A stretch of DNA of 64,000 nt, taken from positions 62,001-126,000 of IMG/VR virus record IMGVR_UViG_3300044640_001869; one strand, 5' to 3'. A program made the translations under genes and the position numbers. Shown here piece after piece: positions 1 to 64,000 of this stretch. The first letter of the stretch is position 1. Each line of letters starts with the position of its first letter. This DNA comes from a virus. The notes under the pieces were generated by a model that was not told where the DNA came from, did not search any database, and worked only from the letters and a program-made list of their open reading frames with translations.

Positions 1-39
1 CATATATATAACAATATCAATTAAAAGTTAAGAAAACAA

Positions 40-603
40 TTAATTATATTTATTAAAACGTAAGAACATTTCACGAGTTTTATCTAATTGTTCCTGTAAA
101 GGTTCAATTAAATCTTCATCAAAATCACTATCTAAATGTAATACAACTTCTTCATCGTCATTTTCATCTTCAGGAAAATAAATATCAAAACTACCCTCAT
201 AATCTTCATCCTCAAACGGTAACACATCACCTAAATCAAAAAATTCGATATCATCTTCAAAATCTACAGTTCCGTGTTTAACATCATCTTGTCTATCGGC
301 AATCATATCCAAAGGTGCTCCCACACTCATATAGTTGTTTTCTTCTTCTTGAAATAAACCTGTTGATTTACCATCATGTCTCATTTCATTGATTGACTCA
401 TTAATTCCAAAGTTTTTATACCCACTAACTTCACCTCTACTGTTAACGGTTATACCTTGTTTATCATTTGCCAGGTCTTGAACTGTAATTGGGTATGTAT
501 TACCTTGTCCGTATTCAGTAACATAACCATCGTAGATTGTTTTATGTTTATCTAAAATATTTTCACGTTCTTCGTTTGTTACTTTAAAAAAATATTGGTT
601 CAT
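40..603 (-). CDS. Acidic tagged phage protein
   Basis: No family recognised. The 187 residues start with a tag-like helix (VTNEERENIL), followed by a stretch reading TVNSRGEVSGYKNFGINES and then a very acidic half (residues 105-165, many D/E runs) that ends in a short basic helix. The acidic half resembles two other tagged genes here (637-1482, 37465-38004), suggesting a scaffold-like or DNA-mimicking role, but that is inference. A TATTTAT box lies 15 nt upstream of the start. The gene ends 36 nt from the window's left edge, where CAT at 1-3 may be the start codon of a further minus-strand gene outside the window. Confidence 0.75.
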   Translation of the reverse strand: MNQYFFKVTNEERENILDKHKTIYDGYVTEYGQGNTYPITVQDLANDKQGITVNSRGEVSGYKNFGINESINEMRHDGKSTGLFQEEENNYMSVGAPLDMIADRQDDVKHGTVDFEDDIEFFDLGDVLPFEDEDYEGSFDIYFPEDENDDEEVVLHLDSDFDEDLIEPLQEQLDKTREMFLRFNKYN

Positions 604-618
604 AATTTTTGTTTTCTT

Positions 619-625
619 ATAAATA
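619..625 (-). promoter_or_regulatory. TATTTAT box, 15 nt from start at 603
   Basis: ATAAATA on the plus strand. Confidence 0.5.
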
Positions 626-636
626 TCGTTTATTGA

Positions 637-1482
637 TTAATAATCATCTTCGTCCTCATCATCTTCATACCCATCTTCGTAGTAATCTTCATCATCCTCA
701 ATATCATCGTATTCCGGGTAATCTTGTTGTTTAATAGGTAATGTCATATATAATAACAAGAACTGTTGTGCATCCCTCCTCATAAGTCTCTCAACAGATT
801 CAGGTGTGATTTCTTTATTAGTCTCTTCAAGACTCTTCATAGCCCCACGTATCATAATATCTCTAACTTCGCCCGCATTATCCAAAACATATTGATATGC
901 TTTTTTATTGGTCTTATTAGTGTATCTTGTTTCGTGTTCGGCTCTTTCCTCACCACAAATTAAAAAATACGAAGCTTGTAACATATTGGTAAAACTAGCA
1001 TCTCTAACTGCGGTTAAATACTTTATCAATTTAGAAACCTCGTAATTCTTAAACTTATCTTTACTCTTTTTTAGTATGTTAACAACATCTTTGGCTCCCT
1101 CAGTTATTGATTTAACTTTGTTTTTTAAATTATCAAAATCCTCTTCAAACATCCAAACATCGTGGTCACTTTCAATATTTTTAATAGTTTTCATATGGTT
1201 CTCAATTTGAGATTCATTATTTGAATTATTAATCATATTATCTAAATCTTTAAGAGTGTCAATGTTTGAAATAATGTTTAATGACCCTGATTTATCCCAT
1301 CTAATTGAATAAATTGTTTCATCAACAAAGTTAACCCCATCTTTTAATACTGTCCCTCTCGATTTTGGTGGTATAGGACTAATTGGGTCAGACATTCTGA
1401 TTAATACGATTCTATCCCCTTTTTTTAAATCGGGACAAATATTGTTATTTAAATGTCTATCTAATAATCTTGAATGACTCAT
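637..1482 (-). CDS. DUF4314-like domain protein with acidic tail
   Basis: Residues 20-75 (KGDRIVLIRMSDP, PPKSRGTV, then W-D-K-S-G-S-L) match the small beta-barrel pattern of DUF4314: a DRIVLI strand, a P-x-P turn, GTV and W-D-x-G. Residues 100-255 are helical and charged, and the last 25 residues are almost all D/E/Y. Function is unknown; DUF4314 domains occur in phages and mobile elements. It diverges from the gene at 1530 over a 47-nt spacer carrying back-to-back TATTTAT boxes, so the two are probably expressed at the same stage. Confidence 0.75.
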   Translation of the reverse strand: MSHSRLLDRHLNNNICPDLKKGDRIVLIRMSDPISPIPPKSRGTVLKDGVNFVDETIYSIRWDKSGSLNIISNIDTLKDLDNMINNSNNESQIENHMKTIKNIESDHDVWMFEEDFDNLKNKVKSITEGAKDVVNILKKSKDKFKNYEVSKLIKYLTAVRDASFTNMLQASYFLICGEERAEHETRYTNKTNKKAYQYVLDNAGEVRDIMIRGAMKSLEETNKEITPESVERLMRRDAQQFLLLYMTLPIKQQDYPEYDDIEDDEDYYEDGYEDDEDEDDY

Positions 1483-1499
1483 TTTTTTTTGTTTTAATA

Positions 1500-1506
1500 A
1501 TAAATA
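1500..1506 (-). promoter_or_regulatory. TATTTAT box, 17 nt from start at 1482
   Basis: ATAAATA on the plus strand, back to back with the next box. Confidence 0.45.
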
Positions 1507-1518
1507 TATATAATAAAG

Positions 1519-1525
1519 TATTTAT
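1519..1525 (+). promoter_or_regulatory. TATTTAT box, 4 nt from start at 1530
   Basis: Context TATTTATTAGTATG is identical to that at 31067. Confidence 0.6.
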
Positions 1526-1529
1526 TAGT

Positions 1530-2156
1530 ATGAGAACAATAATAATCACTGAACAACAAAGGAGAGTTATTTTACGAGAAATGGCCAATGAAGAAATGGA
1601 TAAAACAATTGGTGAAAATGACAATTTAATGAAACGTATTACTAAAGAGGCCTCGGACCAAATTAAATTTGACCTATCAATATTAGCAACATTTAGTATG
1701 TCTATTGGGGGTCTAATGGGTCCTGTTGAACAGTTTTTATCGGGGGAATATCCAACCGTCTCTCCTATGGAAAGAAGTTTAATATTGGCAGGTATCGCCT
1801 TTCAGTATATTATTGATAATAAAAAACCATTAAGATTATTAATTTCAAAAATCAAAGAGAAAGGTTTATATGAGACTTATAAAGCCGGACTTCAGAAAGC
1901 CGAATTATTAAAAGATTCTTTCTTATCTTTTGTTGAAAGTTTAGGTGTTAGTGTAAAAAAAACTTCAAACATAATCGGTTACACATTTTTAATACCTTTA
2001 GTACCGTTGATATACCAAATATCTACAAGTGGGGATTTTAATGAAAATCAAATCTATGAGGTTATTAAAAGACTATCAGGGTTTGTTGCACTTAATGTTG
2101 GGGGTATTTCTTTAAAAGAACTATTAGGTTTAATTGTTAAACGTTTTAGAAAATAA
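1530..2156 (+). CDS. Tagged hydrophobic protein
   Basis: The start at 1530 is chosen over an in-frame ATG at 1470 because MRTIIITEQQRRVILRE is the tag typical of this genome and TATTTAT lies exactly 4 nt upstream. The 208 residues contain hydrophobic stretches near 55-75, 85-100, 150-170 and 185-205, so it may be membrane-active. ILRE at residues 15-18 fits an L/I-x-E maturation site. No family recognised. If the tag is a packaging signal, this could be an ejected membrane-perturbing protein; that is inference. Confidence 0.75.
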   Translation: MRTIIITEQQRRVILREMANEEMDKTIGENDNLMKRITKEASDQIKFDLSILATFSMSIGGLMGPVEQFLSGEYPTVSPMERSLILAGIAFQYIIDNKKPLRLLISKIKEKGLYETYKAGLQKAELLKDSFLSFVESLGVSVKKTSNIIGYTFLIPLVPLIYQISTSGDFNENQIYEVIKRLSGFVALNVGGISLKELLGLIVKRFRK

Positions 2157-2159
2157 TAT

Positions 2160-2188
2160 TTGACTTTTAAGAAAACGTTGTATATTAT
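2160..2188 (+). promoter_or_regulatory. Sigma70-like promoter
   Basis: TTGACT at 2160-2165 and TATTAT at 2183-2188, 17 bp apart, 38 nt before the UVR-motif gene. This differs from the TAnnTTTG and TATTTAT boxes used elsewhere. Confidence 0.4.
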
Positions 2189-2226
2189 TAGTTCTGTTAA
2201 TAAAATAAATCAAAAATAATAAATTT

Positions 2227-2829
2227 ATGTTTTCAAAAAGAAATCAACCATTTTATGGTGGCTTAGACAATTTTTTCAACGACACTACGTTGTTTGATAA
2301 TTTTTATAATGAACTAAAAAAAATTAGTGAACCTGTAGGTGAAACTAAAACTGAAACAGGTTACAATGAAGATGGTTCAAAATGGTATAAAAACACTTAT
2401 ACTACTAAAGATGGAAATTACACACAATCAGTTTATGTTAGTTCTAATTACCCAACTAACGAGTGGCCATCTAACTACAATTACCCAACTAATTGGGATT
2501 CACTTTTCCCAACTAAAGATTGGTTAACTAAAAATGAGTGGTCTTCATTTTTCCCAACTAACGAGTGGCCGACATACTCACCAAAAAGAAAAACAACAAC
2601 ACCAACAACAAATTCTCCTGTTACTGAGTTAAAAATTTCATTAAACAAAGCGATTAATACTCAAAACTATGAAGAAGCTATCAGATTGAGAGACGAAATC
2701 AGAGATTATGAAAAAAACAACTCACAAATCAATGATTTAACAACTTTGTTAAACAAGGCGATTAATTCTCAAAATTACGAAGACGCTATCAAGTATAGAG
2801 ATAAAATTAGTAAATTGAAAAACAAATAA
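2227..2829 (+). CDS. Protein with two C-terminal UVR motifs
   Basis: The C-terminus has two copies of a UVR-type helical hairpin (residues about 135-160 and 173-198: L-N-K-A-I-x-x-Q-N-Y-E-x-A-I-x-x-R-D), the motif UvrB and UvrC use to bind each other and also found in Clp/McsA-type adaptors. Residues 75-118 are low complexity with repeated P-T-N-E-W-P blocks. It lacks any nuclease or helicase domain, so an adaptor role is more likely than excision repair. It has its own promoter-like sequence at 2160-2188 and ends at a strong hairpin. Confidence 0.75.
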   Translation: MFSKRNQPFYGGLDNFFNDTTLFDNFYNELKKISEPVGETKTETGYNEDGSKWYKNTYTTKDGNYTQSVYVSSNYPTNEWPSNYNYPTNWDSLFPTKDWLTKNEWSSFFPTNEWPTYSPKRKTTTPTTNSPVTELKISLNKAINTQNYEEAIRLRDEIRDYEKNNSQINDLTTLLNKAINSQNYEDAIKYRDKISKLKNK

Positions 2830-2843
2830 GATTTGTTAATTAA

Positions 2844-2876
2844 TAAAAAAGGTCATCAATTGATGACCTTTTTTTA
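2844..2876. terminator. Bidirectional terminator
   Basis: Perfect inverted repeat AAGGTCATCA / TGATGACCTT (2849-2870) flanked by A and T runs, between convergent genes. Confidence 0.85.
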
Positions 2877-4097
2877 TGCTTTATAATTAAGTATTTTTTC
2901 TATTACGATTTTCACCTCATCAGGATTTAACATATGGGTTTTTTTATGAGTGTCGAACCATTCTCTAACAACATCCTCTAAAGGTAATTTCCTTAATTTT
3001 GATAAACGTTTAAACCCATAATATTGTGCCGGTATTTCATGATTTCTTGAGTAATATTCTAAATTACTACCTTCAACATCCTCATAGTTTAATTCGCCCC
3101 TATAATTTTGTTTAAGGTGAACCATTTCGTGAGTCAATACCTCGTTAATCTCACCAATTAAATCATATAATTGTTGATTAATAGTTTTTGGATTATATTC
3201 GACAACCATTTCTATAACATCTTCCTCGTGTGAGTAGGCACCATTAACACCAAACCCACCAATAATGTCATTAAATCGTAAAGTTAATTCAACACTAAAT
3301 AATATCTTTTTATTTGTTAACTTATATTGAAGTTCTCCATTAATATCTTCAGGTAAATAAAATCCACCTTCTTCATTTTGTTTAATTATACTTACAATGT
3401 CTTTAACAACTGTTCTAATGGCTAATCTATCAATCATACCTTCATTAATTGTGTGTACATCGTGTTGATTTGTTTTATATGAACCATCAGGATTTTTTTC
3501 CCAAACCCCAACAACACGTTTCACATTGTTTTTAACTGTTTTTTGTTTTTTCTTATGGTTAAATTTAGTATCAACAAACTCACTAAATGGTGATAGTGTT
3601 TTATTTTTCCATTTTATTAACCCCAATTCTAATGGTCCGGTATATTCACCTGACGAAATACTTGTACTTGATTCATCAATATTTAACTTAATTTCTTCAT
3701 AATCCCCCTCAAGTTCTGACAAAGATACTAAAACTTCTTTAGTAATTGTCTCTTTAATATTAAGTGCTCTCAACATTTTTCTGGCCATACCACCTAAACT
3801 TCTTTCAATTCCTAATTGACGTAATGGTTTTTTTACATCATAAATTTCTTTATCTTCAGTTTTATATTCAGGATGTTCTTTTATAAGAAATGATATTATT
3901 CTTTTTGCGGTATCATTAAGATTAAAAATCTTGAAATTCAATAAATAAAAGTCTTTCCATTCACCAATACTAATCAATGGTTTTATCTCACCTGTTAACT
4001 CAAGAATATAGTCAAATGAATATATTTCTGACTCATAATGATAAGTTTTTTTTGACAGTAAATTATTTATTTTTTTTATGTAAGTTTCGTTGCTCAT
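2874..4097 (-). CDS. HExxH metallopeptidase-like protein
   Basis: The 407 residues hold a gluzincin-type zinc site in the C-terminal third: LTHEMVHLKQ (H323, E324, H327), then RNHEIPAQ about 25 residues on as the likely third-ligand helix. The N-terminal 200 residues are helical with no recognised domain; VHTINEGMIDRLAIR (about 210-225) is the kind of internal N-E-G linker seen in tagged proteins. A TATTTAT box 20 nt upstream groups it with the putative late genes. A virion or assembly protease is possible; substrate unknown. Confidence 0.7.
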   Translation of the reverse strand: MSNETYIKKINNLLSKKTYHYESEIYSFDYILELTGEIKPLISIGEWKDFYLLNFKIFNLNDTAKRIISFLIKEHPEYKTEDKEIYDVKKPLRQLGIERSLGGMARKMLRALNIKETITKEVLVSLSELEGDYEEIKLNIDESSTSISSGEYTGPLELGLIKWKNKTLSPFSEFVDTKFNHKKKQKTVKNNVKRVVGVWEKNPDGSYKTNQHDVHTINEGMIDRLAIRTVVKDIVSIIKQNEEGGFYLPEDINGELQYKLTNKKILFSVELTLRFNDIIGGFGVNGAYSHEEDVIEMVVEYNPKTINQQLYDLIGEINEVLTHEMVHLKQNYRGELNYEDVEGSNLEYYSRNHEIPAQYYGFKRLSKLRKLPLEDVVREWFDTHKKTHMLNPDEVKIVIEKILNYKA

Positions 4098-4117
4098 ATT
4101 ACCATATTAATATACTT

Positions 4118-4124
4118 ATAAATA
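4118..4124 (-). promoter_or_regulatory. TATTTAT box, 20 nt from start at 4097
   Basis: ATAAATA on the plus strand, upstream of the metallopeptidase gene. Confidence 0.4.
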
Positions 4125-4161
4125 CCGAAAAGGTATTAAATGTAAACTCTATTTTATTTTT

Positions 4162-4575
4162 ATGGAATTAATTTCTAGTCATCCAATCAAAAAGTCCGAT
4201 TTAGGATTTCACGGTAATTTATTTGGTGGTTCGTTACTTAAATGGATTGACTCAGCGGCAGCGGGTTACGCGATGCAATTATGTGATACCCCAAGAATGG
4301 TTACAGTCTCAATAGATAAGTGTAATTTTGAAAAACCCGCTAAAGAAAATCAATTATTGAAAATCTATGGTTTTCCGTCTAAAATTGGTAATACTTCCAT
4401 AACAATCTATATGGAGGCGAGGTCTCACAACGTTTATACAGGTAAACAAGAACTTGTATTGAAAACTAACATTACGTTTGTTAGAATCGACGATGGGGGT
4501 TCTCCAATTCCAATAAGTGAAAGAGTGAAAAATAAAATCAATAAGATTTTTGAAGAGAAAGTTGAATTAGTCTAA
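4162..4575 (+). CDS. Hotdog-fold acyl-CoA thioesterase
   Basis: 137 residues with YciA/ACOT hotdog features: DLGFHGNLFGGSLLKWID (start of the hotdog helix), ending in D-S-A-A-A-G-Y, then TVSIDKCNFEKP and the strand N-x-S-I-T-I-Y-M-E-A-R-S. These enzymes hydrolyse acyl-CoA thioesters in the cytosol. Full length for the family. It overlaps the convergent gene at 4567 by 9 nt. A thioesterase on a phage is unusual and may modify host lipid metabolism; that is inference. Confidence 0.8.
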   Translation: MELISSHPIKKSDLGFHGNLFGGSLLKWIDSAAAGYAMQLCDTPRMVTVSIDKCNFEKPAKENQLLKIYGFPSKIGNTSITIYMEARSHNVYTGKQELVLKTNITFVRIDDGGSPIPISERVKNKINKIFEEKVELV

Positions 4576-5754
4576 TACAGTAATTGATACTTTTAGATTT
4601 CCACTTCCTTTAATAACTCTATGATACACACCTTCGGGGATGATAACACTCATCCCTTTTTCTAAATTAAACGGTAATTCATCATCAAATTGTAATTGCC
4701 AACCTTCACCTTCAATAACTTCAACTAATCTATCCTCACGGTCTCTATGCCACTTCAATTCGTGATTATCAATACTTTCAGTAAATAACCTAACTTTTTT
4801 ACCTTCACTTATCGTTTCATCGTATGGAACTTCTTTTTTCTTAGTAAATAAATTAAGTAAGATAACTAATATAGTTCCACCCGGTAAAATAAACAAACTA
4901 GCCATACCTAAACGTTTAGCCGTTCTCTTGAATACTTGTTTTAATTCTTTTGAAATTTCTTCACGTTCTTCTTTTGTTAAATCTTTTTTCTTTGTGATTA
5001 AATGTTTGAAAGCTGTTTTAGCATCATCACTAGAATTTTTTAATTCTTCTTTAAATGTGGTTTTTATTTTATCAGTGTTTTTCTTAATGAAATCTTTAAT
5101 ATCATCCATTTTACCCTCATTGATTTCACTTGGTTCGTTTTTAACAAAATCAACAGTTAAACCGTAACCTTGAATAATACCATCCATATATTCGTGTCCA
5201 AGTAGTTCAGTGCAAATATAATTTAATTCTCTTTCGATTATAGGGTTATCAACTCTTAGGATTTCTTCTTGATTTCCATTGTTTATACAGGTTGCATATA
5301 CACTAAAACTCATTCTATATCCACCAACCCAATTATTGTTAATAACTTCAACATCATCAATATTAATACTAATTTCATTACCAACAACACGTTGTCTTTT
5401 AACATATTTATCAACCTCTTCTTGTAATTCTTTTTTGTATTGGTTTGCTTTATATTTTAAAGTATCAAAGTTTCTGGGAATTATTGTATTAATAAACAAA
5501 TTAGTTTCTAATGTCTTATGTAAACCCATTGTTTTCCATACCTTATGAAATATATGTGTAAAATCGGCAAAAACTTTTAATTCAGGAATTTTAACATAAA
5601 CTTCGTATTTTGAACCTCTATGTGTTTTAACTTTATTAACTAAATCAATTGTCGGAGTTGATTCAATTTTAACGCGACTGTCATTATATTGATTATAATT
5701 TTTAACAGTCTTCTCTAATATTTTGTCAAATAAAAATTTAATTTTTTCTTCCAT
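4567..5754 (-). CDS. Membrane protein with C-terminal cupin domain
   Basis: Three regions: an unassigned N-terminal part (1-200); a charged helical segment followed by the membrane helix LGMASLFILPGGTILVILL (about 280-300); and a small cupin-like beta-barrel at the C-terminus (about 325-395: W-H-R-D-x-x-D-R, EVIEGEGWQLQFDDE, IIPEGVYHRVIKG). Cupin metal ligands are only partly evident (one H in VYHRV). INEGKMDDIKDFIKK near 210 resembles an internal tag or maturation site. The gene follows 5756-7150 with one base between, so they are co-transcribed. Confidence 0.65.
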   Translation of the reverse strand: MEEKIKFLFDKILEKTVKNYNQYNDSRVKIESTPTIDLVNKVKTHRGSKYEVYVKIPELKVFADFTHIFHKVWKTMGLHKTLETNLFINTIIPRNFDTLKYKANQYKKELQEEVDKYVKRQRVVGNEISINIDDVEVINNNWVGGYRMSFSVYATCINNGNQEEILRVDNPIIERELNYICTELLGHEYMDGIIQGYGLTVDFVKNEPSEINEGKMDDIKDFIKKNTDKIKTTFKEELKNSSDDAKTAFKHLITKKKDLTKEEREEISKELKQVFKRTAKRLGMASLFILPGGTILVILLNLFTKKKEVPYDETISEGKKVRLFTESIDNHELKWHRDREDRLVEVIEGEGWQLQFDDELPFNLEKGMSVIIPEGVYHRVIKGSGNLKVSITVLD

Positions 5755-5755
5755 A

Positions 5756-7150
5756 TTACCAACTACTTGATGATTTTAATCCCAATTTTTTAGCGTATCG
5801 ACCAACATTACAAGACCAATACCCTGCCGTTGTTCTATCTTTCTTTTGGTCACACTTATGTCTTGCTCTAAATGATTTTGCTCGACCTTTATTTGCGTTT
5901 TTAACTCTTAAATTGGGGTCACCAAATGTCACCTTTTTAACTGTTCCTTTACCTGTCTTAACATACACCGCAAATTTCTTAGGACCACCCGGTGTTCTGA
6001 ATGGACTACCTATTTTTACATTCTTACCTCGGTGTAATGCTTCATTAATAGAATCCTCCAATTCTTCGTGTTTGAATACTGTTGAATCAAAATTTCTTTT
6101 ATCAATTGGGGAATACTCAAAAAGAAAACTATCTCTACCAAATGGGTCGCGAGCATCGACATCCATTTTTTCTAAATCTTTCTTATAGAAATTCGGTTCA
6201 TTTCTATCCATAAAGACAAAATAATCAAAATCTAAATCTAAAAATCTTTTGAAATGTGGAACACCGGTAACTTTAAAATGTCTGATAATTGTTTTAAATA
6301 AAATGTTATAAACATTACCCATTAAGAATAATTTAGTAATACCATCAAATGTTATACTAAAATATCTCATAGACCCCATTTTTTTAATGATTTTTACTAC
6401 GTGGTCTTTATCTAAATTTAATTTCTCTCTAAGTTCTCTTTCATCTTCATTTTCTTCTTCATACATTGGTGCGTCTAAGTAAACCTCTTCACCATTTTCA
6501 AGTAACACTTTTTTACCTAAATCAGATTCAACAATCCAAGAATCTTCTTCATTTAATCTGATTAAATCTCTATTATAAAGTGACCTAACTTCATTAATTA
6601 ATTTGAAATATTTCTCTGAATAAATTCTAAATACGTTTTCTGATAATGTAATTTCGTTATCTAAATGGTATTGTAAATCCTTTGAAACTTTAACATTTTC
6701 CTTCACACCCATTTTAGTTTTTTTACCCCACTTTTTACCTTTACCTTTAGTTCCACAAGCTGATGGGGTTGGTCTACAAGCCGGATATTTTGACCTATCT
6801 TCACCATCACTTCTACCACAAGATTTACAAGTTTTTTTACCGTTTGAGTCTGTTCTACAAGTGTTACAATCAACCCAACCTTGAGATTTACCTTTCCCAC
6901 CTTGTCTTGAAAACCATCCGTGTAATCCCGACTCATTTTCTTTACTATAATCTGTTTTAGTTGCTTCATCAAGTGATTCAACTTCTTCTTTCCATATTTT
7001 TCCTTGACGACATTTAACAACCGCACCTGAAGCATACGCTGACGGCCAAGTATCATATTTTTGTTTGGCTAATCTCACACATCTATCATCTTTTTTATTC
7101 TTTTTCTTTGATTCTGATAATACATCAAGAACTATTTTTTTAACATCCAT
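5756..7150 (-). CDS. Tagged multi-Cys phage protein (DUF5872-like)
   Basis: The N-terminus MDVKKIVLDVLSES is a tag with a VLSE site. Next comes DDRCVRLAKQKYDTWPSAYA plus S-G-A-V-V-K-C-R (residues 20-50), matching small WPSAYASGA domains of marine phage virion proteins. A Cys-rich segment follows (WVDCNTCRTD, KTCKSCGR, YPACRPTPSACGTKGKGKKW). A basic C-terminal module contains KSFRARHKCDQKKDRT and GYWSCNVGRYAKK. The central 200 residues are unassigned. I infer a virion protein, possibly DNA-binding. A TATTTAT box lies 18 nt upstream. Confidence 0.75.
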   Translation of the reverse strand: MDVKKIVLDVLSESKKKNKKDDRCVRLAKQKYDTWPSAYASGAVVKCRQGKIWKEEVESLDEATKTDYSKENESGLHGWFSRQGGKGKSQGWVDCNTCRTDSNGKKTCKSCGRSDGEDRSKYPACRPTPSACGTKGKGKKWGKKTKMGVKENVKVSKDLQYHLDNEITLSENVFRIYSEKYFKLINEVRSLYNRDLIRLNEEDSWIVESDLGKKVLLENGEEVYLDAPMYEEENEDERELREKLNLDKDHVVKIIKKMGSMRYFSITFDGITKLFLMGNVYNILFKTIIRHFKVTGVPHFKRFLDLDFDYFVFMDRNEPNFYKKDLEKMDVDARDPFGRDSFLFEYSPIDKRNFDSTVFKHEELEDSINEALHRGKNVKIGSPFRTPGGPKKFAVYVKTGKGTVKKVTFGDPNLRVKNANKGRAKSFRARHKCDQKKDRTTAGYWSCNVGRYAKKLGLKSSSSW

Positions 7151-7168
7151 TATTTGTTGTTTTATATT

Positions 7169-7175
7169 ATAAATA
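7169..7175 (-). promoter_or_regulatory. TATTTAT box, 18 nt from start at 7150
   Basis: Overlaps the region of the divergent kinase promoter. Confidence 0.45.
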
Positions 7176-7179
7176 TCAC

Positions 7180-7187
7180 TACATTTG
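7180..7187 (+). promoter_or_regulatory. TACATTTG box, 4 nt from start at 7192
   Basis: TAnnTTTG box of the kinase gene; TTTG at 7153-7156 is a possible -33 element. Confidence 0.65.
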
Positions 7188-7191
7188 ACTT

Positions 7192-7596
7192 ATGAATGGA
7201 AAAATTTTATATCTCTTGAGAGGTTTACCTGGAGCGGGTAAATCAACGTTAGCAAAATCTATCGGTGCTGTTTATTTTGAAGCTGATATGTTCTTTATGG
7301 AAGGTAATGAATATAAATTCAACCCCCTTAAATTAAAGGACGCTCACGCTTGGTGTCAAAACCAAGTTAGAATATCTATGAAGAACGCAAATGGTGGAAT
7401 GACACCAACAAGAATCGCAGTTGCTAATACATTCACCCAAGAATGGGAAATGGATGTTTATTATGAATTGGCAAAAGAATTCGGATTCACAGTGTTTTCA
7501 ATGGTTGTTGAAAATAGACACGGTGGTGTTAATCAACATAACGTTCCTGAAGATAAGTTAGAAATAATGAAGAATCGTTTTGAGTTAAAACTGTAA
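7192..7596 (+). CDS. Small P-loop kinase (AAA_33 / PNK-kinase type)
   Basis: The Walker A motif RGLPGAGKSTLAKS (residues 10-23) is followed by a short kinase fold: YFEADMFF, a helical lid, then VANTFTQEWEMD and FTVFSMVVENRHGGVNQHNV. The layout resembles the kinase domain of polynucleotide kinases and zeta-toxin-like small kinases (134 residues). Substrate not deducible; 5'-OH nucleic acid ends are the usual guess. TACATTTG lies exactly 4 nt before the ATG. Confidence 0.8.
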   Translation: MNGKILYLLRGLPGAGKSTLAKSIGAVYFEADMFFMEGNEYKFNPLKLKDAHAWCQNQVRISMKNANGGMTPTRIAVANTFTQEWEMDVYYELAKEFGFTVFSMVVENRHGGVNQHNVPEDKLEIMKNRFELKL

Positions 7597-7600
7597 AGTT

Positions 7601-7822
7601 TTACTTAGAACGATTTCGAAAGAAGAAATATAAACCAAAGAAAAACCCCGAAATACCATACAAAATTAAATTTGCTTTCATTAAACTTCCTGTTAGAGTA
7701 TAAAGATAATATTGAACCGCATCGAACCCAAAAGGATTGAAGAACATTCCCAAGACAAGACATTTCACTGCCACATTTCCCATAAATATTTGTTTCCAAG
7801 TCTTGTTTCCTACTCTCATCAT
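7601..7822 (-). CDS. Small two-helix membrane protein
   Basis: 73 residues with two hydrophobic helices (about 15-37 and 48-67) and a basic tail (FFFRNRSK). I preferred this frame over an overlapping minus-strand frame (7605-7853) because its composition is that of a membrane protein and it ends 4 nt past the convergent kinase gene. No family recognised; a holin-like role cannot be excluded. Confidence 0.6.
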   Translation of the reverse strand: MMRVGNKTWKQIFMGNVAVKCLVLGMFFNPFGFDAVQYYLYTLTGSLMKANLILYGISGFFFGLYFFFRNRSK

Positions 7823-7889
7823 CCATATATTTTAAATTAAAATTTATGCTCATTTTAGCACAACCGATGGTTAATTATAAATATTCAAA

Positions 7890-7896
7890 TATTTAT
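7890..7896 (+). promoter_or_regulatory. TATTTAT box, 25 nt from start at 7922
   Basis: Upstream of a tagged gene. Confidence 0.4.
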
Positions 7897-7921
7897 TAAA
7901 AGAAAAATAAAATATTGACAT

Positions 7922-8449
7922 ATGAAAAGAATTATAATAGACGAAAAAGAACTTAGAAAAATTATTCGAACAAAAATAATGGAACAAGTTTCTAATGGTG
8001 AACAAGATGAAGAACAAAAACCAAGATGTTTGACAAACAACGTCATTAATTTAGATGATATTGTTGGTAGTGTTAAAGACGCCGCTAGTTATTCACCAGG
8101 TGTTTATAAAAGACAAAACGGTGTAAATTCAATCGTTGATACTTTAGGTATTTTAAATAACATCAGATTATTCAAAGATATCAAAGATGGTGGTGCTCAT
8201 TTGTCATACGAAATGATGAATCACTTAAATCAATTTAGAAATAAAAATTATTATGATGAAACTACAGGTAATTGTCATAAAGCAATGGATAAAGTAATTG
8301 AACTTTACAAAGAACACGAACACGGGACAGAATTAGTTAAAGATATTGAAAGGATTCTTAATATTCAAAGTAGAGAGGATGAATTAACACCATCGGCTAG
8401 GTCTAAAGAATATTTAAAACAATGTCTTAACCTGTTAAAAGGTAAATAA
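7922..8449 (+). CDS. Tagged helical protein
   Basis: MKRIIIDEKELRKIIRTKIM is the tag, with KIME|QVS a plausible maturation site at residue 21. The remaining 150 residues are soluble and mostly helical (GVNSIVDTLGILNNIRLFKD, GNCHKAMDKVIELYKEHEHG) with no recognised fold. TATTTAT lies 25 nt upstream. A structured RNA segment and terminator follow. Confidence 0.75.
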   Translation: MKRIIIDEKELRKIIRTKIMEQVSNGEQDEEQKPRCLTNNVINLDDIVGSVKDAASYSPGVYKRQNGVNSIVDTLGILNNIRLFKDIKDGGAHLSYEMMNHLNQFRNKNYYDETTGNCHKAMDKVIELYKEHEHGTELVKDIERILNIQSREDELTPSARSKEYLKQCLNLLKGK

Positions 8450-8452
8450 TTT

Positions 8453-8486
8453 TCAGTTAGGACCGTTACCGTTTCGGTAACACTGA
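8453..8486 (+). other. RNA hairpin downstream of tagged gene
   Basis: TCAGT (8453-8457) pairs with ACTGA (8482-8486), enclosing the perfect hairpin GTTACCG-TTT-CGGTAAC (8465-8481). It begins 4 nt after the stop codon and precedes a separate terminator hairpin, so it may protect the 3' end or be a small regulatory RNA domain. Confidence 0.5.
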
Positions 8487-8489
8487 CTA

Positions 8490-8519
8490 GGGGGAGGTTC
8501 GCTACCATCCCCCTTTTTT
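8490..8519 (+). terminator. Rho-independent terminator
   Basis: GGGGGAGGT (8490-8498) pairs with ACCATCCCCC (8504-8513) with one bulge, followed by six T. Confidence 0.8.
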
Positions 8520-8528
8520 AATGCCTGA

Positions 8529-8535
8529 TATTTAT
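8529..8535 (+). promoter_or_regulatory. TATTTAT box, 14 nt from start at 8550
   Basis: Upstream of the holin-like gene, after a terminator. Confidence 0.5.
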
Positions 8536-8549
8536 CAATAAAAACAGTT

Positions 8550-8828
8550 ATGAAAAAAATTAAATGGTTATTCACTGAATTAATGAATATGTATTCAGCA
8601 AGAACATCTTACTTTTCTAAAAAAAGAATTGAGTCAGGTATCGCATTTGTAATCGCACAATGGGGTATGATTTTCTTCTTATTGGAAAAACATTCGACAT
8701 TAAGTATGGGTGAATTTTTACTTTGGGCTACCGCCGAATTCGCAGTTGCGGGATGGATGATTAGTAAAATTCAAAAAGAAAAATCAACCAATACTGAAAA
8801 CACTGATGAAACAGAAAACCCTCAATAA
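8550..8828 (+). CDS. Small membrane protein, holin-like
   Basis: 92 residues: an amphipathic basic N-terminus, two membrane helices (about 32-50 and 55-75: SGIAFVIAQWGMIFFLL; FLLWATAEFAVAGWMI) and a charged tail KIQKEKSTNTENTDETEN. Topology and size suit a class II holin; no holin-specific signature exists to confirm it, and the endolysin is 8 kb away. It has a TATTTAT box 14 nt upstream, as the endolysin gene does. Confidence 0.65.
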   Translation: MKKIKWLFTELMNMYSARTSYFSKKRIESGIAFVIAQWGMIFFLLEKHSTLSMGEFLLWATAEFAVAGWMISKIQKEKSTNTENTDETENPQ

Positions 8829-8842
8829 AGAGGGTTTTTTTA
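8813..8842. terminator. Bidirectional terminator
   Basis: AACCCTC (8817-8823) / GAGGGTT (8830-8836) with an A-rich left and T-run right side; it overlaps the last codons of the membrane protein gene. Confidence 0.8.
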
Positions 8843-9358
8843 TTTTAGAAAATCAATAATTTTATCTTTAACTCCGGATTGTTTGATTCCTTCATTATAT
8901 GGTCGTTTAGTTTGAACGAAATTTTCTAATTTAGATAAGTCCATATCATCAACCGCAACCCAATGTGTTACTTCAGGATGGTCTTCCAAATACTTTTTAA
9001 TTTCTAATACTCGTATTTCCTCGAAATCAAGAGTCGCTTTTAATAAATGTTCCGCACCCTCATCAAAAGTCTTTAAATTAGGTGTGTAGTCAATTGGTGG
9101 TTTAATTCCACGGGTAACAAACATTTTTTTCATTTGTTCTAATGTCCCTTGTAATTTCCAATCTGATGATATAACAAGTTCACAACCGGTAATATCAACA
9201 ATACTGTTTAATAGTTTAACCGCCTTAACATCAAAGTTATCCATTCGGATATCCAATGGTGTTTCAGGGTTACTATCAAACCCCACTTTCTTAAAACGTC
9301 CACCCCAATTACTCGACAAACAGATAACTCCGTCGTGGTCTAAAAATAATACTTTCAT
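8840..9358 (-). CDS. HAD-like hydrolase
   Basis: 172 residues with HAD motif I FLDHDGVIC (D7, D9), motif II VISSDWK and an acidic motif VAVDDMD typical of the short HAD proteins of phages (RNA-repair HAD family and relatives). No large cap domain, so probably a small-substrate phosphatase or a polynucleotide 3'-phosphatase-like enzyme. It lies 3 nt downstream of the C39-like gene and is probably co-transcribed with it. Confidence 0.75.
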   Translation of the reverse strand: MKVLFLDHDGVICLSSNWGGRFKKVGFDSNPETPLDIRMDNFDVKAVKLLNSIVDITGCELVISSDWKLQGTLEQMKKMFVTRGIKPPIDYTPNLKTFDEGAEHLLKATLDFEEIRVLEIKKYLEDHPEVTHWVAVDDMDLSKLENFVQTKRPYNEGIKQSGVKDKIIDFLK

Positions 9359-9361
9359 AAT

Positions 9362-9844
9362 TTATTTAATTTGGTATGCGAAATATATCTCTTTTCTCAA
9401 TTTTATTGCGTCTTCGTAGTTACCGATAACCACACCATTCTTGATTGTGAATGCGTGTCCTTTAACTATGATGAAGAATGTTCCTTCAGGGTATTTCTTA
9501 ATGAATGTCCCAACAGTCATTTTTCTTTTAACAACCTCACCCTTTACTTTAACATCGTAATGTAATGCTCCGTATGTTCCACCAATCGGTTTAATTTTCT
9601 TGTAATTACAAGTATAACGAACTTCCGCCAATTTGTTAAGTGTTGCGAATGTACCACGAGTTCCTTGTCTTGGTTGTCTACCAAATTTCTCAGAGATAAT
9701 CTTCCACGCCTTGTCATATGGAATATCAAACGATGACGCAAATGCTCTTACAACACAATCATTAGTTTCAGATTTAGCGATTTTTGACTCGTCGTATCCT
9801 TTAATCGCTTTAGATGTTATTTCGTATGGTGCTTTCGTTTTCAT
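9362..9844 (-). CDS. Papain/C39-like cysteine protease-like protein
   Basis: 160 residues. SETNDCVVRAFASSFDIPY (C30 in an N-D-C helix start) and KGHAFTIKNGVVIGN (about 127-141) give the Cys...His arrangement of peptidase C39/papain-like folds common in phages. Whether it is proteolytic or a binding fold is unknown. CAAAGATA (TATCTTTG on the coding strand) lies exactly 4 nt upstream of the start, predicting a leaderless message. Confidence 0.65.
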   Translation of the reverse strand: MKTKAPYEITSKAIKGYDESKIAKSETNDCVVRAFASSFDIPYDKAWKIISEKFGRQPRQGTRGTFATLNKLAEVRYTCNYKKIKPIGGTYGALHYDVKVKGEVVKRKMTVGTFIKKYPEGTFFIIVKGHAFTIKNGVVIGNYEDAIKLRKEIYFAYQIK

Positions 9845-9848
9845 ATCT

Positions 9849-9856
9849 CAAAGATA
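9849..9856 (-). promoter_or_regulatory. TAnnTTTG box, 4 nt from start at 9844
   Basis: Coding strand reads TATCTTTG, then 4 nt, then ATG of the C39-like gene. Confidence 0.6.
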
Positions 9857-9857
9857 T

Positions 9858-9898
9858 AAAAAATCCCCAAAGTAAAACAACCTTGGGGATAAATTTTT
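9858..9898 (-). terminator. dnaK terminator
   Basis: ATCCCCAA (9863-9870) / TTGGGGAT (9883-9890), with a T-run on the minus strand beyond the stem, just after the dnaK stop codon. Confidence 0.8.
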
Positions 9899-9912
9899 TC
9901 TAAAACTATTGA

Positions 9913-11772
9913 CTATTTCACTTCGTCAAATTCCACATCAGAAAAATCACTATCATTCACCTCATCAGTTACATTTGACTCATCATACAAGTTTTGAGAT
10001 ACTGATTGGAACTTAGTATTGACTGATTCAATTTTCGACTCCAAAACGTCTAATTCTCGTTTCTCAACAGATTCTTTTAAACTTGAAACCAATTCAGTTA
10101 ATTCTGTTTTATCAGTTTCTGAGATTTTATCTTCCAAATCTTTAATTGATTTTTCAGATTGGAACACAACACTGTCAGCTTTATTAATTAATTCAACCTC
10201 CTCACGTAATTTGTTATCGTTTTCAGCATTTGCTTCAGCTTCAGATTTCATTCTTTCAATTTCTTCTTTAGACAATCCTGAAGACGCTTCAATTTTAATT
10301 GATTGAACTTTGTTTGTTCCTTTATCCAACGCAGATACATTAATGATACCGTTAGCGTCAATATCAAAAGTTACTTCGATTTGCGGAACACCTCTTTGTG
10401 ATGGTGGAATATCAGTCAATTGGAATTTACCAATAGTTTTGTTGTCCTTAGCCATCGCTCTTTCCCCTTGTAATACGTGGATATCAACACTTGGTTGGTT
10501 ATCAACTGCCGTAGAGAATACTTGTGATTTTTTAGTTGGGATTGTTGTGTTAGATTCAATTAATTTAGTGAATACACCTCCCATAGTTTCGATACCTAAT
10601 GAAAGTGGGGTAACATCTAATAATAACACGTCTTTTACATCACCAGCTAATACACCACCTTGGATTGCCGCACCTAACGCAACTACCTCATCAGGGTTAA
10701 CACCTTTTGAAGGTTCTTTACCAAAGAATTTTTTAACGGCCTCCTGAATTGCTGGAATTCTTGTTGTTCCACCTACTAAAATAACTTCATCAATATCGGT
10801 TACTTTAATACCCGCACTTTTCAACGCACTTTCACACGGTTTAATAGTTCTGTCAACTAATGGTTGAACTAATTGTTCGAATTTAGATTTACTTAAAGAA
10901 GTTACTAAGTGTTTTGGAACACCATCAACCGGCATTAAGTAAGGTAAGTTAATTTCTGTTGATGAGGTTGATGATAACTCAATTTTCGCTTTCTCAGCAG
11001 CCTCTTTTAATCTTTGTAACGCCATTGGGTCTTTACTAACATCAATACCATTTTCATCTTTGAAGATTCCTACTAAGTAATCAATAATTGTTTGGTCGAA
11101 GTCATCACCACCTAAGTGAGTGTCCCCATCTGTTGACATTACTTCAAATACTCCGTCACCTAATTCAAGGATTGAAACATCATGCGTACCCCCACCGCAA
11201 TCAAATACAACAACAACAGCGTCTTTTGATTTCTTATCTAAACCGTAAGCCAATGCCGCAGCGGTTGGTTCGTTGATAATACGTCTAACAGTTAAACCTG
11301 CGATTTCACCAGCTTCTTTTGTTGCTTGTCTTTGTGCGTCATTAAAGTAAGCAGGAACAGTAATAACCGCTTCAGTTACAGTTGACCCCAAATAATCTTC
11401 CGCAGTTTTTTTCATCTTTTGTAAGATAGTTGCTGAAATTTCTTGTGGTGAAAATTCTTTATTATCAATTTTTACTCTTGGGGAATTGTTTTTCCCTTTA
11501 ATTACAGAATATGGAACTTTTGTAGTTTCATTCACACATTCATCAAATGATGAACCCATAAAACGTTTAACAGAATAAACCGTATTAGTTGGGTTAGTAA
11601 CTGATTGTCTTTTAGCAGGGTCACCAACTTTTCTTTCTTCATTAACAAATCCAACTACTGATGGTGTTGTTCTTTTTCCCTCACTGTTAGGGATTACAAC
11701 AGGTTCATTCCCTTCCATTACGGCAACACACGAATTCGTAGTTCCTAAGTCAATTCCAATAATTTTACTCAT
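9913..11772 (-). CDS. dnaK: Hsp70 chaperone DnaK
   Basis: 619 residues, close to the usual 610-640. Phosphate-1 motif [14 protein letters not shown] at the N-terminus, [10 protein letters not shown] and the connect region near 170-180, phosphate-2 [19 protein letters not shown] near 190-205, adenosine motif [17 protein letters not shown] near 330-345, then substrate-binding and lid domains ending in an acidic tail with EV instead of [13 protein letters not shown] replaces the usual FDLGGGTFD. Cytoplasmic ATP-dependent folding chaperone; no DnaJ or GrpE is encoded here, so it must use host partners. A TGACA-N3-TGTCA palindrome lies 67 nt upstream. Confidence 0.97.
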
Positions 11773-11838
11773 ACTTTTTTTATTAATTTATTTATTATTG
11801 ATTGATAATATAACAAAACTATGCCAATAGGTCAAGTA

Positions 11839-11851
11839 TGACAAATTGTCA
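11839..11851. promoter_or_regulatory. TGACA-N3-TGTCA palindrome upstream of dnaK
   Basis: TGACAAATTGTCA lies between divergent dnaK and the 53-residue gene, with further half-sites (TTTGTCAGG, TTGACAG) over the next 70 nt. The same 13-mer pattern occurs three times at 47.2-48.1 kb. Probably an operator for a phage regulator. Confidence 0.5.
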
Positions 11852-11894
11852 GTTAAAAAAAATAATTTGTCAGGTTTTTTAATAAAAAAATACT

Positions 11895-11902
11895 TATATT
11901 TG
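11895..11902 (+). promoter_or_regulatory. TATATTTG box before gene at 11921
   Basis: TATATTTG with 18 nt to the ATG; TTTG at 11866-11869 is a possible -33 element, although the spacing is long. Confidence 0.55.
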
Positions 11903-11920
11903 ACAAAATAATTGACAGAT

Positions 11921-12082
11921 ATGGCGAAAGAAGTAAAAATAGAACATAAGAAGTGGGAAAAAGTCCACGAGTTTGAAGATTATATCACTATTTGGAAATA
12001 TGATAGTAAAAGAAGTATGGTTAACCCATATGAAGTTGAGGTTAAATATAAAACGGTAAAAAAGGTGGTTAAGAAAGATTAA
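11921..12082 (+). CDS. Small basic protein, 53 residues
   Basis: ATG at 11921 follows a TATATTTG promoter box. The product is lysine-rich (16 K) with FEDYITIWKYD in the middle and a basic end KTVKKVVKKD. It overlaps the convergent gene at 12079 by 4 nt. No family recognised; charge and size are those of small nucleic-acid-binding or host-takeover peptides. Confidence 0.6.
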   Translation: MAKEVKIEHKKWEKVHEFEDYITIWKYDSKRSMVNPYEVEVKYKTVKKVVKKD

Positions 12083-12756
12083 TCTTTATCTTTAGTTGCG
12101 TATTTTACACCCATTATTGTCCCAACGATACTAAATGCGTTAGTTAATAGGATTCCGAACATATTACTCCAAGCTGGTCCGATTGTGTTAACTTCTTTAC
12201 CCATCACAATTGAGAATACATACATTGCGGTTGTAATAACTGCAACAAACATAATAACACCTAAGGCTACTTTAACAATATTACCCATTAATTCTGTTTG
12301 GGTTTTTTTCTGTAACAAATCTAAATCAGAAAGTGCGTTTGCTTTAGCGTGCTCCGCCTCTTCTCTTGCAGATTCAGTTCGTTTCATTTCTTCTTGGAGT
12401 TCTAATTGAATTCTCTCATTTTCATCTTTCCAAGATAATAGTTCGGTATTTTGAGATTCAATTTGTTTCTTAGATGTTTCGACATTTTCTAAGGTTATTT
12501 GTAATTCTTCTAATATTCGGGTATTCTCGGTATTTAAATTTTCAAGTTCGGTATTTTTGTTTTGAATTTGTTTAGTTATATCTAAACGTTTTTTTCTTGA
12601 TTCTTTATCTTTATCAATACAGGATTTAATGTATTGAGAAAACTCAGAATCTTCTTCAGAATCAACTACTTTCAATAAATTACCTTCAAGGCCAATATTC
12701 TTGGCCTTGTAAAGGTCTAATAATTGTTTTTTAGTATTTGCACTAAACTTTATCAT
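12079..12756 (-). CDS. Coiled-coil protein with two C-terminal membrane helices
   Basis: 225 residues. Residues 1-50 form a small helical domain, 50-155 a long coiled coil rich in Q/E/K, then two membrane helices (about 158-183 and 195-217) and a KDKD end. It is the last gene of an overlapping four-gene operon (ATGA junction with the receiver gene). It may be the membrane anchor or effector of the signalling cassette. No known family assigned. Confidence 0.75.
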   Translation of the reverse strand: MIKFSANTKKQLLDLYKAKNIGLEGNLLKVVDSEEDSEFSQYIKSCIDKDKESRKKRLDITKQIQNKNTELENLNTENTRILEELQITLENVETSKKQIESQNTELLSWKDENERIQLELQEEMKRTESAREEAEHAKANALSDLDLLQKKTQTELMGNIVKVALGVIMFVAVITTAMYVFSIVMGKEVNTIGPAWSNMFGILLTNAFSIVGTIMGVKYATKDKD

Positions 12757-13190
12757 TTGTAAACTTTAAATGTTTGTGTTCTATTTTTAAAATTTGGGTA
12801 ATCTGTTCTGAACTCTTCTAATCTTGGTTCAATTTCATCTGATTTAACTAACCAAAACTGTGCTCCGGCTTGTACCGCTTTCGCTTGTTCTGATGGTTCA
12901 TTTGATGATGAAATAATTCCAATAACAACGTGGTTACCGTATTCAAAATTTATCTTTCTAACTAATTCAATCCCATCAAATGCTGAACCAATTAAATTTA
13001 AATCCACAAATACACATTCAGGTTTTTCTTTATGGTCACCTGAATCAAACCATTGTTTAAACATCCTTGCGGCTTCATCAGAACTGTTCACAGATTTTAG
13101 TGATAAACTAATATCTAATAATGAACATGCGTCCTCAAATACTAAGTGGAATAAATCCTCGTCATCAACTAATAAGATTGATTCTATCAT
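12753..13190 (-). CDS. Single-domain response regulator (receiver)
   Basis: 145 residues. The acidic pocket is LLVDDED (D9-D12), the phosphoacceptor D63 lies in CVFVDLNL, the conserved Ser/Thr is in IISSS (94-96), and K116 is in FWLVKSDE. No output domain follows, as in CheY/Spo0F-type receivers. It probably takes phosphate from the histidine kinase encoded two genes upstream. It overlaps the patatin gene by 26 nt, tight coupling that suggests fixed stoichiometry. Confidence 0.9.
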   Translation of the reverse strand: MIESILLVDDEDLFHLVFEDACSLLDISLSLKSVNSSDEAARMFKQWFDSGDHKEKPECVFVDLNLIGSAFDGIELVRKINFEYGNHVVIGIISSSNEPSEQAKAVQAGAQFWLVKSDEIEPRLEEFRTDYPNFKNRTQTFKVYK

Positions 13191-14157
13191 TACCTAACTT
13201 TTTTAAAAATTCTTTTATTTCGTTTAATTTATTAACGTTCTTTAAAACTTGAGTGTTTACTCTACTAATCAAATAATTTGTCGTTTCAATTCTTGAATCT
13301 GACATATCACTTTTACTTTCATCATCTATTGTTACCTGAACACGTAGATAATTGTCTAAGAACTCGTTACACTCATAATCAACAACTTTTGAGGTTGCTT
13401 GTGACATAACATCGGTGATTGGTTTAACCCAATCTTTTAACCCCCAGCTCTTAGTTTCTTTAACTCCTAAGTTTTCTGTATAAATACCTGTACCTAAAGA
13501 AAATAATGAGATATCCTCAACATTAATTTCACCAAACCCATAAGTATTTCTTACGACATCCGATATACCTACCAATGAGGGGTTATTTACAAACACACCA
13601 CCATCTATACAAGTTCTTAACTTACCACCATAATTCATTTCATATGAAGGTAAATAAGTTGGTGCCGCTGATGTTGCTCTACAAACATCTTTCAGTAAAC
13701 AATCATAACCTACTTCATTTGATTTACGACTTTTAAACATTACAACTTCATTATTTCTAATATCATATGATGTTACAATAATTGGTTTTAATGTGTTACT
13801 CAATTTTAATGTTTGAAAGTAATTTGACAACTCATTGTCTAATCCTTCAGGACAAAATTTAGGATTGAATACCGAATTGATTTTATTGAAGATATTATTT
13901 TTATATGGGAAAATCACATTACCTTTTGTGGTGTATAATTCAATCAATTTGTCAATTGACAATACCGGAGTTTTACCGTCTTTACTTGCGGTTAATCCAC
14001 AAGCGATTATACCACCTGTTGACGTTCCAACTATTAAATCAAATAACTCGTAAATTTTCTTTCCGGTTATTTTCTCAACTTCTTTTAATATCAATAGGGG
14101 GATTAGACCTCTAAGTCCTCCACCATCTATTGATAGTATTTTAAATTTTTTACTCAT
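13165..14157 (-). CDS. Patatin-like phospholipase
   Basis: 330 residues with a full patatin catalytic set: oxyanion loop DGGGLRG (D11-G17), nucleophile elbow GTSTGG (S46), conserved ATSAAPTYLPS (161-171) and catalytic Asp in CIDGGVFVNNP (D185). Patatins hydrolyse membrane phospholipids; in CBASS (CapV) and related immune systems they kill the infected cell on activation. Here it overlaps both kinase and receiver genes, so its activity may be under two-component control. No cyclase gene is adjacent. Confidence 0.92.
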   Translation of the reverse strand: MSKKFKILSIDGGGLRGLIPLLILKEVEKITGKKIYELFDLIVGTSTGGIIACGLTASKDGKTPVLSIDKLIELYTTKGNVIFPYKNNIFNKINSVFNPKFCPEGLDNELSNYFQTLKLSNTLKPIIVTSYDIRNNEVVMFKSRKSNEVGYDCLLKDVCRATSAAPTYLPSYEMNYGGKLRTCIDGGVFVNNPSLVGISDVVRNTYGFGEINVEDISLFSLGTGIYTENLGVKETKSWGLKDWVKPITDVMSQATSKVVDYECNEFLDNYLRVQVTIDDESKSDMSDSRIETTNYLISRVNTQVLKNVNKLNEIKEFLKKLGNDRINLIS

Positions 14158-15923
14158 TTTATTTTAATTGTTAATTTAGTTCCCACTTCATTTTTTTCAC
14201 ATTTAATAGTGAAACCGTGTTCGTGTAGGATTGCGATACAAATATTTAAACCTAAACCTGTACCTGATTCTTTTTGACCGTCTTTTCTATTATATGGTAA
14301 TGACAAGTGTTCAAATTCTTCTTGTGTCATACCTCTACCATTATCTTGTATTGCAATATTTTCTTCATTTTCCATAAAGATAGCAACCATTTTAGCGTCA
14401 GAATCGTTATACTTTAAACCATTACGGATTAGATTATCAATCGCGGTACAGAATAATGATTCGTTAATTTCTATTGTTGGTAACCAATCTATCGCCACTT
14501 GACTTGAATAAGCTGTTGAGGATAGGTAAGCGTTTAAGACATCTTTAAGATTATGAGTTTCCTTAGTTAAAACAACATCAGTCTTAACCAAATTGGTAAA
14601 TTCATAAACTCCCTTGTAAACTTTTTGAGTATGTTTCAAACCTTCCTTCAACATTTTAAGTGGGGCCTCCAATTTTAATGTTTCAATATCTTCAGGTTTT
14701 AATCTTCGTTCTAATGAACTAATACCTCTTGGGATGTATGTATTAATCCCTGAGTGCATATCGTGTCTTAGAATCTTCGCGGCGTGTTCTAGATACGTGT
14801 TCTTTTTATTAATTTCCGCAATGTTTTTATGGATTTCAGTTACGTCTTGTCTAATTGAGGTATAACCTTTTAGTTTACCATTATCAACATCAAATTCGGC
14901 TTTAATATATGTATCAACCCAATATAATTCACCATCTTTATTTTTATTGATAACCAAGTCATTCCAAATTTTACCTGACTTCACAGTTTTATACATATTA
15001 GACCAATATTTCTTATCGTGAATGTTAGAATTAACAATTCTATGGTCTTTACCCAAACATTCTTCCAATGACCATCCTGATACCTCTTCGAATTTTTTGT
15101 TCACATATGTAATTTTACCTCTTTTATCTGCTTTACTAACCAATACTGATGAATCAACAAAATGTTCGAACTCAGATAATTCATTTTTAAGTTCATTACC
15201 TTCTTCCACAGAATATGCGAATGAATACAATGATGATAACATTTCAGCGAAATTTACTTCCACTTTATGCCATTCTCTAACGGTATAACTTTCAATACAA
15301 ATAACACCAATAACTTCTCCCTTATAAATAATTGGAACGTCTAACATTGCTCTAATACCAAGGGGTCCTGAATACGTTTCTTTAAAACAACTTGTTGCAG
15401 GATGTAAGTCAACATCATTCGCAATAATGATTGGGTTAGTTTTTAACCCTTCGAAATACGGTTTAAAATCCTTCTCAAATATTTCAACACCTTGAAACCA
15501 TTCATCGTCTTTTTTCTCGTATAATTGTTCACAAACAATCCCGTTATTTTTTTTGTTATATAACCAAATAGAACATCTGTCGGCACATATACTATTAGTA
15601 ACTTCTTTAGTTAATAATTTAGCACCTTCATTAACATTTCCCTCATAGAATAAATGGTTGTGTGTCTGAGATATTAAAGTTTCATTTAAATTTCTAGCAT
15701 AAAAGTTTAATTTAACCGATTCTTTATTTTTTTTCACATAATCATAAATTATTTTGAAAAAAAGAGGGATAAATAAAACAAAACAGATAAATTCAGCCCA
15801 CATCACTGAATTACATAGGGGTAGAAAATTAAACACCACTAAAAGTTTTATTATCAAAAACATTGTCATCACAACTACTGAGGTGTAAAAACAGTATCGT
15901 GTGTTTTTTTCTAGTGATATCAT
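14154..15923 (-). CDS. GAF-PAS sensor histidine kinase
   Basis: 589 residues: two membrane helices (about 11-32 and 42-60), a GAF domain (about 85-238, with IRAMLDVPIIYKGEVIGVIC), a PAS domain (about 250-366, ending YTSIRQDVTE), an H-box ILRHDMHSG (H387), an N-box AIDNLIRNGLKYN, a G1 box IQDNGRGM and a G2 box GTGLGLNI. All catalytic motifs appear intact. Histidine kinases are rare on phages. First gene of the operon; its ATGA overlap with the patatin gene implies translational coupling. Confidence 0.93.
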   Translation of the reverse strand: MISLEKNTRYCFYTSVVVMTMFLIIKLLVVFNFLPLCNSVMWAEFICFVLFIPLFFKIIYDYVKKNKESVKLNFYARNLNETLISQTHNHLFYEGNVNEGAKLLTKEVTNSICADRCSIWLYNKKNNGIVCEQLYEKKDDEWFQGVEIFEKDFKPYFEGLKTNPIIIANDVDLHPATSCFKETYSGPLGIRAMLDVPIIYKGEVIGVICIESYTVREWHKVEVNFAEMLSSLYSFAYSVEEGNELKNELSEFEHFVDSSVLVSKADKRGKITYVNKKFEEVSGWSLEECLGKDHRIVNSNIHDKKYWSNMYKTVKSGKIWNDLVINKNKDGELYWVDTYIKAEFDVDNGKLKGYTSIRQDVTEIHKNIAEINKKNTYLEHAAKILRHDMHSGINTYIPRGISSLERRLKPEDIETLKLEAPLKMLKEGLKHTQKVYKGVYEFTNLVKTDVVLTKETHNLKDVLNAYLSSTAYSSQVAIDWLPTIEINESLFCTAIDNLIRNGLKYNDSDAKMVAIFMENEENIAIQDNGRGMTQEEFEHLSLPYNRKDGQKESGTGLGLNICIAILHEHGFTIKCEKNEVGTKLTIKIK

Positions 15924-15958
15924 AATTAACTATTTACTTTATAAATATTTTATAAAAC

Positions 15959-15993
15959 AAAAAACCCCCATCAATTAAGATGAGGGTTAACAA
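15959..15993 (-). terminator. Terminator after YceI-like gene
   Basis: AACCCCCATC (15963-15972) / GATGAGGGTT (15979-15988) with a T-run on the minus strand. Confidence 0.8.
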
Positions 15994-16009
15994 AGATACT
16001 AATAACAAA

Positions 16010-16540
16010 TTACGCCATCACAACCTCAATAAATTGCACACTTGCAATTAATTTTACTTCATCGGATACTAATAAACCACCTTTATCGGTTGTTGCGTTG
16101 AATGTAAGTCCAAATTCTGAACGTTTAATTGTTCCTGTTAATTCAAACCCGTGTTTTTTGTTACCATATAAGTCAGTGTCATTACCATTGTATTCACCAA
16201 CCAATGTAACTTCTTTCTCAACACCGTGGATATTCAATAATCCTGTTACGTTGTATGTATTATTTTCCAATACAACATTTGTTGATTTAAAAGCTAATTT
16301 AGGGTAACTCTCAGCGTCGAAGAAATCAGGAGATTTAAGGTGGTTGTCTCTATCTACAACACTTGTTGTGATAGAATTTACGTCAGCTTCAAAACTAATT
16401 TGAGCATCTGTAAAATCTTCTTTTTCTGCAGTAATTTCTGCGGTAAACTCTGTGAAACGACCTGTAACGGTTGAAATCATTAAATGTTTCACTTTAAACT
16501 CAATCTCTGAATGGAGATTATCAATAACAAATTTAGACAT
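16010..16540 (-). CDS. YceI-family lipid-binding protein
   Basis: 176 residues: FVIDNLHSEIEFKVKHLMIS at the start, GRFTEFTAEI, ADVNSITTSVVDRDNHLKSP, then DFFDAESYPKLAFKS and KRSEFGLTFNA. This is a full YceI beta-barrel, which in known members binds isoprenoid chains. No signal peptide, so it would be cytoplasmic, unlike many bacterial YceI proteins. It has its own terminator. Role in a phage is unknown. Confidence 0.92.
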   Translation of the reverse strand: MSKFVIDNLHSEIEFKVKHLMISTVTGRFTEFTAEITAEKEDFTDAQISFEADVNSITTSVVDRDNHLKSPDFFDAESYPKLAFKSTNVVLENNTYNVTGLLNIHGVEKEVTLVGEYNGNDTDLYGNKKHGFELTGTIKRSEFGLTFNATTDKGGLLVSDEVKLIASVQFIEVVMA

Positions 16541-16583
16541 ATTTTAATATAGTTTTATAATCAAATATTAATCATTTCAAAAG

Positions 16584-16590
16584 TATTTAT
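16584..16590 (+). promoter_or_regulatory. TATTTAT box, 22 nt from endolysin start
   Basis: Endolysins are normally late, which ties this box to late expression. Confidence 0.5.
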
Positions 16591-16612
16591 CAATAATAAA
16601 AACGATAAAGTT

Positions 16613-17431
16613 ATGTTAAAAATTGGTTCAACAGGGGAAGACGTTAAATTACTACAAACGAAGTTAGGTTTAAACCCCGACGGTATTTTTGGTCCAGGGA
16701 CTGAAAAAAAAGTTAAAGAATGGCAAAGAAGTAATGGATTAGTTGATGATGGTATTGTCGGACAATTATCTTGGGATAAATTAAAATTAGGAACTATGAT
16801 TAAGGAAGATGTTGTTAATCCTAAAAATACAACATTCAAACTTGATAAGTTAGTTGGTGTTGTTCCCGGAACAGTTATTAATCAAATTGATGAGGTTGCT
16901 AAAAAATTCAACATTACATCACCTTTAAGATTGGCTCACTTCTTATCACAATGTGCTCACGAAAGTGGTAGTTTTAGAGCAGTTGAGGAAAACTTAAATT
17001 ACTCATCTGACGGATTAAAGAAAGTGTTTGGTAAATATTTTCCTGGTAATCTATCTGAATCATACGCTAAAAAACCTGAAAAAATTGCTTCACGAGTTTA
17101 TGGTGATAGAATGGGGAATGGTTCTGAATTAACTATGGAAGGTTTTAAATTTCGTGGTAGAGGATATATCCAATTAACCGGTAAATCTAATTATGTAAAC
17201 TTCACTAAGTTTATTGGTGAAGATTGTGTGAGTAATCCTGATTTGGTATCAACTAAATACCCATTAGCATCTGCGGCTTATTTCTTTAACTCTAACGGTC
17301 TTTGGAGTATCTGTGATAAAGGAATTAGTGACGATGTTGTAAAACAACTAACCAAAAGAATAAATGGTGGAACTAATGGTTTAGCTGATAGACTAAAGAA
17401 ATTTAAAGAATACTATAATTTACTGAAATAA
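16613..17431 (+). CDS. Endolysin: PG-binding domain plus GH19
   Basis: 272 residues. Residues 4-57 form a peptidoglycan-binding_1 domain (GSTGEDVKLLQTKLGL, DGIFGPGTEKKVKEWQ). Residues 75-272 are a GH19 lysozyme/chitinase-like domain with the catalytic Glu in CAHESGSF (E117), EENLNYS, and the signature FRGRGYIQLTGKSNYVNF. No signal peptide, so it needs a holin or equivalent. A TATTTAT box 22 nt upstream marks it as probably late; a strong terminator follows. Confidence 0.93.
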   Translation: MLKIGSTGEDVKLLQTKLGLNPDGIFGPGTEKKVKEWQRSNGLVDDGIVGQLSWDKLKLGTMIKEDVVNPKNTTFKLDKLVGVVPGTVINQIDEVAKKFNITSPLRLAHFLSQCAHESGSFRAVEENLNYSSDGLKKVFGKYFPGNLSESYAKKPEKIASRVYGDRMGNGSELTMEGFKFRGRGYIQLTGKSNYVNFTKFIGEDCVSNPDLVSTKYPLASAAYFFNSNGLWSICDKGISDDVVKQLTKRINGGTNGLADRLKKFKEYYNLLK

Positions 17432-17432
17432 T

Positions 17433-17458
17433 AAAACCCCCTTAATTGGGGGTTTTTT
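17433..17458. terminator. Bidirectional terminator
   Basis: AACCCCC-TTAATT-GGGGGTT between convergent genes; the same stem and loop recur at 21.2 kb. Confidence 0.85.
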
Positions 17459-18170
17459 ATTTGAACACTATTTCATTAGTGATAGGATTCCATTCTACTT
17501 TCCAAGGTGTTTGAGAGTATAAGTATCTTTCATTCAACAATGAAGCATTGAAGTAGTGAGTGTGTCCGTCGAAGTAGTGACCGTGACCTGTGTGGATGTG
17601 ACCACATACGTGTATTTTTGGTTTGATAGATTTTATTCTTTCAGCCAACAATTCACAACCTAAGTGGTCTCCTCTTCTACCTTCAACATCATCTAATAAA
17701 CCCCAAGCTGGTCCGTGAGTGATTAAGATATCCACATCTTCAGGTATCATTTCCCATTTTGACATTAACCCAGGTCCATTTTTTGGTAAGTTAAATGCCC
17801 AATCGTAGAATTCAGGTTGCCAAGGACTTCCCCATATTTTCACTTCAGGTTTATCACCATCTTGGATAGTTATTAATTCGTCTTGTATGTAATTGATAGT
17901 TTTGTAACCTGTCAATATACCATTCACTTTCTCAGCGTTGTTTTGGAAACCCCAATCGTGGTTACCAGCTATGAATATTTTGTGAGCGTAATCTAATTTA
18001 TCAAACCAAGATGCGAATTCAGTTATTTCGTGTTCGTACCCCATAGATGAGATATCACCTGCGTGTAACAATATGTCACCACCTTTTAAATCACCTAATC
18101 CTGACTTTGGATTGTGAACGTGTTTGTGTTTGTTGTGTGTGTCGCTTATTAATGTTAAATCGTAAGTCAT
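17457..18170 (-). CDS. Calcineurin-like metallophosphoesterase
   Basis: 237 residues with all five metal motifs: LISDTHNKH, LLHAGDIS, IAGNHDW, ITHGPAWG and CGHIHTGHG. The arrangement resembles MPPED-type class III cyclic nucleotide phosphodiesterases. A substrate such as a cyclic nucleotide signal is a plausible anti-defence use, but this is inference. TATATTTG (18186-18193, minus strand) lies 15 nt upstream. Confidence 0.9.
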   Translation of the reverse strand: MTYDLTLISDTHNKHKHVHNPKSGLGDLKGGDILLHAGDISSMGYEHEITEFASWFDKLDYAHKIFIAGNHDWGFQNNAEKVNGILTGYKTINYIQDELITIQDGDKPEVKIWGSPWQPEFYDWAFNLPKNGPGLMSKWEMIPEDVDILITHGPAWGLLDDVEGRRGDHLGCELLAERIKSIKPKIHVCGHIHTGHGHYFDGHTHYFNASLLNERYLYSQTPWKVEWNPITNEIVFK

Positions 18171-18185
18171 ATCTTTTGTTTTTTA

Positions 18186-18193
18186 CAAATATA
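18186..18193 (-). promoter_or_regulatory. TATATTTG box before metallophosphoesterase
   Basis: CAAATATA on the plus strand, 15 nt from the start at 18170. Confidence 0.6.
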
Positions 18194-18194
18194 A

Positions 18195-18695
18195 TCAAAT
18201 TTCATCTATCGGTGATATCATTTGTTTATCTTCTAATAATAATTTATCATTTTCTGATAATGTTTCTTTACCGTATTTTAATATCTTATCTAAGACATCA
18301 TCTTTTGTTAGATTTTCTTGACGATATTTAAAAAAATCAAATTTCATTTCAAATTCAAAAAATCCAAACACTGAAGTATCAAATCTATCATATAAAACAT
18401 CTTCAGTAATGTCGTCAATTAGAGTATACCCACTCAAACCTTCGTGAAGTTTTTTATCAATTAATTTTATGAACTCAATTTGTGATTCTGTTAAATATAA
18501 AACATTGTAATTCAAATCACCTTCTCTCCAATGACAAACCTTACCGTTATATTTTAAATCAATAATGACTTCACTATCAACTAATTGATGAATTTTTTCT
18601 AATTCAACATCAGTTAAATTTTTTATTCCTGAATCACTTTCCTCATCATTGAATGATGATATCATTCTGTAAATTCTGTTATATTTCTCAGTCAT
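18195..18695 (-). CDS. Hypothetical protein, 166 residues
   Basis: No family recognised. Soluble, acidic, mixed alpha/beta, with YNRIYRMISSFNDEE near the start and DVLDKILKYGKETLSENDK near the end. It overlaps the upstream 62-residue gene by 8 nt and is the last gene of a four-gene operon starting at 19651. Confidence 0.7.
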   Translation of the reverse strand: MTEKYNRIYRMISSFNDEESDSGIKNLTDVELEKIHQLVDSEVIIDLKYNGKVCHWREGDLNYNVLYLTESQIEFIKLIDKKLHEGLSGYTLIDDITEDVLYDRFDTSVFGFFEFEMKFDFFKYRQENLTKDDVLDKILKYGKETLSENDKLLLEDKQMISPIDEI

Positions 18696-18879
18696 TGTTC
18701 TTAGTTAAATATATTATTAAATCATCTATACTCAATCCATCCTTTGGTTTACCAAGATTATATGTGGTGAAAGTTTTATTATCGTTTTCAACTTTCACCA
18801 TCAAATAACCCAATTCACTCAAGTATATTTTTGTTAGTTCACCCTCACCATTGGGTGTGTTTATCACTAATCCCACCAT
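18688..18879 (-). CDS. Small beta-rich protein, 63 residues
   Basis: MVGLVINTPNGEGELTKIYL begins a KOW/SH3-like strand pattern (GEGELTKIYLSELGYLMVKV). No function assigned. It overlaps both neighbours (13 and 8 nt), which supports it as a true coupled gene. Confidence 0.65.
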   Translation of the reverse strand: MVGLVINTPNGEGELTKIYLSELGYLMVKVENDNKTFTTYNLGKPKDGLSIDDLIIYLTKNND

Positions 18880-19481
18880 CCCTCAATTCTCCTTTCCATT
18901 ATTTTGAATACTAATTTACGACATCTATCTTGATTCTCGTGAGCAATCTCCATTGCAATTAGTTGTTTGTCTTTTTCTTCAATAGGTCTATTGAATCTAC
19001 TAACTTCACCTGACATTACACGTTTGTATTGACGTGGGTATTTTTTGAAGTAGTCGTCAAAATTCTCAGAAATCAAATCAACCTCTAATCTTTTGGAATC
19101 TTTATATTTTTCAGGGATATCATCTTCATCAGTAATGTCTAACCAATTAAAGTTAGATTCGTGATAGTCCATATATTCCATATCGTAGTGGTCATCTTGA
19201 CAACGTTGGATTAAACGAGAAGTTAATCTCATTAATTCAGCATCTCGTTTAGCTCTTGTGTGTCTATTGTGACCACCAATATAATCCGCTTGGTTGTTTA
19301 ATTTAACTTTGATAAGTTCATATATGAAAGAGTGGTCCCAATCACGGTCTCTCCATATCACAGGAAACCATTTCCAAAGGTTTTTAACTCCTTCAATGAA
19401 ATTTTTGTGCCAGTATCTACCATCAAATTTCCACCACAATCTTATTTTTTCAAATACTGTTATTTTATCGTCTCTTTCCAT
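18867..19481 (-). CDS. Phage hypothetical protein, 204 residues
   Basis: Trp-rich N-terminus (FEKIRLWWKFDGRYWHKNF, GVKNLWKWFPVIWRDRDWDH), then a charged helical body with DAELMRLTSRLIQRCQDDHY and an end RIEGWWD. I recognise the FPVIWRDRDWDH pattern from phage proteins of unknown function. Overlaps both neighbours. Confidence 0.7.
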   Translation of the reverse strand: MERDDKITVFEKIRLWWKFDGRYWHKNFIEGVKNLWKWFPVIWRDRDWDHSFIYELIKVKLNNQADYIGGHNRHTRAKRDAELMRLTSRLIQRCQDDHYDMEYMDYHESNFNWLDITDEDDIPEKYKDSKRLEVDLISENFDDYFKKYPRQYKRVMSGEVSRFNRPIEEKDKQLIAMEIAHENQDRCRKLVFKIMERRIEGWWD

Positions 19482-19651
19482 TCCTCAAAAGTTTTTTTAG
19501 TTTCATCATATCTCTCATAAAACGTATCCTTATTCACCCAATAGTATTTAACAAGACTAACCTTAAAAAACACCTCACCCTCAAGTTCAACGTATTTCTC
19601 AACCTCACCCGTTACTGGGTTTACAATCAAATATTCGTTTATAATCTTCAT
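19460..19651 (-). CDS. Small protein, 63 residues; start set by promoter
   Basis: The start at 19651 (MKIINEYLIVNPVTGEVEKY) is chosen over an in-frame ATG at 19771: TATATTTG sits exactly 4 nt upstream, and a terminator hairpin (19685-19706) separates the farther ATG. The product is a short beta protein ending in a lysine-rich helix. First gene of the operon running to 18195. Confidence 0.65.
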   Translation of the reverse strand: MKIINEYLIVNPVTGEVEKYVELEGEVFFKVSLVKYYWVNKDTFYERYDETKKTFEEWKETIK

Positions 19652-19655
19652 AGGA

Positions 19656-19663
19656 CAAATATA
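19656..19663 (-). promoter_or_regulatory. TATATTTG box, 4 nt from start at 19651
   Basis: CAAATATA on the plus strand; decides the start of the small gene. Confidence 0.65.
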
Positions 19664-19680
19664 CAGAGTTTTTTCCAATA

Positions 19681-19710
19681 AAAAAAGGGAATCCGAAAAT
19701 TCCCTTTTGA
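19681..19710. terminator. Hairpin terminator
   Basis: AAGGGAAT (19685-19692) / ATTCCCTT (19699-19706) with flanking A and T runs. Confidence 0.75.
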
Positions 19711-19781
19711 AGATATATAGTGGCTCTCGTGATGAGAGAGATAGTAATAATAAATACTCACTAAATCTCAAAAAATCAACT

Positions 19782-20012
19782 TCAATAACTCATTGAGCTA
19801 ACTTTTTTTCTTGTTTTACTTAAAATAACCTTTTCAATCTTAGTATAAGATACCTCAATTTTAGAAAAATCAACAGAAATGTCAGTTTTTTTCCACTTCT
19901 CAACCAATCTGTTAAATAAATTACGAGATACCTTAATTTGGTCTAATGTCTTACAAGAAGATAATACATCTACCACCCAATCATACTCACTTTTAAAGAA
20001 AACCTTATCCAT
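19782..20012 (-). CDS. Phage hypothetical protein, 76 residues
   Basis: KVFFKSEYDWVVDVLSSCKT followed by two helices and a basic tail (ILSKTRKKVSSMSY). A helical pattern I have seen in small phage early proteins; function unknown. The 77 nt between it and the hairpin at 19681 hold no gene. Confidence 0.65.
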   Translation of the reverse strand: MDKVFFKSEYDWVVDVLSSCKTLDQIKVSRNLFNRLVEKWKKTDISVDFSKIEVSYTKIEKVILSKTRKKVSSMSY

Positions 20013-20036
20013 TTTGTTTATTTTAAATTGTTAACA

Positions 20037-20414
20037 CTATTTTAAGTTATATTTCACCAATATATTATCAATGTAGTCTTTTATTGTCTTTAATACAACC
20101 ACCTTTGTCGCATCAGGGTCAATTCTATCAATATCATCCTCAACCATGTTAAAAATACGTTTTTTTATGTATTTTTTCTGATTAGTTAATATATAACTTT
20201 TATCGTCAATCACAATTTTTACTAAATCCCCTAAAAATGGTAATTCTTCGATACGTTTTTGCTTTTCTTCATCATTTAACCCCATTTCATCGACAGGTCT
20301 AAAGAATTGGAAGTTTCTTTTCAAATATGACATCACTTTGTTACTTGATTTAACATCTGAATACATATCTTTTATGTTTTTCTTTTCTTCCTCGGTTAAT
20401 ATTAATCTTCCCAT
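20037..20414 (-). CDS. Tagged helical protein
   Basis: MGRLILTEEEKKNIKDMYSD is a tag close to those at 39840 and 45748. The remaining 105 residues are charged and helical, with RNFQFFRPVDEMG and DDIDRIDPDATKVVVLKTIK. Unlike most tagged genes it is preceded by a TATATTTG box (20434-20441) 19 nt upstream. Confidence 0.7.
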   Translation of the reverse strand: MGRLILTEEEKKNIKDMYSDVKSSNKVMSYLKRNFQFFRPVDEMGLNDEEKQKRIEELPFLGDLVKIVIDDKSYILTNQKKYIKKRIFNMVEDDIDRIDPDATKVVVLKTIKDYIDNILVKYNLK

Positions 20415-20433
20415 AATTCTATTTATTATATAT

Positions 20434-20441
20434 CAAATATA
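20434..20441 (-). promoter_or_regulatory. TATATTTG box before tagged gene at 20414
   Basis: CAAATATA on the plus strand, within the 41-nt divergent spacer. Confidence 0.5.
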
Positions 20442-20455
20442 AATATAATTCTATT

Positions 20456-20728
20456 ATGATTACGTTTCTAGAATATTTAATTAATCATAAATTTAAGTGT
20501 GACCTTGAACTCTTATACGGTGTGGGGTCAAAGGTAATGATTAATTCGTTTAAGTATTCTACAAATGATAAATTATTTGTTATTGACTGTAAATTAATCG
20601 TTGGGGACACCACTTTGGAGGACTTAAACGAACTATTGAGGGATGGTATGGACTTTATATTAGGTAAATGTTGGAGATTGACAGGTTATAAACAAAAAAT
20701 AATGGTTATATCATCAATGGACATTTGA
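20456..20728 (+). CDS. Hypothetical protein, 90 residues
   Basis: No family recognised. Alternating beta/alpha pattern (YGVGSKVMINSFKYS, KLFVIDCKLIVGD, LEDLNELLRDGMDFILGKCW). Divergent from the tagged gene at 20414. Confidence 0.65.
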   Translation: MITFLEYLINHKFKCDLELLYGVGSKVMINSFKYSTNDKLFVIDCKLIVGDTTLEDLNELLRDGMDFILGKCWRLTGYKQKIMVISSMDI

Positions 20729-20773
20729 TTATTCTAAAATCTATAATTATACTTATATAAAATCTTAAATAAT

Positions 20774-21202
20774 ATGAAAAAAGTTGAAACAGGTGATACT
20801 ATTAAGGTTCACTACACAGGTAAATTACACGATGGGACTATTTTTGATTCATCATTAAACGAAGGTCGTGAACCACTTGAAGTTGTTTTAGGTGAAACCC
20901 CATTAATCCAAGGATTTGTTGATGGTTTATACGGAATGACAGTTGGTGAGAAAAAAACAGTTGAAATTGAATCTGATAACGCTTACGGGCAAGTTATGGA
21001 ACAATTGATTAGTGTTGTACCTAAAGAACAAGTTCCTGTAGGTGTTCAAGCTGGTGAACACTTACAAGCGATGGGACCAAACGGTCAACCAATTAACGTT
21101 CTTGTTACCGAAGTAACTGAAGACAATATTACAGTTGACGCTAATCACCCATTAGCTGGTAAAGATTTAATTTTTGAACTTGAATTAGTTGAGATTAAAT
21201 AA
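20774..21202 (+). CDS. SlyD-like FKBP peptidyl-prolyl isomerase
   Basis: 142 residues: VETGDTIKVHYTGKLHDGTI begins the FKBP barrel, FDSS and PLEVVLGETPLIQGFVDGL complete the active-site edge, an insert-in-flap (DNAYGQVMEQLISVVPKEQV) follows, and DANHPLAGKDLIFELELVEI closes it. This is the SlyD/FkpA-type layout without a His-rich metal tail. It accelerates prolyl isomerisation; together with DnaK it gives the phage its own folding factors. Confidence 0.95.
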   Translation: MKKVETGDTIKVHYTGKLHDGTIFDSSLNEGREPLEVVLGETPLIQGFVDGLYGMTVGEKKTVEIESDNAYGQVMEQLISVVPKEQVPVGVQAGEHLQAMGPNGQPINVLVTEVTEDNITVDANHPLAGKDLIFELELVEIK

Positions 21203-21231
21203 AAAAACCCCCTTAATTGGGGGTTTTTTTA
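21200..21231. terminator. Bidirectional terminator
   Basis: CCCCC (21208-21212) TTAATT GGGGG (21219-21223) with A and T runs; same stem-loop as at 17.4 kb. Confidence 0.85.
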
Positions 21232-21615
21232 TTCATACATATTTTCTACGTATTCGGGATATTTCTTTTCAAACATTTTAACTAATTGACCAGCATAAGC
21301 GTTAGCTTCATCTTCATTTTTACCTCCGATATCAGGACCAATTTCTCTTTTTTCAATACTATGTTGGTGTTCGTGAACCCATTCGTGAGCAATTGTTCTA
21401 AAAATATCACGAGTCATTCTATTTTGACATAACACTTTGATATAATTAGGTAATCGACTACCTGTTGTCATCTTATCTTTTCTTACACCTAAAAACTCAA
21501 TTTTTAAATCATCTTTTAGTGGGAATTTTTTTTGTAGTAGTTTGAAAAACTTATCAAACATTTTATGTTTTTTTTTATTAATTCCTGAATTATTATGTAC
21601 TACAGTTAATTTCAT
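21229..21615 (-). CDS. Minimal HExxH metallopeptidase-like protein
   Basis: 128 residues. FRTIAHEWVHEHQHS (H77, E78, H81) is the zinc site, and GGKNEDEANAYAGQLV about 15 residues later supplies the Glu third ligand of gluzincins (E-x-x-A-x-x-x-A). One of the smallest such proteins I would expect to be active. Diverges from the tagged muramidase-like gene. Confidence 0.75.
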   Translation of the reverse strand: MKLTVVHNNSGINKKKHKMFDKFFKLLQKKFPLKDDLKIEFLGVRKDKMTTGSRLPNYIKVLCQNRMTRDIFRTIAHEWVHEHQHSIEKREIGPDIGGKNEDEANAYAGQLVKMFEKKYPEYVENMYE

Positions 21616-21625
21616 TGTTTTTTAA

Positions 21626-21632
21626 TATTTAT
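21626..21632 (+). promoter_or_regulatory. TATTTAT box, 17 nt from start at 21650
   Basis: Upstream of the tagged muramidase-like gene. Confidence 0.45.
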
Positions 21633-21649
21633 ATATAAATACAATAAAA

Positions 21650-22459
21650 ATGAAGAATAGAATTGTAATCACTGAATCAGAAAAACAACAGATAAAAAAT
21701 CAATATAATATCAATGAGAATTACGTTGAAGCGTTAATGAATTTATTTGCTAACAAATCAAAAACTACTGAAAAAAAAGATGATGAATCATCCGATGATA
21801 GTACATCAAATGACGACTATTTGGATACAAAGTCTACAGGGTCAGTTGATTCTAAATGGATGAAAGTAACCAAAAAAGTTATTGATAAGTTTGAAGGTGG
21901 TTATTGGAATGGGTCAACACCTAATAACAAAAAAACAAGTAAGTTAGGTATTTGTACTAATCACCCTGAAGGTAGTATGGGAGCTTCAACTGAAACTATG
22001 TTTGGTCTTGACAGATACAATGGTACTATTGAAAAAACACCTGAAGGTAAAGAATTTTTCAGACTAATAGATAAACAGAAAAAAGACCTTGGTATGGATA
22101 AATTCTGTAAAAAATGGAAATGGCTTTATAGAGGTGGTGATTTAGAAGATAAGTTAAAGACATTGGCGGCTAAGATAATGAAACAAAGTTATGATAGAAA
22201 TGCGGGTAATTACTTTTCACCTGAACTTAAAAAACGTGTTGAAAGTAATGACCGATTATTAATGCACTTTTCATATGCAAGTTGGAATGGTCCTGGGTTT
22301 TTCCAAAAATTCGCAAAAAGTTTAAATAATGCGGTTAAAGATGGTAAGTCTGATAAAGAATTATTAAAACAAGCAATTGCTGATAGAAAAAATACCGGAT
22401 TAATTAGACAAGAAAAAGTTGCCGCGGTATTAACTGACCCTAATTTAAATTTAGCATAA
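21650..22459 (+). CDS. Tagged muramidase-like protein
   Basis: The tag RIVITESEKQQIKNQYNINE has NINE|N as a possible maturation site, followed by a linker rich in D/S/T/K (40-70). Residues 72-269 start KVIDKFEGGYWNG, the E-G-G-Y motif of GH108-like phage lysozymes, then KLGICTNHPEGSMGASTETM and YASWNGPGFFQKFAKSLNNA, also muramidase-like. It would be a second lytic enzyme, plausibly virion-borne for entry, distinct from the endolysin. TATTTAT lies 17 nt upstream; its stop codon overlaps the next gene's start (TAATG). Confidence 0.8.
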   Translation: MKNRIVITESEKQQIKNQYNINENYVEALMNLFANKSKTTEKKDDESSDDSTSNDDYLDTKSTGSVDSKWMKVTKKVIDKFEGGYWNGSTPNNKKTSKLGICTNHPEGSMGASTETMFGLDRYNGTIEKTPEGKEFFRLIDKQKKDLGMDKFCKKWKWLYRGGDLEDKLKTLAAKIMKQSYDRNAGNYFSPELKKRVESNDRLLMHFSYASWNGPGFFQKFAKSLNNAVKDGKSDKELLKQAIADRKNTGLIRQEKVAAVLTDPNLNLA

Positions 22460-23568
22460 TGAGAAAGTATGTAATGAAAGAAGAAGTCGGAGTTCCAAAA
22501 GACATTGAGAAAGCCGGTGAAAAATTATATTATGATATTTTAAATAGTTTACAAAAAGTTGATAGCTCAACTGAAATTACCAATGAGATAAATGAAGTGA
22601 TTGATTTTAACACAAATTTAGTTATTGGTAATGAAAATAATCAATTAACTATAACTGATGTTAATTTAATTCTTGATTTTGTTGAATTGAATCATAATAA
22701 AGTTGTTCTAATGTCTGCGGGTTATAATCCCCGTCCGAGTGTTGACAGAAAACGTTGGATTTTAGTTAATAATAACGACCCTAAAGAATTATATATTAGA
22801 TTATCATTTGGTTATCCTGATGCTGATGTTCAAACTACTTATTTTTCAAAAATCATTGGTTATTATACTTCAAATTCAAGACAAATCATTTCAAGTTTAA
22901 CTCACGAATTAAAACACGCATATGATTTCTACGTTAAACCTAAAGAAAGTTTAAAAGATTTTTCTCATTATCTGGGAATTACTAGAGCTAATAGGTATAA
23001 TCTTAAATCCATTCAAGACTTTCTACATTTGTTATACTTGGCAACTGAAACTGAACTTTTAGTTAAACCAAGTGAAGTTTATTCTAAAATGACTTTAGAT
23101 GGTGTTAATAAAACTAATTTTCTTAATTTTTTATTAGAAGAAGAAACTTATATTGAATTTAAAAAGATGAGAGAATTTACTTATGAAAAACTTATTAACG
23201 ATATTGTCACCGAACTTGATGATGACTCTATTAACCCTAATAATGTGTTAAGGGGGGTCTATGTAAGTATGTCTCAAATTAAATTAGATACTATGACAGG
23301 TTACGTAAAAGATTTTTTTGAGGTAATGTTATCTAAATTGCAGGGTATTGATGATAAAAGCAATGAATTTATGGAGAAGTATTTTGAAGAATTAACGAAA
23401 TATCAAGATAACCCCTCAGAATATTTTAAACAACAAGTTAAACATCTAAACAGGGTTGGTAATTATATGATTAAAAAAATTGGTAAACTCTATTCAATCG
23501 CTAAAGAAGATTCAGAAACAGGTGATATAATAAGAAAAATATATAATAAAACAAACCCCCAAAAATAA
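22459..23568 (+). CDS. HExxH metallopeptidase-like protein
   Basis: 369 residues with a zinc motif SSLTHELKHAYDFYVKP (H149, E150, H153) and LATETELLVKPSEVY (about 195-210) as probable third-ligand region. MRKYVMKEE is a short tag-like start. Rest unassigned and helical. Translationally coupled to the tagged muramidase-like gene (TAATG overlap), suggesting a joint role, possibly in processing or cell entry. Confidence 0.75.
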   Translation: MRKYVMKEEVGVPKDIEKAGEKLYYDILNSLQKVDSSTEITNEINEVIDFNTNLVIGNENNQLTITDVNLILDFVELNHNKVVLMSAGYNPRPSVDRKRWILVNNNDPKELYIRLSFGYPDADVQTTYFSKIIGYYTSNSRQIISSLTHELKHAYDFYVKPKESLKDFSHYLGITRANRYNLKSIQDFLHLLYLATETELLVKPSEVYSKMTLDGVNKTNFLNFLLEEETYIEFKKMREFTYEKLINDIVTELDDDSINPNNVLRGVYVSMSQIKLDTMTGYVKDFFEVMLSKLQGIDDKSNEFMEKYFEELTKYQDNPSEYFKQQVKHLNRVGNYMIKKIGKLYSIAKEDSETGDIIRKIYNKTNPQK

Positions 23569-23582
23569 TGGGGGTTTTTTTA
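23549..23582. terminator. Bidirectional terminator
   Basis: AAACCCCC (23553-23560) / GGGGGTTT (23570-23577) with a long T-run; overlaps the end of the metallopeptidase gene. Confidence 0.8.
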
Positions 23583-24134
23583 TTTCATATCATCAATATA
23601 AAGAAATTGTTCATCCTTACGAAATCTTTTGTGGATAACAACATATATACAACCATATCGTCCACTTTTACTTTTTAATTGAACGTATGTCACAACAATT
23701 TTAGTAACACCATCATTATTAAATCGTTTAACTAACTCACAATCGGATAATAATTCTGTAATAATTGAATGTTTACAACTATAACAAGTGTTCTCAACTT
23801 CTTTATAAAACAAATTAGTTGTAGAATCAATAGTTATGTTATTTACCATATAACTTAATGTTTTCATAACTAATTTTTTGTTAACACTTTTACCTTTAAC
23901 AAATAAATTAGTTAATGTGTCTGACAAATAAAAATTTATATTTATATCAGTTGTTATTTGAATATAATTACCATTTTGGAGACATTCAAAAGCTTCCTCA
24001 GATTCCACTTCATAATCACTAGTTGTTATAATAGTATTATTAACGTTATAACTGTATTTATAAAATCTTTCATACACAACATCTTGCGAAAAAATTGTCG
24101 AACTAATCAACAATAAAAAAATTAACAACTTCAT
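23580..24134 (-). CDS. Exported protein with Sec signal peptide
   Basis: 184 residues. Residues 1-17 are a signal peptide (MKLLIFLLLISSTIFSQ), with cleavage probably before D18 as in Bacteroidetes S-x-x-x-S-Q-D sites. The mature part is beta-rich with CYSCKHSIITELLSDCE. No family recognised. It would act in the periplasm or outside the host. Confidence 0.7.
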   Translation of the reverse strand: MKLLIFLLLISSTIFSQDVVYERFYKYSYNVNNTIITTSDYEVESEEAFECLQNGNYIQITTDININFYLSDTLTNLFVKGKSVNKKLVMKTLSYMVNNITIDSTTNLFYKEVENTCYSCKHSIITELLSDCELVKRFNNDGVTKIVVTYVQLKSKSGRYGCIYVVIHKRFRKDEQFLYIDDMK

Positions 24135-24135
24135 A

Positions 24136-24432
24136 TTAAAAAATTAAACCGTCAATACCTAAAAACTCACATATCTTACCTAACTCAGGTTTCATACTAA
24201 TTGGGTAAATATCGTATTTTAAATCTCTACCTTCGGAATCAATTAAACTAAGTTTCCCACTAACATAATTGTATATGTTTTTGTCGTTTAAGATTGCTAT
24301 TAACTCTTGATGTTCGTCAATCATCATATAACCATCTTGTGTTTTAAACGTTTTTAAAATAGGGCCCTCTGAATTCAACAATTCAATACTTGGGAATTTC
24401 TTTTTCAACAAACTTACTTCTTTCTTCTTCAT
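24136..24432 (-). CDS. Hypothetical protein, 98 residues
   Basis: No family recognised. Lysine-rich start (MKKKEVSLLKKKFPSIELLN), then a beta-rich body with QDGYMMIDEHQELIAILNDK. One nt from the exported-protein gene and 3 nt from the upstream gene: one operon. Confidence 0.65.
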   Translation of the reverse strand: MKKKEVSLLKKKFPSIELLNSEGPILKTFKTQDGYMMIDEHQELIAILNDKNIYNYVSGKLSLIDSEGRDLKYDIYPISMKPELGKICEFLGIDGLIF

Positions 24433-24435
24433 AGT

Positions 24436-24669
24436 TTAACTTATTATTTTGATTTCACTTTCTGTTTCTATTACCACTCTTGCACCACAACTTAATATGG
24501 GTTTTTTATCCCCACTACCACAATATATTATCTTACTTGGACCAAGTATCTCAACTTCATTACAATACGTGTTCTTACGTCCTTGTTTTATCGTTATTAC
24601 CGGTAAATCGGTATCTTTTGTCTTATTTGACCTGATATGATGTTGATTAACGTGAATCCTCGTCTTCAT
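24436..24669 (-). CDS. Small beta protein, 77 residues
   Basis: LPVITIKQGRKNTYCNEVEI and ILGPSKIIYCGSGDKKPILS with GARVVIETESEIKII form a compact beta pattern that I recognise from phage and prophage proteins of unknown function. TATATTTG lies 5 nt upstream. Confidence 0.7.
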   Translation of the reverse strand: MKTRIHVNQHHIRSNKTKDTDLPVITIKQGRKNTYCNEVEILGPSKIIYCGSGDKKPILSCGARVVIETESEIKIIS

Positions 24670-24674
24670 ATATT

Positions 24675-24682
24675 CAAATATA
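24675..24682 (-). promoter_or_regulatory. TATATTTG box, 5 nt from start at 24669
   Basis: CAAATATA on the plus strand, immediately upstream of the 77-residue gene. Confidence 0.6.
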
Positions 24683-24692
24683 AGAAATTAAT

Positions 24693-25523
24693 TTAACTAA
24701 TTCTTTTAATTATGTCTTTTATTCTTGAACATATTTCAACCGCGATTGGAATAGACATTAATGATATTAAAAATTGATTAATATATGAAAACATTGCTAT
24801 AGCTTGTCCTTGACTTAAATTCGTTTTACTATGTGTAAACACAATTAAACAAATTATTAAAAAAGACCCCTTAATAACATTCATTGATACCCAATTTTTG
24901 GCTTGTAATGTTGAATTGAATATAACTAAGTCTCTTCTTCGTTTTAAGAACTGATTAATACTCTGTTCATCTTCACTATTAATAACATCAATTTTACGTT
25001 CATAGTGTGAATTACTAACCCTAATCCCTTGAGCAATCTTTTTATACAAAAAATAAACAACAAAACTAATCGGAATGAATGCGAAAAAAACAATAAACCC
25101 TGTTAATATATGTTCAAACAATATAAAAAACAAAGAACCAATAATTGACACAAATGACATTATGATATATTGAACATCGTTCTCCATAAAATTAATTATG
25201 TTTTGAGCCATTTCAGTTCTTGCATTTCTTGAAGATTTGTCAGATGTTTTATCTGACTCAAGATATTCAATAACCAAATTATTATAAATTTTACTATAAA
25301 CTTTGGTATCAAAGACCATTCTTCTGTATATGAAAAAATTCGCAAAAATCTCAACAGATATTAACACGTATACCCACATATAATCTTTATGGATTAAACC
25401 ATCAATTGTTTTACCAATAATGTATGGTTCACATAAAAAAATAGAATGTGCTACTAACATATAAACATATATTATCAGTAGAGAAGATTTATTATTCTTA
25501 AATATGTTAATTAAAAACTTCAT
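24693..25523 (-). CDS. ABC-transporter membrane domain without ATPase
   Basis: 276 residues with about six membrane helices in exporter order (for example LLIIYVYMLVAHSIFLCEPY, IIMSFVSIIGSLFFILFEHI, IVFFAFIPISFVVYFLY). Helix 1 leads into YIIGKTIDGLI, the first-coupling-helix pattern of ABC type IV exporters. The nucleotide-binding domain is absent and the frame ends naturally in RIKDIIKRIS; the next gene is thymidylate synthase. Either a regulatory fragment or a host-interacting membrane protein. Confidence 0.7.
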   Translation of the reverse strand: MKFLINIFKNNKSSLLIIYVYMLVAHSIFLCEPYIIGKTIDGLIHKDYMWVYVLISVEIFANFFIYRRMVFDTKVYSKIYNNLVIEYLESDKTSDKSSRNARTEMAQNIINFMENDVQYIIMSFVSIIGSLFFILFEHILTGFIVFFAFIPISFVVYFLYKKIAQGIRVSNSHYERKIDVINSEDEQSINQFLKRRRDLVIFNSTLQAKNWVSMNVIKGSFLIICLIVFTHSKTNLSQGQAIAMFSYINQFLISLMSIPIAVEICSRIKDIIKRIS

Positions 25524-26759
25524 TTAGTTTGACAGTGGGGCTTTAATTGTTGGATGTGATTGGTAATTTTTAATAGTAAACATATCTATTTCTAATTTAT
25601 CTAAATCATAATCTAAAATACCAGGGTGAATATCCAATTTAGGTAATTCAAATGGAACTCTTGTTCGTGTTGGGATACCGAACTCATCACATACTTTTGT
25701 GAATTCATCATCACTCATACCTTCTTGTAATTTACTTAAATCCAATTTATGGTTTTCATAACACATACAAACTCTTTCATCAACCCTTAACTCTCTACCA
25801 ATCTGTTCTTTGGCTTGTTCAATATGGTCTAAGTATAAGTGAGTATCACCTAAGTTTCCGATTAATTGGTCGGGAACCATATTAACAGCTTTAGCTATGA
25901 TTTCAAGTAATAAACCATATGATGCAATGTTGAATGGTAAACCTAAGAATGTATCTACAGAACGTTGATTCCACATTAAAGAGATTGCTCGTTTAGGAAT
26001 ATTGTTCATAGTTAATATCTCTTGAACTGTATTAGTTATTTTCTCATCTTCATATCCTTTTGGGTTATGCAGTTTAACAAATAACTTAATTCTTTCCTCA
26101 TCACTCAACTCTCTAGTATAAACTTGAAATCCATAATGACAAGGTGGTAAAGTCATTTGGTCCAATTCACCTACATTCCACGCATTAACCATCAATCGTC
26201 TTGAGTCTGGGTTTGTTTTAAGTTCGTTGATTAAGATAGAGATTTGGTCAATAACTGTTTGGTCCATTTCATCAAAGATTTTTTCATATGAACCATCCGT
26301 AGATAAATACATTTTCTTTTTAGTCCATCTTCTCCATTGCTTACCATACACGGGACCTAATTCACCCCACTTCTTAGCAAACTCTGTATCTGTTTTGATT
26401 TTGTTGATGAACCATTCTTTTATATTTACCATATGACTAGCATCACTAATCATTTGTTCATCTGCGTTTGGATTATGTTTTATGTAGTTAGCAAAACAAT
26501 CACCATCCCAAATATGACAATCATTATCAACAAGGAATTTGATGTTTGTATCACCACGTAAGAACCATAACAATTCAGTTACAATTCCTTTGAAAAACAT
26601 TTTCTTAGTAGTTAACAATGGAAACCCATCTTTCATATTATGACGGATTGTATAACCAAAAATGGATTTAGTTCCCGTTCCTGTTCTATCTTTCTTTTCA
26701 ACCCCATAATCTAATATGGTTTGAAGTAAATCTGTGTATTGTTTATCTAAACTATTCAT
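25524..26759 (-). CDS. thyA: Thymidylate synthase
   Basis: 411 residues; start MNSLDKQYTDLL at 26759 is preferred to the in-frame ATG at 26795, which would overlap the upstream gene. Folate/dUMP signatures: DRTGTGTKSIFGY, GFPLLTTKKMFFKGIVTELL, WFLRGDTN, active-site Cys207 in LPPCHYGFQ, and QRSVDTFLGLPFNIASYGLL. Longer than the usual 264-316 because of extra segments near 95-135 and around the KLHNPKGYEDEKI region. Makes dTMP from dUMP in the cytosol; pairs functionally with the dihydrofolate reductase at 30695. Confidence 0.97.
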   Translation of the reverse strand: MNSLDKQYTDLLQTILDYGVEKKDRTGTGTKSIFGYTIRHNMKDGFPLLTTKKMFFKGIVTELLWFLRGDTNIKFLVDNDCHIWDGDCFANYIKHNPNADEQMISDASHMVNIKEWFINKIKTDTEFAKKWGELGPVYGKQWRRWTKKKMYLSTDGSYEKIFDEMDQTVIDQISILINELKTNPDSRRLMVNAWNVGELDQMTLPPCHYGFQVYTRELSDEERIKLFVKLHNPKGYEDEKITNTVQEILTMNNIPKRAISLMWNQRSVDTFLGLPFNIASYGLLLEIIAKAVNMVPDQLIGNLGDTHLYLDHIEQAKEQIGRELRVDERVCMCYENHKLDLSKLQEGMSDDEFTKVCDEFGIPTRTRVPFELPKLDIHPGILDYDLDKLEIDMFTIKNYQSHPTIKAPLSN

Positions 26760-26760
26760 T

Positions 26761-27402
26761 TTATTTTTTCTTTTTTTTGGTTTCAGAATAAACACCTAAT
26801 GAATATCCTAACATCATTTCAAGTTTTTCTAAACTAGTGTCAGTTTTCACAGGTTTATCGTTATTATAATATATTGAACAAATAACCACTTTTTTTTGTG
26901 ATAAACTATAAACTACTTTCCAACAAATTGAAGGGATTTTCATTCCGTTTACAACAACATTTGGTGTTCCCCAATATCCACCACTATAAACAATCAATGA
27001 ATCTGTTTGAGACATTTTCCTAATTTGGGTTTCAGTTACTTTCCAAATCCCTCTATTAAGTTTTCTTGTTTGTGGTAATCTATTATAATCTCTAAAAGTT
27101 AAAGAATCAAGATGACAGTCGTAAGCAAAGTCCTCGGCATTAGCCAAATGTCCTTTATCGTATAGAGTCCCTTTATATTGATTCTCATCAACTAATTTTA
27201 GTTTTGTATCGTTCACCCAATTGGTGGCTCTTTGACACTTACCACCACCTTTATATAGTTTGTGTTTAACATATAAGGCTTGACCCAATTCTTTATTAAC
27301 GTAAGACGTGTAAGCCTCGTTTATAATTGTTGTGTCAACTTTATATTGACCTAATAATGGTAAACTTACCATTAAACATAATACTAAAAAAAATCTCTTC
27401 AT
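26761..27402 (-). CDS. Secreted DNA/RNA non-specific endonuclease
   Basis: 213 residues: signal peptide (RFFLVLCLMVSLPLLGQ) followed by a beta-beta-alpha-metal nuclease with the DRGH-type motif YDKGHLANAEDF (catalytic His) and the metal-binding Asn in PQTRKLNRGIWKVTE. These enzymes cut DNA and RNA without sequence specificity. Export would put it in the periplasm, where it could destroy competing phage DNA during entry or scavenge nucleotides. Lysine-rich C-terminus. Confidence 0.88.
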   Translation of the reverse strand: MKRFFLVLCLMVSLPLLGQYKVDTTIINEAYTSYVNKELGQALYVKHKLYKGGGKCQRATNWVNDTKLKLVDENQYKGTLYDKGHLANAEDFAYDCHLDSLTFRDYNRLPQTRKLNRGIWKVTETQIRKMSQTDSLIVYSGGYWGTPNVVVNGMKIPSICWKVVYSLSQKKVVICSIYYNNDKPVKTDTSLEKLEMMLGYSLGVYSETKKKKK

Positions 27403-27663
27403 TTATTTTGTTTCTTCAATTGTGTATTGTCCACAAATAATAACTCTTTTATGGTCTTCGTTAATCATACTAATACAAGAATTATCAATTACCTTATACG
27501 CTATTGCGTGATATTGGTATTTATGTGAATCTACAATTAAATACTTACAATGATTGTATTTGTTTTCTTCGTGTTTAACAATAAAAACAACACCTAATAT
27601 CATTAATATCATAATGATAATACCAGCTATAGCATCATATCTACTCATATAACCACCATTCAT
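27403..27663 (-). CDS. Single-pass membrane protein
   Basis: 86 residues; membrane helix at about 12-32 (GIIIMILMILGVVFIV) followed by a His/Tyr-rich outer domain with two Cys. ATGA overlap with the upstream gene and adjacency to the nuclease gene put it in the same operon. Confidence 0.65.
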   Translation of the reverse strand: MNGGYMSRYDAIAGIIIMILMILGVVFIVKHEENKYNHCKYLIVDSHKYQYHAIAYKVIDNSCISMINEDHKRVIICGQYTIEETK

Positions 27664-27962
27664 AATAAATCAGTTATTAATTTAACAACTTCACTCTTGT
27701 ATCCACCGATAGTCCATTCAGTTATGGATTCGATATTTGGGTTACCATATTTAGCACCGTTCTTGTAATTGTATATTTCACCAACCTGACCGTTGTCAAA
27801 TTCTATTTTCCAACTAACATCGGTTTTACCATCAGCACTTCCTTTACCGGGTTCACCAAATAACTCAACTAATTTATCGTAAGTTGTCACTAATTCACCT
27901 TTGTGGGATGCACCATTAACATTGATGTATTCGTCGTTATGTGTTCTATAGTTCATATTCAT
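27660..27962 (-). CDS. Phage hypothetical protein, 100 residues
   Basis: TTYDKLVELFGEPGKGSADG and WKIEFDNGQVGEIYNYKNG form a pattern I recognise from small phage proteins (a Y-x-x-L-x-x-x-F-G-x-P start, then W-x-I-x-F). Function unknown. The start could also be the second Met, 6 nt downstream. Confidence 0.7.
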   Translation of the reverse strand: MNMNYRTHNDEYINVNGASHKGELVTTYDKLVELFGEPGKGSADGKTDVSWKIEFDNGQVGEIYNYKNGAKYGNPNIESITEWTIGGYKSEVVKLITDLL

Positions 27963-27983
27963 TTGTTTTTATTTACAATATTA

Positions 27984-28022
27984 ATCAAAAAACCCCAAAC
28001 TAAAAATAATTTGGGGTTAAAT
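27984..28022 (-). terminator. Terminator
   Basis: AACCCCAA (27991-27998) / TTGGGGTT (28011-28018), T-run on the minus strand; ends the paralog cluster read from 30666. Confidence 0.8.
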
Positions 28023-28039
28023 TTTTTATATCCATAATA

Positions 28040-28462
28040 TTATAGAATATTTGAATTTTGTCTTGTTGTGTAAAGTATAGGTGTAACATTAGTTATATTA
28101 TAGGATTCTTCCAACCATTGAGTAATAGCCTGACCACACTGACCTGGGTAGTTAAGTTCAAAAGTATCTTCTAAAAACCAAACTAAATTAGCATAACTTA
28201 CAAATATCCTTTTGTATTCTAAACTTTCATCTAATACCATATAATTATCACCTTCTTGATATCTAAATAAGGTTAAATTCTCATCTTTTTCTGATTGAAC
28301 CACATCCAAATCATCAAATAGATGTAAGAAATCCATTGGGGTTTCTATATTGAAAACTTTACGAAAGTTCTCACCACTATTACCAAGTAGTTTAAATACT
28401 TTAACAGTTCCATTTTTTTTAAGAACTTTCTCTAATTTATTTTCTGTTATTAATACTTTCAT
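28040..28462 (-). CDS. Tagged GGWENF-family protein, copy 1
   Basis: 140 residues. Tag VLITENKLEKVLKKNG, then KVFKLLGNSGENFRKVFNIE and PMDFLHLFDDLDVVQSEKDE, a central strand NYMVLDESLEYKRIFVSYAN and a C-terminal helix AITQWLEESYNITNV. Most divergent of three tandem copies (with 28486 and 28894); two more copies lie at 42659 and 43083. In this copy the GGW-E-N-F core reads GNSGENF. Function unknown. Confidence 0.75.
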   Translation of the reverse strand: MKVLITENKLEKVLKKNGTVKVFKLLGNSGENFRKVFNIETPMDFLHLFDDLDVVQSEKDENLTLFRYQEGDNYMVLDESLEYKRIFVSYANLVWFLEDTFELNYPGQCGQAITQWLEESYNITNVTPILYTTRQNSNIL

Positions 28463-28485
28463 AATTTCATTTTAAATTGTTGACC

Positions 28486-28884
28486 TCACCTAACTGTGAA
28501 GAGGTTGAAAATTGTAACCCCCCTTAAATTGTAAACCTCATCCAACCACACCTTTATAAGTGATTGAATATCATTAAAGTTAAGGTGGAATCCCCACCCT
28601 CCCAAAAACGACCATATTTCATCACCATTGATGTAAACAACCTTTTTTTTTCTATCGTAAACCATATAATTATAACCTTTTTTGTTACGAAATAATGTTT
28701 GATTTTTATATTCTTCAGATTGAACTTGTTCTAAGTCATCAAATAGATGTAAGAAGTCCATCGGACTTTCAATATTAAATAGTTCACAAAAATTATCCCA
28801 ACCGCCTAACATATGAACAGTTTTTTTACTTCCTAATTGTTTAAGAACTTTCTCTAATTTATTTTCTGTTATTATTATTTTCAT
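28486..28884 (-). CDS. Tagged GGWENF-family protein, copy 2
   Basis: 132 residues: IIITENKLEKVLKQLGSKKT, HMLGGWDNFCELFNIESPMD, FLHLFDDLEQVQSEE, then YNYMVYDRKKKVVYINGDEI and the end motif VWLDEVYNLRGVTI. The short spacer to copy 3 and shared promoter-less junctions imply tandem duplication. Confidence 0.75.
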   Translation of the reverse strand: MKIIITENKLEKVLKQLGSKKTVHMLGGWDNFCELFNIESPMDFLHLFDDLEQVQSEEYKNQTLFRNKKGYNYMVYDRKKKVVYINGDEIWSFLGGWGFHLNFNDIQSLIKVWLDEVYNLRGVTIFNLFTVR

Positions 28885-28893
28885 ACTCTTATT

Positions 28894-29316
28894 TTAAATT
28901 GTAGACCTCATCCAACTCGACACATTGGAGAAAAAAGACCAATCAGTTGTGACCCCCCTTAAATTGTAGACCTCATCCAACCAATCCTGTGTAATTCTTT
29001 GAGTCTCATAATAACTAAGACCAAATTTATCATCCAAAAATGACCATATTTCATAATAATTGATATGAACTACCTCATTTTTTCTATCGTAAACCATTAA
29101 GTTTTCACCTTTTTTATAACGAAATAACGTCCAATTTTCTTTTTTTTCAGATTTAACTTGTTCCAAATCATCAAACAGATGTAAGAAGTCCATTAATGTT
29201 TCAATATTTAATACTTCGCAAAAGTTTTCCCAACCACCTAATAGTTTAATAGTTTTCCCAACTCCGGTTTGTTTAAGGACGTTTTTTACTTTATTTTCTG
29301 TTATTAATATTTTCAT
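28894..29316 (-). CDS. Tagged GGWENF-family protein, copy 3
   Basis: 140 residues: ILITENKVKNVLKQTGVGKT, IKLLGGWENFCEVLNIETL, MDFLHLFDDLEQVKSEK, VYDRKNEVVHINYYEIWSFL and QDWLDEVYNLRGVTTDWSF. Its C-terminal W-L-D-E-V-Y-N-L-R-G-V-T motif is the same type as the unit amplified in the array gene at 52215. Confidence 0.75.
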   Translation of the reverse strand: MKILITENKVKNVLKQTGVGKTIKLLGGWENFCEVLNIETLMDFLHLFDDLEQVKSEKKENWTLFRYKKGENLMVYDRKNEVVHINYYEIWSFLDDKFGLSYYETQRITQDWLDEVYNLRGVTTDWSFFSNVSSWMRSTI

Positions 29317-29318
29317 AA

Positions 29319-30230
29319 TTAAGGTAGAATTGATACACGTAATTTAAATTTCAAACCTATATTATTTCGTAATTTAATTAAACGATTATAAATTATTGTT
29401 TTAAAGGATGGATGAGTATCATCTTCATCATCATTTAATTTATAACCATGCCAGAATTTCATAAGGTTTCTATTACTCATATGTCTACGTGTTTCATCAC
29501 CATAATTTGTAAAAACCTCAAATTCTTCATCTGACTCACCCATAGATTCAATATCAATATAAACCTTTATTCCCCATTCATCGGATTCTAGAAATTTAAT
29601 TTTCATTCTTGGGTTTAAGTCGGTATAGTCGGTATAAGGATTTCCGGGTTTATTTTCTAAATGTTTAATAACCGCAACCATTTTTTTGTAACCACTATCT
29701 TCATCCGTTTTTGGATTTTTGAATACGTGAATACTTTCTCTAATCAAACCTTCCCACTTACCTGTCTTATCAAGTAATTCGAAAGCTTCATTATCATCTA
29801 TAACATCATAACCTGGCCAAGTATATGGTTTACCATTGAATGATTTAATATATAGATTTTGATGTGATGGTAGATTTTCAACGTCATAAATTTCAAATCC
29901 GTGGTCATCGGCAACTGCACCAAACCATTTTTTTAATTCATATATCTCTTCACCTGATAGATTACTAAAATCAACTTTCATATCAACAATTAATTCAACA
30001 AAATCATCATCTATAATATCATAATCCAATATGTAAAAATCGAAATACGCATCAGGGTGACTAGCAGATGTCGCATATGATACACTACAACTACCTTTAA
30101 ATTGTTCTTTAATACTATCTGACCCTGGTATAGTTTCTAACAACTTCAAAAACTTTTCAACACCACCAAAATACTTTGCAGCCTTAAAAGGACCAACCTT
30201 TTCAATTATTTTGTAAATCTTTTCTCTCAT
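29319..30230 (-). CDS. Large protein with LLGG-like N-terminal module
   Basis: 303 residues. It starts without the ITE tag but with the following module (KIIEKVGPFKAAKYFGGVEK, then F-L-K-L-L), suggesting tag loss or fusion. An unassigned alpha/beta body contains YDVENLPSHQNLYIKSFNG, and HVFKNPKTDEDSGYKKMVAV near 170-190. It lies 2 nt upstream of copy 3, in one operon from 30666. Confidence 0.65.
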   Translation of the reverse strand: MREKIYKIIEKVGPFKAAKYFGGVEKFLKLLETIPGSDSIKEQFKGSCSVSYATSASHPDAYFDFYILDYDIIDDDFVELIVDMKVDFSNLSGEEIYELKKWFGAVADDHGFEIYDVENLPSHQNLYIKSFNGKPYTWPGYDVIDDNEAFELLDKTGKWEGLIRESIHVFKNPKTDEDSGYKKMVAVIKHLENKPGNPYTDYTDLNPRMKIKFLESDEWGIKVYIDIESMGESDEEFEVFTNYGDETRRHMSNRNLMKFWHGYKLNDDEDDTHPSFKTIIYNRLIKLRNNIGLKFKLRVSILP

Positions 30231-30234
30231 AAAC

Positions 30235-30666
30235 TTAATCCATTAATGAAGGTATTACCTCACTATCTAACCAATGTTCGAATTCATAGTAATATTTACT
30301 ACCCATCTCTTTTAATACGTCTTGTAATCTAACGTCCTCATCATTTTCTGAAATTACAGAAGGGAAATCAATGTCTACTAAATAACCTCTCTTATCGGCA
30401 ACAAACACACCAAAGAACTCATCACCATAAAATACCACCTCACAGTAATATTCAAATTCATTCTCACTAACTTGTGTGGTATGTGAGTAAGTTAGTTTTA
30501 ACGGCATTCCAGCAATTTCAGTTTTAAAAACCATACCTTCTTTATCGGCAACACCGTAATCCTCATTACCGTAACCGGCATTACTATACTCTTCATCATC
30601 ATAAACATCTTGTTCCAACAAGTGTTTAAATTTCTTATACTGACTTTCTGTTATTATTATTTTCAT
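30235..30666 (-). CDS. Tagged acidic protein
   Basis: Start at 30666 (IIITESQYKKFKHLLEQ) chosen over an in-frame ATG at 30786 because the tag begins there and TATTTAT lies 5 nt upstream; the longer frame would overlap the dihydrofolate reductase gene. HLLE|QDV is a clear L/I-x-E site. The mature part is acidic and beta-rich (MPLKLTYSHTTQVSENEFEY, VVFYGDEFFGVFVADKRGYL). Function unknown. Confidence 0.75.
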   Translation of the reverse strand: MKIIITESQYKKFKHLLEQDVYDDEEYSNAGYGNEDYGVADKEGMVFKTEIAGMPLKLTYSHTTQVSENEFEYYCEVVFYGDEFFGVFVADKRGYLVDIDFPSVISENDEDVRLQDVLKEMGSKYYYEFEHWLDSEVIPSLMD

Positions 30667-30671
30667 ATCTA

Positions 30672-30678
30672 ATAAATA
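30672..30678 (-). promoter_or_regulatory. TATTTAT box, 5 nt from start at 30666
   Basis: Supports the tag Met as start. Confidence 0.55.
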
Positions 30679-30694
30679 TGTTATAATTAGGTTA

Positions 30695-31060
30695 ATGAAA
30701 GCTATAATCGCAGTAAATAACCTTGGTTTTATCGGTTTAGACGATAAATTACTATGGAAATCATCGGAAGACCTTAAACACTTCAAAAAACTTACCCTAA
30801 ATCAAATTTTATTAGTCGGTTTCAGAACTTTTAACGGACTACCACCACTCAAAGATAGAACTCTAATCGTTGATGAAAGAGAAGAGTATATAACTATTGT
30901 CGATTGGTGTATTGGGGGTAAAAAAACATATGAAAAATATTGTCACTTATTCACAGAATTACATATTAGTCATATAAACAATAATGATATCGGAAATGTT
31001 ACATTTCCTGACCTAACAAATATTAATCCAAACTGTATAATTACAAATTATTACTTCTAA
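30695..31060 (+). CDS. Compact dihydrofolate reductase
   Basis: 121 residues, shorter than the usual 159-170, yet the DHFR landmarks are in place: KAIIAVNNLGFIGLDDKLLW (start strand and Met20-like loop), SEDLKHFKKLTL, ILLVGFRTFNGLPPL, TLIV, CIGGKKTYEKY and ELHISHINN. It reduces dihydrofolate and complements thymidylate synthase at 25524. The truncations fall in loops and the C-terminal strand. Confidence 0.88.
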   Translation: MKAIIAVNNLGFIGLDDKLLWKSSEDLKHFKKLTLNQILLVGFRTFNGLPPLKDRTLIVDEREEYITIVDWCIGGKKTYEKYCHLFTELHISHINNNDIGNVTFPDLTNINPNCIITNYYF

Positions 31061-31066
31061 TAGTAA

Positions 31067-31073
31067 TATTTAT
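31067..31073 (+). promoter_or_regulatory. TATTTAT box, 4 nt from start at 31078
   Basis: Lies just after the dihydrofolate reductase stop codon. Confidence 0.6.
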
Positions 31074-31077
31074 TAGT

Positions 31078-31935
31078 ATGAAAAATACTTTAAACGAAGA
31101 AATATATCGAATGAAAACAATGATGGGTATTGTTACTGAAAGTAAAATGTCCTTACCAATGAAAATTAGCGGTGAATACACCGTACCTAATAGTGCACCT
31201 AACAAAGGTGACGCATTACACTCATTCAACCGTAGAATATCTGACGGATTTGGTGGTTATATGTTAACCGGTAATCCCCCATCTAAATGGAGTCCATATA
31301 TTAAGTTTAATCAAGGTAAAAGTATTAATCAAGCGTTAGAAGAACTATGGAATGAAGGTATTAATCCTGACATAACTAATTTAAAAATTCAAGTAGATTC
31401 AAAAACATATACTGTTAAATGGTCCGCAACCATTGATGAAAGTGATGACGGTAACGCATATATCGGGGTTTCAAGTGTCGGGTCTGCCGGTGGTAGTGCC
31501 GATTCAAGAGCCCAAGGTCAAATTGAAGGTATGAAAAGAAGAGTTACAGGTGGTAAAGATTTTACCCTTGTTCTTGATTTTAAAAACCCTACCGGTATCT
31601 ACATCAGACAATTCTTTTACAAATACACAAACCCTAGTAGATTCAAACCTCACGATGGGGGTCCTTTTGTTAAAAAGAAAATTAAGAAGAATAATGATGT
31701 GGTTAAAAAAGACAGTGACAATAAAATTAAATTATCTATTGATAATTTTTTTAAGAGTTGGAAACCTGGTGAATATAAATTAAAAACTGATAAAATGTGG
31801 ACTTATAGATTAACAAACGATAAAGAATGGGAGGCTAAAACATCGGGTGGTGATTTTGTTAATCTTAAATCGGTATTGTCTGATGAAAATTATAAAACCG
31901 CATTAGAAATCCTAAAAGACGCTACTAAAATTTAA
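31078..31935 (+). CDS. Tagged protein, EEIYRMK-type leader
   Basis: The leader LNEEIYRMKTMMGIVTE is a second tag style; IVTE|SKM is a plausible maturation point. Residues 30-200 form a beta-rich domain (SGEYTVPNSAPNKGDALHSF, YIGVSSVGSAGGSADSRAQG) possibly of OmpA/peptidoglycan-binding type, and the last 70 residues a separate module with WKPGEYKLKTDKMWTYRLT. TATTTAT lies exactly 4 nt before the ATG. Function unknown. Confidence 0.7.
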   Translation: MKNTLNEEIYRMKTMMGIVTESKMSLPMKISGEYTVPNSAPNKGDALHSFNRRISDGFGGYMLTGNPPSKWSPYIKFNQGKSINQALEELWNEGINPDITNLKIQVDSKTYTVKWSATIDESDDGNAYIGVSSVGSAGGSADSRAQGQIEGMKRRVTGGKDFTLVLDFKNPTGIYIRQFFYKYTNPSRFKPHDGGPFVKKKIKKNNDVVKKDSDNKIKLSIDNFFKSWKPGEYKLKTDKMWTYRLTNDKEWEAKTSGGDFVNLKSVLSDENYKTALEILKDATKI

Positions 31936-32315
31936 GCAACAGGTGTGTAACTTTCAATAATAAAACACATAGGGGGTCTTTTGTATTTACCTCTAAATTT
32001 TAATAAAACATTTGCACATTTTTCAATTTTAGTCATATAATCCCAATCAATCATTTTTGTTGTATTAACTGTTATGTTTAATCGGTTATAGTATTCATCA
32101 TATTCAACATCAATACGTAAATAGATTTTAATTGTTTTATTAATTAATAAGGTGAAGTCGTTAATGAATTCATCAGGGTTAAAATCGGATATAACTGATT
32201 GTGGGTGTATATAAACACCACCAATCTGAGTATCAATCTTCCTACCTGATTTCACTCTATATGAAATCATTGTAGAATTTAACTCAACCGGCATATTAAA
32301 CATATTACAACTCAT
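31932..32315 (-). CDS. Hypothetical protein, 127 residues
   Basis: No family recognised. Beta-rich, with IDTQIGGVYIHPQSVISDFN and YNRLNITVNTTKMIDWDYMT. Overlaps the convergent tagged gene by 4 nt. The first Met-Ser-Cys-Asn-Met leaves a choice of starts (32315 or 32303). Confidence 0.6.
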   Translation of the reverse strand: MSCNMFNMPVELNSTMISYRVKSGRKIDTQIGGVYIHPQSVISDFNPDEFINDFTLLINKTIKIYLRIDVEYDEYYNRLNITVNTTKMIDWDYMTKIEKCANVLLKFRGKYKRPPMCFIIESYTPVA

Positions 32316-32340
32316 AATCTAAAATATAAATAATATTAAA

Positions 32341-32371
32341 TTAAAAAACCACCTGATGAGGTGGTTTTTTG
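32341..32371 (-). terminator. Terminator
   Basis: AACCACCT (32347-32354) / AGGTGGTT (32359-32366) with A and T runs, below the 62-residue gene. Confidence 0.8.
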
Positions 32372-32560
32372 TTATGACATTAATTTTTTAATTGCCATCA
32401 TTATTTGAATCTGCTTATTTTCCAAAACTCGTATTCTTGTGTTTTGTTCATCATTCATTTCAAAATTCTCGGCTTTAACTTCTGATATTAAATTACCGAC
32501 TCTTGTATGTTCGTTTAATAACTCACCATACATTCTAGCTTTACTTTCGTTGTTCATCAT
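32372..32560 (-). CDS. Small coiled-coil protein, 62 residues
   Basis: Helical throughout (RMYGELLNEHTRVGNLISEV; RIRVLENKQIQIMMAIKKLM), a possible dimeric coiled coil. No family recognised. It may start at the second Met (32557). Confidence 0.6.
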   Translation of the reverse strand: MMNNESKARMYGELLNEHTRVGNLISEVKAENFEMNDEQNTRIRVLENKQIQIMMAIKKLMS

Positions 32561-32599
32561 ATTTTTAAATTTAAGTATTTTAATTTTATAGTCAATTAA

Positions 32600-33217
32600 T
32601 TATTCAAAGAATGAATCAACATATTCAATTTCAATATCAATGTCACCACTCATTTTATTAACATAGTTTTTCATCATATAATCATAAACAAGACCAATAG
32701 CACTTTCACGATAATCTTCAACAGTCTCATTCCATTCATCATCATCATCGTCACCAATTGCACTTAATACCTCACCAACATTCTCTTTATCAATAATTGC
32801 GTTATTAAGATTAAAATTTAAATAATAAAGTATAAGTATTTCATCATCAAGTCTTAATTCATTAATTTCAAATTCCAAATAATTGTCATTATCTTTATAT
32901 GTGAACTTAATCGGTTTTGTACTATCATAATACTCTGAATAAGTCCCTATATGATGTTTCATTCCAAATTCATCTAATATTGATAGATTTGTTATACCGT
33001 GTTTTTTATTCCAATCGGTAACCCATAATCTAACTAACTTATCCGGTGTAATATAGTAACCTGTTTTATTTAACCCAGGGTCATCATCAATATATTTTTT
33101 AACGTTAAATACTTTAGCCATTCTGAAGTCGTAACTAGCATACCCCTGTTTATCCCACTTATTATAGAAAATCTTTTTTAAATCTTCTAATTTACTTTCA
33201 CTTATTATAACTTTCAT
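32600..33217 (-). CDS. Tagged KYWDK-family protein, copy 1
   Basis: 205 residues: tag VIISESKLEDLKKIF, then FYNKWDKQGYASYDFRMAKV, a W-V-T-D-W helix and, near the end, YDYMMKNYVNKMSGDIDIEI. It shares order and motifs with the next upstream gene (33220) and partly with 34564, so the three form a local family. Function unknown; acidic stretch at 152-160. Confidence 0.7.
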   Translation of the reverse strand: MKVIISESKLEDLKKIFYNKWDKQGYASYDFRMAKVFNVKKYIDDDPGLNKTGYYITPDKLVRLWVTDWNKKHGITNLSILDEFGMKHHIGTYSEYYDSTKPIKFTYKDNDNYLEFEINELRLDDEILILYYLNFNLNNAIIDKENVGEVLSAIGDDDDDEWNETVEDYRESAIGLVYDYMMKNYVNKMSGDIDIEIEYVDSFFE

Positions 33218-33219
33218 AA

Positions 33220-33837
33220 TTAATAATGTTCAATTTCAAGTTTAAACTCACCCATTCGGGATACATAGTTTTTCATAAAATATTTATGAAGTAACCAAGC
33301 AACTTCACCTCTATACTCATCATATATCTCCCAATATTCATCTTCATCTATATCATCACTAGCGTATTCGTCATTGTCATATCCATAAGGATATACTTCA
33401 TTAAATGTTCTACCGTTCCAACTTATATCTCTTAACTCACTAGTAATCATTTCAAACCAAACATCAAGTGTTCTATCATTTAGATTAAAATCCATACTAT
33501 GGATTCTTACTTTACAACTAATATTACCATCACTAACTTCAATATCTGTATATCCACCACGTCTATCAGGCCAAGTATATATATGTTTAGAAACTGTTGA
33601 ATTATAAAATGGTCCAAAATCTTTTTCTAATATAGATATGGGGGTAATATTATTGACTTCATTCCACTCATCAACCAACGCCTCTACTCTCATCACCATT
33701 TGACCTGGAATTTTAAATAACTGTAAAAATGATTTATCTGATGTAGCAAACCCTTTCTTATCCCAATATTTAAAACAAATCTGTTTTAATAAGTCATTAT
33801 TCCCAAATAATTGAGCTTCACTAATTAATATTTTCAT
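33220..33837 (-). CDS. Tagged KYWDK-family protein, copy 2
   Basis: The start at 33837 (ILISEAQLFGNNDLLKQI) is set by TATTTAT exactly 4 nt upstream; an in-frame ATG 33 nt earlier is less likely. Motifs parallel copy 1: CFKYWDKKGFATSDKSFLQL, VEALVDEWNEVNNI, and LLHKYFMKNYVSRMGEFKLE. Two nt separate it from copy 1. Confidence 0.75.
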   Translation of the reverse strand: MKILISEAQLFGNNDLLKQICFKYWDKKGFATSDKSFLQLFKIPGQMVMRVEALVDEWNEVNNITPISILEKDFGPFYNSTVSKHIYTWPDRRGGYTDIEVSDGNISCKVRIHSMDFNLNDRTLDVWFEMITSELRDISWNGRTFNEVYPYGYDNDEYASDDIDEDEYWEIYDEYRGEVAWLLHKYFMKNYVSRMGEFKLEIEHY

Positions 33838-33841
33838 ATTA

Positions 33842-33848
33842 ATAAATA
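33842..33848 (-). promoter_or_regulatory. TATTTAT box, 4 nt from start at 33837
   Basis: Decides the start of a KYWDK-family gene. Confidence 0.6.
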
Positions 33849-33896
33849 TGTTATTGCTACAATAAACCAACCTAGTTTATCGTAGCAAATTTATGT

Positions 33897-34151
33897 TTAT
33901 CGTTTTATTTCCAAATCTTTGAATGAATCAGGGTTGATAAACTCACTATGTAAATGATTGATAACTGATTCAAATATCTCACCCTCAGTCTTATGACCTT
34001 TTTCACCGGCCATTCTTATCATCATACTTAAAGCTGCAACACTAACTGTTAACAGTTCTGAATAATTAGTCAAACCTTTATTAGATTTTAAATCCAAATA
34101 CATTCGCCCATCTTCACGAACTTCATACCCTATAATTAAACTATTTTCCAT
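33897..34151 (-). CDS. Phage hypothetical protein, 84 residues
   Basis: LIIGYEVREDGRMYLDLKSN, then a helix LLTVSVAALSMMIRMAGEKG and INHLHSEFINPDSFKDLEI. Untagged. Pattern seen in other phages without a function. The 60 nt below it (33838-33896) hold only the TATTTAT box of the next gene. Confidence 0.65.
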   Translation of the reverse strand: MENSLIIGYEVREDGRMYLDLKSNKGLTNYSELLTVSVAALSMMIRMAGEKGHKTEGEIFESVINHLHSEFINPDSFKDLEIKR

Positions 34152-34180
34152 AAGGTAAAAATAATGAAATTAAATTAAAC

Positions 34181-34567
34181 TTACCATTGGGGGTTACTAT
34201 CTTTTAACTCAATGTTATCACTAATCATAATAACCTGATTACCTGACCTTAAACCAAACATACGTTTTATTATCAAATATGTTATATGTTGTAGTATCTC
34301 ATCAATATCAAATCTTACTTTAGAATCCAAAATAGCATCAACCGAAATATAATAATTTGAACCGATATCATCCTTCCTCACTTGAAGGTGGGTTATATTG
34401 ATTTTATCAACGGCATCAACCCACTCAACAATACCCGATGACATCCAATCAGGGATTTCCTCATTTTCATACCATTTTTCAGCATACTCTTTTAAGTCTG
34501 CCAAAAATTTGTCGGTTAATTTTTGAAATCCGTTAATTAATTTTTGTTCGTCAATTACTACTTTCAT
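34181..34567 (-). CDS. Tagged KLINGF-family protein
   Basis: 128 residues. VVIDEQKLINGFQKLTDKFL is the tag plus first helix; the body IVEWVDAVDKINITHLQVRK and DEILQHITYLIIKRMFGLRS parallels the N-terminal half of the gene at 43502 (KLIDNFQKIIDRELSKL). Overlaps the upstream gene by 4 nt. Confidence 0.7.
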   Translation of the reverse strand: MKVVIDEQKLINGFQKLTDKFLADLKEYAEKWYENEEIPDWMSSGIVEWVDAVDKINITHLQVRKDDIGSNYYISVDAILDSKVRFDIDEILQHITYLIIKRMFGLRSGNQVIMISDNIELKDSNPQW

Positions 34568-35130
34568 CCATTATTTCTTGATTGGAATATAATATTGGGG
34601 TGACAAACCACACCAAACTTATCTTCCACGTTTATTTTAAGATAATCGGCAACACAGTCCTCAACCTCAGATTTAATTTCCCAACCGATTTCATCATCAT
34701 TAATAATATCCGCAAGTCTGTGTTCACTATTATCAACCATAATTAACTCAACAGTACCATCTTCATCATTAACCATAATAGTCAAATCACCAATCTCACC
34801 TATAAACTCAATATCAGGAACTTCAAATGTAAAATCATAACCACCACAATTAACGTGATGACCATCATTCTTCAAATACTCGTATGTTTTATTGATAGCC
34901 TCCTCAACACCAATATATTCTCTTAACCATTGATATAAAACCTTACGAAATTCAAAACGGTTAACGTATTTATTAATAGCAAGAACATTAACCATCTTGT
35001 TTGTTATACCAGGCCCAAATCTATCCCAATATTTAAAACAAACAGGTTTATATTTTTCTAACGAATCCATTGGAGATTCAACATCCTCAATCAATCTTTT
35101 ATATTGTGATTCGGTTATCTTTATTTTCAT
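34564..35130 (-). CDS. Tagged KYWD-family protein, copy 3
   Basis: Start 35130 (IKITESQYKRLIEDVESPM) is set by the tag and TATTTAT exactly 4 nt upstream. EDVE|SPM may be a cleavage point. VCFKYWDRFGPGITNKMVNV relates it to 32600 and 33220; the C-terminal half (YDFTFEVPDIEFIGEIGDLT) is its own. Function unknown. Confidence 0.72.
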   Translation of the reverse strand: MKIKITESQYKRLIEDVESPMDSLEKYKPVCFKYWDRFGPGITNKMVNVLAINKYVNRFEFRKVLYQWLREYIGVEEAINKTYEYLKNDGHHVNCGGYDFTFEVPDIEFIGEIGDLTIMVNDEDGTVELIMVDNSEHRLADIINDDEIGWEIKSEVEDCVADYLKINVEDKFGVVCHPNIIFQSRNNG

Positions 35131-35134
35131 AATT

Positions 35135-35141
35135 ATAAATA
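35135..35141 (-). promoter_or_regulatory. TATTTAT box, 4 nt from start at 35130
   Basis: Between the tag Met and an upstream terminator. Confidence 0.6.
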
Positions 35142-35149
35142 GTATTATA

Positions 35150-35185
35150 TACAAAAAAACCCCTCACATATTGGAGGGGTTCACT
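35150..35185 (-). terminator. Terminator
   Basis: AACCCCTC (35158-35165) / GAGGGGTT (35174-35181), T-run on the minus strand. Confidence 0.8.
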
Positions 35186-35200
35186 ATAATATTCTATTAA

Positions 35201-36109
35201 TTATAAGATAACATTTTTAGTGATTTTAGAACATTCACTAATTAATGCGAAAGTATCTTTATTTCTAATTGAAATATATGTTTCATAAAACAAAATTGCA
35301 TCTTCAAATAAACCTTGAGCAAATCCTTTAACCGCCCCATACGTTTGGCCAGCAACATCGGCAACTTTATTAGCAGCTTTCTTACCCAATTCCATCGCTT
35401 GACTACCAAGATTTTTAACTGCTCCCCAACCTTGTTTCGCTAAGTTCATCGCCGAATCCCAAGCCATACCAATTTGTTTTGATATTGCATCAAATTGTTG
35501 TTTACACCAATTCCAAACATCTTGACCGAATTCTTTAATTGTTGCGGCCATAACCAATATTTTACCATAAAACATTAAACCAAACTGTTTTAACGCTTTT
35601 AAACAATAAATCACAACTTTATATGAACCCTCAGCAACAGATTTAAAAAATGACCCTACAATGTCAATACCTGCTTTAATGGCAATCCCTAGTTTTTGGA
35701 ATATTTTAGTTACAATGTTAATAGTTGTTTCTGTAATCGCCTCAGTTGCTTTAATAACTGCTTTACCACACGCAGTTAAAAATTTAATCAACGCATTAAC
35801 AACTGTTTGAGTAATTTTAAAGGCTGCATAACCTATAAAACAAACGATACCTACAGGTGCAAACAGAATTGTAAGTGTTACTTTACCAATAGTTATTAAA
35901 GTTTGTTTAGCAACTTTTAAACCAGCCTTAATCATTTCTCTAGTTTTAAGTCCGGCATTTTGACCTCCTTGGATAGTTTTTTTCTCACCTTGTTGGAAAT
36001 TTCCCGACACATCTAATGGTGTTCCTTGTTCTTCAAGAATTTTTCTAACGTGCATCTCAAGTATTCTATCTTTTTCAACTTGAGGTATTGAATTAAAATT
36101 ATGTTTCAT
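35201..36109 (-). CDS. Tagged amphipathic-helix membrane-active protein
   Basis: 302 residues. Leader MKHNFNSIPQVEKDRILEMH with RKILE|EQG at 24-29. From 55 on it is nearly all helix: hydrophobic segments (LTILFAPVGIVCFIGYAAF; IGKVTLTIL) alternate with A/K-rich amphipathic repeats (WDSAMNLAKQGWGAVKNLGS). Resembles membrane-penetrating or tape-measure-like ejection proteins. TATTTAT lies 15 nt upstream. A role in DNA entry is inference. Confidence 0.7.
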   Translation of the reverse strand: MKHNFNSIPQVEKDRILEMHVRKILEEQGTPLDVSGNFQQGEKKTIQGGQNAGLKTREMIKAGLKVAKQTLITIGKVTLTILFAPVGIVCFIGYAAFKITQTVVNALIKFLTACGKAVIKATEAITETTINIVTKIFQKLGIAIKAGIDIVGSFFKSVAEGSYKVVIYCLKALKQFGLMFYGKILVMAATIKEFGQDVWNWCKQQFDAISKQIGMAWDSAMNLAKQGWGAVKNLGSQAMELGKKAANKVADVAGQTYGAVKGFAQGLFEDAILFYETYISIRNKDTFALISECSKITKNVIL

Positions 36110-36124
36110 AGTTATATTTTATTA

Positions 36125-36131
36125 ATAAATA
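36125..36131 (-). promoter_or_regulatory. TATTTAT box, 15 nt from start at 36109
   Basis: Upstream of the amphipathic-helix protein gene. Confidence 0.5.
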
Positions 36132-36148
36132 TCTATGATTTTAAAAAA

Positions 36149-36331
36149 TCACATAATTCTATTTACAATTCCAATTACAAACCCGATGATGAAACCACCA
36201 ACACAAATTGCTGGTATAATTGATGCCAACACAACTAAAGTCCAAAACAAAATGTTTTTTAGTCTACCTGCGTTCATAAATCTTTTTACTAAAAACGCCC
36301 CGATTCCTGTGATTAAAATAAATGCTATCAT
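36149..36331 (-). CDS. Small hydrophobic membrane protein
   Basis: 60 residues from MIAFILITGIGAFLVKRFMN: two membrane helices with a basic turn. Start 36331 is preferred over an in-frame ATG at 36361 because TATATTTG (36359-36366) would overlap that longer frame. Could be holin-like; no proof. Confidence 0.55.
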   Translation of the reverse strand: MIAFILITGIGAFLVKRFMNAGRLKNILFWTLVVLASIIPAICVGGFIIGFVIGIVNRIM

Positions 36332-36358
36332 TTTTTTATGTTTTAAAGTTATACAGAA

Positions 36359-36366
36359 CAAATATA
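36359..36366 (-). promoter_or_regulatory. TATATTTG box before gene at 36331
   Basis: CAAATATA on the plus strand, 27 nt from the start. Confidence 0.5.
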
Positions 36367-36404
36367 CGGAACCTTTTCGAATAAAAAAATTTTAACTATG
36401 ATTT

Positions 36405-36893
36405 TTATAAAAAACTATCTAAATTATATTTCTCAATTATTTGTTTGAATATCTGTTTCCTACCTCGTTTACCAATAGTATTTCGTTTACTGATAAATGA
36501 ATAACCAAATCCTGAATCACCACAAGTACCAAGTACTCTCCTTAATTCTTGACCTTGATGACTTATAAATGGTGAGGACGCGTGGGCTGTGAACTTATAA
36601 TTCATACCACCACTAGTCCATCTAAAATCACCAAGTTTTTTTTCTTTCTTATTCCAACTATCTTCTAAATTAAGTGATTCAAGTAAATGATTGTCGATAT
36701 ACATATTCTCACCTGTCGAATCAAATTTATATGGGACAAAACCTGTTGATTTATAGAATTCTTTTAAATCGTTATTGAAAAGTTTTAAAAGATTATTAAC
36801 ACCACCTAATAATTTTATAACATCACCTGTTTTTTTGGTAGTCAATAAATCTATGATTTTTTCACGTTGTCTCTCGGTAATTTTAATGTCCAT
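36405..36893 (-). CDS. Tagged LLGG-module protein, copy A
   Basis: 162 residues: IKITERQREKIIDLLTTKKT, DVIKLLGGVNNLLKLFNNDL, KEFYKSTGFVPYKFD, then FRWTSGGMNYKFTAHASSPF and RGRKQIFKQIIEKYNLDSF. A tandem duplicate of 36883-37395 (same order, the same IFKQIIEKYNLDS end). Overlaps it by 11 nt. Confidence 0.75.
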   Translation of the reverse strand: MDIKITERQREKIIDLLTTKKTGDVIKLLGGVNNLLKLFNNDLKEFYKSTGFVPYKFDSTGENMYIDNHLLESLNLEDSWNKKEKKLGDFRWTSGGMNYKFTAHASSPFISHQGQELRRVLGTCGDSGFGYSFISKRNTIGKRGRKQIFKQIIEKYNLDSFL

Positions 36894-37395
36894 TGTAACT
36901 ATCTAAATTATATTTCTCAATTATTTGTTTGTAAATTTGAGATTGAGCTCTTTTACCTAATTTTTCTTTTTGTTTTAGGTCACCATATCCAAATCCTAAA
37001 CCTAAATCATCACACATTCCAGCGACTTGCATAAACACTTGACCGTTAGAATCAATAGCTTTACCTGTTGCTACCGCATCAAACGTATACCTTGGACCGT
37101 TTTTTGTCCCAAAGATAAATTCACCTAATTTTTTTTGTTCATCAATCCAATGAGGTTTATCTTCTAAATTTAACCTATCAATTAATATTTTATCAATGTG
37201 CATTCTCCCACCATCAAGTTCGTCTATTGTATAAGGAATGTAACCTGTAAGTTCATAGAATTCCTTTAAGTCATTATTGACTATTTTTAAAAAATTATCA
37301 ACCCCACCCAATAATTTAAACACTTCTTGAGGGTTTCTGTTAGTCAATAATTTTAGTATTCTTTCACGTTGTTTTTCGGTGATTTTAATATCCAT
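36883..37395 (-). CDS. Tagged LLGG-module protein, copy B
   Basis: Start 37395 fixed by the IKITEKQRERILKLL tag and TATTTAT exactly 4 nt upstream, rather than the ATG at 37419. Motifs: EVFKLLGGVDNFLKIVNNDL, KEFYELTGYIPY, RMHIDKILIDRLNLED, SQIYKQIIEKYNLDSYNG. Unassigned function; same family as copy A. Confidence 0.75.
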   Translation of the reverse strand: MDIKITEKQRERILKLLTNRNPQEVFKLLGGVDNFLKIVNNDLKEFYELTGYIPYTIDELDGGRMHIDKILIDRLNLEDKPHWIDEQKKLGEFIFGTKNGPRYTFDAVATGKAIDSNGQVFMQVAGMCDDLGLGFGYGDLKQKEKLGKRAQSQIYKQIIEKYNLDSYNGH

Positions 37396-37399
37396 AATC

Positions 37400-37406
37400 A
37401 TAAATA
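37400..37406 (-). promoter_or_regulatory. TATTTAT box, 4 nt from start at 37395
   Basis: Decides the start of LLGG copy B. Confidence 0.6.
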
Positions 37407-37414
37407 CTTTTATA

Positions 37415-37445
37415 AACAAAAAACCCCACGGATGAGGTGGGGATA
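37415..37445 (-). terminator. Terminator
   Basis: CCCCAC (37424-37429) / GTGGGG (37437-37442), T-run on the minus strand, just after the 37465 gene. Confidence 0.75.
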
Positions 37446-37464
37446 ATATAATATTAATTAATGA

Positions 37465-38004
37465 TTACCAAGTATCTTCATCATCTTCTAAATCATCGAA
37501 TTCTGTTAAATCCAATTCTTCTTCATCATCAAATTCAGAGTCGTCACCACCAAAATCACCATCGTGTTGTGCAAATCCTAAATCTTCTTCTTCTTCATCA
37601 TCTACAAATCTAGAATCATCCGGATAAAACATATCATTATAATTTTCATGGTCTAGTTCATTATAAACAAAATCATTAAATTCTTCATCACTCATCCCAT
37701 AATCAGATGCAATATTAGGATTTGACCTAAATTTCTTTAACAAATGTTTCTGAATTATATTTAAAGGTTTTTCTTCACCTTCAAAATCTTCTTCCAATTC
37801 ATCTGACATATAATCAACACCAACCATTTCTTCTAATTCATCTTCGATTGAAGGTTCATCTTGTTCTACTAATGGTTTAACATTACCTGATTTACTCTCC
37901 AATAAAGTTCTAAATCTTGAAGTATCTAACTTCATTCCACCTTCGTGTTGTTCTCTAATTGAGTTTTTTTCTTCCTCACTCAAATTATTTAATAAATGTT
38001 TCAT
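37465..38004 (-). CDS. Tagged, highly acidic protein
   Basis: 179 residues. Leader LSEEEKNSIREQHEGGMKLD has SIRE|QHE; a second conserved block TSRFRTLLESKSGNVKPLVE follows and could carry another site (LLES). The last 110 residues are about half D/E. Net charge suits an internal scaffold, DNA-compaction counter-partner or nuclease inhibitor; undecided. TATTTAT lies 14 nt upstream. Confidence 0.72.
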   Translation of the reverse strand: MKHLLNNLSEEEKNSIREQHEGGMKLDTSRFRTLLESKSGNVKPLVEQDEPSIEDELEEMVGVDYMSDELEEDFEGEEKPLNIIQKHLLKKFRSNPNIASDYGMSDEEFNDFVYNELDHENYNDMFYPDDSRFVDDEEEEDLGFAQHDGDFGGDDSEFDDEEELDLTEFDDLEDDEDTW

Positions 38005-38018
38005 AATCTTTTTTATAT

Positions 38019-38025
38019 ATAAATA
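38019..38025 (-). promoter_or_regulatory. TATTTAT box, 14 nt from start at 38004
   Basis: Upstream of the acidic tagged gene. Confidence 0.5.
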
Positions 38026-38033
38026 TAGTTAAT

Positions 38034-38092
38034 TCAAAAAAAGAAACCCAAGTATTACCTTGGGTCGGACCTAAAATACTATTTTAGGTGGG
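38034..38092 (-). terminator. Double-hairpin terminator
   Basis: ACCTAAAAT (38069-38077) / ATTTTAGGT (38081-38089), then CCCAAG (38047-38052) / CTTGGG (38059-38064) and a T-run, read on the minus strand. Confidence 0.75.
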
Positions 38093-38093
38093 G

Positions 38094-39227
38094 TTATTTT
38101 GGATATACTAAACTTTCTTTATTAATTGTCACAACATTATTACCATCTGAAATTACATATCCGTAGTTTTCAAAAATATAAAAATCCTGTTTATTAGCAA
38201 AAATTAAATACTGTACTTTTTTACTATAATTTTTCATCTTATAAGTTGAGATGATAAATGATGATTCATCGGTTTTTATACCACTTAATGGTTTAACTTG
38301 GAATGTTGATTCAACACCATTTTTAATGGTAATAAAATCCACCCCTTGTTTTCTATCTCTACCTGTACCCGCACAAAATTGTTGAATCTTGTCAGGTGAA
38401 ACATTTAATTTATTTATTAAATGGTTTATGGCATAATTTTCGGTTTCAGTCCCTTTATTATAAGATTCAAAATTTAAATTAACCAACACCTTTAATTTAA
38501 TACCATCAAACAAATCATTTTGATTTTCAACTATCCACGATTTAAAATTATCAAGTGACACTTGTTGTGGGTCAGTATCATAATACCAATTCAATAATTG
38601 TTTAATTACTTTTGGATTGGTATCAAAGAAATTTAAAATCGACCAAACTTGACCGTTAACATTTGTATTATACAATGGGTCAATAGGGTTGTTAACATCA
38701 ACAATTAATCCGATATTACTTTCACACATTGCTGATGTAACAATATATTTATTCGATTTTTTATTCAGAATAATGTAATTATTAAGACCCAAATTATCCT
38801 TAAACTTTTCAAATAATAATTTTGTTATAAATTCAGGAAATCCTGAATTTAATTTTTTCAAATCATCAGGATATAAGTTTGTAACGACTTGTTTTTTAAT
38901 ATATTCAGGATAATCAGACTTTAAAATATATAAGTTATTATTCTTGCTAATATATAACTTATCACTTTCAATTTCTAAAGTATTTAATGGGTTGATAACC
39001 GATTTAAATGATATTTTAGTCGGAAGTTTACTCTGTTTAATGGAACTCAACATATCTTTATCAGATGTTGATACACCATTAATATAAATTGCACCTGTTG
39101 GCCATTCACCGTGCCTAATATCAGTAAACTCAGCAAATGGTTTAATTTCATCTTCAGGTTTATCATCAGATAAACTTAATTCTTGCTCTATTAAATCAAA
39201 TTGTCTTTCTGTTATAATAATTTTCAT
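38094..39227 (-). CDS. Tagged PD-(D/E)XK-like nuclease
   Basis: 377 residues. IIITERQFDLIEQELSLSDD is the tag. The C-terminal third has an arrangement typical of the PD-(D/E)XK fold: helix Glu (GTETENYAINHL, E261/E263), GVDFIT (D297) at the end of a strand, then FQVKPL (Q310-x-K312) in place of E-x-K. The preceding 250 residues are unassigned. If packaged, the enzyme would arrive with the phage DNA and could cut host or rival DNA. TATTTAT lies exactly 4 nt upstream. Confidence 0.7.
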   Translation of the reverse strand: MKIIITERQFDLIEQELSLSDDKPEDEIKPFAEFTDIRHGEWPTGAIYINGVSTSDKDMLSSIKQSKLPTKISFKSVINPLNTLEIESDKLYISKNNNLYILKSDYPEYIKKQVVTNLYPDDLKKLNSGFPEFITKLLFEKFKDNLGLNNYIILNKKSNKYIVTSAMCESNIGLIVDVNNPIDPLYNTNVNGQVWSILNFFDTNPKVIKQLLNWYYDTDPQQVSLDNFKSWIVENQNDLFDGIKLKVLVNLNFESYNKGTETENYAINHLINKLNVSPDKIQQFCAGTGRDRKQGVDFITIKNGVESTFQVKPLSGIKTDESSFIISTYKMKNYSKKVQYLIFANKQDFYIFENYGYVISDGNNVVTINKESLVYPK

Positions 39228-39231
39228 ACCA

Positions 39232-39238
39232 ATAAATA
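39232..39238 (-). promoter_or_regulatory. TATTTAT box, 4 nt from start at 39227
   Basis: Promoter of the tagged nuclease-like gene. Confidence 0.6.
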
Positions 39239-39287
39239 GTCTTTAAATCAAATAATTTATTATCTTTACATATATAAACAATGAGTT

Positions 39288-39806
39288 ATGAAAAAGTTAG
39301 TTTTAAGTTTAGTATTTGGTTTGGTAACGTTACTAAACGTGTTCTCACAAAAATCATCTGATAATGATAAAGTTTTCAATTCTTTAAAAGACAAAAGAAT
39401 TGACTCAATCATAAATTCAGTAACTCCGGTATATGGTAATCATTCTAATCTTAAAAAACAAATACTAAATGTTTTATACGATAAAAAATATGATATAATC
39501 CTTAGTGCAATCAACACTAAAGGTTTCAAAGGTTTATACTACCTTAACGAATATGATGGACAAGATTTGAAACCTAATACAACTCCTGACTCCGTATTTG
39601 TAAATACTCTTAAAAATTTCACAAACAAATTACCTAAAAATAAATCAAAAGTGATTTCTAAATTCACTAACACAAGTTTCATTAATGATAAAATGTTATT
39701 TGAAGAATACACATACGTGAATGATGATACTACTTACTTCTTACGTGTTGTTTACATCAACTCACAACTAAATGGAATGTATTTAAACATCCACAGTCAA
39801 TACTAA
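39288..39806 (+). CDS. Exported protein with Sec signal peptide
   Basis: 172 residues. Signal peptide KKLVLSLVFGLVTLLNVFSQ, cleavage probably after Q21. The mature part is basic and soluble (NSLKDKRIDSIINSVTPVYG, FVNTLKNFTNKLPKNKSKVI). No family recognised. One of three Sec-exported proteins here (with 23580 and 26761), all with Bacteroidetes-like ...SQ or ...GQ ends. Confidence 0.7.
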   Translation: MKKLVLSLVFGLVTLLNVFSQKSSDNDKVFNSLKDKRIDSIINSVTPVYGNHSNLKKQILNVLYDKKYDIILSAINTKGFKGLYYLNEYDGQDLKPNTTPDSVFVNTLKNFTNKLPKNKSKVISKFTNTSFINDKMLFEEYTYVNDDTTYFLRVVYINSQLNGMYLNIHSQY

Positions 39807-39807
39807 T

Positions 39808-39842
39808 GAATAACCCCACTCAATTGGTGGGGTTTATTTTTA
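39808..39842. terminator. Bidirectional terminator
   Basis: AACCCCAC (39812-39819) / GTGGGGTT (39827-39834) followed by a T-run, between convergent genes. Confidence 0.8.
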
Positions 39843-40511
39843 TACTTTTTTAATGTTACCTGGAAAGTACTCGATTGATGCTGAATATATGGCTTTCATT
39901 TCATTACCACCAGCACCCCATTTATTAGAAACTAAATTAGTTGGGAATTTAGCATAAAAATCAGGACCTGTCATAGAACTAATAGATACGATTGTTTTAA
40001 AAATTGATTCGAAATTTGAGATTATACTTGAACCTAATATTTTTGCTTGATTTTGTTGTAGCAATCTCAAAGACTGTAATAAACTAATAACATTTTCTTT
40101 TGTAATATTACCATAAAAACCTCTACAAACTAATGATATAAAATCCATAGCACCTCTATCATCAATACCAAACATTTTAGCATCTTTCATAAAACCAATT
40201 TTATTATTTAACATACTAACAATTGCACTCTGAGCACCCGAAGTATTTAAAAAATCCAAAGTTAATGCGGCACCCGGAGCACTCGGAACTTGATTAAACA
40301 ATATAAAATTACCTTGACCTAATTCTGATGTTACACCACCCATTTCTGAACCAGCAGAAAACCCTGATTTATTATTGATTACAAATTTAATACCACCAGC
40401 TAATGGTGTTATATTTAATGCGGCATTTTCTGTTTGTGGTTTCACAGTAGTTTGTTCATACAAACTTTTAATATGTCGTTTATCATCTTCCGTAATTATA
40501 AATTTTCCCAT
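39840..40511 (-). CDS. Tagged protein
   Basis: 223 residues: GKFIITEDDKRHIKSLYEQ with SLYE|QTT as a clear maturation site. The mature part has a Gly/Ala/Ser-rich first half (GGIKFVINNKSGFSAGSEMG) and a helical second half with FESIFKTIVSISSMTGPDFY. No family recognised. TATTTAT lies 14 nt upstream, the same spacing as in 45748, which has a near-identical leader. Confidence 0.72.
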   Translation of the reverse strand: MGKFIITEDDKRHIKSLYEQTTVKPQTENAALNITPLAGGIKFVINNKSGFSAGSEMGGVTSELGQGNFILFNQVPSAPGAALTLDFLNTSGAQSAIVSMLNNKIGFMKDAKMFGIDDRGAMDFISLVCRGFYGNITKENVISLLQSLRLLQQNQAKILGSSIISNFESIFKTIVSISSMTGPDFYAKFPTNLVSNKWGAGGNEMKAIYSASIEYFPGNIKKV

Positions 40512-40525
40512 AGATATTTTTTAAT

Positions 40526-40532
40526 ATAAATA
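40526..40532 (-). promoter_or_regulatory. TATTTAT box, 14 nt from start at 40511
   Basis: Overlaps the tail of the neighbouring gene at 40534 only by proximity. Confidence 0.5.
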
Positions 40533-40533
40533 C

Positions 40534-41142
40534 CTATAAATAACGAAAACTGTGAGTCGGACTGTAATTTACCCCAATAACATCCCTATAACTAATGTGC
40601 ATTGATTCCAATTTAGGGACTTTGAAATTTAAATCACAAAACTTTACAAATCTTACATTCTCACGATGTCTGGTTTTACCATATTCCTCCAACATACGAC
40701 AATAATAATTCTCAGGCATCCTAAAAGATTTCTCAAATAAATCCCTCAATGAATTATCAACCATCATTACACCGTTATCATCAATATAAAATAGGGGAAA
40801 TGTATTATAATAATACACATTAGCATCATTTGTCCGAAAATGATATGATTCAGCATCTTGTAATAAAATTCTAAATTTTTTAAACTTCCCAAATATCGTA
40901 AATATCTCGTCAGGATACGATGCAAATGTCTTATACAATACTTGACCCCCAATCAACTTAGTAAATCTATTTAAACCGAATTTTTGCATTACTTTACTAA
41001 TACTAGGTATCAAAACATCATAACGATATTTCTGACCCTCAGTTAAGAAAACATAATCATAATATGGTCTATCCCATCCTTCACGGGGATATGATAAACT
41101 TCTTACCGGTCTATCCCAATCATTCAGATTCTTCTTCATCAT
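40534..41142 (-). CDS. LLGG-type module protein without leader
   Basis: 202 residues. A Trp/Tyr/Arg-rich N-terminus (NDWDRPVRSLSYPREGWDRP) precedes EGQKYRYDVLIPSISKVMQK and FGLNRFTKLIGGQVLYKTFA, a variant of the K-L-x-G-G module. The end reads HISYRDVIGVNYSPTHSFR. The tag seems replaced by the N-terminal extension. Overlaps the upstream membrane-protein gene by 23 nt. Confidence 0.65.
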   Translation of the reverse strand: MMKKNLNDWDRPVRSLSYPREGWDRPYYDYVFLTEGQKYRYDVLIPSISKVMQKFGLNRFTKLIGGQVLYKTFASYPDEIFTIFGKFKKFRILLQDAESYHFRTNDANVYYYNTFPLFYIDDNGVMMVDNSLRDLFEKSFRMPENYYCRMLEEYGKTRHRENVRFVKFCDLNFKVPKLESMHISYRDVIGVNYSPTHSFRYL

Positions 41143-41311
41143 TTTTCTTCTTACACTGATTCAACTCAATTTGACATAAGAATGCTGACACAGCGTAGAA
41201 AAATGCCGAAAACCAACCCAATCTTTCTTCGTAACTATTACTGTTGAATAAATTATTAACACTACCTAATACCCCAATAATATACACTACCATAAAAAAC
41301 TTACCACTCAT
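41120..41311 (-). CDS. Small two-helix membrane protein
   Basis: 63 residues: helices at about 4-18 (FFMVVYIIGVLGSV) and 32-50 (WFSAFFYAVSAFLCQI), and a charged tail QCKKKNDEEESE. Overlaps both neighbours (4 and 23 nt). Function unknown. Confidence 0.6.
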   Translation of the reverse strand: MSGKFFMVVYIIGVLGSVNNLFNSNSYEERLGWFSAFFYAVSAFLCQIELNQCKKKNDEEESE

Positions 41312-41652
41312 ACCAATTTTTCTTTTAATATTAATAAATCATTATCATTTAAACAAACATTGAACCCATCATCCTGATAATTTAACCAATTATTATAAGG
41401 AATATCAGGAAATAAACCGAAATCTTTAGTGTTGATTAATGTATACTTACTAAATGTGAAACCAAACAATCTCTTACATAATGACATATGTTCCTCAAAT
41501 GATATACTTTTCCACCCGTTTTCAAGAATAATATCGTGAATATCGTATATTTTTTCACTTAATAACACGTTTTTATGATAAAACGTATATCTAATCTTAT
41601 ATCTCTTGTCTGATTTATCTTTAATCTTCCGTAACTGAATAACACTTTTCAT
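41308..41652 (-). CDS. Hypothetical protein; start set by promoter
   Basis: Start 41652 (MKSVIQLRKIKDKSDKRYKI) is chosen over an in-frame ATG at 41679 because TATATTTG lies exactly 4 nt upstream and the longer frame would run into a terminator. 114 residues, basic at first, with FEEHMSLCKRLFGFTFSKYT. No family recognised. Confidence 0.65.
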   Translation of the reverse strand: MKSVIQLRKIKDKSDKRYKIRYTFYHKNVLLSEKIYDIHDIILENGWKSISFEEHMSLCKRLFGFTFSKYTLINTKDFGLFPDIPYNNWLNYQDDGFNVCLNDNDLLILKEKLV

Positions 41653-41656
41653 AAAA

Positions 41657-41664
41657 CAAATATA
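41657..41664 (-). promoter_or_regulatory. TATATTTG box, 4 nt from start at 41652
   Basis: CAAATATA on the plus strand; decides the start. Confidence 0.65.
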
Positions 41665-41667
41665 ATA

Positions 41668-41703
41668 AAAAAACCCCACTCTTTTTAGAAATGGGGTTTT
41701 TTA
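41668..41703 (-). terminator. Terminator
   Basis: AACCCCA (41672-41678) / TGGGGTT (41692-41698), after the 41722 gene. Confidence 0.8.
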
Positions 41704-41721
41704 TTAATCTCTTTTTTAATC

Positions 41722-42120
41722 CTATTTATCAATTTTTCCATTAAATTTCATACCTCTCCACTCAACTTCGTTTGGATATTCAAAGGTATTTCCATTGTCA
41801 ATATTAATAACACTTTTTAAGAAATCACTTAACGCCTTTTGAGCTGAATCAATTTGAGCTGAATCAATTTGAACAGAATCAATATCACCCATTTGGTTAA
41901 TAATATCATTAAATGTTTCTATTGAAAATTCAGCAATTTCTGAAATATCCTTTTTTAATCCTTCTAATCTAGATTTATCATAATTTAATTTTCCGATTTT
42001 TCTTTCTTTTTCAACTCTCGGACTCAATTTACGTGCTGGCATTTCCCCTTCTTGCTCACTAATAATACGTTTAACTAACTTAGTTAAATCACGTTCCGTT
42101 AATCTTATAACTTTTTTCAT
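41722..42120 (-). CDS. Tagged protein, RLTExDL-type leader
   Basis: 132 residues. KKVIRLTERDLTKLVKRIIS then E: IISE|QEG is the model maturation site of this tag type. A basic linker (ARKLSPRVEKERKIGKLNYD) precedes a helical part with a three-fold I-D-S-[AV]-Q repeat near 84-96. TATTTAT lies 17 nt upstream. Function unknown. Confidence 0.75.
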   Translation of the reverse strand: MKKVIRLTERDLTKLVKRIISEQEGEMPARKLSPRVEKERKIGKLNYDKSRLEGLKKDISEIAEFSIETFNDIINQMGDIDSVQIDSAQIDSAQKALSDFLKSVINIDNGNTFEYPNEVEWRGMKFNGKIDK

Positions 42121-42137
42121 ATTTTTTACTTTTATTT

Positions 42138-42144
42138 ATAAATA
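42138..42144 (-). promoter_or_regulatory. TATTTAT box, 17 nt from start at 42120
   Basis: Upstream of an RLTExDL-tagged gene. Confidence 0.45.
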
Positions 42145-42188
42145 TTAATTAATTAAAAAAAAACACCACCAATTAGAAATGGGGAATT

Positions 42189-42461
42189 TTATCTATTATT
42201 ATCGTAATACTGTTTTAGTCTATCACCAAATATTTCCATTATTTCGTTATGAACATCTTCATTAAAATACATCTCATTCTTATTACAAGAACGTCTTACG
42301 AAGGCTGTTAAAATATATTTGTAAGTATCCCATTCAAAGTCACCAGGGGGAACAAGTAATTTTTCTTCACCACTAGTTAATTTATCAACGAACTCTTTCA
42401 TACATTCATATCTTCGTCTCATATAACGACTATATTGTTCTTCTGTAATTATTATTTTCAT
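42189..42461 (-). CDS. Tagged small helical protein
   Basis: 90 residues: IIITEEQYSRYMRRRYECMK, then FVDKLTSGEEKLLVPPGDFE, WDTYKYILTAFVRRSCNKNE and a last helix ending YYDNNR. No L/I-x-E site follows the tag, unlike others. ATGA overlap with the next upstream gene. Confidence 0.7.
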   Translation of the reverse strand: MKIIITEEQYSRYMRRRYECMKEFVDKLTSGEEKLLVPPGDFEWDTYKYILTAFVRRSCNKNEMYFNEDVHNEIMEIFGDRLKQYYDNNR

Positions 42462-42652
42462 TTTATAATTCTAAATCGTAATAATGGTTTCCCATTTATT
42501 GTGATATCACCATTGTCATTCTTACCAATAGTTTTAACAACAACCTTCTTGTTCTTAAATTTACCACCCATTAATGTATCCCCAACTTTAATATCAAGTT
42601 TAATCATTTCATTAAGTGTTTTATATTGTTCTTCTGTTATTATTATTTTCAT
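42458..42652 (-). CDS. Tagged KOW/SH3-like small protein
   Basis: 64 residues. IIITEEQYKTLNEMIKLD is followed by a compact SH3-like barrel (KVGDTLMGGKFKNKKVVVKT, NGDITINGKPLLRFRII). Tag plus tiny barrel makes this the smallest tagged protein here; a good experimental reporter of what the tag does. Confidence 0.72.
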   Translation of the reverse strand: MKIIITEEQYKTLNEMIKLDIKVGDTLMGGKFKNKKVVVKTIGKNDNGDITINGKPLLRFRIIK

Positions 42653-42658
42653 ATCATT

Positions 42659-43081
42659 TTAAATTATAGACTTCATACTACCCGACAAGAGTTTTGGTGT
42701 TGGTCGTGTATATTTTAAATTGTAGACCTCACCCAACCACTTCTTTAATACTTCCTGAGTAACAGTATAGGTAGTATCAAATTGTCGAATCGTTTTTAAC
42801 AAAATCATCAAAATCTCAACATTATTAATGTAGACTTCCTCATTTTTTCTATCGTAAACTATATAATTATCACCTTTTTTATAACGAAATAACGTCCAAT
42901 TTTTTTTTTCTTCCGACTGAACTCGTTCCAAATCATCAAAAAGGTGTAAGAAGTCCATTGGACTTTCAATCTTAAATACTTTGCAAAAATTATCCCAACC
43001 ACCTAGTAGTTCAATAGTTTTTTTAGTCCCTGATTGTTTAAGAACTTTTTCTAATTTATTTTCTGTTATAACTATTTTCAT
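42659..43081 (-). CDS. Tagged GGWENF-family protein, copy 4
   Basis: 140 residues: IVITENKLEKVLKQSGTKKT, IELLGGWDNFCKVFKIESPM, DFLHLFDDLERVQSEEKKNW, VYDRKNEEVYINNVEI, KKWLGEVYNLKYTRPTPK. Clearly a recent relative of the 28-29 kb copies, 13 kb away. Confidence 0.75.
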   Translation of the reverse strand: MKIVITENKLEKVLKQSGTKKTIELLGGWDNFCKVFKIESPMDFLHLFDDLERVQSEEKKNWTLFRYKKGDNYIVYDRKNEEVYINNVEILMILLKTIRQFDTTYTVTQEVLKKWLGEVYNLKYTRPTPKLLSGSMKSII

Positions 43082-43082
43082 A

Positions 43083-43505
43083 TTATTCTATTCGGCTAAC
43101 ATTATCCCACAAATTAAATGAGTGGATTCTATTTATACCAATATCAAGTTTATAAACATCCTCCAACCACGTTTGTATTATTTCTCTCGGTTTAAAGTCA
43201 GGTGTAAACAAATTACTACTGGTAACAAAAGTCAAAATCTCTTCATTACTAATACCAATACGATTCTCATTTATGTTATATATCATAAAGTTTTTTCCCG
43301 GTCTATATCTATATAATTTAAAGTTGGAGTTTTCAGTTGATTGAAATTCTTCTAAATCATCAAATAGATGTAAGAAATCCATCGGACTCTCAATCTTAAA
43401 TACTTTACAAAAGTTCTCCCAACCACCTAGTAACTGAATTGTTTTATCAGTACCTGATTGTTTAAGAACTTTTTCTAATCTATTTTCTGTAATTACTATT
43501 TTCAT
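43083..43505 (-). CDS. Tagged GGWENF-family protein, copy 5
   Basis: 140 residues: IVITENRLEKVLKQSGTDKT, IQLLGGWENFCKVFKIESPM, DFLHLFDDLEEFQSTENSNF, then a diverged second half FMIYNINENRIGISNEEILT ending IIQTWLEDVYKLDIGINR. First halves of copies 4 and 5 are nearly identical and second halves differ, a pattern suggesting recombination or gene conversion. Confidence 0.75.
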   Translation of the reverse strand: MKIVITENRLEKVLKQSGTDKTIQLLGGWENFCKVFKIESPMDFLHLFDDLEEFQSTENSNFKLYRYRPGKNFMIYNINENRIGISNEEILTFVTSSNLFTPDFKPREIIQTWLEDVYKLDIGINRIHSFNLWDNVSRIE

Positions 43506-44251
43506 ATTACTCTATCAACTCTAAGACCTGTATTTTTTTTAAACCATTTACCAAATACTTTAAGCCAAACTGAATTGTCCCCATCAATTGAAAAAATTTC
43601 TTCCATTTGATTAAACATTTTTTGGTAAATATCTAAATGAGTTCCACCATCGTAGTGTAGTTTATATTCATACGATGGAGAATCATTAACATTAAAAAGA
43701 ATTTCACCAAATCTTTTAATCTCCTCTTTATAATCGTTGGGACTCTGCCAATCATAATCAGGATAACAATTTTCATCCAAATATTGGTATATATATTTTT
43801 CAATTTCATCATAACCCAACATCTTAATAAAATTCTCAGGCCCACCAACTAAACCAATTACTTTCTTAACCCCCTTTTTATCAATCAAGGATTTAATCTT
43901 CTCAACATTATCTTTGGGTTTATCAACCATTTCATTAATTTCACCAACAAGAGTTGGGACAATCCAAGGGTTTCCAATTACTGATAATTTTTCTCGTAAA
44001 TAATTGGTGAATGTTAGAATGTCATCCTCATCCAATCTTGAATCCCCATAAACATTAATATAAACACTAAAAGTAGGACTATTTTTGATGTCAGTAACTT
44101 TTACACTATCTATTTTACTAAAAATACTAAGATACCAATTTGACGCTGAAATTTCCTCACTACGATAACGAGCTCTTAATTTAGATAATTCTCTATCAAT
44201 TATTTTTTGGAAATTATCAATTAATTTGTTTTCTGTAATTAGTATTTTCAT
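43502..44251 (-). CDS. Tagged two-module protein
   Basis: 249 residues joining a KLINGF-type N-terminal module (ILITENKLIDNFQKIIDREL; related to 34181) to an LLGG-type second module from about 120 (IKSLIDKKGVKKVIGLVGGP, ENFIKMLGYDEIEKYIYQYL) ending in VFGKWFKKNTGLRVDRVI. That end matches the motif repeated in the array gene at 52215. TATTTAT lies exactly 4 nt upstream. A natural fusion of two family modules. Confidence 0.75.
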   Translation of the reverse strand: MKILITENKLIDNFQKIIDRELSKLRARYRSEEISASNWYLSIFSKIDSVKVTDIKNSPTFSVYINVYGDSRLDEDDILTFTNYLREKLSVIGNPWIVPTLVGEINEMVDKPKDNVEKIKSLIDKKGVKKVIGLVGGPENFIKMLGYDEIEKYIYQYLDENCYPDYDWQSPNDYKEEIKRFGEILFNVNDSPSYEYKLHYDGGTHLDIYQKMFNQMEEIFSIDGDNSVWLKVFGKWFKKNTGLRVDRVI

Positions 44252-44255
44252 ATCA

Positions 44256-44262
44256 ATAAATA
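44256..44262 (-). promoter_or_regulatory. TATTTAT box, 4 nt from start at 44251
   Basis: First gene of the 42.2-44.3 kb cluster. Confidence 0.6.
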
Positions 44263-44279
44263 CTCACCAAATAATAAAT

Positions 44280-44372
44280 CGCGGGCGGGGGGAAAACAAA
44301 AAGACGACCGAAGGTCGGACACGGTTACCGGTATATAAGATATTTTCTTCCTTTTTTATTCCCCCAAATATA
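44280..44372 (-). ncRNA. Possible small structured RNA or leader
   Basis: TATATTTG (44365-44372, minus strand) is followed by no gene for 110 nt. The segment pairs end to end (GGGGGAA 44288-44294 with TTCCCCC 44359-44365 on the plus strand), with the inner hairpin CGACC-GAA-GGTCG near 44305-44317 and CGGTTACCG at 44322-44330. Either a short RNA or a structured 5' leader of the gene at 44251. Weakly supported. Confidence 0.35.
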
Positions 44373-44379
44373 TAAGCAT

Positions 44380-44410
44380 AAAAAACCCCACTCAAAAAGA
44401 ATGGGGGATT
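44380..44410 (-). terminator. Terminator
   Basis: CCCCA (44386-44390) / TGGGG (44402-44406), T-run on the minus strand, after the 44414 gene. Confidence 0.65.
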
Positions 44411-44413
44411 ATA

Positions 44414-44719
44414 TTAACCTTCACTATTAAATAACTTATGCCATTTCTTACCTACCTCATATGGATTCTCAACATACTTGTTAAGTTCATCCATAGCTTC
44501 AGTTACACTTCTAAATGGAATCTCCTTACATCCAACACTAATAACACATCCAACACTTAAAAAACGAAGACGTATCTCGTATTCCCTAAGTAATTCCTGT
44601 TTCTTAGGTATATACTCTTTCTTCAACTCCATTTCAGGTTCTCTATCATAACCTCTTATCGGTGCCTCCGCCATCACTCCCATATCTTGTACAGGTTCGT
44701 TAACATCATATTCTCTCAT
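44414..44719 (-). CDS. Phage hypothetical protein, 101 residues
   Basis: LREYEIRLRFLSVGCVISVG and CKEIPFRSVTEAMDELNKYV then E-N-P-Y-E is a pattern I recognise from phages of aquatic bacteria, always without function. Untagged, N-terminus variable and charged. Stands alone between two terminators. Confidence 0.75.
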   Translation of the reverse strand: MREYDVNEPVQDMGVMAEAPIRGYDREPEMELKKEYIPKKQELLREYEIRLRFLSVGCVISVGCKEIPFRSVTEAMDELNKYVENPYEVGKKWHKLFNSEG

Positions 44720-44763
44720 AATCTTTTTTATTTAATTATACAGAAATTAAATGATGAGGTCAA

Positions 44764-44796
44764 ATAAAAAACCCCACCGATAAAGAAGGGGTCGTA
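44764..44796 (-). terminator. Weak terminator
   Basis: ACCCC (44771-44775) / GGGGT (44788-44792) with a T-run on the minus strand. Confidence 0.5.
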
Positions 44797-44798
44797 TA

Positions 44799-45143
44799 TT
44801 ATTTATTTAATCTCTGTTCCTGATGTTTCCTTGATAACTCAATTAAGTAATCCCTAACAATTTCAGGGGGAAACATCTTAAATTCCCTCAGTCTCTCAGG
44901 TCTACCATTACTTTCATAAAAGTGTAATTCGTTATCTTCCCCAACTTGGAATTTAAATACATAAAAATTTTGTAAACCAAAGTTATTACCTCGTTTACTA
45001 AAATTAAGACATCCTGTTATAACCCTTTCATCATCCCCATTTATATAACCCGGCATAGAACGGAATTCTATATTAATATCACTTCTTTCCAACCAATCAG
45101 AAAATAACGAATTGAATCTGTTTTCACTCAATATAAATCTCAT
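44799..45143 (-). CDS. Tag-variant protein, 114 residues
   Basis: MRFILSENRFNSLFSDWLER is a diverged tag (ILSE in place of ITE). The rest is a beta-rich domain with RVITGCLNFSKRGNNFGLQN, FYVFKFQVGEDNELHFYES and a C-terminal basic helix. TATTTAT lies exactly 4 nt upstream, grouping it with the tagged genes. Confidence 0.68.
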   Translation of the reverse strand: MRFILSENRFNSLFSDWLERSDINIEFRSMPGYINGDDERVITGCLNFSKRGNNFGLQNFYVFKFQVGEDNELHFYESNGRPERLREFKMFPPEIVRDYLIELSRKHQEQRLNK

Positions 45144-45147
45144 AACA

Positions 45148-45154
45148 ATAAATA
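45148..45154 (-). promoter_or_regulatory. TATTTAT box, 4 nt from start at 45143
   Basis: Upstream of the ILSE tag-variant gene. Confidence 0.6.
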
Positions 45155-45158
45155 CCTA

Positions 45159-45761
45159 TTACCACAATTTAATATATACACCACCTTGATATTGAATGGA
45201 TTTATTAGGTCCCAATCCAATACCCACCGAAAATATCCTATCCTTCTTTGTCTTTAATAAAAGGGAGGGACTGAATGATGTAAACACTGTCTTATTATTT
45301 AACCCCAACTCAGAACCCAAATAAAATTGATTCTTAGGTAATTCCTTAACAATCATCTTATCATTAATCGTAATCTTATTTATATGAGAATCCCAAACTC
45401 TACTCAATATACTATTATTGGATATTGTATCAGTAACTGATACATACCCCAAACTATCCTTCAACTTTAAGGTGTCCTTATAAACAACCTTACTGTAATA
45501 ATCTTTTATAACCTGAACCGTATCTATACGACCCGGTAACTCAACGTATATTGGAATATCCCTATATATATCTTTCCCCCTCTTATAGACCGTTTGAACA
45601 GTGGGGACATATAAAGTATCCACCGTGTGTTTAATAACCTCATACGGTTTACCATCAATAGTCACAATCTTACCATCAGGTTTAACATTACAAAACCTTA
45701 AACAGAATATGGTTATAATAAGACCAACTATTATAATCAATTTTAAATCAACCTTTTTCAT
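45159..45761 (-). CDS. Membrane-anchored protein with C-terminal beta hairpins
   Basis: 200 residues from 45761 (KKVDLKLIIIVGLIITIFCL). One N-terminal membrane helix, a stalk with VDTLYVPTVQTVYKRGKDIY and repeated short polar strands, then alternating hydrophobic beta strands near the end (FYLGSELGL, FSVGIGLGPN, YQGGVYIKLW) like outer-membrane hairpins. Inner helix plus periplasmic stalk plus membrane-like beta end suggests a spanin-like lysis protein; inference only. Confidence 0.6.
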   Translation of the reverse strand: MKKVDLKLIIIVGLIITIFCLRFCNVKPDGKIVTIDGKPYEVIKHTVDTLYVPTVQTVYKRGKDIYRDIPIYVELPGRIDTVQVIKDYYSKVVYKDTLKLKDSLGYVSVTDTISNNSILSRVWDSHINKITINDKMIVKELPKNQFYLGSELGLNNKTVFTSFSPSLLLKTKKDRIFSVGIGLGPNKSIQYQGGVYIKLW

Positions 45762-46320
45762 TTTCAATTTTCTTCGCAGCATCCAATGATGACTTATAGT
45801 CGTTTAATCGTTTTACGGTAGTAGGGTATTTTGAAACATCATATTCTTTTTTACTTGGGTCACCCATTTTTCTACCAAACCATTTACCATCTTTATTTTT
45901 ATATTCCCAAACAGTATCTTGAGGTATATTCATCCAATCATCACTATTTGGTTCTTGTTTATCACCACCTTTCATTTCCTGTTGTAATTCATAACGTATC
46001 TTACTATCAGTAGTATAAACAACACCATCTTCATCTTCAGGACAATAATTATCACCTGTTTTACAATACATCGGTGTCCCACCTTTTTCTGTAATATACT
46101 TTACCATCGCATCATTAAAACTTTTATCTAACCAATTACCATCAACAGGAATCTTGAACTCAGGATACTTTTTATTAAAAAATTCTTGTTCCTTTTTTAT
46201 TTGTTGAGATTTAGGACTTCTTAATCTCTCAGGTCCCAACTCAGGTAGGTTATTCACATTCTCTTCATATAAACCCATTATATGTTTTCTTTCTTCTTCT
46301 GTAATAATAAATTTTTTCAT
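45748..46320 (-). CDS. Tagged protein with peptidoglycan-binding-like segment
   Basis: 190 residues: KKFIITEEERKHIMGLYEEN, with GLYE|ENV as maturation site. Residues 45-75 (EFFNKKYPEFKIPVDGNWLD, then K-S-F-N-D-A-M-V-K-Y) resemble the PG_binding_1 helix pattern. The end is Lys/Asp-rich. Overlaps the next gene by 14 nt. TATTTAT lies 14 nt upstream. Confidence 0.65.
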   Translation of the reverse strand: MKKFIITEEERKHIMGLYEENVNNLPELGPERLRSPKSQQIKKEQEFFNKKYPEFKIPVDGNWLDKSFNDAMVKYITEKGGTPMYCKTGDNYCPEDEDGVVYTTDSKIRYELQQEMKGGDKQEPNSDDWMNIPQDTVWEYKNKDGKWFGRKMGDPSKKEYDVSKYPTTVKRLNDYKSSLDAAKKIENEKG

Positions 46321-46334
46321 ATATACTTTTTCCT

Positions 46335-46341
46335 ATAAATA
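46335..46341 (-). promoter_or_regulatory. TATTTAT box, 14 nt from start at 46320
   Basis: Followed upstream by the dispersed 23-nt repeat. Confidence 0.5.
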
Positions 46342-46345
46342 CTCT

Positions 46346-46369
46346 AAAATTTTTCCAGAAATTTTTTTT
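46346..46369. repeat. Dispersed 23-nt repeat, copy 1
   Basis: AAAATTTTTCCAGAAA plus a T-run; the same 23 nt recur at 46920-46942, so copies lie upstream of two successive tagged genes. Confidence 0.7.
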
Positions 46370-46423
46370 CACTATTAACCCCTTTTTAGATATGTCGATT
46401 TTTTTAGGAAATTTAAACATATA

Positions 46424-46456
46424 ACAAAAAACCCCTCCGTTGAAGGAAGGGTTTAA
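46424..46456 (-). terminator. Terminator
   Basis: ACCCCTCC (46431-46438) / GGAAGGGT (46445-46452), one mismatch, T-run on the minus strand, after the 46459 gene. Confidence 0.7.
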
Positions 46457-46458
46457 TA

Positions 46459-46863
46459 TCAATCAATTTCTTTAATTGATTTCTTATCTAACACATTGTC
46501 TATGTGGAGACTTAACCTTTGAGAAATTGGGGTTAGGTCTTCAATGTCTTCCTCATTATCACCAACAATATCAAATGCCGATTCAATAAATGATTTTAAA
46601 TATACACTCCACTCATCTTTTTCTTCTTGTGATAAATTAGATGGAACTTCGTGAGTCAATTTAAGTATTGCAACTTGAAGTTGTAGTTTAGCTCTTTCAA
46701 GACGAGTTTGTACTTTAGGTTTCTCACCACTAAAAAAAGAACCACCCCCAAGTAAATAATCGTCGTTATTAAATTTAATTATATCATAATCATCAGACTC
46801 ATTAATAACCCTCTTTACTATTCGAATCAAATCAGACTCAGTTAATCTTATTATTTTTTTCAT
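46459..46863 (-). CDS. Tagged protein, RLTExDL-type leader
   Basis: 134 residues. KKIIRLTESDLIRIVKRVIN then E: VINE|SDD. A short acidic loop and GGGSF precede two long helices (RLERAKLQLQVAILKLTHEV; W-S-V-Y-L-K-S-F-I-E-S-A). Last gene before the change in composition. TATTTAT lies 15 nt upstream. Confidence 0.75.
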   Translation of the reverse strand: MKKIIRLTESDLIRIVKRVINESDDYDIIKFNNDDYLLGGGSFFSGEKPKVQTRLERAKLQLQVAILKLTHEVPSNLSQEEKDEWSVYLKSFIESAFDIVGDNEEDIEDLTPISQRLSLHIDNVLDKKSIKEID

Positions 46864-46878
46864 ATATAATTTTTTATT

Positions 46879-46885
46879 ATAAATA
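46879..46885 (-). promoter_or_regulatory. TATTTAT box, 15 nt from start at 46863
   Basis: Followed upstream by the second copy of the dispersed repeat. Confidence 0.5.
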
Positions 46886-46919
46886 CACCCCCGTTTAAAT
46901 AGGAGGTCCCTTTTCCCCC

Positions 46920-46942
46920 AAAATTTTTCCAGAAATTTTTTT
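46920..46942. repeat. Dispersed 23-nt repeat, copy 2
   Basis: Identical to 46346-46368; located 57 nt upstream of the tagged gene at 46863. Confidence 0.7.
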
Positions 46943-47167
46943 AGAGTTTTTAGTTACACGCTTTCTCAAAGGCATTATCCCCCCTTTTTGACCCCCAAAA
47001 TAGCCGGAAGGGGAGGGGGGATACGTAGGGGGGAGGGGTGTATAGGGGTATAGGGGGGTGGTAGGGAGTATATCTCCCCCTGTCTGACTGTTTAAACCAA
47101 ATTACCCCTCCCTGTCTGTAACGTTATGTATGGGGGTCAAGTCAAATAAATGATATATCCAAATAGA

Positions 47168-47267
47168 GTTATTAACCTGACAGTGTGTCATAGTGGAGTT
47201 ATTAACAGTGGGGATGTTGATAACTTCTTGGGGGTGACAGTGTGTCAGTTAGTAAGATGTTAATAAC
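47168..47267. promoter_or_regulatory. Palindrome cassettes 1 and 2
   Basis: GTTATTAAC 47168, TGACAGTGTGTCA 47178-47190, GTTATTAAC 47198; then GTTGATAAC 47216, TGACAGTGTGTCA 47235-47247, GTTAATAAC 47259. GTTATTAAC and GTTAATAAC are reverse complements. The layout recurs at 48045-48094. Confidence 0.6.
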
Positions 47268-47372
47268 TATGATGGGGGAATGTAGTGCGTGGTATGATAA
47301 TAATTTGTATCTTTGATAAGTCAATGGTAATACCGAGACGGGTCAGGGATAGAATGAATCTCTAAGAGGGTA

Positions 47373-47486
47373 GACTCCAACCTGCCTTATAGTGTAGTAA
47401 GACTTGGGGGTTATAAGCAGGTTCCCTTAGAACTCCCCACACTAAGTATATAGTCCGCCCGTCTTAACTACTCCCGTAAGTGACGG
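47373..47486 (+). ncRNA. Structured RNA candidate, group I intron-like 3' half
   Basis: Pairings: AACCTGC (47379) with GCAGGTT (47417); AGTGT (47391) with ACACT (47439); GGGG (47406) with CCCC (47435). The first crosses the others as a pseudoknot. AAGTATATAGTCC (47444-47456) resembles the conserved 3' P7 strand of group I introns, GACT at 47373 could be its partner, and CCGTC/GACGG (47459, 47482) sits where P9 would. No split host gene is seen. Confidence 0.35.
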
Positions 47487-47541
47487 TACTAAGTTACGGA
47501 TAATAATTGATTCCCCCACTATAAATGTTTATATTTTAACT

Positions 47542-47697
47542 ATGAAAACATTTCTTATAGTGATTGGTCTTATCTCCCTGATAATCATATCGTTCATAGT
47601 GATTGAGTATATTGTTGGGAGACTACCTGAAGACCACAGGTTTGTATTGTGGTGGAGGAGACACGTTGTTGGAGTTAGTGACGACGACCTCTTCTAA
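47542..47697 (+). CDS. Small membrane protein, 51 residues
   Basis: ATG at 47542: FLIVIGLISLIIISFIVIEY is one membrane helix, then PEDHRFVLWWRRHVVG and an acidic end DDDLF. Its last 4 nt overlap the convergent gene at 47694. No family recognised, but the clean hydrophobic profile supports a real gene in this sparse region. Confidence 0.55.
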   Translation: MKTFLIVIGLISLIIISFIVIEYIVGRLPEDHRFVLWWRRHVVGVSDDDLF

Positions 47698-47981
47698 GGT
47701 AGAGTAAAGAAATTAATTAGTTGAGTCAGGGAATGAGTCCTGATTCCCATTTGGACCTCATTGAACTTCTCTGAAGACAGTGGGGTTTTCTTATGTATAT
47801 ATTCTAATACATCCCCCATATCTGAATGGGTTAATAGATATATGTTTCCTGATTGAAGTTTAGACAGTGGGGATGTCTCTGTATATACACAGGTCCCTGA
47901 ATAGTTCTCTAATGAATAGACCACTTTATATATTGGGGATTCATTTACTATCTCTATGTTGAAGTCATTTAGTATTTCCAT
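47694..47981 (-). CDS. Hypothetical protein, 95 residues
   Basis: MEILNDFNIEIVNESPIYKV, then VYSLENYSGTCVYTE and SGNIYLLTHSDMGDVLEYIH. A longer start at 48005 is possible. Balanced composition and the convergent overlap with 47542-47697 favour a real gene. No family recognised. Confidence 0.55.
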   Translation of the reverse strand: MEILNDFNIEIVNESPIYKVVYSLENYSGTCVYTETSPLSKLQSGNIYLLTHSDMGDVLEYIHKKTPLSSEKFNEVQMGIRTHSLTQLINFFTLP

Positions 47982-48044
47982 ATCATTAAATATAGTTATG
48001 AACAATTAAATAGTGTATTGGTTCATATTAAATCCCCACACCCT

Positions 48045-48094
48045 GTTGATAACTTTTTAGTCTGACACTATGTCAGGGGGGAATTGTTAATAAC
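48045..48094. promoter_or_regulatory. Palindrome cassette 3
   Basis: GTTGATAAC 48045-48053, 9 nt, TGACACTATGTCA 48063-48075, 10 nt, GTTAATAAC 48086-48094: the same order and near-identical spacing as cassette 2, with a different central triplet. Confidence 0.6.
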
Positions 48095-48338
48095 TTTTTA
48101 TGTTAAAAAACTTGATTTTGTCAGAATGTCAGTCGTGTTTGACGATGGGGATAATCCTTTACCCCACGCTTGACGGGGTTTTGAGTTCCCACATCTTACC
48201 ACATTCATATAAATTTAACACTAGAAGTTTAGTTGTTGATAGTGTCAGGACCAATTTATTACCCCTGATGATAGTGTTAGAGGTAATTTATTAGGTATAT
48301 ATAAAACCCAGCGAATAAAGATAGTTATGGTGTATAGC

Positions 48339-48420
48339 CGGGGGACAGTCCTTTAGGACGTTATAGTATAACTTCAACGGGAACGTCAGTGGTAAAAAGT
48401 GGGACATAATAAGACCCCCG
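48339..48420 (+). ncRNA. Multi-branched structured RNA candidate
   Basis: Outer stem CGGGGG (48339-48344) / CCCCCG (48415-48420) encloses GTCC-TTTA-GGAC (48348-48359) and the pair GACGTT (48357-48362) / AACGTC (48382-48387) or alternatively GTTAT-AGT-ATAAC. An R-like AGAGACTATATA follows at 48426. No tRNA features. Not a known family that I can name. Confidence 0.4.
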
Positions 48421-48563
48421 TCATTAGAGACTATATATAAAATCACTATAAGGTTTAGTAGAATAAGTTATAATATATCCTGTAGTAAGATGGGGTTTAC
48501 CCCAATATAGGAGGATAGAATAGTAACTTAAAATAAAACCACTATGAGAAGGTTTCGTTATTA

Positions 48564-48611
48564 AATGGATGTCATATACCTTCACGTAAGTGAAGTGTTC
48601 TTAAATCCATT
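48564..48611. ncRNA. Two-storey stem-loop with GUAA tetraloop
   Basis: AATGGAT (48564-48570) / ATCCATT (48605-48611) encloses CTTCAC-GTAA-GTGAAG (48580-48595), a stable six-pair stem capped by a GNRA-type loop on the plus strand. Confidence 0.45.
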
Positions 48612-48780
48612 GTTTAGTGGGTAAACCTGTGATAGATTACCTCATCAAAGTCTTGTCATAGAATGGGGGACAGTTATAATGGGGGGAAAATATATATAGG
48701 GTTATAGTATGAATGGATAACGTAGTGGAGTGTTAACGGAACGGGAGTTAGGAATGAATAGTGTAATCCCTATATATATT

Positions 48781-49347
48781 TTATACTAAGAACTTCTTAG
48801 GGTCATACCAAAAACAACCTACACAAGTTCCTTCATAATTTATATTACCTTGTACAACTGAAACTGAACAACCTCTTTCTTTTGCATCATATCTAATGTT
48901 AGTCTTAGAACATTTTAGACAGTCAGACCTTTTTTGTTTATTAAGACTTTCTAATAGTGGTTGGAAATCATCTATAGTTTGTTTATCTAAATTAAGTACA
49001 TCATCAGGATATCTCCCATCTTTATGGTCTACTTCTATTTTGTGTCCGTTGTTTAGTTTAAGATTAGTAATAACACAGGGTTTGTTTCTAACTTCATCCC
49101 ATATATCTTTTCTGATTCTTCTTGTTCCGTTGTTATCTTTATACCCATTGAATCTCCATTGGGTTTCGTTATCTACAATACGTTTTTCGAATATATATTT
49201 TTTAAGACCGACGTTTCTATACCAATGGTTTCCATTCTTTGGGAATAGTGTAATATATTTCCCCACGCATTCGGATTTGTTCACCCATCTTGATACACCA
49301 TTTTGGTCGGGATTAAACAGTTCTATAACTAATTCGGTATTATTCAT
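48781..49347 (-). CDS. HNH-type type II restriction endonuclease
   Basis: 188 residues. N-terminal half probably DNA-binding (RRIRKDIWDEVRNKPCVITN); HNH/beta-beta-alpha core KIEVDHKDGRYPDD (H108) with DFQPLLESLNKQKRSDCLKC as the following helix; zinc Cys pairs C143/C146 and C175/C178 (EGTCVGCFWYDP). This Cys4 HNH layout occurs in several type II restriction enzymes. It overlaps the methyltransferase gene by 8 nt, giving an R-M pair with the methylase translated first. Confidence 0.82.
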   Translation of the reverse strand: MNNTELVIELFNPDQNGVSRWVNKSECVGKYITLFPKNGNHWYRNVGLKKYIFEKRIVDNETQWRFNGYKDNNGTRRIRKDIWDEVRNKPCVITNLKLNNGHKIEVDHKDGRYPDDVLNLDKQTIDDFQPLLESLNKQKRSDCLKCSKTNIRYDAKERGCSVSVVQGNINYEGTCVGCFWYDPKKFLV

Positions 49348-50119
49348 ATTTGTTTATTCTATCAATTGAGTATTCCACTTGTTCTTTACTAATTTCACTA
49401 CCTATATAGTTTCTGTTATTCATCTTACAGGATAAACCTGTTGTCCCCGTTCCCATAAATGGGTCATATATAATATCTTGTTCTTTTGTATATATGTTTA
49501 TTAGTTTGGTACAGAGTTCTGATGAGTATGTTGCTTTATTAAGGTTAGTTGATTCGTCATTATTTTTTGCGGTGATAAAGTTATCAATTACTTCATAGTA
49601 GTTCTGACCTTTCGGGGATGTTTTGGTAATTTGTTTATTACAGTTAAACGTTTTCACCTCATCTTTCCTGACGATAACAAAAATAAACTCTACGATTCTG
49701 TTTAATCTATTGTATGATGCTGGGTGAGGAATACTATTACTTTTCTTCCATACGATAGTATCTACCACCGTGAACGGAGTATTGTTAATGATATGTGCTA
49801 TCATTGTGTATGGTAGTGCGGGATTTTCTATTGAGTATGAGAAGTTATATAGTATAGTTCCGTTATTGATTAGGACCTTATCTATATTATTGAATATCAT
49901 TGAAGTCCACGTCAGGTATTCTTCTTCGGTTTTCCAATCAACGTATGTATCGTATCTATTTTGTTTATCTGCATATCCCCCTTTTCTTTTGGTCATATTG
50001 TATGGTGGCGACGTTATCACGCAATGAATGGATTTTGGTTCCATTCTATTCATTGTTATTATGCAGTCCTCGTTATATATTGTATTAATCATATCAGTAA
50101 TATAGTAATTATTTTCCAT
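49340..50119 (-). CDS. DNA adenine/cytosine-N4 methyltransferase (beta class)
   Basis: 259 residues. Catalytic motif IV TSPPY (36-40) comes before the AdoMet motif DPFMGTGTT (219-227), the order of beta-class amino-methyltransferases (MboII-like). Between them lie SNSIPHPASYNRLNRIVEFI and a target-recognition segment. It should protect the phage genome from the adjacent endonuclease. Recognition site not deducible. Confidence 0.92.
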   Translation of the reverse strand: MENNYYITDMINTIYNEDCIITMNRMEPKSIHCVITSPPYNMTKRKGGYADKQNRYDTYVDWKTEEEYLTWTSMIFNNIDKVLINNGTILYNFSYSIENPALPYTMIAHIINNTPFTVVDTIVWKKSNSIPHPASYNRLNRIVEFIFVIVRKDEVKTFNCNKQITKTSPKGQNYYEVIDNFITAKNNDESTNLNKATYSSELCTKLINIYTKEQDIIYDPFMGTGTTGLSCKMNNRNYIGSEISKEQVEYSIDRINKYE

Positions 50120-50153
50120 AAATTAAATACGGAACGAATAGTGTAATCGTATA

Positions 50154-50160
50154 TATTTAT
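50154..50160 (+). promoter_or_regulatory. TATTTAT box, 5 nt from start at 50166
   Basis: The only such box at an untagged small gene in the 50-61 kb part. Confidence 0.45.
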
Positions 50161-50165
50161 GATAT

Positions 50166-50504
50166 ATGAATAAGGAATTAGAATCTAAATCGAAAGTAAT
50201 AATTAAGTTTATTGATAAGATATATAACCCAACTAAGATTGAGGTTGATACTCTTCGTAACTATGATACAGTAGAAATTGTTATTGATGTTTTCTTTGAT
50301 GATATTGATGATAAGTATAATACTAATCCCCTCAACAATAATATTAGACGACTGAAGGAAACTAATTTTGGATTAAAGATTAGGAAAGACATACATAAAT
50401 ACTTTCGTATTATGACATCAGGTTTATCTCTTGAGGGGTTTGCACCATATAAACATCATGGGATAACTATTAAGGTTCATTTAAACATCCCTGATGAAAA
50501 TTAA
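50166..50504 (+). CDS. Hypothetical protein, 112 residues
   Basis: No family recognised. Beta-alpha start (SKVIIKFIDKIYNP), strand VEIVIDVFFDDIDDKY and end GITIKVHLNIPDEN. Divergent from the methyltransferase; TATTTAT lies 5 nt upstream. Its end overlaps a 46-residue minus-strand gene. Confidence 0.65.
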   Translation: MNKELESKSKVIIKFIDKIYNPTKIEVDTLRNYDTVEIVIDVFFDDIDDKYNTNPLNNNIRRLKETNFGLKIRKDIHKYFRIMTSGLSLEGFAPYKHHGITIKVHLNIPDEN

Positions 50505-50621
50505 ATCATCGCTATGATAATATTTAGTACTATCAATCCTTTCCCAAATATCTAATTTATCATTATACTGAACATAAAATGTTTCATCAGAATATTTTGT
50601 TTTAACTAAATTAGTTTCCAT
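50481..50621 (-). CDS. Small protein, 46 residues
   Basis: ATG at 50621: METNLVKTKYSDETFYVQYN, then DKLDIWERIDSTKYYHSDDL and a hydrophobic end IFIRDV. Overlaps the convergent gene by 24 nt and starts 6 nt after the upstream minus gene. Amino-acid use looks protein-like; no family recognised. Confidence 0.5.
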   Translation of the reverse strand: METNLVKTKYSDETFYVQYNDKLDIWERIDSTKYYHSDDLIFIRDV

Positions 50622-50627
50622 ACTGTA

Positions 50628-50960
50628 TTAAATAAAACCGTTATGTGACCCCTTTCTTAATTCATCGGCCAATATGGTTATAGTATCTTTTACTATTGGG
50701 TGATTCTTATATGGTTTACCGAATACTAATAAAGTTCTTAATATCCCTCGATTAGTTTCGTTGGTATATTTCATCAGGTATTGGTTATATTTAGTCATTA
50801 CCTCATCGGATGGTGTTCCTGATTTCTCCCCCGTGAATGGTTCGAGATATTTTGATGCTCCTAATATTTCTATACAGTCTTCTGTTATATCGTGGAAAAC
50901 TTTCATATTATCGTTAGTTTCCTTGGAGAACATTGTCTTGTATTCGTATTCTTCTCTCAT
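50628..50960 (-). CDS. Hypothetical protein, 110 residues
   Basis: No family recognised. Helical, with EDCIEILGASKYLEPFTGEK and RGILRTLLVFGKPYKNHPIV. One nt from the upstream 63-residue gene; co-transcribed from the promoter at 51180. Confidence 0.65.
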   Translation of the reverse strand: MREEYEYKTMFSKETNDNMKVFHDITEDCIEILGASKYLEPFTGEKSGTPSDEVMTKYNQYLMKYTNETNRGILRTLLVFGKPYKNHPIVKDTITILADELRKGSHNGFI

Positions 50961-50961
50961 C

Positions 50962-51153
50962 TTATTTTGAATTATTAATGATTAGTTCGTCAATTTCTTG
51001 AGCAGTTTGTGTTACCTTGAATCCACCATTGTTGTGTGTTGTAATACCAACAATTGTTACTTTATCAGAACTATTATAATAATGTCCGATTTGGTTAATA
51101 TTCATTCTAATTTCGTTACCCGCAACTGTTGTTAATTTTATAAACCCTTTCAT
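50962..51153 (-). CDS. Small beta protein, 63 residues
   Basis: KGFIKLTTVAGNEIRMNINQ and GFKVTQTAQEIDELIINNSK form the pattern of the small Flagellar-FlbD-like or phage proteins I-x-L-T...I-x-V-N...I-x-x-I. Role unknown, probably early. Confidence 0.65.
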   Translation of the reverse strand: MKGFIKLTTVAGNEIRMNINQIGHYYNSSDKVTIVGITTHNNGGFKVTQTAQEIDELIINNSK

Positions 51154-51179
51154 ATATCCTTCTGTTTTTTAGTGTAGAA

Positions 51180-51187
51180 CAAATATA
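51180..51187 (-). promoter_or_regulatory. TATATTTG box before gene at 51153
   Basis: CAAATATA on the plus strand, 26 nt from the start. Confidence 0.55.
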
Positions 51188-51218
51188 ATAAAAAAAGGGA
51201 TAACTTTCATTACCCCAC
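51188..51218 (-). terminator. Weak terminator
   Basis: GGGATAA (51198-51204) against TTACCCC (51210-51216) with a T-run on the minus strand; nearly the same sequence as at 60890. Confidence 0.5.
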
Positions 51219-51256
51219 GTTAATAGTTTTAAAATAATCGGCAATTGACTTTGATA

Positions 51257-51739
51257 CTACCATATACTCAGGACCTCTACGTAATGGTTGTAGATTATCA
51301 TATCATCTAACAGTCCTGAGTGTTTCCATTTTCTGTTAATATCATCCATATCAGAATAAGAGATTGGTTTTTTCTCTGATAGTTCGGGGATGTGTTTATA
51401 GAACCATTTAGTAAATATTGATTCTATTTTGGTATTATCAAATTGCATAACCCCTTTATAGAAATAGTTCCATATATAATCATCAACCGTTACAATATCT
51501 TGGTTATCTTCATAAATAAGGAATATATTCTTTTTTAAGTAATAGGTCCACGCTTTTTTAACATAACCACTAACATCCATTGGAACTAGGTTATCAATTA
51601 AGTAATCAAGATAAGATTCAGGATTATCAATATATGCTTGTCTGATAATATCTTTATTATTCCCGAATAAATTTATGGCTTTAGGTAGACCGTGAGTGTT
51701 AACGGTTTCTCTTACTTTATCTATTTGTTGTTGGTTCAT
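51257..51739 (-). CDS. LLGG-type module protein, untagged
   Basis: 160 residues. NQQQIDKVRETVNTHGLPKA, INLFGNNKDIIRQAYID parallels the K-x-x-x-L-x-G-x-x-x-F module of tagged genes; KIESIFTKWFYKHIPELSEK is the W-F/L end helix. It lacks the ITE leader, so family modules also exist outside the tagged set. Overlaps the upstream gene by 1 nt. Confidence 0.65.
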   Translation of the reverse strand: MNQQQIDKVRETVNTHGLPKAINLFGNNKDIIRQAYIDNPESYLDYLIDNLVPMDVSGYVKKAWTYYLKKNIFLIYEDNQDIVTVDDYIWNYFYKGVMQFDNTKIESIFTKWFYKHIPELSEKKPISYSDMDDINRKWKHSGLLDDMIIYNHYVEVLSIW

Positions 51740-51921
51740 TATGGTAGATATGTTAAGGTATAATAAATCCCCATTGCAAATGAGTTAGATATTGCGATTA
51801 CTAATAACATTAACCACAGTTTTGGGTCTTGGTCAAATATATCGTAGTTACCATATAGTTTTTTAAACCTCATCAATCCGAAGATTGAGTATAATGTTGA
51901 AAGTATTGTTATTGTTATCAT
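51739..51921 (-). CDS. Small two-helix membrane protein
   Basis: 60 residues: ITITILSTLYSIFGLMRF and LWLMLLVIAISNSFAMGIYY are hydrophobic helices separated by a charged loop. ATGA overlap with the upstream gene. Function unknown. Confidence 0.6.
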   Translation of the reverse strand: MITITILSTLYSIFGLMRFKKLYGNYDIFDQDPKLWLMLLVIAISNSFAMGIYYTLTYLP

Positions 51922-52157
51922 TGTTTTTTATTTAGTTGTATTAATAATAAATCCACCCCTCTGATTGCACGTTCTGCAGCATCTTCAGGTGAGTAACCAT
52001 TTGTGATTAGTCCTGACATTATTTGTGTTGCCATATATTCTCTTTTGGTCATACCTTTATTAGGATAACCTGAACCTGTATGTAATGGGAATGCTAGTTG
52101 TTTCCCCACTTCCATTGCTTGTTCTTTGTTTAAGTTGTTTGCGTCTTCCTGTGTCAT
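51918..52157 (-). CDS. Phage hypothetical protein, 79 residues
   Basis: GYPNKGMTKREYMATQIMSG and ITNGYSPEDAAERAIRGVDL are the G-M-[TS]-x-R-E-Y-x-A...Y-x-x-E-x-A-A-x-x-A pattern common in prophages and phages. No known function. It lies 57 nt from the array gene's stop codon. Confidence 0.78.
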   Translation of the reverse strand: MTQEDANNLNKEQAMEVGKQLAFPLHTGSGYPNKGMTKREYMATQIMSGLITNGYSPEDAAERAIRGVDLLLIQLNKKQ

Positions 52158-52200
52158 AATTTCAGATGTATTTATTACTCTCGTTTATATTATAGGGGTA

Positions 52201-53292
52201 AGATTTACCCTCGTTTAATTTAATGTTTCTTCCACCTCATCTTCGCAGTCATCTAATAGGGACCACGTTGAGTCTACCTTACAATTTAGGGTATCTTCTA
52301 CCCTCAAGAAGCGTGTGTTTCTTCCACAAAAAGTTGAATCTACCTTACAATTTAGGGTATCTTCTACCCTTAAAGGAAGCGATGATTGAATATATGATGT
52401 TGAGAGTACCTTACAATTTAGGGTCTCTTCCACCTGTGTTCTATGTTTTCCGTTAAACCAATTTACCTCATCAACCTTACAATTGAGGACCTCTTCCACC
52501 AAAATTTCATCGTTTTGAAAAACCCCAAGTGTTGAATCTACCTTAAAATTTAGTGTATCTTCTACCACACCACGATTTTCATTTTCATCAAAATAAATTG
52601 AATCAACCTTACAATTTAGGGTCTCTTCCACAAGTAATTCATTCCCATCTTTGTACCATTGGGCTCTGTTTACTTTACAATTTAGGGTATCTTCCACATC
52701 CCTCGGAATAAATTTATTAATACTTACTGTTTTTACTACATTAAAATTTAGGGTCTCTTCCACCTCATCTTCGGTTAATTCTCTACCCGCCCATGTTGAG
52801 ACTACCTTACAATTTAGGGTATCTTCCACCCCCTGGGCAGAATCTCCGTAACCCATTCCCGTTGTGTCTACCTTACAATTTAGGGTATCTTCCACATCCC
52901 TCGGAATAAATTTATTAATACTTACTGTTTTTACTACATTAAAATTTAGGGTGTCTTCTACCCCAGAACGCTCCAAATCGAGAAGATACTGCGTTGAGAG
53001 TACCTTACAATTTAGGGTGTCTTGCACCCAGGGGTTAATTGTTCCAACCACTCCTTGAGTTGAGTCTACCTTACAATTTAGGGTGTCATCCACCGGAATT
53101 GGTAAATATGAATCTCTGGAAACTGTTGAGTCTACCTTACAATTTAGGGTCTCTTCCACCTCAAAACGAGGGGCATTCCCATATCTAAAAGTTGAGTCTA
53201 CCTTACAATTTAGGGTGTCTTGCACCGCGGTATTTTCATCTAAGTTGTGTAATTCAGTTCTACCTACCTTAGCATTTAGTTTATTTTCCACC
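52201..53292 (-). repeat. In-frame 36+30 nt repeat array (CRISPR-like geometry)
   Basis: Sixteen full 36-nt repeats begin at 52267 and every 66 nt to 53257; a degenerate partial one covers 52217-52236. Core ACCTTACAATTTAGGGT on the plus strand. Sixteen 30-nt spacers (52237+66n) are unrelated except for one that, with its repeat, occurs twice (52699-52764 and 52897-52962). There is no length variation and all units stay open in one frame. The right-end repeat (53257-53292) is diverged and belongs to the gene body. No cas genes here. Confidence 0.9.
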
Positions 53293-53537
53293 CATTCAGA
53301 GATTAATTCCTGAAACACCTCACTAGTCATTGCTAGCAAACTTGTAATCTTTTTGAAGTAATCATATCTCCACCACAGGTAATTGGTTTCAATTTTATAT
53401 TCAAGGAACCAATATTTTCTTTCTCGGTTAACAAACCAAATCCCTTTTGTGTTTGGGTTATATATAATCTCACATTGATTGAGTTCTTTCTCAATACGTT
53501 TATAAAACCCCTCTTTATATTTTTCGGTATAATTCAT
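52215..53537 (-). CDS. Protein ending in sixteen 22-residue repeats
   Basis: 440 residues. Residues 1-80 match the second half of the GGWENF-family proteins: IYNPNTKGIWFVNRERKYW, VFQELISEWVENKLNAKVGR. From about 82 the final motif is repeated as V-E-[DE]-T-L-N-C-K-V-D-S-T plus ten freely varying residues (for example FRYGNAPRFE, VSRDSYLPIP, QYLLDLERSG). The last copy ends VEETLN at the stop. Start 53537 overlaps the upstream gene by ATGA. Repeats may form a solenoid or shield of variable loops; function unknown. Confidence 0.85.
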   Translation of the reverse strand: MNYTEKYKEGFYKRIEKELNQCEIIYNPNTKGIWFVNRERKYWFLEYKIETNYLWWRYDYFKKITSLLAMTSEVFQELISEWVENKLNAKVGRTELHNLDENTAVQDTLNCKVDSTFRYGNAPRFEVEETLNCKVDSTVSRDSYLPIPVDDTLNCKVDSTQGVVGTINPWVQDTLNCKVLSTQYLLDLERSGVEDTLNFNVVKTVSINKFIPRDVEDTLNCKVDTTGMGYGDSAQGVEDTLNCKVVSTWAGRELTEDEVEETLNFNVVKTVSINKFIPRDVEDTLNCKVNRAQWYKDGNELLVEETLNCKVDSIYFDENENRGVVEDTLNFKVDSTLGVFQNDEILVEEVLNCKVDEVNWFNGKHRTQVEETLNCKVLSTSYIQSSLPLRVEDTLNCKVDSTFCGRNTRFLRVEDTLNCKVDSTWSLLDDCEDEVEETLN

Positions 53538-53803
53538 AATCCGTTAGTGATTTTCACATTTAATAATTCTACATTAAACTCATTAACTAATGATAGTAAA
53601 ACCTCATCAGTCTTAGCCAATTTCGATAATTTACCCCAAGTTGTTTTGGAGAATTCTTTACCGAATTTCCCCAATATATTATTCGGTGACCCGAAAGATT
53701 TATCAGGATAGTTAGTCATTACGTATAATTCAATTTTATCTTCTATGTCTCCAAGTTTCATAGCTTGTCCGTAATTCAATACCATTCCTTTGGTCATACT
53801 CAT
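53534..53803 (-). CDS. Hypothetical protein, 89 residues
   Basis: LNYGQAMKLGDIEDKIELYV, NNILGKFGKEFSKTTWGKLS and VLLSLVNEFNVELLNVKIT. Helical, no family recognised. ATGA overlaps at both ends make it part of the array gene's operon (promoter at 54040). Confidence 0.65.
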   Translation of the reverse strand: MSMTKGMVLNYGQAMKLGDIEDKIELYVMTNYPDKSFGSPNNILGKFGKEFSKTTWGKLSKLAKTDEVLLSLVNEFNVELLNVKITNGL

Positions 53804-54021
53804 AATAGTTTTTTAAATGATTCTACAATATAACAAAAAAACATAATAAACACAAATACAAATGACGTGATTATTGCAAATGGTGGTATGAACAATATAA
53901 TCTTAACTATTTTATTTAAATCACCGTCACCCCAATCATCCATTAAGGAATTAAACACTACTGTATTAGCAAGTAACACTGATAAGAACGCCAAAATAAT
54001 TGAGATAATAATCATAACCAT
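53800..54021 (-). CDS. Small membrane protein
   Basis: Start taken at 54021 (MVMIIISIILAFLSVLLANT) because TATATTTG at 54040-54047 overlaps the longer frame from 54042. Two membrane helices (residues 2-20 and 42-62, IPPFAIITSFVFVFIMFFCY). First gene of the array operon; could anchor its products. Confidence 0.6.
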   Translation of the reverse strand: MVMIIISIILAFLSVLLANTVVFNSLMDDWGDGDLNKIVKIILFIPPFAIITSFVFVFIMFFCYIVESFKKLL

Positions 54022-54039
54022 AGTTTTTATTTGTTTCTT

Positions 54040-54047
54040 CAAATATA
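54040..54047 (-). promoter_or_regulatory. TATATTTG box of array-gene operon
   Basis: CAAATATA on the plus strand, 18 nt from the start at 54021. Confidence 0.6.
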
Positions 54048-54050
54048 ATA

Positions 54051-54080
54051 AAAAAACCCCAACTTATCATTGGGGTTGTT
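54051..54080 (-). terminator. Terminator
   Basis: AACCCCAA (54055-54062) / TTGGGGTT (54070-54077), T-run on the minus strand, after the 54083 gene. Confidence 0.8.
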
Positions 54081-54082
54081 AA

Positions 54083-55381
54083 TTATTTCTTTCTTGTTGG
54101 TATAAGACATAATTCATCAAATTCATCTTTTTGGATTTTCCAATCAAATTTATTATCTAAATAAAATGATTTATAACTAAACAAACCAAAAACTCTTTTA
54201 CCAATAAGTTGTCGCTCATTTAATTTATATCCGTCACCTAATAAATTATCAAAATTAATACTACCATCATCTTGTTTGAGGTATTTTGACAATATTGATT
54301 TTTGTTTATCATTTGAAGCAAAAAACATTTCATTAACTTCTTCTTTTGTTAAATCAATATAATTTTCTAATGGATTTCTATATCCAAAACTCTTCAATTT
54401 ACCTTGCCATTCGTCACAAGCGACCGAATATATTTCTTTTAATCCTTCTCTTGATAATTTTTGTGTTTCCATATTTTTCTCTTCTTTAATAATTTCAGCC
54501 CATTTTCCATTTGCATATATAAATCCAAAACCTCCTTCAATACAACTACTTCCATATTTGGGGAACATATTAATTTCTTTAATGAATTTATAAGGAACCC
54601 CATTTGAATTTAATGGAATGTATTTTGTCCCAATCGGGTAATGTTTTTTGGTGTGATATATTCTACCTTCAAGGGTTGTTAAATCAAATTCTTCTCCTTT
54701 AATAATTTCAGCCCATTTTCCATTTGCGTATATATAACCTTCCCCACCTTCTAACATCCCTTCTAACATCCCTTCAGGATGTAATCTGATATCATAATTA
54801 ATGGACCTAATATTATGTACCCCCCAACTTTTACCTGTACTATATAATGGAATATATTTTGTTCCAATTGGATAATGTTGTCTTGCGTAAGCCAATCTTC
54901 CTTCAATGGTTGTTAAATCAAATTCTTTATCCATCTTAACTGTTAATTGAGATTCTTTTGAAAATTGTTCCCCACCATTTATATGTTGTTGTGATTCCAT
55001 ATAATCAATATGATTAATCATATCATCAATATGGATTTCCGTTCCGAATGGTATTTTAATGCCCCACCCTTCATCATTAATAACACCATAATAAGGTCTA
55101 TCAGAATTGAATATCCGACCACAAAAATCGGTATTATAATTTTTATTCAACCATTGAATATATTTCCCCCATTTAATTCCATCATCGCAGCTTTTAACAC
55201 AGAATGATTCAGGTAGTTCGGTGATGACAACATCATCATTAAATAAACAATGGTTACCATTCTTTCCTGTAAAACACCTTTTAGGTAATCTAATGTCATA
55301 ATAAACATCAATAATCTGATTATTTAAATATCTGTTATACCAAGTTGATTTATTATTTGAACTTAATATTTTAACTTTCAT
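54083..55381 (-). CDS. Protein with two YPIGTKY repeat modules
   Basis: 432 residues from 55381; ATGA overlap with the upstream stop decides the start. Residues 1-125 contain VVITELPESFCVKSCDDGIK and a W-x-K-Y-I-Q-W segment. Two modules (about 150-230 and 230-300) share EFDLTT-[IL]-EGR, HYPIGTKYIPL and GYIYANGKWAEIIK. A third part (310-432) has LENYIDLTKEEVNEMFFASN. Widespread modular type in phages of this group; function unknown. Confidence 0.72.
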   Translation of the reverse strand: MKVKILSSNNKSTWYNRYLNNQIIDVYYDIRLPKRCFTGKNGNHCLFNDDVVITELPESFCVKSCDDGIKWGKYIQWLNKNYNTDFCGRIFNSDRPYYGVINDEGWGIKIPFGTEIHIDDMINHIDYMESQQHINGGEQFSKESQLTVKMDKEFDLTTIEGRLAYARQHYPIGTKYIPLYSTGKSWGVHNIRSINYDIRLHPEGMLEGMLEGGEGYIYANGKWAEIIKGEEFDLTTLEGRIYHTKKHYPIGTKYIPLNSNGVPYKFIKEINMFPKYGSSCIEGGFGFIYANGKWAEIIKEEKNMETQKLSREGLKEIYSVACDEWQGKLKSFGYRNPLENYIDLTKEEVNEMFFASNDKQKSILSKYLKQDDGSINFDNLLGDGYKLNERQLIGKRVFGLFSYKSFYLDNKFDWKIQKDEFDELCLIPTRKK

Positions 55382-55677
55382 ATTATATTTTTTGTTAGGA
55401 TTAAACAACCATCTTCATCTAATGCGGGTATAATATCACAGGAACATTCTTTTTCAGGTTCAGTACAACCATCAGGTAACCCACAAGACATAACAACCCA
55501 AACATCCCATCCATCCAAATCATTTTTAGGAACATCACGTTCAATATCTTCGCAGTTATGTAGTGATAGTTTATATTTAACTAAATCAAAATTTAATAAC
55601 GGTCTTGTTGTCCCTAGTATAACTGTGTTAACAAACACGTAATAACCTTCTTCTTCTTTATATAAAATCCCCTTCAT
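55378..55677 (-). CDS. GCLIL-end family protein, short
   Basis: 99 residues. Start 55677 by ATGA overlap with 55674. GYYVFVNTVILGTTRPLLNF, GWDVWVVMSCGLPDGCTEPE and the family end PALDEDGCLILTKN. Paralog of 55674-56183, sharing W-D-V-x-[IV]-V-M and the P-A-L-D-E-x-G-C-L-I-L end. Confidence 0.7.
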   Translation of the reverse strand: MKGILYKEEEGYYVFVNTVILGTTRPLLNFDLVKYKLSLHNCEDIERDVPKNDLDGWDVWVVMSCGLPDGCTEPEKECSCDIIPALDEDGCLILTKNII

Positions 55678-56183
55678 ATTCTTCTCAGGATTAAACAACC
55701 ATTTTCATCTAAAGCAGGCTCAGGAACTGCATAAACTTTATCACCACAAATATCCATTACAATCTCAACATCCCATTCAGTTTGTTGTAGTGATTGGATA
55801 TGTGTATTATACTCGTTTCTTGAGATTGCATTGTCTAAATTAAACCCAAGTTGGAACATGAATTTTACATCCTCCTCACTAAACTTCTTATCACTAAGAA
55901 TTTCAAGTGCTTTTTTGAAACCCCATTCAGCACCATTTGCGTTACTTTTTTTAATCATTGAATTAATTGATTCATTAGTGGTTGGTCCATCACCCAATTC
56001 ACATTCAAAATCTTCATCAGCAAGTTTCCTTATTTCATCCAAATCATAACCATTCTCAATAGCTTGACAGTTTTTGAGTGATAACATTCTACCCACCATT
56101 GTTCCTGATGTAATTCCTAACACAGTTTTGTCTTTGGAATATAATATGTAATCGTTTCCTGTCTTAACTAATTTCTCTGTCAT
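55674..56183 (-). CDS. GCLIL-end family protein, long
   Basis: 169 residues: LVKTGNDYILYSKDKTVLGI, a helical EF-like middle (ILSDKKFSEEDVKFMFQLGF), EWDVEIVMDICGDKVYAVPE and PALDENGCLILRRI. I recognise this end and the W-D-V-E-I-x-M strand from flavobacterial phages and prophages; role unknown. Confidence 0.75.
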   Translation of the reverse strand: MTEKLVKTGNDYILYSKDKTVLGITSGTMVGRMLSLKNCQAIENGYDLDEIRKLADEDFECELGDGPTTNESINSMIKKSNANGAEWGFKKALEILSDKKFSEEDVKFMFQLGFNLDNAISRNEYNTHIQSLQQTEWDVEIVMDICGDKVYAVPEPALDENGCLILRRI

Positions 56184-56184
56184 A

Positions 56185-56565
56185 TTATTTCTTTTTAACT
56201 AATTCAATTAATTTATCAATTGATGCGGATTCGGCGTCACCCCAACTATCAAACCTATTAGGAAATTCGTGGGTGATTCTATCATCAGATAACGTCCACT
56301 CAACTATTTTAACTTCATAATCATCTAAATAATCTTCAATAACCACCGTTAATCTATAACCCCTGAAAAATTCAAACACTTGTGAACGGAGTGGTGCGAT
56401 ACACGCGTTATTTTTATCACCGAATTGAGTATTAAGGTGTCCTGAGTAAATATTTATAACCCATTCATCACTTTGTTTTGTATCGTATTTACCCATACAA
56501 GGTTCATCGAAGCCTAACTCTTTCAAAGCTAATGATTGTTCGTATGTTACAAAATGTTTTTCCAT
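56185..56565 (-). CDS. LALKELGFDEPC-type protein
   Basis: 126 residues: FVTYEQSLALKELGFDEPCM, CIAPLRSQVFEFFRGYRLTV and a C-terminal KLIELVKKK helix. A familiar Bacteroidetes prophage/phage protein of unknown function; a diverged paralog lies at 60464. TATATTTG lies 17 nt upstream. Confidence 0.8.
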   Translation of the reverse strand: MEKHFVTYEQSLALKELGFDEPCMGKYDTKQSDEWVINIYSGHLNTQFGDKNNACIAPLRSQVFEFFRGYRLTVVIEDYLDDYEVKIVEWTLSDDRITHEFPNRFDSWGDAESASIDKLIELVKKK

Positions 56566-56582
56566 ATCTCAATTTGTTTCTT

Positions 56583-56590
56583 CAAATATA
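56583..56590 (-). promoter_or_regulatory. TATATTTG box before gene at 56565
   Basis: CAAATATA on the plus strand, 17 nt from the start. Confidence 0.55.
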
Positions 56591-56591
56591 A

Positions 56592-56626
56592 TTAAAAAAC
56601 CCCAACTTTAACAGATGAGGTTTCAT
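56592..56626 (-). terminator. Weak terminator
   Basis: AAACCCC against GAGGTTT; sequence nearly identical to the hairpin at 59319. Confidence 0.45.
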
Positions 56627-56643
56627 TTCTTTTTATATTAATT

Positions 56644-57336
56644 TTACTTGATTGGGTTATGTTTATTATTAACATACGACATTTCTTTATGCACATCATT
56701 ACGGTATAACGAACTTATTTGATTTTTGTGAATTCGATTACAGATTAAGACATCATTAATTACTACAGGTAACCCATATTTTATATAAAGTTGATAATAC
56801 ATTTCACAATCCATCAACATAACTAAATTCTCATCAAATAAACAATCACAATCTTTTTTAAATGACAATACTGACGGTGAACTTATTGTATTAACACCTG
56901 AAAGAATATTTTCATTCCAATGAGGTATCATATCACCAGAACATACCACACCATCGTGAGTTTGAGTACTACCGTTAACCACCCAACCACAATTATCATT
57001 ATTAAATGATTGAACAATCTTATCTAATGAGTTGTCATTTACAAAAAAATCATCTTGAAACATTATTTTAATAATGTCACCGTCAGAATTTTTAATGGCG
57101 TTATTTGTGTTATGAGGACCATTCCCTAATTTATCATTGTTTTTAATATAAATAATTTCAAATTTATCCCTATATTCATTACAAAGGACTTCAATTACGT
57201 TAGTTATACTATGGTCGGAGATTACGACATTAAAATTTCTATAACTTTGTTTATTAATACTTTCAAATAATTGAGTTAAAAACTCAACACCTTCACCATA
57301 ATATTCATAAGTTGGTATACAAATAGATATTTTCAT
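56644..57336 (-). CDS. Family 2 glycosyltransferase
   Basis: 230 residues: SICIPTYEYYGEGVEFLTQL (nucleotide-binding start), NVVISDHSITN, GNGPHNTNNAIKNSDGDIIK, the D-x-D-like IMFQDDFFV, and LMDCEMYYQLYIKYGLPVVI near the acceptor end. GT-A fold, inverting transferase, cytosolic, no membrane anchor. It might glycosylate phage DNA, host lipopolysaccharide or virion proteins; not decidable here. Confidence 0.88.
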   Translation of the reverse strand: MKISICIPTYEYYGEGVEFLTQLFESINKQSYRNFNVVISDHSITNVIEVLCNEYRDKFEIIYIKNNDKLGNGPHNTNNAIKNSDGDIIKIMFQDDFFVNDNSLDKIVQSFNNDNCGWVVNGSTQTHDGVVCSGDMIPHWNENILSGVNTISSPSVLSFKKDCDCLFDENLVMLMDCEMYYQLYIKYGLPVVINDVLICNRIHKNQISSLYRNDVHKEMSYVNNKHNPIK

Positions 57337-57416
57337 AATTAAACATTTATTAATATATATTTTAGAATATTATTTATTTTTATATTCTTCAAACCAAACA
57401 TTGAAGTTTGCCGTTC

Positions 57417-57632
57417 TTATAATTCTTCATCGTAATTAAATGTTGTCCAATTATTAATACAATCTTGTTTATCCCACCCTTGTAGGTCCATAAAGATTGG
57501 TTCACCTTCATCAGTTCTAATAACAATCCAATCTTCACCTTCGGCTTCAATAATACTACCTGTTAAGTCATATCTTCTACCTGCGAAACCATTACAGAAG
57601 AAGTCCTTAATTTCTTTACCGATATTACTCAT
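57417..57632 (-). CDS. Phage early-type protein, 71 residues
   Basis: KEIKDFFCNGFAGRRYDLTG and GEDWIVIRTDEGEPIFMDLQ, then W-D. A recurrent small phage protein (F-C-N-G-F...W-I-V-[IV]-R) of unknown role. It overlaps the upstream gene by 8 nt. The 80 nt below it (57337-57416) are AT-rich without a gene. Confidence 0.7.
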   Translation of the reverse strand: MSNIGKEIKDFFCNGFAGRRYDLTGSIIEAEGEDWIVIRTDEGEPIFMDLQGWDKQDCINNWTTFNYDEEL

Positions 57633-57852
57633 CGTTTTTTTCTATTTTAATTGTTTGATAGAACTTTGGGTTAATTGCTTTTTTTGAATACAGGTGAGCG
57701 TTCTTCAAATATTTTGGTTTAATGAAAAAATGCTTAATCTTCAATAGAAGATTCTTCCATTTATTATCATACCAAACAGTTTCCCCATTAATATCCGTTC
57801 TTACTATTTTGGTTATATAAGGTAACCAAACATATCCTTTTTCTTTACTCAT
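57625..57852 (-). CDS. Hypothetical protein, 75 residues
   Basis: Basic (pI clearly high): KGYVWLPYITKIVRTDINGE and KNLLLKIKHFFIKPKYLKNA. No family recognised. Overlaps both neighbours. Confidence 0.6.
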   Translation of the reverse strand: MSKEKGYVWLPYITKIVRTDINGETVWYDNKWKNLLLKIKHFFIKPKYLKNAHLYSKKAINPKFYQTIKIEKNDE

Positions 57853-58157
57853 AGTCTTTTAGATTTATTTTTAGACCACCAACTAAATTCGGAATAATTC
57901 CACCAACCTATTGGTTTAGCATAAACAAATTGTCTTTTAAAAATATCCCATTTCCTTTTGCTCGCATTTTTTTTGGGGACCTCACCTGTTGCTGGAATGG
58001 AATAACATTCGTGATTATCACATTTCGGATAATGAGTGTGGGAATGACTTGAAATACAATGACAGTTCACACAAAACCAATTGGCTTTCATATGTTGACC
58101 ATTAGATTGAACATTAACTGTCCCACTAATTTCTAACTTACTAAATTTCCTTCCCAT
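57849..58157 (-). CDS. Cys/His-rich small protein
   Basis: 102 residues from MGRKFSKLEISGTVNVQ; an ATG 9 nt upstream is also in frame. NWFCVNCHCISSHSHTHYPK, then CDNHECYSIP is a probable zinc site; the basic Trp-rich C-terminus (WDIFKRQFVY; GWWNYSEFSWWSKNKSKRL) could bind nucleic acid. Confidence 0.6.
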   Translation of the reverse strand: MGRKFSKLEISGTVNVQSNGQHMKANWFCVNCHCISSHSHTHYPKCDNHECYSIPATGEVPKKNASKRKWDIFKRQFVYAKPIGWWNYSEFSWWSKNKSKRL

Positions 58158-58338
58158 ATTTCTCACTAGCTTTTAATGCACTTGAAAGATAATCCCAAGC
58201 ACCATCATTAACTTCTTTACCATTAACAGACATTACCGTGTATGCCCATTCATTATAGTGATTTTGTTCGTGAATAACAACATTATCACCTTTATCATTT
58301 TTCAGATGTAGTTTTTTATATGATACGTGTTTACCCAT
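58141..58338 (-). CDS. Hypothetical protein, 65 residues
   Basis: KKLHLKNDKGDNVVIHEQNH and WAYTVMSVNGKEVNDGAWDY suggest a small beta domain. One nt from the upstream gene; no family recognised. Confidence 0.6.
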   Translation of the reverse strand: MGKHVSYKKLHLKNDKGDNVVIHEQNHYNEWAYTVMSVNGKEVNDGAWDYLSSALKASEKYGKEI

Positions 58339-58339
58339 C

Positions 58340-58549
58340 TTATAAGTCGTTGTAATCAGTTAATGTAATACTTGTCCCGTCAACACATCTAACCTCAGCA
58401 ATATCACCAAGACTTGTTGGTGTGAAGCACACAGTATAACCACCACCGATTGCCGTTGATTTTAATTGTTTCTCTTTCGCCCATTCCGAGAATTTTTTAA
58501 CTTGTTCTGCGGATAAGGTGAATGTCATTTCTTTATATTCTTTATTCAT
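58340..58549 (-). CDS. Hypothetical protein, 69 residues
   Basis: EMTFTLSAEQVKKFSEWAKE then a beta region GGGYTVCFTPTSLGDIAEVR. Pattern familiar in flavobacterial phages; function unknown. Overlaps the upstream gene by 8 nt. Confidence 0.65.
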   Translation of the reverse strand: MNKEYKEMTFTLSAEQVKKFSEWAKEKQLKSTAIGGGYTVCFTPTSLGDIAEVRCVDGTSITLTDYNDL

Positions 58550-58805
58550 AAATCAAATTTTCTTCTCGTTCATACCATTCCTCACCATTCTCATCTTCAA
58601 AAAAGTAGATATACTCAGCACGTCTAAACCCTACTTCAGTTACGGTTATCACATTACCTTCGCGTGTTTTAACAACGTCACCTTTGTAATATAATGGTAA
58701 TAATACATTGTCAGGTATTAAATCTAATATCTCACCAACTTTATCGGAATTACCAAGTAGTTCCCTTAACTTTCGTTCAAAACCCATTGTATTTTCGTTT
58801 TCCAT
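58542..58805 (-). CDS. Hypothetical protein, 87 residues
   Basis: Start 58805 (MENENTMGFERKLRELLGNS) fits just after the preceding 26-residue gene. The second half is SH3/KOW-like (YYKGDVVKTREGNVITVTEV, EENGEEWYEREENL-type end). No family recognised. Confidence 0.62.
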   Translation of the reverse strand: MENENTMGFERKLRELLGNSDKVGEILDLIPDNVLLPLYYKGDVVKTREGNVITVTEVGFRRAEYIYFFEDENGEEWYEREENLIYE

Positions 58806-58813
58806 AATATCTT

Positions 58814-58894
58814 TTATAAGAACCAAGTTATAATATACAATATTACTAATGGTGAGATTATAATCAAAGCAATCTTCGTTATTAATTTATTCAT
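58814..58894 (-). CDS. Possible membrane peptide, 26 residues
   Basis: ATG at 58894: NKLITKIALIIISPLVILYI, then I-T-W-F-L and stop: a single membrane helix with a basic N-terminus. It fits the gap between two genes 1-9 nt away. Very short, so only tentatively a gene. Confidence 0.4.
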   Translation of the reverse strand: MNKLITKIALIIISPLVILYIITWFL

Positions 58895-58895
58895 A

Positions 58896-59096
58896 TCAAT
58901 ATTTAATTACTTGGTCTCTTAAATAAACATTACTAATTTCCATCCCGATAATATTCGTACCAACACCAAGATGAACTTGTTTACCATCTATTTTGGTAAT
59001 CTTACCTGAATCTTCAACTGAACCTGTAATTCGGTTAATTACTTTAACATAATCACCTACTTTGATGTCTCTCCCGTTTTTATCTGTCGTTTCCAT
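58896..59096 (-). CDS. KOW-like small protein
   Basis: 66 residues: GRDIKVGDYVKVINRITGSV, EDSGKITKIDGKQVHLGVG form an SH3/KOW barrel as in small RNA- or protein-binding domains. TATATTTG lies exactly 4 nt upstream. Confidence 0.65.
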   Translation of the reverse strand: METTDKNGRDIKVGDYVKVINRITGSVEDSGKITKIDGKQVHLGVGTNIIGMEISNVYLRDQVIKY

Positions 59097-59100
59097 AAAT

Positions 59101-59108
59101 CAAATATA
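59101..59108 (-). promoter_or_regulatory. TATATTTG box, 4 nt from start at 59096
   Basis: CAAATATA on the plus strand, within the tail of the small gene at 59115. Confidence 0.65.
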
Positions 59109-59114
59109 ATAAAC

Positions 59115-59285
59115 TTAATTTGTTTCAGTATGTGTTCTTTCTTGTTGGTCAACTTTAAGTGCTTGTAACTTTTTCATAATTAAATCGTTAGCACTTTCTG
59201 GCATCCCTTTACCTGTCACAAAGATTGTTTCGATTTCATCAATAATCTGTAATTTTTCTTCGATAGTCAATAATCTGTTCATCAT
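59115..59285 (-). CDS. Small helical protein, 56 residues
   Basis: MNRLLTIEEKLQIIDEIETI then GKGMPESANDLIMKKLQALK. The start may be either of two adjacent Met codons. Has its own TATATTTG promoter 19 nt upstream, which supports it as a gene. No family recognised. Confidence 0.6.
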   Translation of the reverse strand: MMNRLLTIEEKLQIIDEIETIFVTGKGMPESANDLIMKKLQALKVDQQERTHTETN

Positions 59286-59304
59286 ATTTCGTTTTAGTGT
59301 TCAT

Positions 59305-59312
59305 CAAATATA
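59305..59312 (-). promoter_or_regulatory. TATATTTG box before gene at 59285
   Basis: CAAATATA on the plus strand, 19 nt from the start. Confidence 0.6.
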
Positions 59313-59315
59313 ATA

Positions 59316-59344
59316 AAAAAACCCCAACTTTAACAGATGGGGTG
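59316..59344 (-). terminator. Terminator
   Basis: ACCCC (59321-59325) / GGGGT (59339-59343), T-run on the minus strand, after the lipoprotein genes. Confidence 0.65.
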
Positions 59345-59349
59345 TGAAA

Positions 59350-59565
59350 TTAATCTTCAAGTTCTAATTCTGACGCTTCATCACATTCACTACAATCAGT
59401 CGCTTCAATTTTATAATAAGGTTTACCATATTTGGTTAAAGTATCTAAAATCAATACTCGATTATTATATAACTTATATTTTGTTACATCACCAATATCG
59501 TGTTTGAACTTACTATTACAGGAGAATAATATTCCCACTAACATTATTACAACTAATTTTCTCAT
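59350..59565 (-). CDS. Small lipoprotein 1
   Basis: 71 residues. Signal peptide with lipobox LVGILFSC (cleavage before C16), then a short polar domain with VTKYKLYNNRVLILDTLTKY and an acidic end. Tandem paralog of 59567. Surface lipoproteins are a classical route to superinfection exclusion; here that is inference. Confidence 0.75.
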   Translation of the reverse strand: MRKLVVIMLVGILFSCNSKFKHDIGDVTKYKLYNNRVLILDTLTKYGKPYYKIEATDCSECDEASELELED

Positions 59566-59566
59566 A

Positions 59567-59809
59567 TTAATGTATTTGATTTAGTTCAACTTTATATAAC
59601 TTGTATTCTTCAATAACTCGGTGAGAACCAGTACCACTAACTAATTTATAACATTGTTCATTATTTTTAGTTATAGTATCTTGAACTACTAACAACCCTT
59701 TAACAAGTTTTTGTTCTACCAAATCCCCTCGTTTATACATCCATTCTTTTTGGTCACAATTACAGGATAGTAATATCCCCACTAAGATTACTAATATTAA
59801 TTTTCTCAT
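59567..59809 (-). CDS. Small lipoprotein 2
   Basis: 80 residues. Lipobox VGILLSC (C16), then CDQKEWMYKRGDLVEQKLVK and LLVVQDTITKNNEQCYKLVS. Same layout as its neighbour one nt downstream. No K-D/E rich export signal right after the Cys, so probably periplasm-facing. Confidence 0.75.
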   Translation of the reverse strand: MRKLILVILVGILLSCNCDQKEWMYKRGDLVEQKLVKGLLVVQDTITKNNEQCYKLVSGTGSHRVIEEYKLYKVELNQIH

Positions 59810-59814
59810 ATTAT

Positions 59815-60165
59815 TTAATCTCTAAACGTTGAAGTGGTAATTTTAAACCCACCTGTTTTTGTATAATCTTCGTCAATTACACCTGTTTCTAACCAAGAAT
59901 CTTCACCATCCCAAGCGGAGTTACTATATTCGGTCCATTCAGGTTCCCACATTTTACTTAGTTCAGATAATACATCCTCATCTATTTCTTCATAGATAAC
60001 TTCATACAGTTCATACATATTCTCTTCTAAGTAAGCTAAAAACTCCTCATCAGTTTCACCTTCAAAAGGGATTGATAAGTTTTTAAAGTCTTCGGGATTT
60101 AAGTTGGCAACTTCGGTTGAATTAAAAACCGTTACTCTTTCACATTTTCTAATTTGCATAATCAT
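59815..60165 (-). CDS. Phage hypothetical protein, 116 residues
   Basis: RVTVFNSTEVANLNPEDFKN, GETDEEFLAYLEENMYELYE and WEPEWTEYSNSAWDGEDSWL. Acidic; I recognise it as a small flavobacterial phage protein of unknown function. Start may be the second Met. Confidence 0.7.
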   Translation of the reverse strand: MIMQIRKCERVTVFNSTEVANLNPEDFKNLSIPFEGETDEEFLAYLEENMYELYEVIYEEIDEDVLSELSKMWEPEWTEYSNSAWDGEDSWLETGVIDEDYTKTGGFKITTSTFRD

Positions 60166-60477
60166 TTATTTATAAAACCATTTATCTTCTTCATCGTAAT
60201 AATATGATTTTGAATCATAATTATCAAGATTCAATATCTCACAATACACCTCGTGTTCTTTACAAATTTCTTCACACAGGAATGTATCAGGACCATCAAT
60301 ATCATCACCTTCTAAATCAAAGATTATTTTAAATTCTTCCTCTTCCTCATCAAAGTCATTTTTAACCTCAGCATCAGGATAATCCACATTAAATCTCTCT
60401 GCGATTTTAACGGATAATTCTTTTCCATAACTTGGTTCATCGCTAAACCCGTAAAATATTACACTAATTCCCATCAT
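60166..60477 (-). CDS. Hypothetical acidic protein, 103 residues
   Basis: ISVIFYGFSDEPSYGKELSV, then an acidic middle NDFDEEEEEFKIIFDLEGDD and YYYDEEDKWFYK end. No family recognised. Overlaps the upstream gene by 14 nt. Confidence 0.6.
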   Translation of the reverse strand: MMGISVIFYGFSDEPSYGKELSVKIAERFNVDYPDAEVKNDFDEEEEEFKIIFDLEGDDIDGPDTFLCEEICKEHEVYCEILNLDNYDSKSYYYDEEDKWFYK

Positions 60478-60871
60478 TTATTTTTTGTATTAAATAATTA
60501 ATTAATTCCGACTCAGGTTCTTCACGAGTTCTATATAAAACCGAATATAAACCATCTTTCCACCCCCATTCTTTTTCTGTTAAATCATTGGGATTACCAA
60601 AGAATTCGTATACAACATAAGAAAACTTAGGTTCAGTTGTACAATCAATATGAACTTCTCCGTATAATTGGTGTTTATCTCTAAACCATTGGAGTACTTC
60701 TGTTTTAAGTGGTGCGGATATATAAGTTTCATCCCCAATTCCGTTCATATAGAACGTATGTTTACCATTTGATTTATATAATGAACATTCACTACCAAAC
60801 CGCGAATATTTATCATACCCAATTTCTTTTAACGCTTTTGCTTGTTCGTAAGTAACAAAAAAATCTTCCAT
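60464..60871 (-). CDS. AKALKEIGYD-type protein, paralog of 56185
   Basis: 135 residues: FFVTYEQAKALKEIGYDKYS, APLKTEVLQWFRDKHQLYGE and ELINYLIQKINDGN follow the same order as 56185-56565 with low identity. TATGTTTG lies exactly 4 nt upstream. Confidence 0.78.
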   Translation of the reverse strand: MEDFFVTYEQAKALKEIGYDKYSRFGSECSLYKSNGKHTFYMNGIGDETYISAPLKTEVLQWFRDKHQLYGEVHIDCTTEPKFSYVVYEFFGNPNDLTEKEWGWKDGLYSVLYRTREEPESELINYLIQKINDGN

Positions 60872-60875
60872 ACAA

Positions 60876-60883
60876 CAAACATA
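60876..60883 (-). promoter_or_regulatory. TATGTTTG box, 4 nt from start at 60871
   Basis: CAAACATA on the plus strand, a TAnnTTTG variant. Confidence 0.6.
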
Positions 60884-60885
60884 AT

Positions 60886-60916
60886 AAAAAAAGGGATAAC
60901 TTTCATTATCCCCCTT
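60886..60916 (-). terminator. Terminator
   Basis: GGGATAA (60893-60899) / TTATCCC (60906-60912), T-run on the minus strand, after the 60906 gene end. Confidence 0.65.
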
Positions 60917-61115
60917 TAAATTTATTTAATGTTTCAATGATTTTATTATCAAGAGTAACCATTTTATCTTGGTCAATATTATTGGTATAAATTCTATTAT
61001 CACCCAATTCACGATAAAGAACACCTCGTTCTAATAACCCGTTGGGGTAATCACCTTGTTTTATACCGTGTAACGCTAATACCTCTTTAAGAAGTTCTAT
61101 TAATTCATTCTCCAT
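60906..61115 (-). CDS. Hypothetical protein, 69 residues
   Basis: Helix ELIELLKEVLALHGIKQGDY, then GLLERGVLYRELGDNRIYTN. No family recognised. The terminator overlaps its last codons. The 92 nt to its right (61116-61207) show no gene. Confidence 0.6.
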   Translation of the reverse strand: MENELIELLKEVLALHGIKQGDYPNGLLERGVLYRELGDNRIYTNNIDQDKMVTLDNKIIETLNKFKGG

Positions 61116-61207
61116 AATACGAAATTATGAATTATGTTTAATATATTCAATAGCTCTTACTAGTAAATAAATATTAAGTAAACATTAAAAATTACCGAAC
61201 ACTGTTA

Positions 61208-61246
61208 TTATTTATTTAGTGAACGTTTATTTTCTTGTAGGTTCAT
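61208..61246 (-). pseudogene. Remnant of a tagged gene (tag only)
   Basis: Immediately below the stop of 61248, ATG at 61246 opens MNLQENKRSLNK and stop: the first residues equal the MNLQE start of the 61248 protein, and upstream bases match too (19-nt near-identity around the two starts). It looks like a decayed or truncated duplicate of the tag. Confidence 0.5.
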
Positions 61247-61247
61247 A

Positions 61248-61847
61248 TTACCACATATTTCTTTTATTAATTATTTCAATAGATTCAAAATCGTTACAAG
61301 CGATATTAGTTAATCCCTCTTCTAATGTTACAAAACCATAATAACCTTTAGATTCAATAAAATCTAAAAACTTATCAGTTTCAATTACCGCCCACGAATC
61401 ATTCCATTTTGTAATAAAATAATATAATAAACCAACCATATCATCTTCATCACCATTCTTATCACTCACAAAATATTCCATTACTTCTTCAACACTGTCA
61501 ACACCCGTTCTATTCCATTCATCAATAAAATAGTCAACATTATTTTCAAATAAATCTAACACCTCATCTTTGTATTCTTCTAAAGTATATTTGATTCCAT
61601 AATCATTAATATGTTTGAATGTGTTGAATACCCTATTTGGGTCAAATTTTAATTTAACCTCATATGTGTATTTTCTATCAATGAATGTATTAGGCTCGTT
61701 TGAGAAAAATAAATAACTATTTTTCTTTCTGTTTCTAAGTTGTGGTTTGAATAAATCAATATTATAGTCTGAATTGTGATAAAAAATGCCACCACCATAT
61801 TCGGATTCTTCCCTTATTATTCTTCTTATAGTTTCTTGTAGGTTCAT
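61248..61847 (-). CDS. Tagged ADP-ribosyltransferase-like protein
   Basis: 199 residues. Tag NLQETIRRIIREESEYGG with IIRE|ES. The rest follows the ART layout seen in phage and polyvalent-protein ARTs: a Y-H-N-S start (GIFYHNSDYNIDLFKP), SYLFFSNEPNTFIDRKYTYE, VKLKFDPNRVFNTF, and the closing E-S-K-G-Y-Y-G-F-V-T...FESIEIINK. T4 Alt is a packaged ART with a removed leader, a direct precedent. Catalytic residues cannot be assigned with certainty. ATGA overlap with 61844. Confidence 0.6.
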   Translation of the reverse strand: MNLQETIRRIIREESEYGGGIFYHNSDYNIDLFKPQLRNRKKNSYLFFSNEPNTFIDRKYTYEVKLKFDPNRVFNTFKHINDYGIKYTLEEYKDEVLDLFENNVDYFIDEWNRTGVDSVEEVMEYFVSDKNGDEDDMVGLLYYFITKWNDSWAVIETDKFLDFIESKGYYGFVTLEEGLTNIACNDFESIEIINKRNMW

Positions 61848-62329
61848 ATCATATTTTGTTTAATCTTATCCCCCACTTTTTGGAAGAATTCAAGTAGACC
61901 ATCTTCAAGGTCAACATTCAGGTCAACAAAATCTTCACCATCGTGTATATCAAATGAATGAACGTTTAAATCTTCGTCGGTATACATTGTTCCATAATAT
62001 TCTTCATCATCATAAAAGAATTGTCCCATATGTTTAAATTCCACAGGGTCATCATCCCATTCTTCTGAACCATCATAAATGAATCTAATATCGACACCAT
62101 CAATATTATCATTAAATTCATAACCTGTATCAATACTAGCAATGTCAGAAACCTCATCATCTTCAATGTCCTGAGATTTGTTATCAAGAAATCTTCGTTC
62201 CATTTTACTCAATGAATCAATCCCGTAACTATTAATCTTATCTAATATACGATTAGTTAGTTCATCGTTTTCATTTAAACCTTGAACCTCTTCCCTTAAT
62301 ATTCTTCTTATTTTATCTTGTAACCTCAT
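61844..62329 (-). CDS. Tagged acidic protein
   Basis: 161 residues: RLQDKIRRILREEVQGLNEN with ILRE|EV as maturation site, helix IDSLSKMERRFLDNK, then an acidic beta domain (GVDIRFIYDGSEEWDDDPVE; QFFYDDEEYYGTMYTDEDLN). ATGA overlaps at both ends. Function unknown. Confidence 0.72.
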   Translation of the reverse strand: MRLQDKIRRILREEVQGLNENDELTNRILDKINSYGIDSLSKMERRFLDNKSQDIEDDEVSDIASIDTGYEFNDNIDGVDIRFIYDGSEEWDDDPVEFKHMGQFFYDDEEYYGTMYTDEDLNVHSFDIHDGEDFVDLNVDLEDGLLEFFQKVGDKIKQNMI

Positions 62330-63438
62330 ACTAAATCAACATTTATATACATATTATCTTGGTCCGTCACCGTAGTCATATTCCATATATAATTCATTGC
62401 TTCATCATATAATTCGTCTTGGATATAATCAATATATTTATCACCATTACTACCTTCGTTTAAGAAATCATTTAACTCATCATCCGATAGTTCAGTTACT
62501 TGATTATCATTATTAGTTAATTTAAAATTAGTTAATCTCGCATTAATAGTTAAGTTAACTTCACTACCACTAACATTAACCCAGAACTCATCTGAACCTA
62601 ATTTAACATCACCAATTAAATCAACTTTTTTATTGAAGTATTTAATTCTAAACTTTTTAACATTAACAATACTTTGTCTAATATTGTCGTAATCAGTTTT
62701 ATTAATGTAAAATTCTTCGGGTGTGTTAACTATAAGGTAGGAATCAAACTTAAATTGAATTTTAAATCTATCAAGCCCAAATATTTTAATAAATTTATTA
62801 AACATTTTATCAATATAATTTTCAATAACCGCTTGACTGTAAGATAAATCATTTGGATTATCAATATTAAAGATTATTCTTTTTTGACCATCGTCTTCTA
62901 ATTTAGGTTTTAAAATTATCCCCTTGAAATTTATTTCCCCCTTTTTAGTTAATCGTGAGTAAAAAATTTCAATCAATTGTTCATTACTAATTCTTTGGGT
63001 TTCCTCGTTTAATACTCTTTTGATTGATTCCTGTAATGACATTTCCTCGTCATCCTCATCCGATTTAAATGTTTCACTATTAATGAATATTTTACATTCG
63101 GGATTATATTTAGACCAAGAAGGTTCAACTTTAAACGGAACGTATTTATTAATCATATTACAAAAATGACTATCAAACCAAGAATCAGTATTAACAGCAG
63201 TTCCAGGATTAATATGTGGTTTAATAATATAATCACCATCATTTCTTACAACCTCAATAAATAATGCCTCAGTTAAATCATTGAAATAAACAAAATTTTT
63301 GGTTATTTCTAACTGAGTTTCAACATCTTCCCAATCTTTACCTAACATAGATAATATCTTATCCATAGTTAATCCTGTGGAATCTATTAGTTTCTTATAA
63401 CCAATTTTATTAACTATTTTTTTAACTTTTTCTTCCAT
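62326..63438 (-). CDS. Fused protein with internal tag
   Basis: 370 residues. N-terminal part is an LLGG-type module (KVKKIVNKIGYKKLIDSTGL, DKILSMLGKDWEDV). At about residue 133 an internal Met begins MSLQESIKRVLNEETQR, a full L-Q-E-type tag with VLNE|ET, followed by a separate domain (150-370). Either two tagged genes have fused, or a second start at 63042 also yields a tagged protein. TATTTAT lies 7 nt upstream of 63438. Confidence 0.7.
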   Translation of the reverse strand: MEEKVKKIVNKIGYKKLIDSTGLTMDKILSMLGKDWEDVETQLEITKNFVYFNDLTEALFIEVVRNDGDYIIKPHINPGTAVNTDSWFDSHFCNMINKYVPFKVEPSWSKYNPECKIFINSETFKSDEDDEEMSLQESIKRVLNEETQRISNEQLIEIFYSRLTKKGEINFKGIILKPKLEDDGQKRIIFNIDNPNDLSYSQAVIENYIDKMFNKFIKIFGLDRFKIQFKFDSYLIVNTPEEFYINKTDYDNIRQSIVNVKKFRIKYFNKKVDLIGDVKLGSDEFWVNVSGSEVNLTINARLTNFKLTNNDNQVTELSDDELNDFLNEGSNGDKYIDYIQDELYDEAMNYIWNMTTVTDQDNMYINVDLV

Positions 63439-63445
63439 TATATCT

Positions 63446-63452
63446 ATAAATA
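63446..63452 (-). promoter_or_regulatory. TATTTAT box, 7 nt from start at 63438
   Basis: Drives the three-gene tagged operon ending at 61248. Confidence 0.5.
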
Positions 63453-63459
63453 CTTTACC

Positions 63460-63500
63460 AATAAAAAAAAGGGATAACTATTTAGTTATCCCCAATATAT
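63460..63500 (-). terminator. Terminator
   Basis: Perfect GGGATAACTA (63471-63480) / TAGTTATCCC (63483-63492), T-run on the minus strand. Confidence 0.85.
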
Positions 63501-63513
63501 TTAGATTTTTAAA

Positions 63514-64000
63514 TTAATACCATTTATCACTAGTATCTTTCTCATATTGTTCCATAACGCCATCAATCAATTCGTATAAGTGAATTGTTTTTAATAATGG
63601 TTTTTTATTCACATCCATATCATCGTACTGAACTGATGTTGAGTGAACCTCATGCCAATCATCAAACTCATCTTTCTCATAAACATTCACATCATAACCT
63701 TGTTTAAACAACCCAGTTAAATTTATTAAATGGTCTTTACCTTTTTCTAACTCAATTTCTTCTAAACCAATATTATTTAAACCCAAATAATTACGAGCAT
63801 TCGGTTGATTAAAATAATCTTGAATTGTTTTAAGCATACATTCACGAGTTAAGTAGTCAGTTCCTTTTAAAATCTCTTTTAGGTTTTTATAACCACCAAC
63901 TAATTTAGAACCTTTAATTAACCCATTGTTTTGAATGTAATTTAATAATGTTTGAGTTTTTTTATCAATCTCTTCAGATAATATTCGTTTAATAATATTC
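63514..64000 (-). CDS. Tagged protein, 5' end outside window (partial)
   Basis: The frame is open beyond an internal Met at 63837 to the right edge: NIIKRILSEEIDKKTQTLLN shows the tag's ILSE site, then NGLIKGSKLVGGYKNLKEIL, the K-L-x-G-G module, before LKTIQDYFNQPNARNYLGLN and a beta-rich end with WHEVHSTSVQYDDMDVNKKP. About 162 residues are visible; the start lies past base 64000. Confidence 0.75.
   Translation of the reverse strand, partial: NIIKRILSEEIDKKTQTLLNYIQNNGLIKGSKLVGGYKNLKEILKGTDYLTRECMLKTIQDYFNQPNARNYLGLNNIGLEEIELEKGKDHLINLTGLFKQGYDVNVYEKDEFDDWHEVHSTSVQYDDMDVNKKPLLKTIHLYELIDGVMEQYEKDTSDKWY

Follow-up and report, generated by a model that had tools for sequence, protein, structure and literature searches.

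A phage gene ending in a repeat-spacer array of CRISPR-like geometry that is read as protein

Introduction

Several described systems resemble the locus analysed here. Virus-borne mini-CRISPR arrays, as in SPV1, SPV2 and others, are intergenic and hold one or two spacers that target sister viruses; arrays of the SPV1/SPV2 type have leader and repeat in common with the host CRISPR, and the host adaptation module is assumed to fill them (PMC6858448). RNA anti-CRISPRs consist of single, non-coding repeat units that imitate the CRISPR repeats of the host (PMC10651486). False-CRISPRs, which occur in tandem-repeat genes, are defined by missing spacer diversity (PMC5294841). Diversity-generating retroelements, by adenine mutagenesis, carry out targeted diversification of phage proteins. 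In CRISPR arrays themselves, a 36-nt repeat with a 30-nt spacer is the geometry of type II.

The locus lies in a 64-kb stretch (the window, that is, the whole of the DNA analysed) of a 126,190-base virus contig, and belongs to a family of phage arrays that shares features with each of these systems and differs from each. With CRISPR arrays the family shares near-identical repeats, unique spacers of near-constant length (varying by 1 nt either way) and type II 36/30 geometry and, at the level of the family but not in the window's array, leader-end gain, decaying distal repeats and colinear shared spacers; in contrast to CRISPR arrays, the arrays sit in phages without cas1 or cas2 in the contigs checked, have a non-palindromic repeat, are read as protein and have spacers without known source. 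With viral mini-CRISPR arrays they share a cas-less build and spacer turnover among close relatives (PMC6858448), but they are translated, reach 16 units and have yielded neither a target nor a matching host repeat. With RNA anti-CRISPRs and other solitary repeat units they share phage-borne repeats without cas genes, but they are multi-spacer, coding and without known host match (PMC10651486). Like false-CRISPRs they place a CRISPR-shaped repeat inside an open reading frame without cas genes (PMC5294841), but their spacers are diverse and turn over in a polarised manner. Like diversity-generating retroelements they diversify a phage protein at a defined place, but by replacement of whole inserts. 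A preliminary description, made from the window alone, had noted that no described system is known to have this build, and the open-access literature searched gave no counterpart.

Results

The array gene in the window

The array forms the 3' part of an open reading frame that encodes an 82-residue N-terminal domain (N-domain), sixteen 22-residue units of 12 constant and 10 variable residues, and a partial seventeenth unit (Table 1). At the DNA level, sixteen 36-nt repeats follow one another with an exact 66-nt period, the spacers (15 internal and one last) are all 30 nt long, and a partial 17th repeat closes the gene. These results confirm the repeat-spacer geometry given in the preliminary description, including its statement that every unit is open, together with three further features that it had noted: a degenerate terminal repeat, which is the partial VEETLN-stop; one duplicated repeat and spacer, which is VE[DE]TLNFNVVKT-VSINKFIPRD (R6/S6 and R9/S9); and a first repeat that coincides with the C-terminal motif of the N-domain in diverged form, WVENKLNAKVGRT. 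The proposed origin of the repeat by amplification of the N-domain end is also supported. One correction is required: the DNA repeat starts at the G preceding the GTG codon (53292 for R1), and the repeat/spacer borders sit 1 nt off the codon frame. Nucleotide identity in the window is 0.31 among spacers and 0.80 among repeats, and an Rfam search of the window returned no RNA family.

Table 1. Positions of the array gene and its parts in the window.
Feature	Position	Strand	Remarks
Array gene, 440-aa ORF	52215..53537	minus	open throughout; relatives found
N-terminal domain, residues 1-82, up to Trp codon TGG	53293..53537	minus	AlphaFold2 pLDDT about 88
N-domain/repeat 1 junction	53284..53301	minus	synonymous-site conservation of the codons preceding the repeat (relatives)
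Repeat 1, diverged (VENKLNAKVGRT)	53257..53292	minus	8-15 mismatches vs other repeats
Spacer 1 (ELHNLDENTA)	53227..53256	minus	common to relative L001
Repeats 2-16 and spacers 2-15	52267..53226	minus	66-nt period; repeats, 36 nt each, at 53191-66k .. 53226-66k (k=0..14)
Duplicated unit, copy 1: R6 + spacer VSINKFIPRD	52897..52962	minus	
Duplicated unit, copy 2: R9 + spacer VSINKFIPRD	52699..52764	minus	
Spacer 11 (YFDENENRGV)	52567..52596	minus	common to L001
Last spacer (WSLLDDCEDE)	52237..52266	minus	common to L001; WVLADDCEDE in L061
Partial terminal repeat, VEETLN + stop	52215..52236	minus	same ending in relatives

The N-domain is confidently predicted to adopt an alpha-beta4-alpha-alpha fold, the last helix of which continues into repeat 1; the repeat motif comprises the predicted end of this helix and a short strand (AlphaFold2). 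For the repeat part the prediction, from a shallow alignment, has a pLDDT of about 30 and gives no confident structure for added units. No family in Pfam, PHROG or the PDB covers the N-domain, matches of its fold to the PDB are below significance, and its matches in BFVD are a few unnamed proteins from uncultured phages with the same domain. Whole-protein Pfam matches (for example, EF_HAND_1_PLCG) were rejected as repeat artefacts without any single matching stretch.

Family and distribution

Protein and DNA searches of IMG/VR recovered 92 distinct open reading frames with the N-domain, of which about 65 are array-type genes with 2 to 16 repeats. The array-type genes come from many metagenomes and sit on some 45 contigs of uncultivated phages, which reach 326 kb in length. 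The build of 12 constant and 10 variable residues is common to the family, and some phage genomes carry several such genes. The first DNA scan demanded exact 66-nt spacing, and may under-sample off-period arrays; scans without this demand recovered mostly the same arrays. A separate clade (L123, L124, L134, L129 and L121) has the same 12+10 architecture with the motif VEEVLKRGVSST, and the build is therefore not limited to the window's nearest phages. Two further candidates, L155 and L156, were rejected as unrelated coding chance matches. No homologue was found among 50,697 phage records (cultured phages) or in GTDB genomes. The nearest terminases with a named host are largely those of Flavobacterium phages, at 27% identity, and Bacteroidota hosts are plausible for the array phages. 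No neighbour gene that could be a candidate integrase is common to all clades.

Coding constraint and a DNA-level ruler

Random 30-mers with the base composition of the spacers lack an in-frame stop in about 51% of cases. All 15 internal spacers of the window are open, for which the chance is about 4e-5, and the family holds about 200 distinct in-frame spacers where chance predicts about half to be open. Adjacent repeats of the main family lie 66 nt apart in 253 of 270 cases, and all spacings except one (in L058) are multiples of three. Because spacings are multiples of three, yet half of random spacers would hold stops, we conclude that coding is selected in the main family. The coding selection that the preliminary description had considered likely is thus borne out, also by a pN/pS of 0.35 for shared spacers (33 changes; 0.17 for the N-domain). 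A reading-frame mixture model, itself weak, gives most weight to the sense frame, beyond stop avoidance alone.

The same element occurs in a paralogous family (MKYLITESQ...WVENTLQMKV), where the repeats lie at distances of 65, 66 or 67 nt and later ones fall behind stops or lose the frame. The three identical repeats of L157 are spaced by 67 and 65 nt, a stop lying between them, and L102 has repeat spacings of 67, 66 and 66. In L058 one spacer has an in-frame stop and one is 29 nt long, and in L045 a stop at the spacer-repeat junction is followed by further repeats. As judged from these spacings, spacer length is shown to be 30 nt, and 29 or 31 nt where frame is not kept. Since spacers of 29-31 nt or with stops exist in the paralogous family and in two broken arrays, unit gain is a DNA process with a ruler of about 30 nt.

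Several minor observations concern the same genes. The MKYLITESQ genes are clustered: L102 (minus strand, 10196-10395 in reverse-complement coordinates), L104 (1938-2003, reverse complement) and L157 (4390-4581). The L-[KRN]-I-P terminus of many members comes from a second repeat that follows a 29-nt spacer and is read in a different frame. At gene ends in L011, L063 and L098, a TAACTAATATTTATATATAATGAA-like sequence recurs: it terminates one paralogue and is often followed by the next ATG. It could serve these genes as a shared promoter or site of recombination. The L058 locus (2930-3330, reverse-complement coordinates) is a distant relative with the repeat GTTGGACTTGACCCTAAATCGTAAGGTAGACACACC, three copies of which are identical; its N-domain gene changes frame at a run of G, so that either the gene or the assembly is broken.

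Conservation of the repeat as nucleic acid

Of the distinct spacers, 177 of 190 end in G, the base ahead of the GTG codon. That G matches the closing codon of the N-domain, TGG (Trp); the single array with TTT at this position is without the G. N-domains with 20-50% amino-acid identity share codons at a frequency of 0.47-0.53, against 0.47-0.48 expected from usage, whereas the repeats of the same pairs share codons at 0.68-0.76, against 0.42-0.47 expected. Site-by-site synonymous analysis of 21 representatives below 65% identity locates the conservation in the repeat at the first three codons, AAT, AAG, GTA and the xCA codon; codons -3 and -2 upstream of the repeat are also conserved (0.72 vs 0.27 and 0.71 vs 0.43 expected), and the third base of the last repeat codon is free to vary. 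This pattern places the borders of the repeat at G/.../ACAAC, one base off frame. We conclude from these codon comparisons that conservation of the 36-nt repeat acts at the nucleic-acid level. Repeated phage-to-phage transfer of repeats could also raise codon sharing, a point against the reading proposed below.

Polarity and spacer turnover

Within arrays of the family, spacers are about 30% identical at the nucleotide level, equal to chance, and repeats about 80%. Best-matching spacers agree at either 12-17 of 29 positions (chance) or 24-28, with intermediate values absent, and 211 distinct spacers fall into 192 clusters. Matches are thus either near-identical or unrelated, and spacers are therefore replaced whole. 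Where N-domains are 99.6% identical (one base in 240), the arrays have only 3/5 and 3/7, or 4/8 and 4/7, of their spacers in common. Spacer turnover between close relatives, a comparison that the preliminary description had proposed, is accordingly real; the finding that it had named as fatal to its claim of diversity, the same fixed loops without turnover, was not made among the relatives compared.

Turnover is ordered. The order of shared spacers is concordant in 316 comparisons and discordant in 0; the sharing of spacers climbs with rank from 0.31 at the first to 0.72 at the last, the N-domain-proximal spacers being the most different between arrays; and the divergence of repeats from repeat 1 correlates with rank (0.68 in 20 dissimilar arrays, a value reached in 0 of 2000 permutations). 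Of 51 arrays, 15 have R1 and R2 exactly equal, and none ends in two identical repeats. We conclude from these alignments that arrays change by gain and loss of whole spacers, with the youngest units adjoining the N-domain. Some unshared spacers are interior, and internal gain or simple loss therefore also occurs. The interpretation in the preliminary description, a protein end motif amplified with variable 30-nt inserts to give a variable-loop protein or an array also used as RNA guides, is thus supported in part; it had missed both the nucleic-acid conservation of the repeat and the polarised, DNA-level growth.

The array in the window does not have the polarity of the family: R1 is its most diverged repeat and S1 is conserved, and a comparison with L001 shows the first spacer in common and the middle different. 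Because the first repeat is mutated and the first spacer fixed, the leader end of this array has probably ceased to be active. Its seemingly frozen state could be due to differential loss or to internal gain, and the account of ectopic acquisition in PMC7999890 provides a known case of internal spacer gain.

According to one alternative, the gene encodes an ordinary tandem-repeat protein, the units of which are swapped by homologous recombination in the repeats and drawn from a large standing pool of loops, with no special integration. The duplication of the VSINKFIPRD unit, the units common to paralogous arrays (FEVDAAQKRK/FEINAAQKRT and THMYNNGEIW/THMYTNGEIQ), the terminal partial repeats and a 22-residue period that fits a structural repeat are all as this alternative would have it. 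We nevertheless consider it unlikely, in view of the polarity and 316:0 colinearity, the 192 clusters among 211 distinct spacers, the synonymous conservation of repeats across saturated divergence and the identical repeats in out-of-frame arrays; moreover, the family does not show the loops fixed between orthologues and diverging by substitution that characterise a solenoid.

Searches for spacer sources, repeat matches and enzymes

GC3 is 0.34 in spacers of ranks 1-2, 0.29 in later spacers, 0.25 in the N-domain and 0.23 in neighbour genes. Spacer GC3 thus lies above that of the N-domain and neighbours and is highest in the newest ranks, which points to foreign DNA. A search for spacer templates in the array's own 126-kb contig and about 1 Mb of relatives returned little beyond reversed controls; the two strongest matches (52 and 44 bits) came from array ends left unmasked, and the one after them, at 36 bits, was marginal. 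Within three large array phages, spacers match the arrays only, as do two spacers searched against IMG/VR with wobble-tolerant patterns. Alignment of spacers to phage and plasmid records, which the preliminary description had proposed, yielded no match: about 88 spacers gave no protospacer in 50,697 phage records, and 24 spacers gave none in plasmid records.

The repeat has no palindrome and folds into no conserved hairpin (mean z of -0.2 for one strand and -0.8 for the other), has no Rfam match at gathering and no match to a CRISPR family at E<=5, and is absent from the plasmid and phage records. A CRISPR repeat would be expected in a cellular locus as well; an exact search of 84,980 genomes of bacteria and archaea for the consensus pattern found no match. 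Cas1 was detected in 0 of 24 array contigs, many of them fragments, and Cas2 in 0 of 16, many possibly incomplete, with controls detected in both searches. In contrast to diversity-generating retroelements, the arrays have no template repeat in their own contigs and no reverse transcriptase (RVT_1) in 24 array contigs, many of them fragments; a tyrosine recombinase (integrase), the mark of an integron cassette array, is present in only 1 of 16.

These searches bear on a second alternative: that the repeat mimics a host CRISPR repeat and diverts host Cas1-Cas2 into high-copy phage DNA, with translation only tolerated. Cas-less viral arrays that are probably filled by host adaptation have precedent (PMC6858448). 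The type II-like 36/30 geometry and the ruler of 30 +/- 1 nt, the GTTG..CAAC/CACC-type repeat ends in several variants and the presence of several array genes per genome would fit such a sink. We judge it rather improbable: coding is clearly maintained in the main family, the repeat pattern is absent from the genomes, plasmids and phages searched, and the repeat is without palindrome or hairpin.

The same searches leave it very doubtful that the array serves as RNA guides, a use that the preliminary description had raised. In this reading the transcript would be cut to spacer RNAs directed at the host or at rival phages, and its coding would be secondary. Array anatomy, nucleic-acid conservation of the repeat and polarity speak for guides, but there is no conserved RNA fold or hairpin, no cas1 or cas2 in the contigs checked, no protospacer in phage records, plasmids, own genomes or (for two spacers) IMG/VR, and a strong coding constraint. 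Finally, a RiPP-like multi-core peptide precursor, in which repeats would be recognition sites and decapeptides the released products, has the merit of a constant, recognition-like segment joined to a variable segment of fixed length but is scarcely credible, as the decapeptides are without a conserved modifiable residue, no neighbour gene is conserved across clades, and the DNA-level features would need a separate cause.

Discussion

We propose, with a confidence that we put at about even, that the locus is a polarised repeat-spacer array built into a phage gene at its 3' end, filled by an integrase acting in trans and selected as a peptide array. According to this proposal, a trans-acting integrase with a ruler of about 30 nt would insert a captured DNA fragment and duplicate the N-domain-proximal repeat on either side of it, in the manner of Cas1-Cas2 at a CRISPR leader. 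Because the phages checked encode no Cas1-Cas2-type enzyme, the leading candidate would be the host's own CRISPR adaptation complex; to our knowledge, Cas1-Cas2 is the sole enzyme with such a signature. In the window's family, only captures in frame and free of stops would persist, and the outcome would be variable decapeptides set in a constant frame and translated as one array: that is, a diversity generator for a phage protein. The peptides might bind or decoy host or rival factors, which is a guess. More tentatively, and as a possibility rather than an expectation, the gene end in lytic phages might be an acceptor into which an adaptation-type integrase, probably the Cas1-Cas2 of the host, writes pieces of foreign DNA of about 30 nt one after another, yielding a heritable, ordered and translated decapeptide library under selection at the protein level.

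In the tests made, neither cas1/cas2, nor palindromy, nor a cellular copy of the repeat places the build among CRISPR arrays, although its growth resembles theirs, and the open-access literature searched gave no counterpart; a matching host CRISPR repeat would make it a variant of virus-borne CRISPR arrays. If the proposal is correct, a repeat-spacer memory would be read as protein instead of as RNA guides, and targeted diversification of a phage protein would have a route other than diversity-generating retroelements. Ordered growth, with spacers as a record of captured DNA, makes the reading testable. CRISPR detectors will report such coding loci as CRISPRs.

Two other open reading frames near the array, both on the minus strand, have features of their own. 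The neighbouring one, at 54083-55408, contains a duplicated segment (FDLTT[IL]EGR...HYPIGTKYIPL ... GFIYANGKWAEIIK) as well as a tandem repeat of 12 nt at 54747-54775. The other, at 49340-50119, has an SPPYN motif and is, by appearance, DNA amino-methyltransferase-like.
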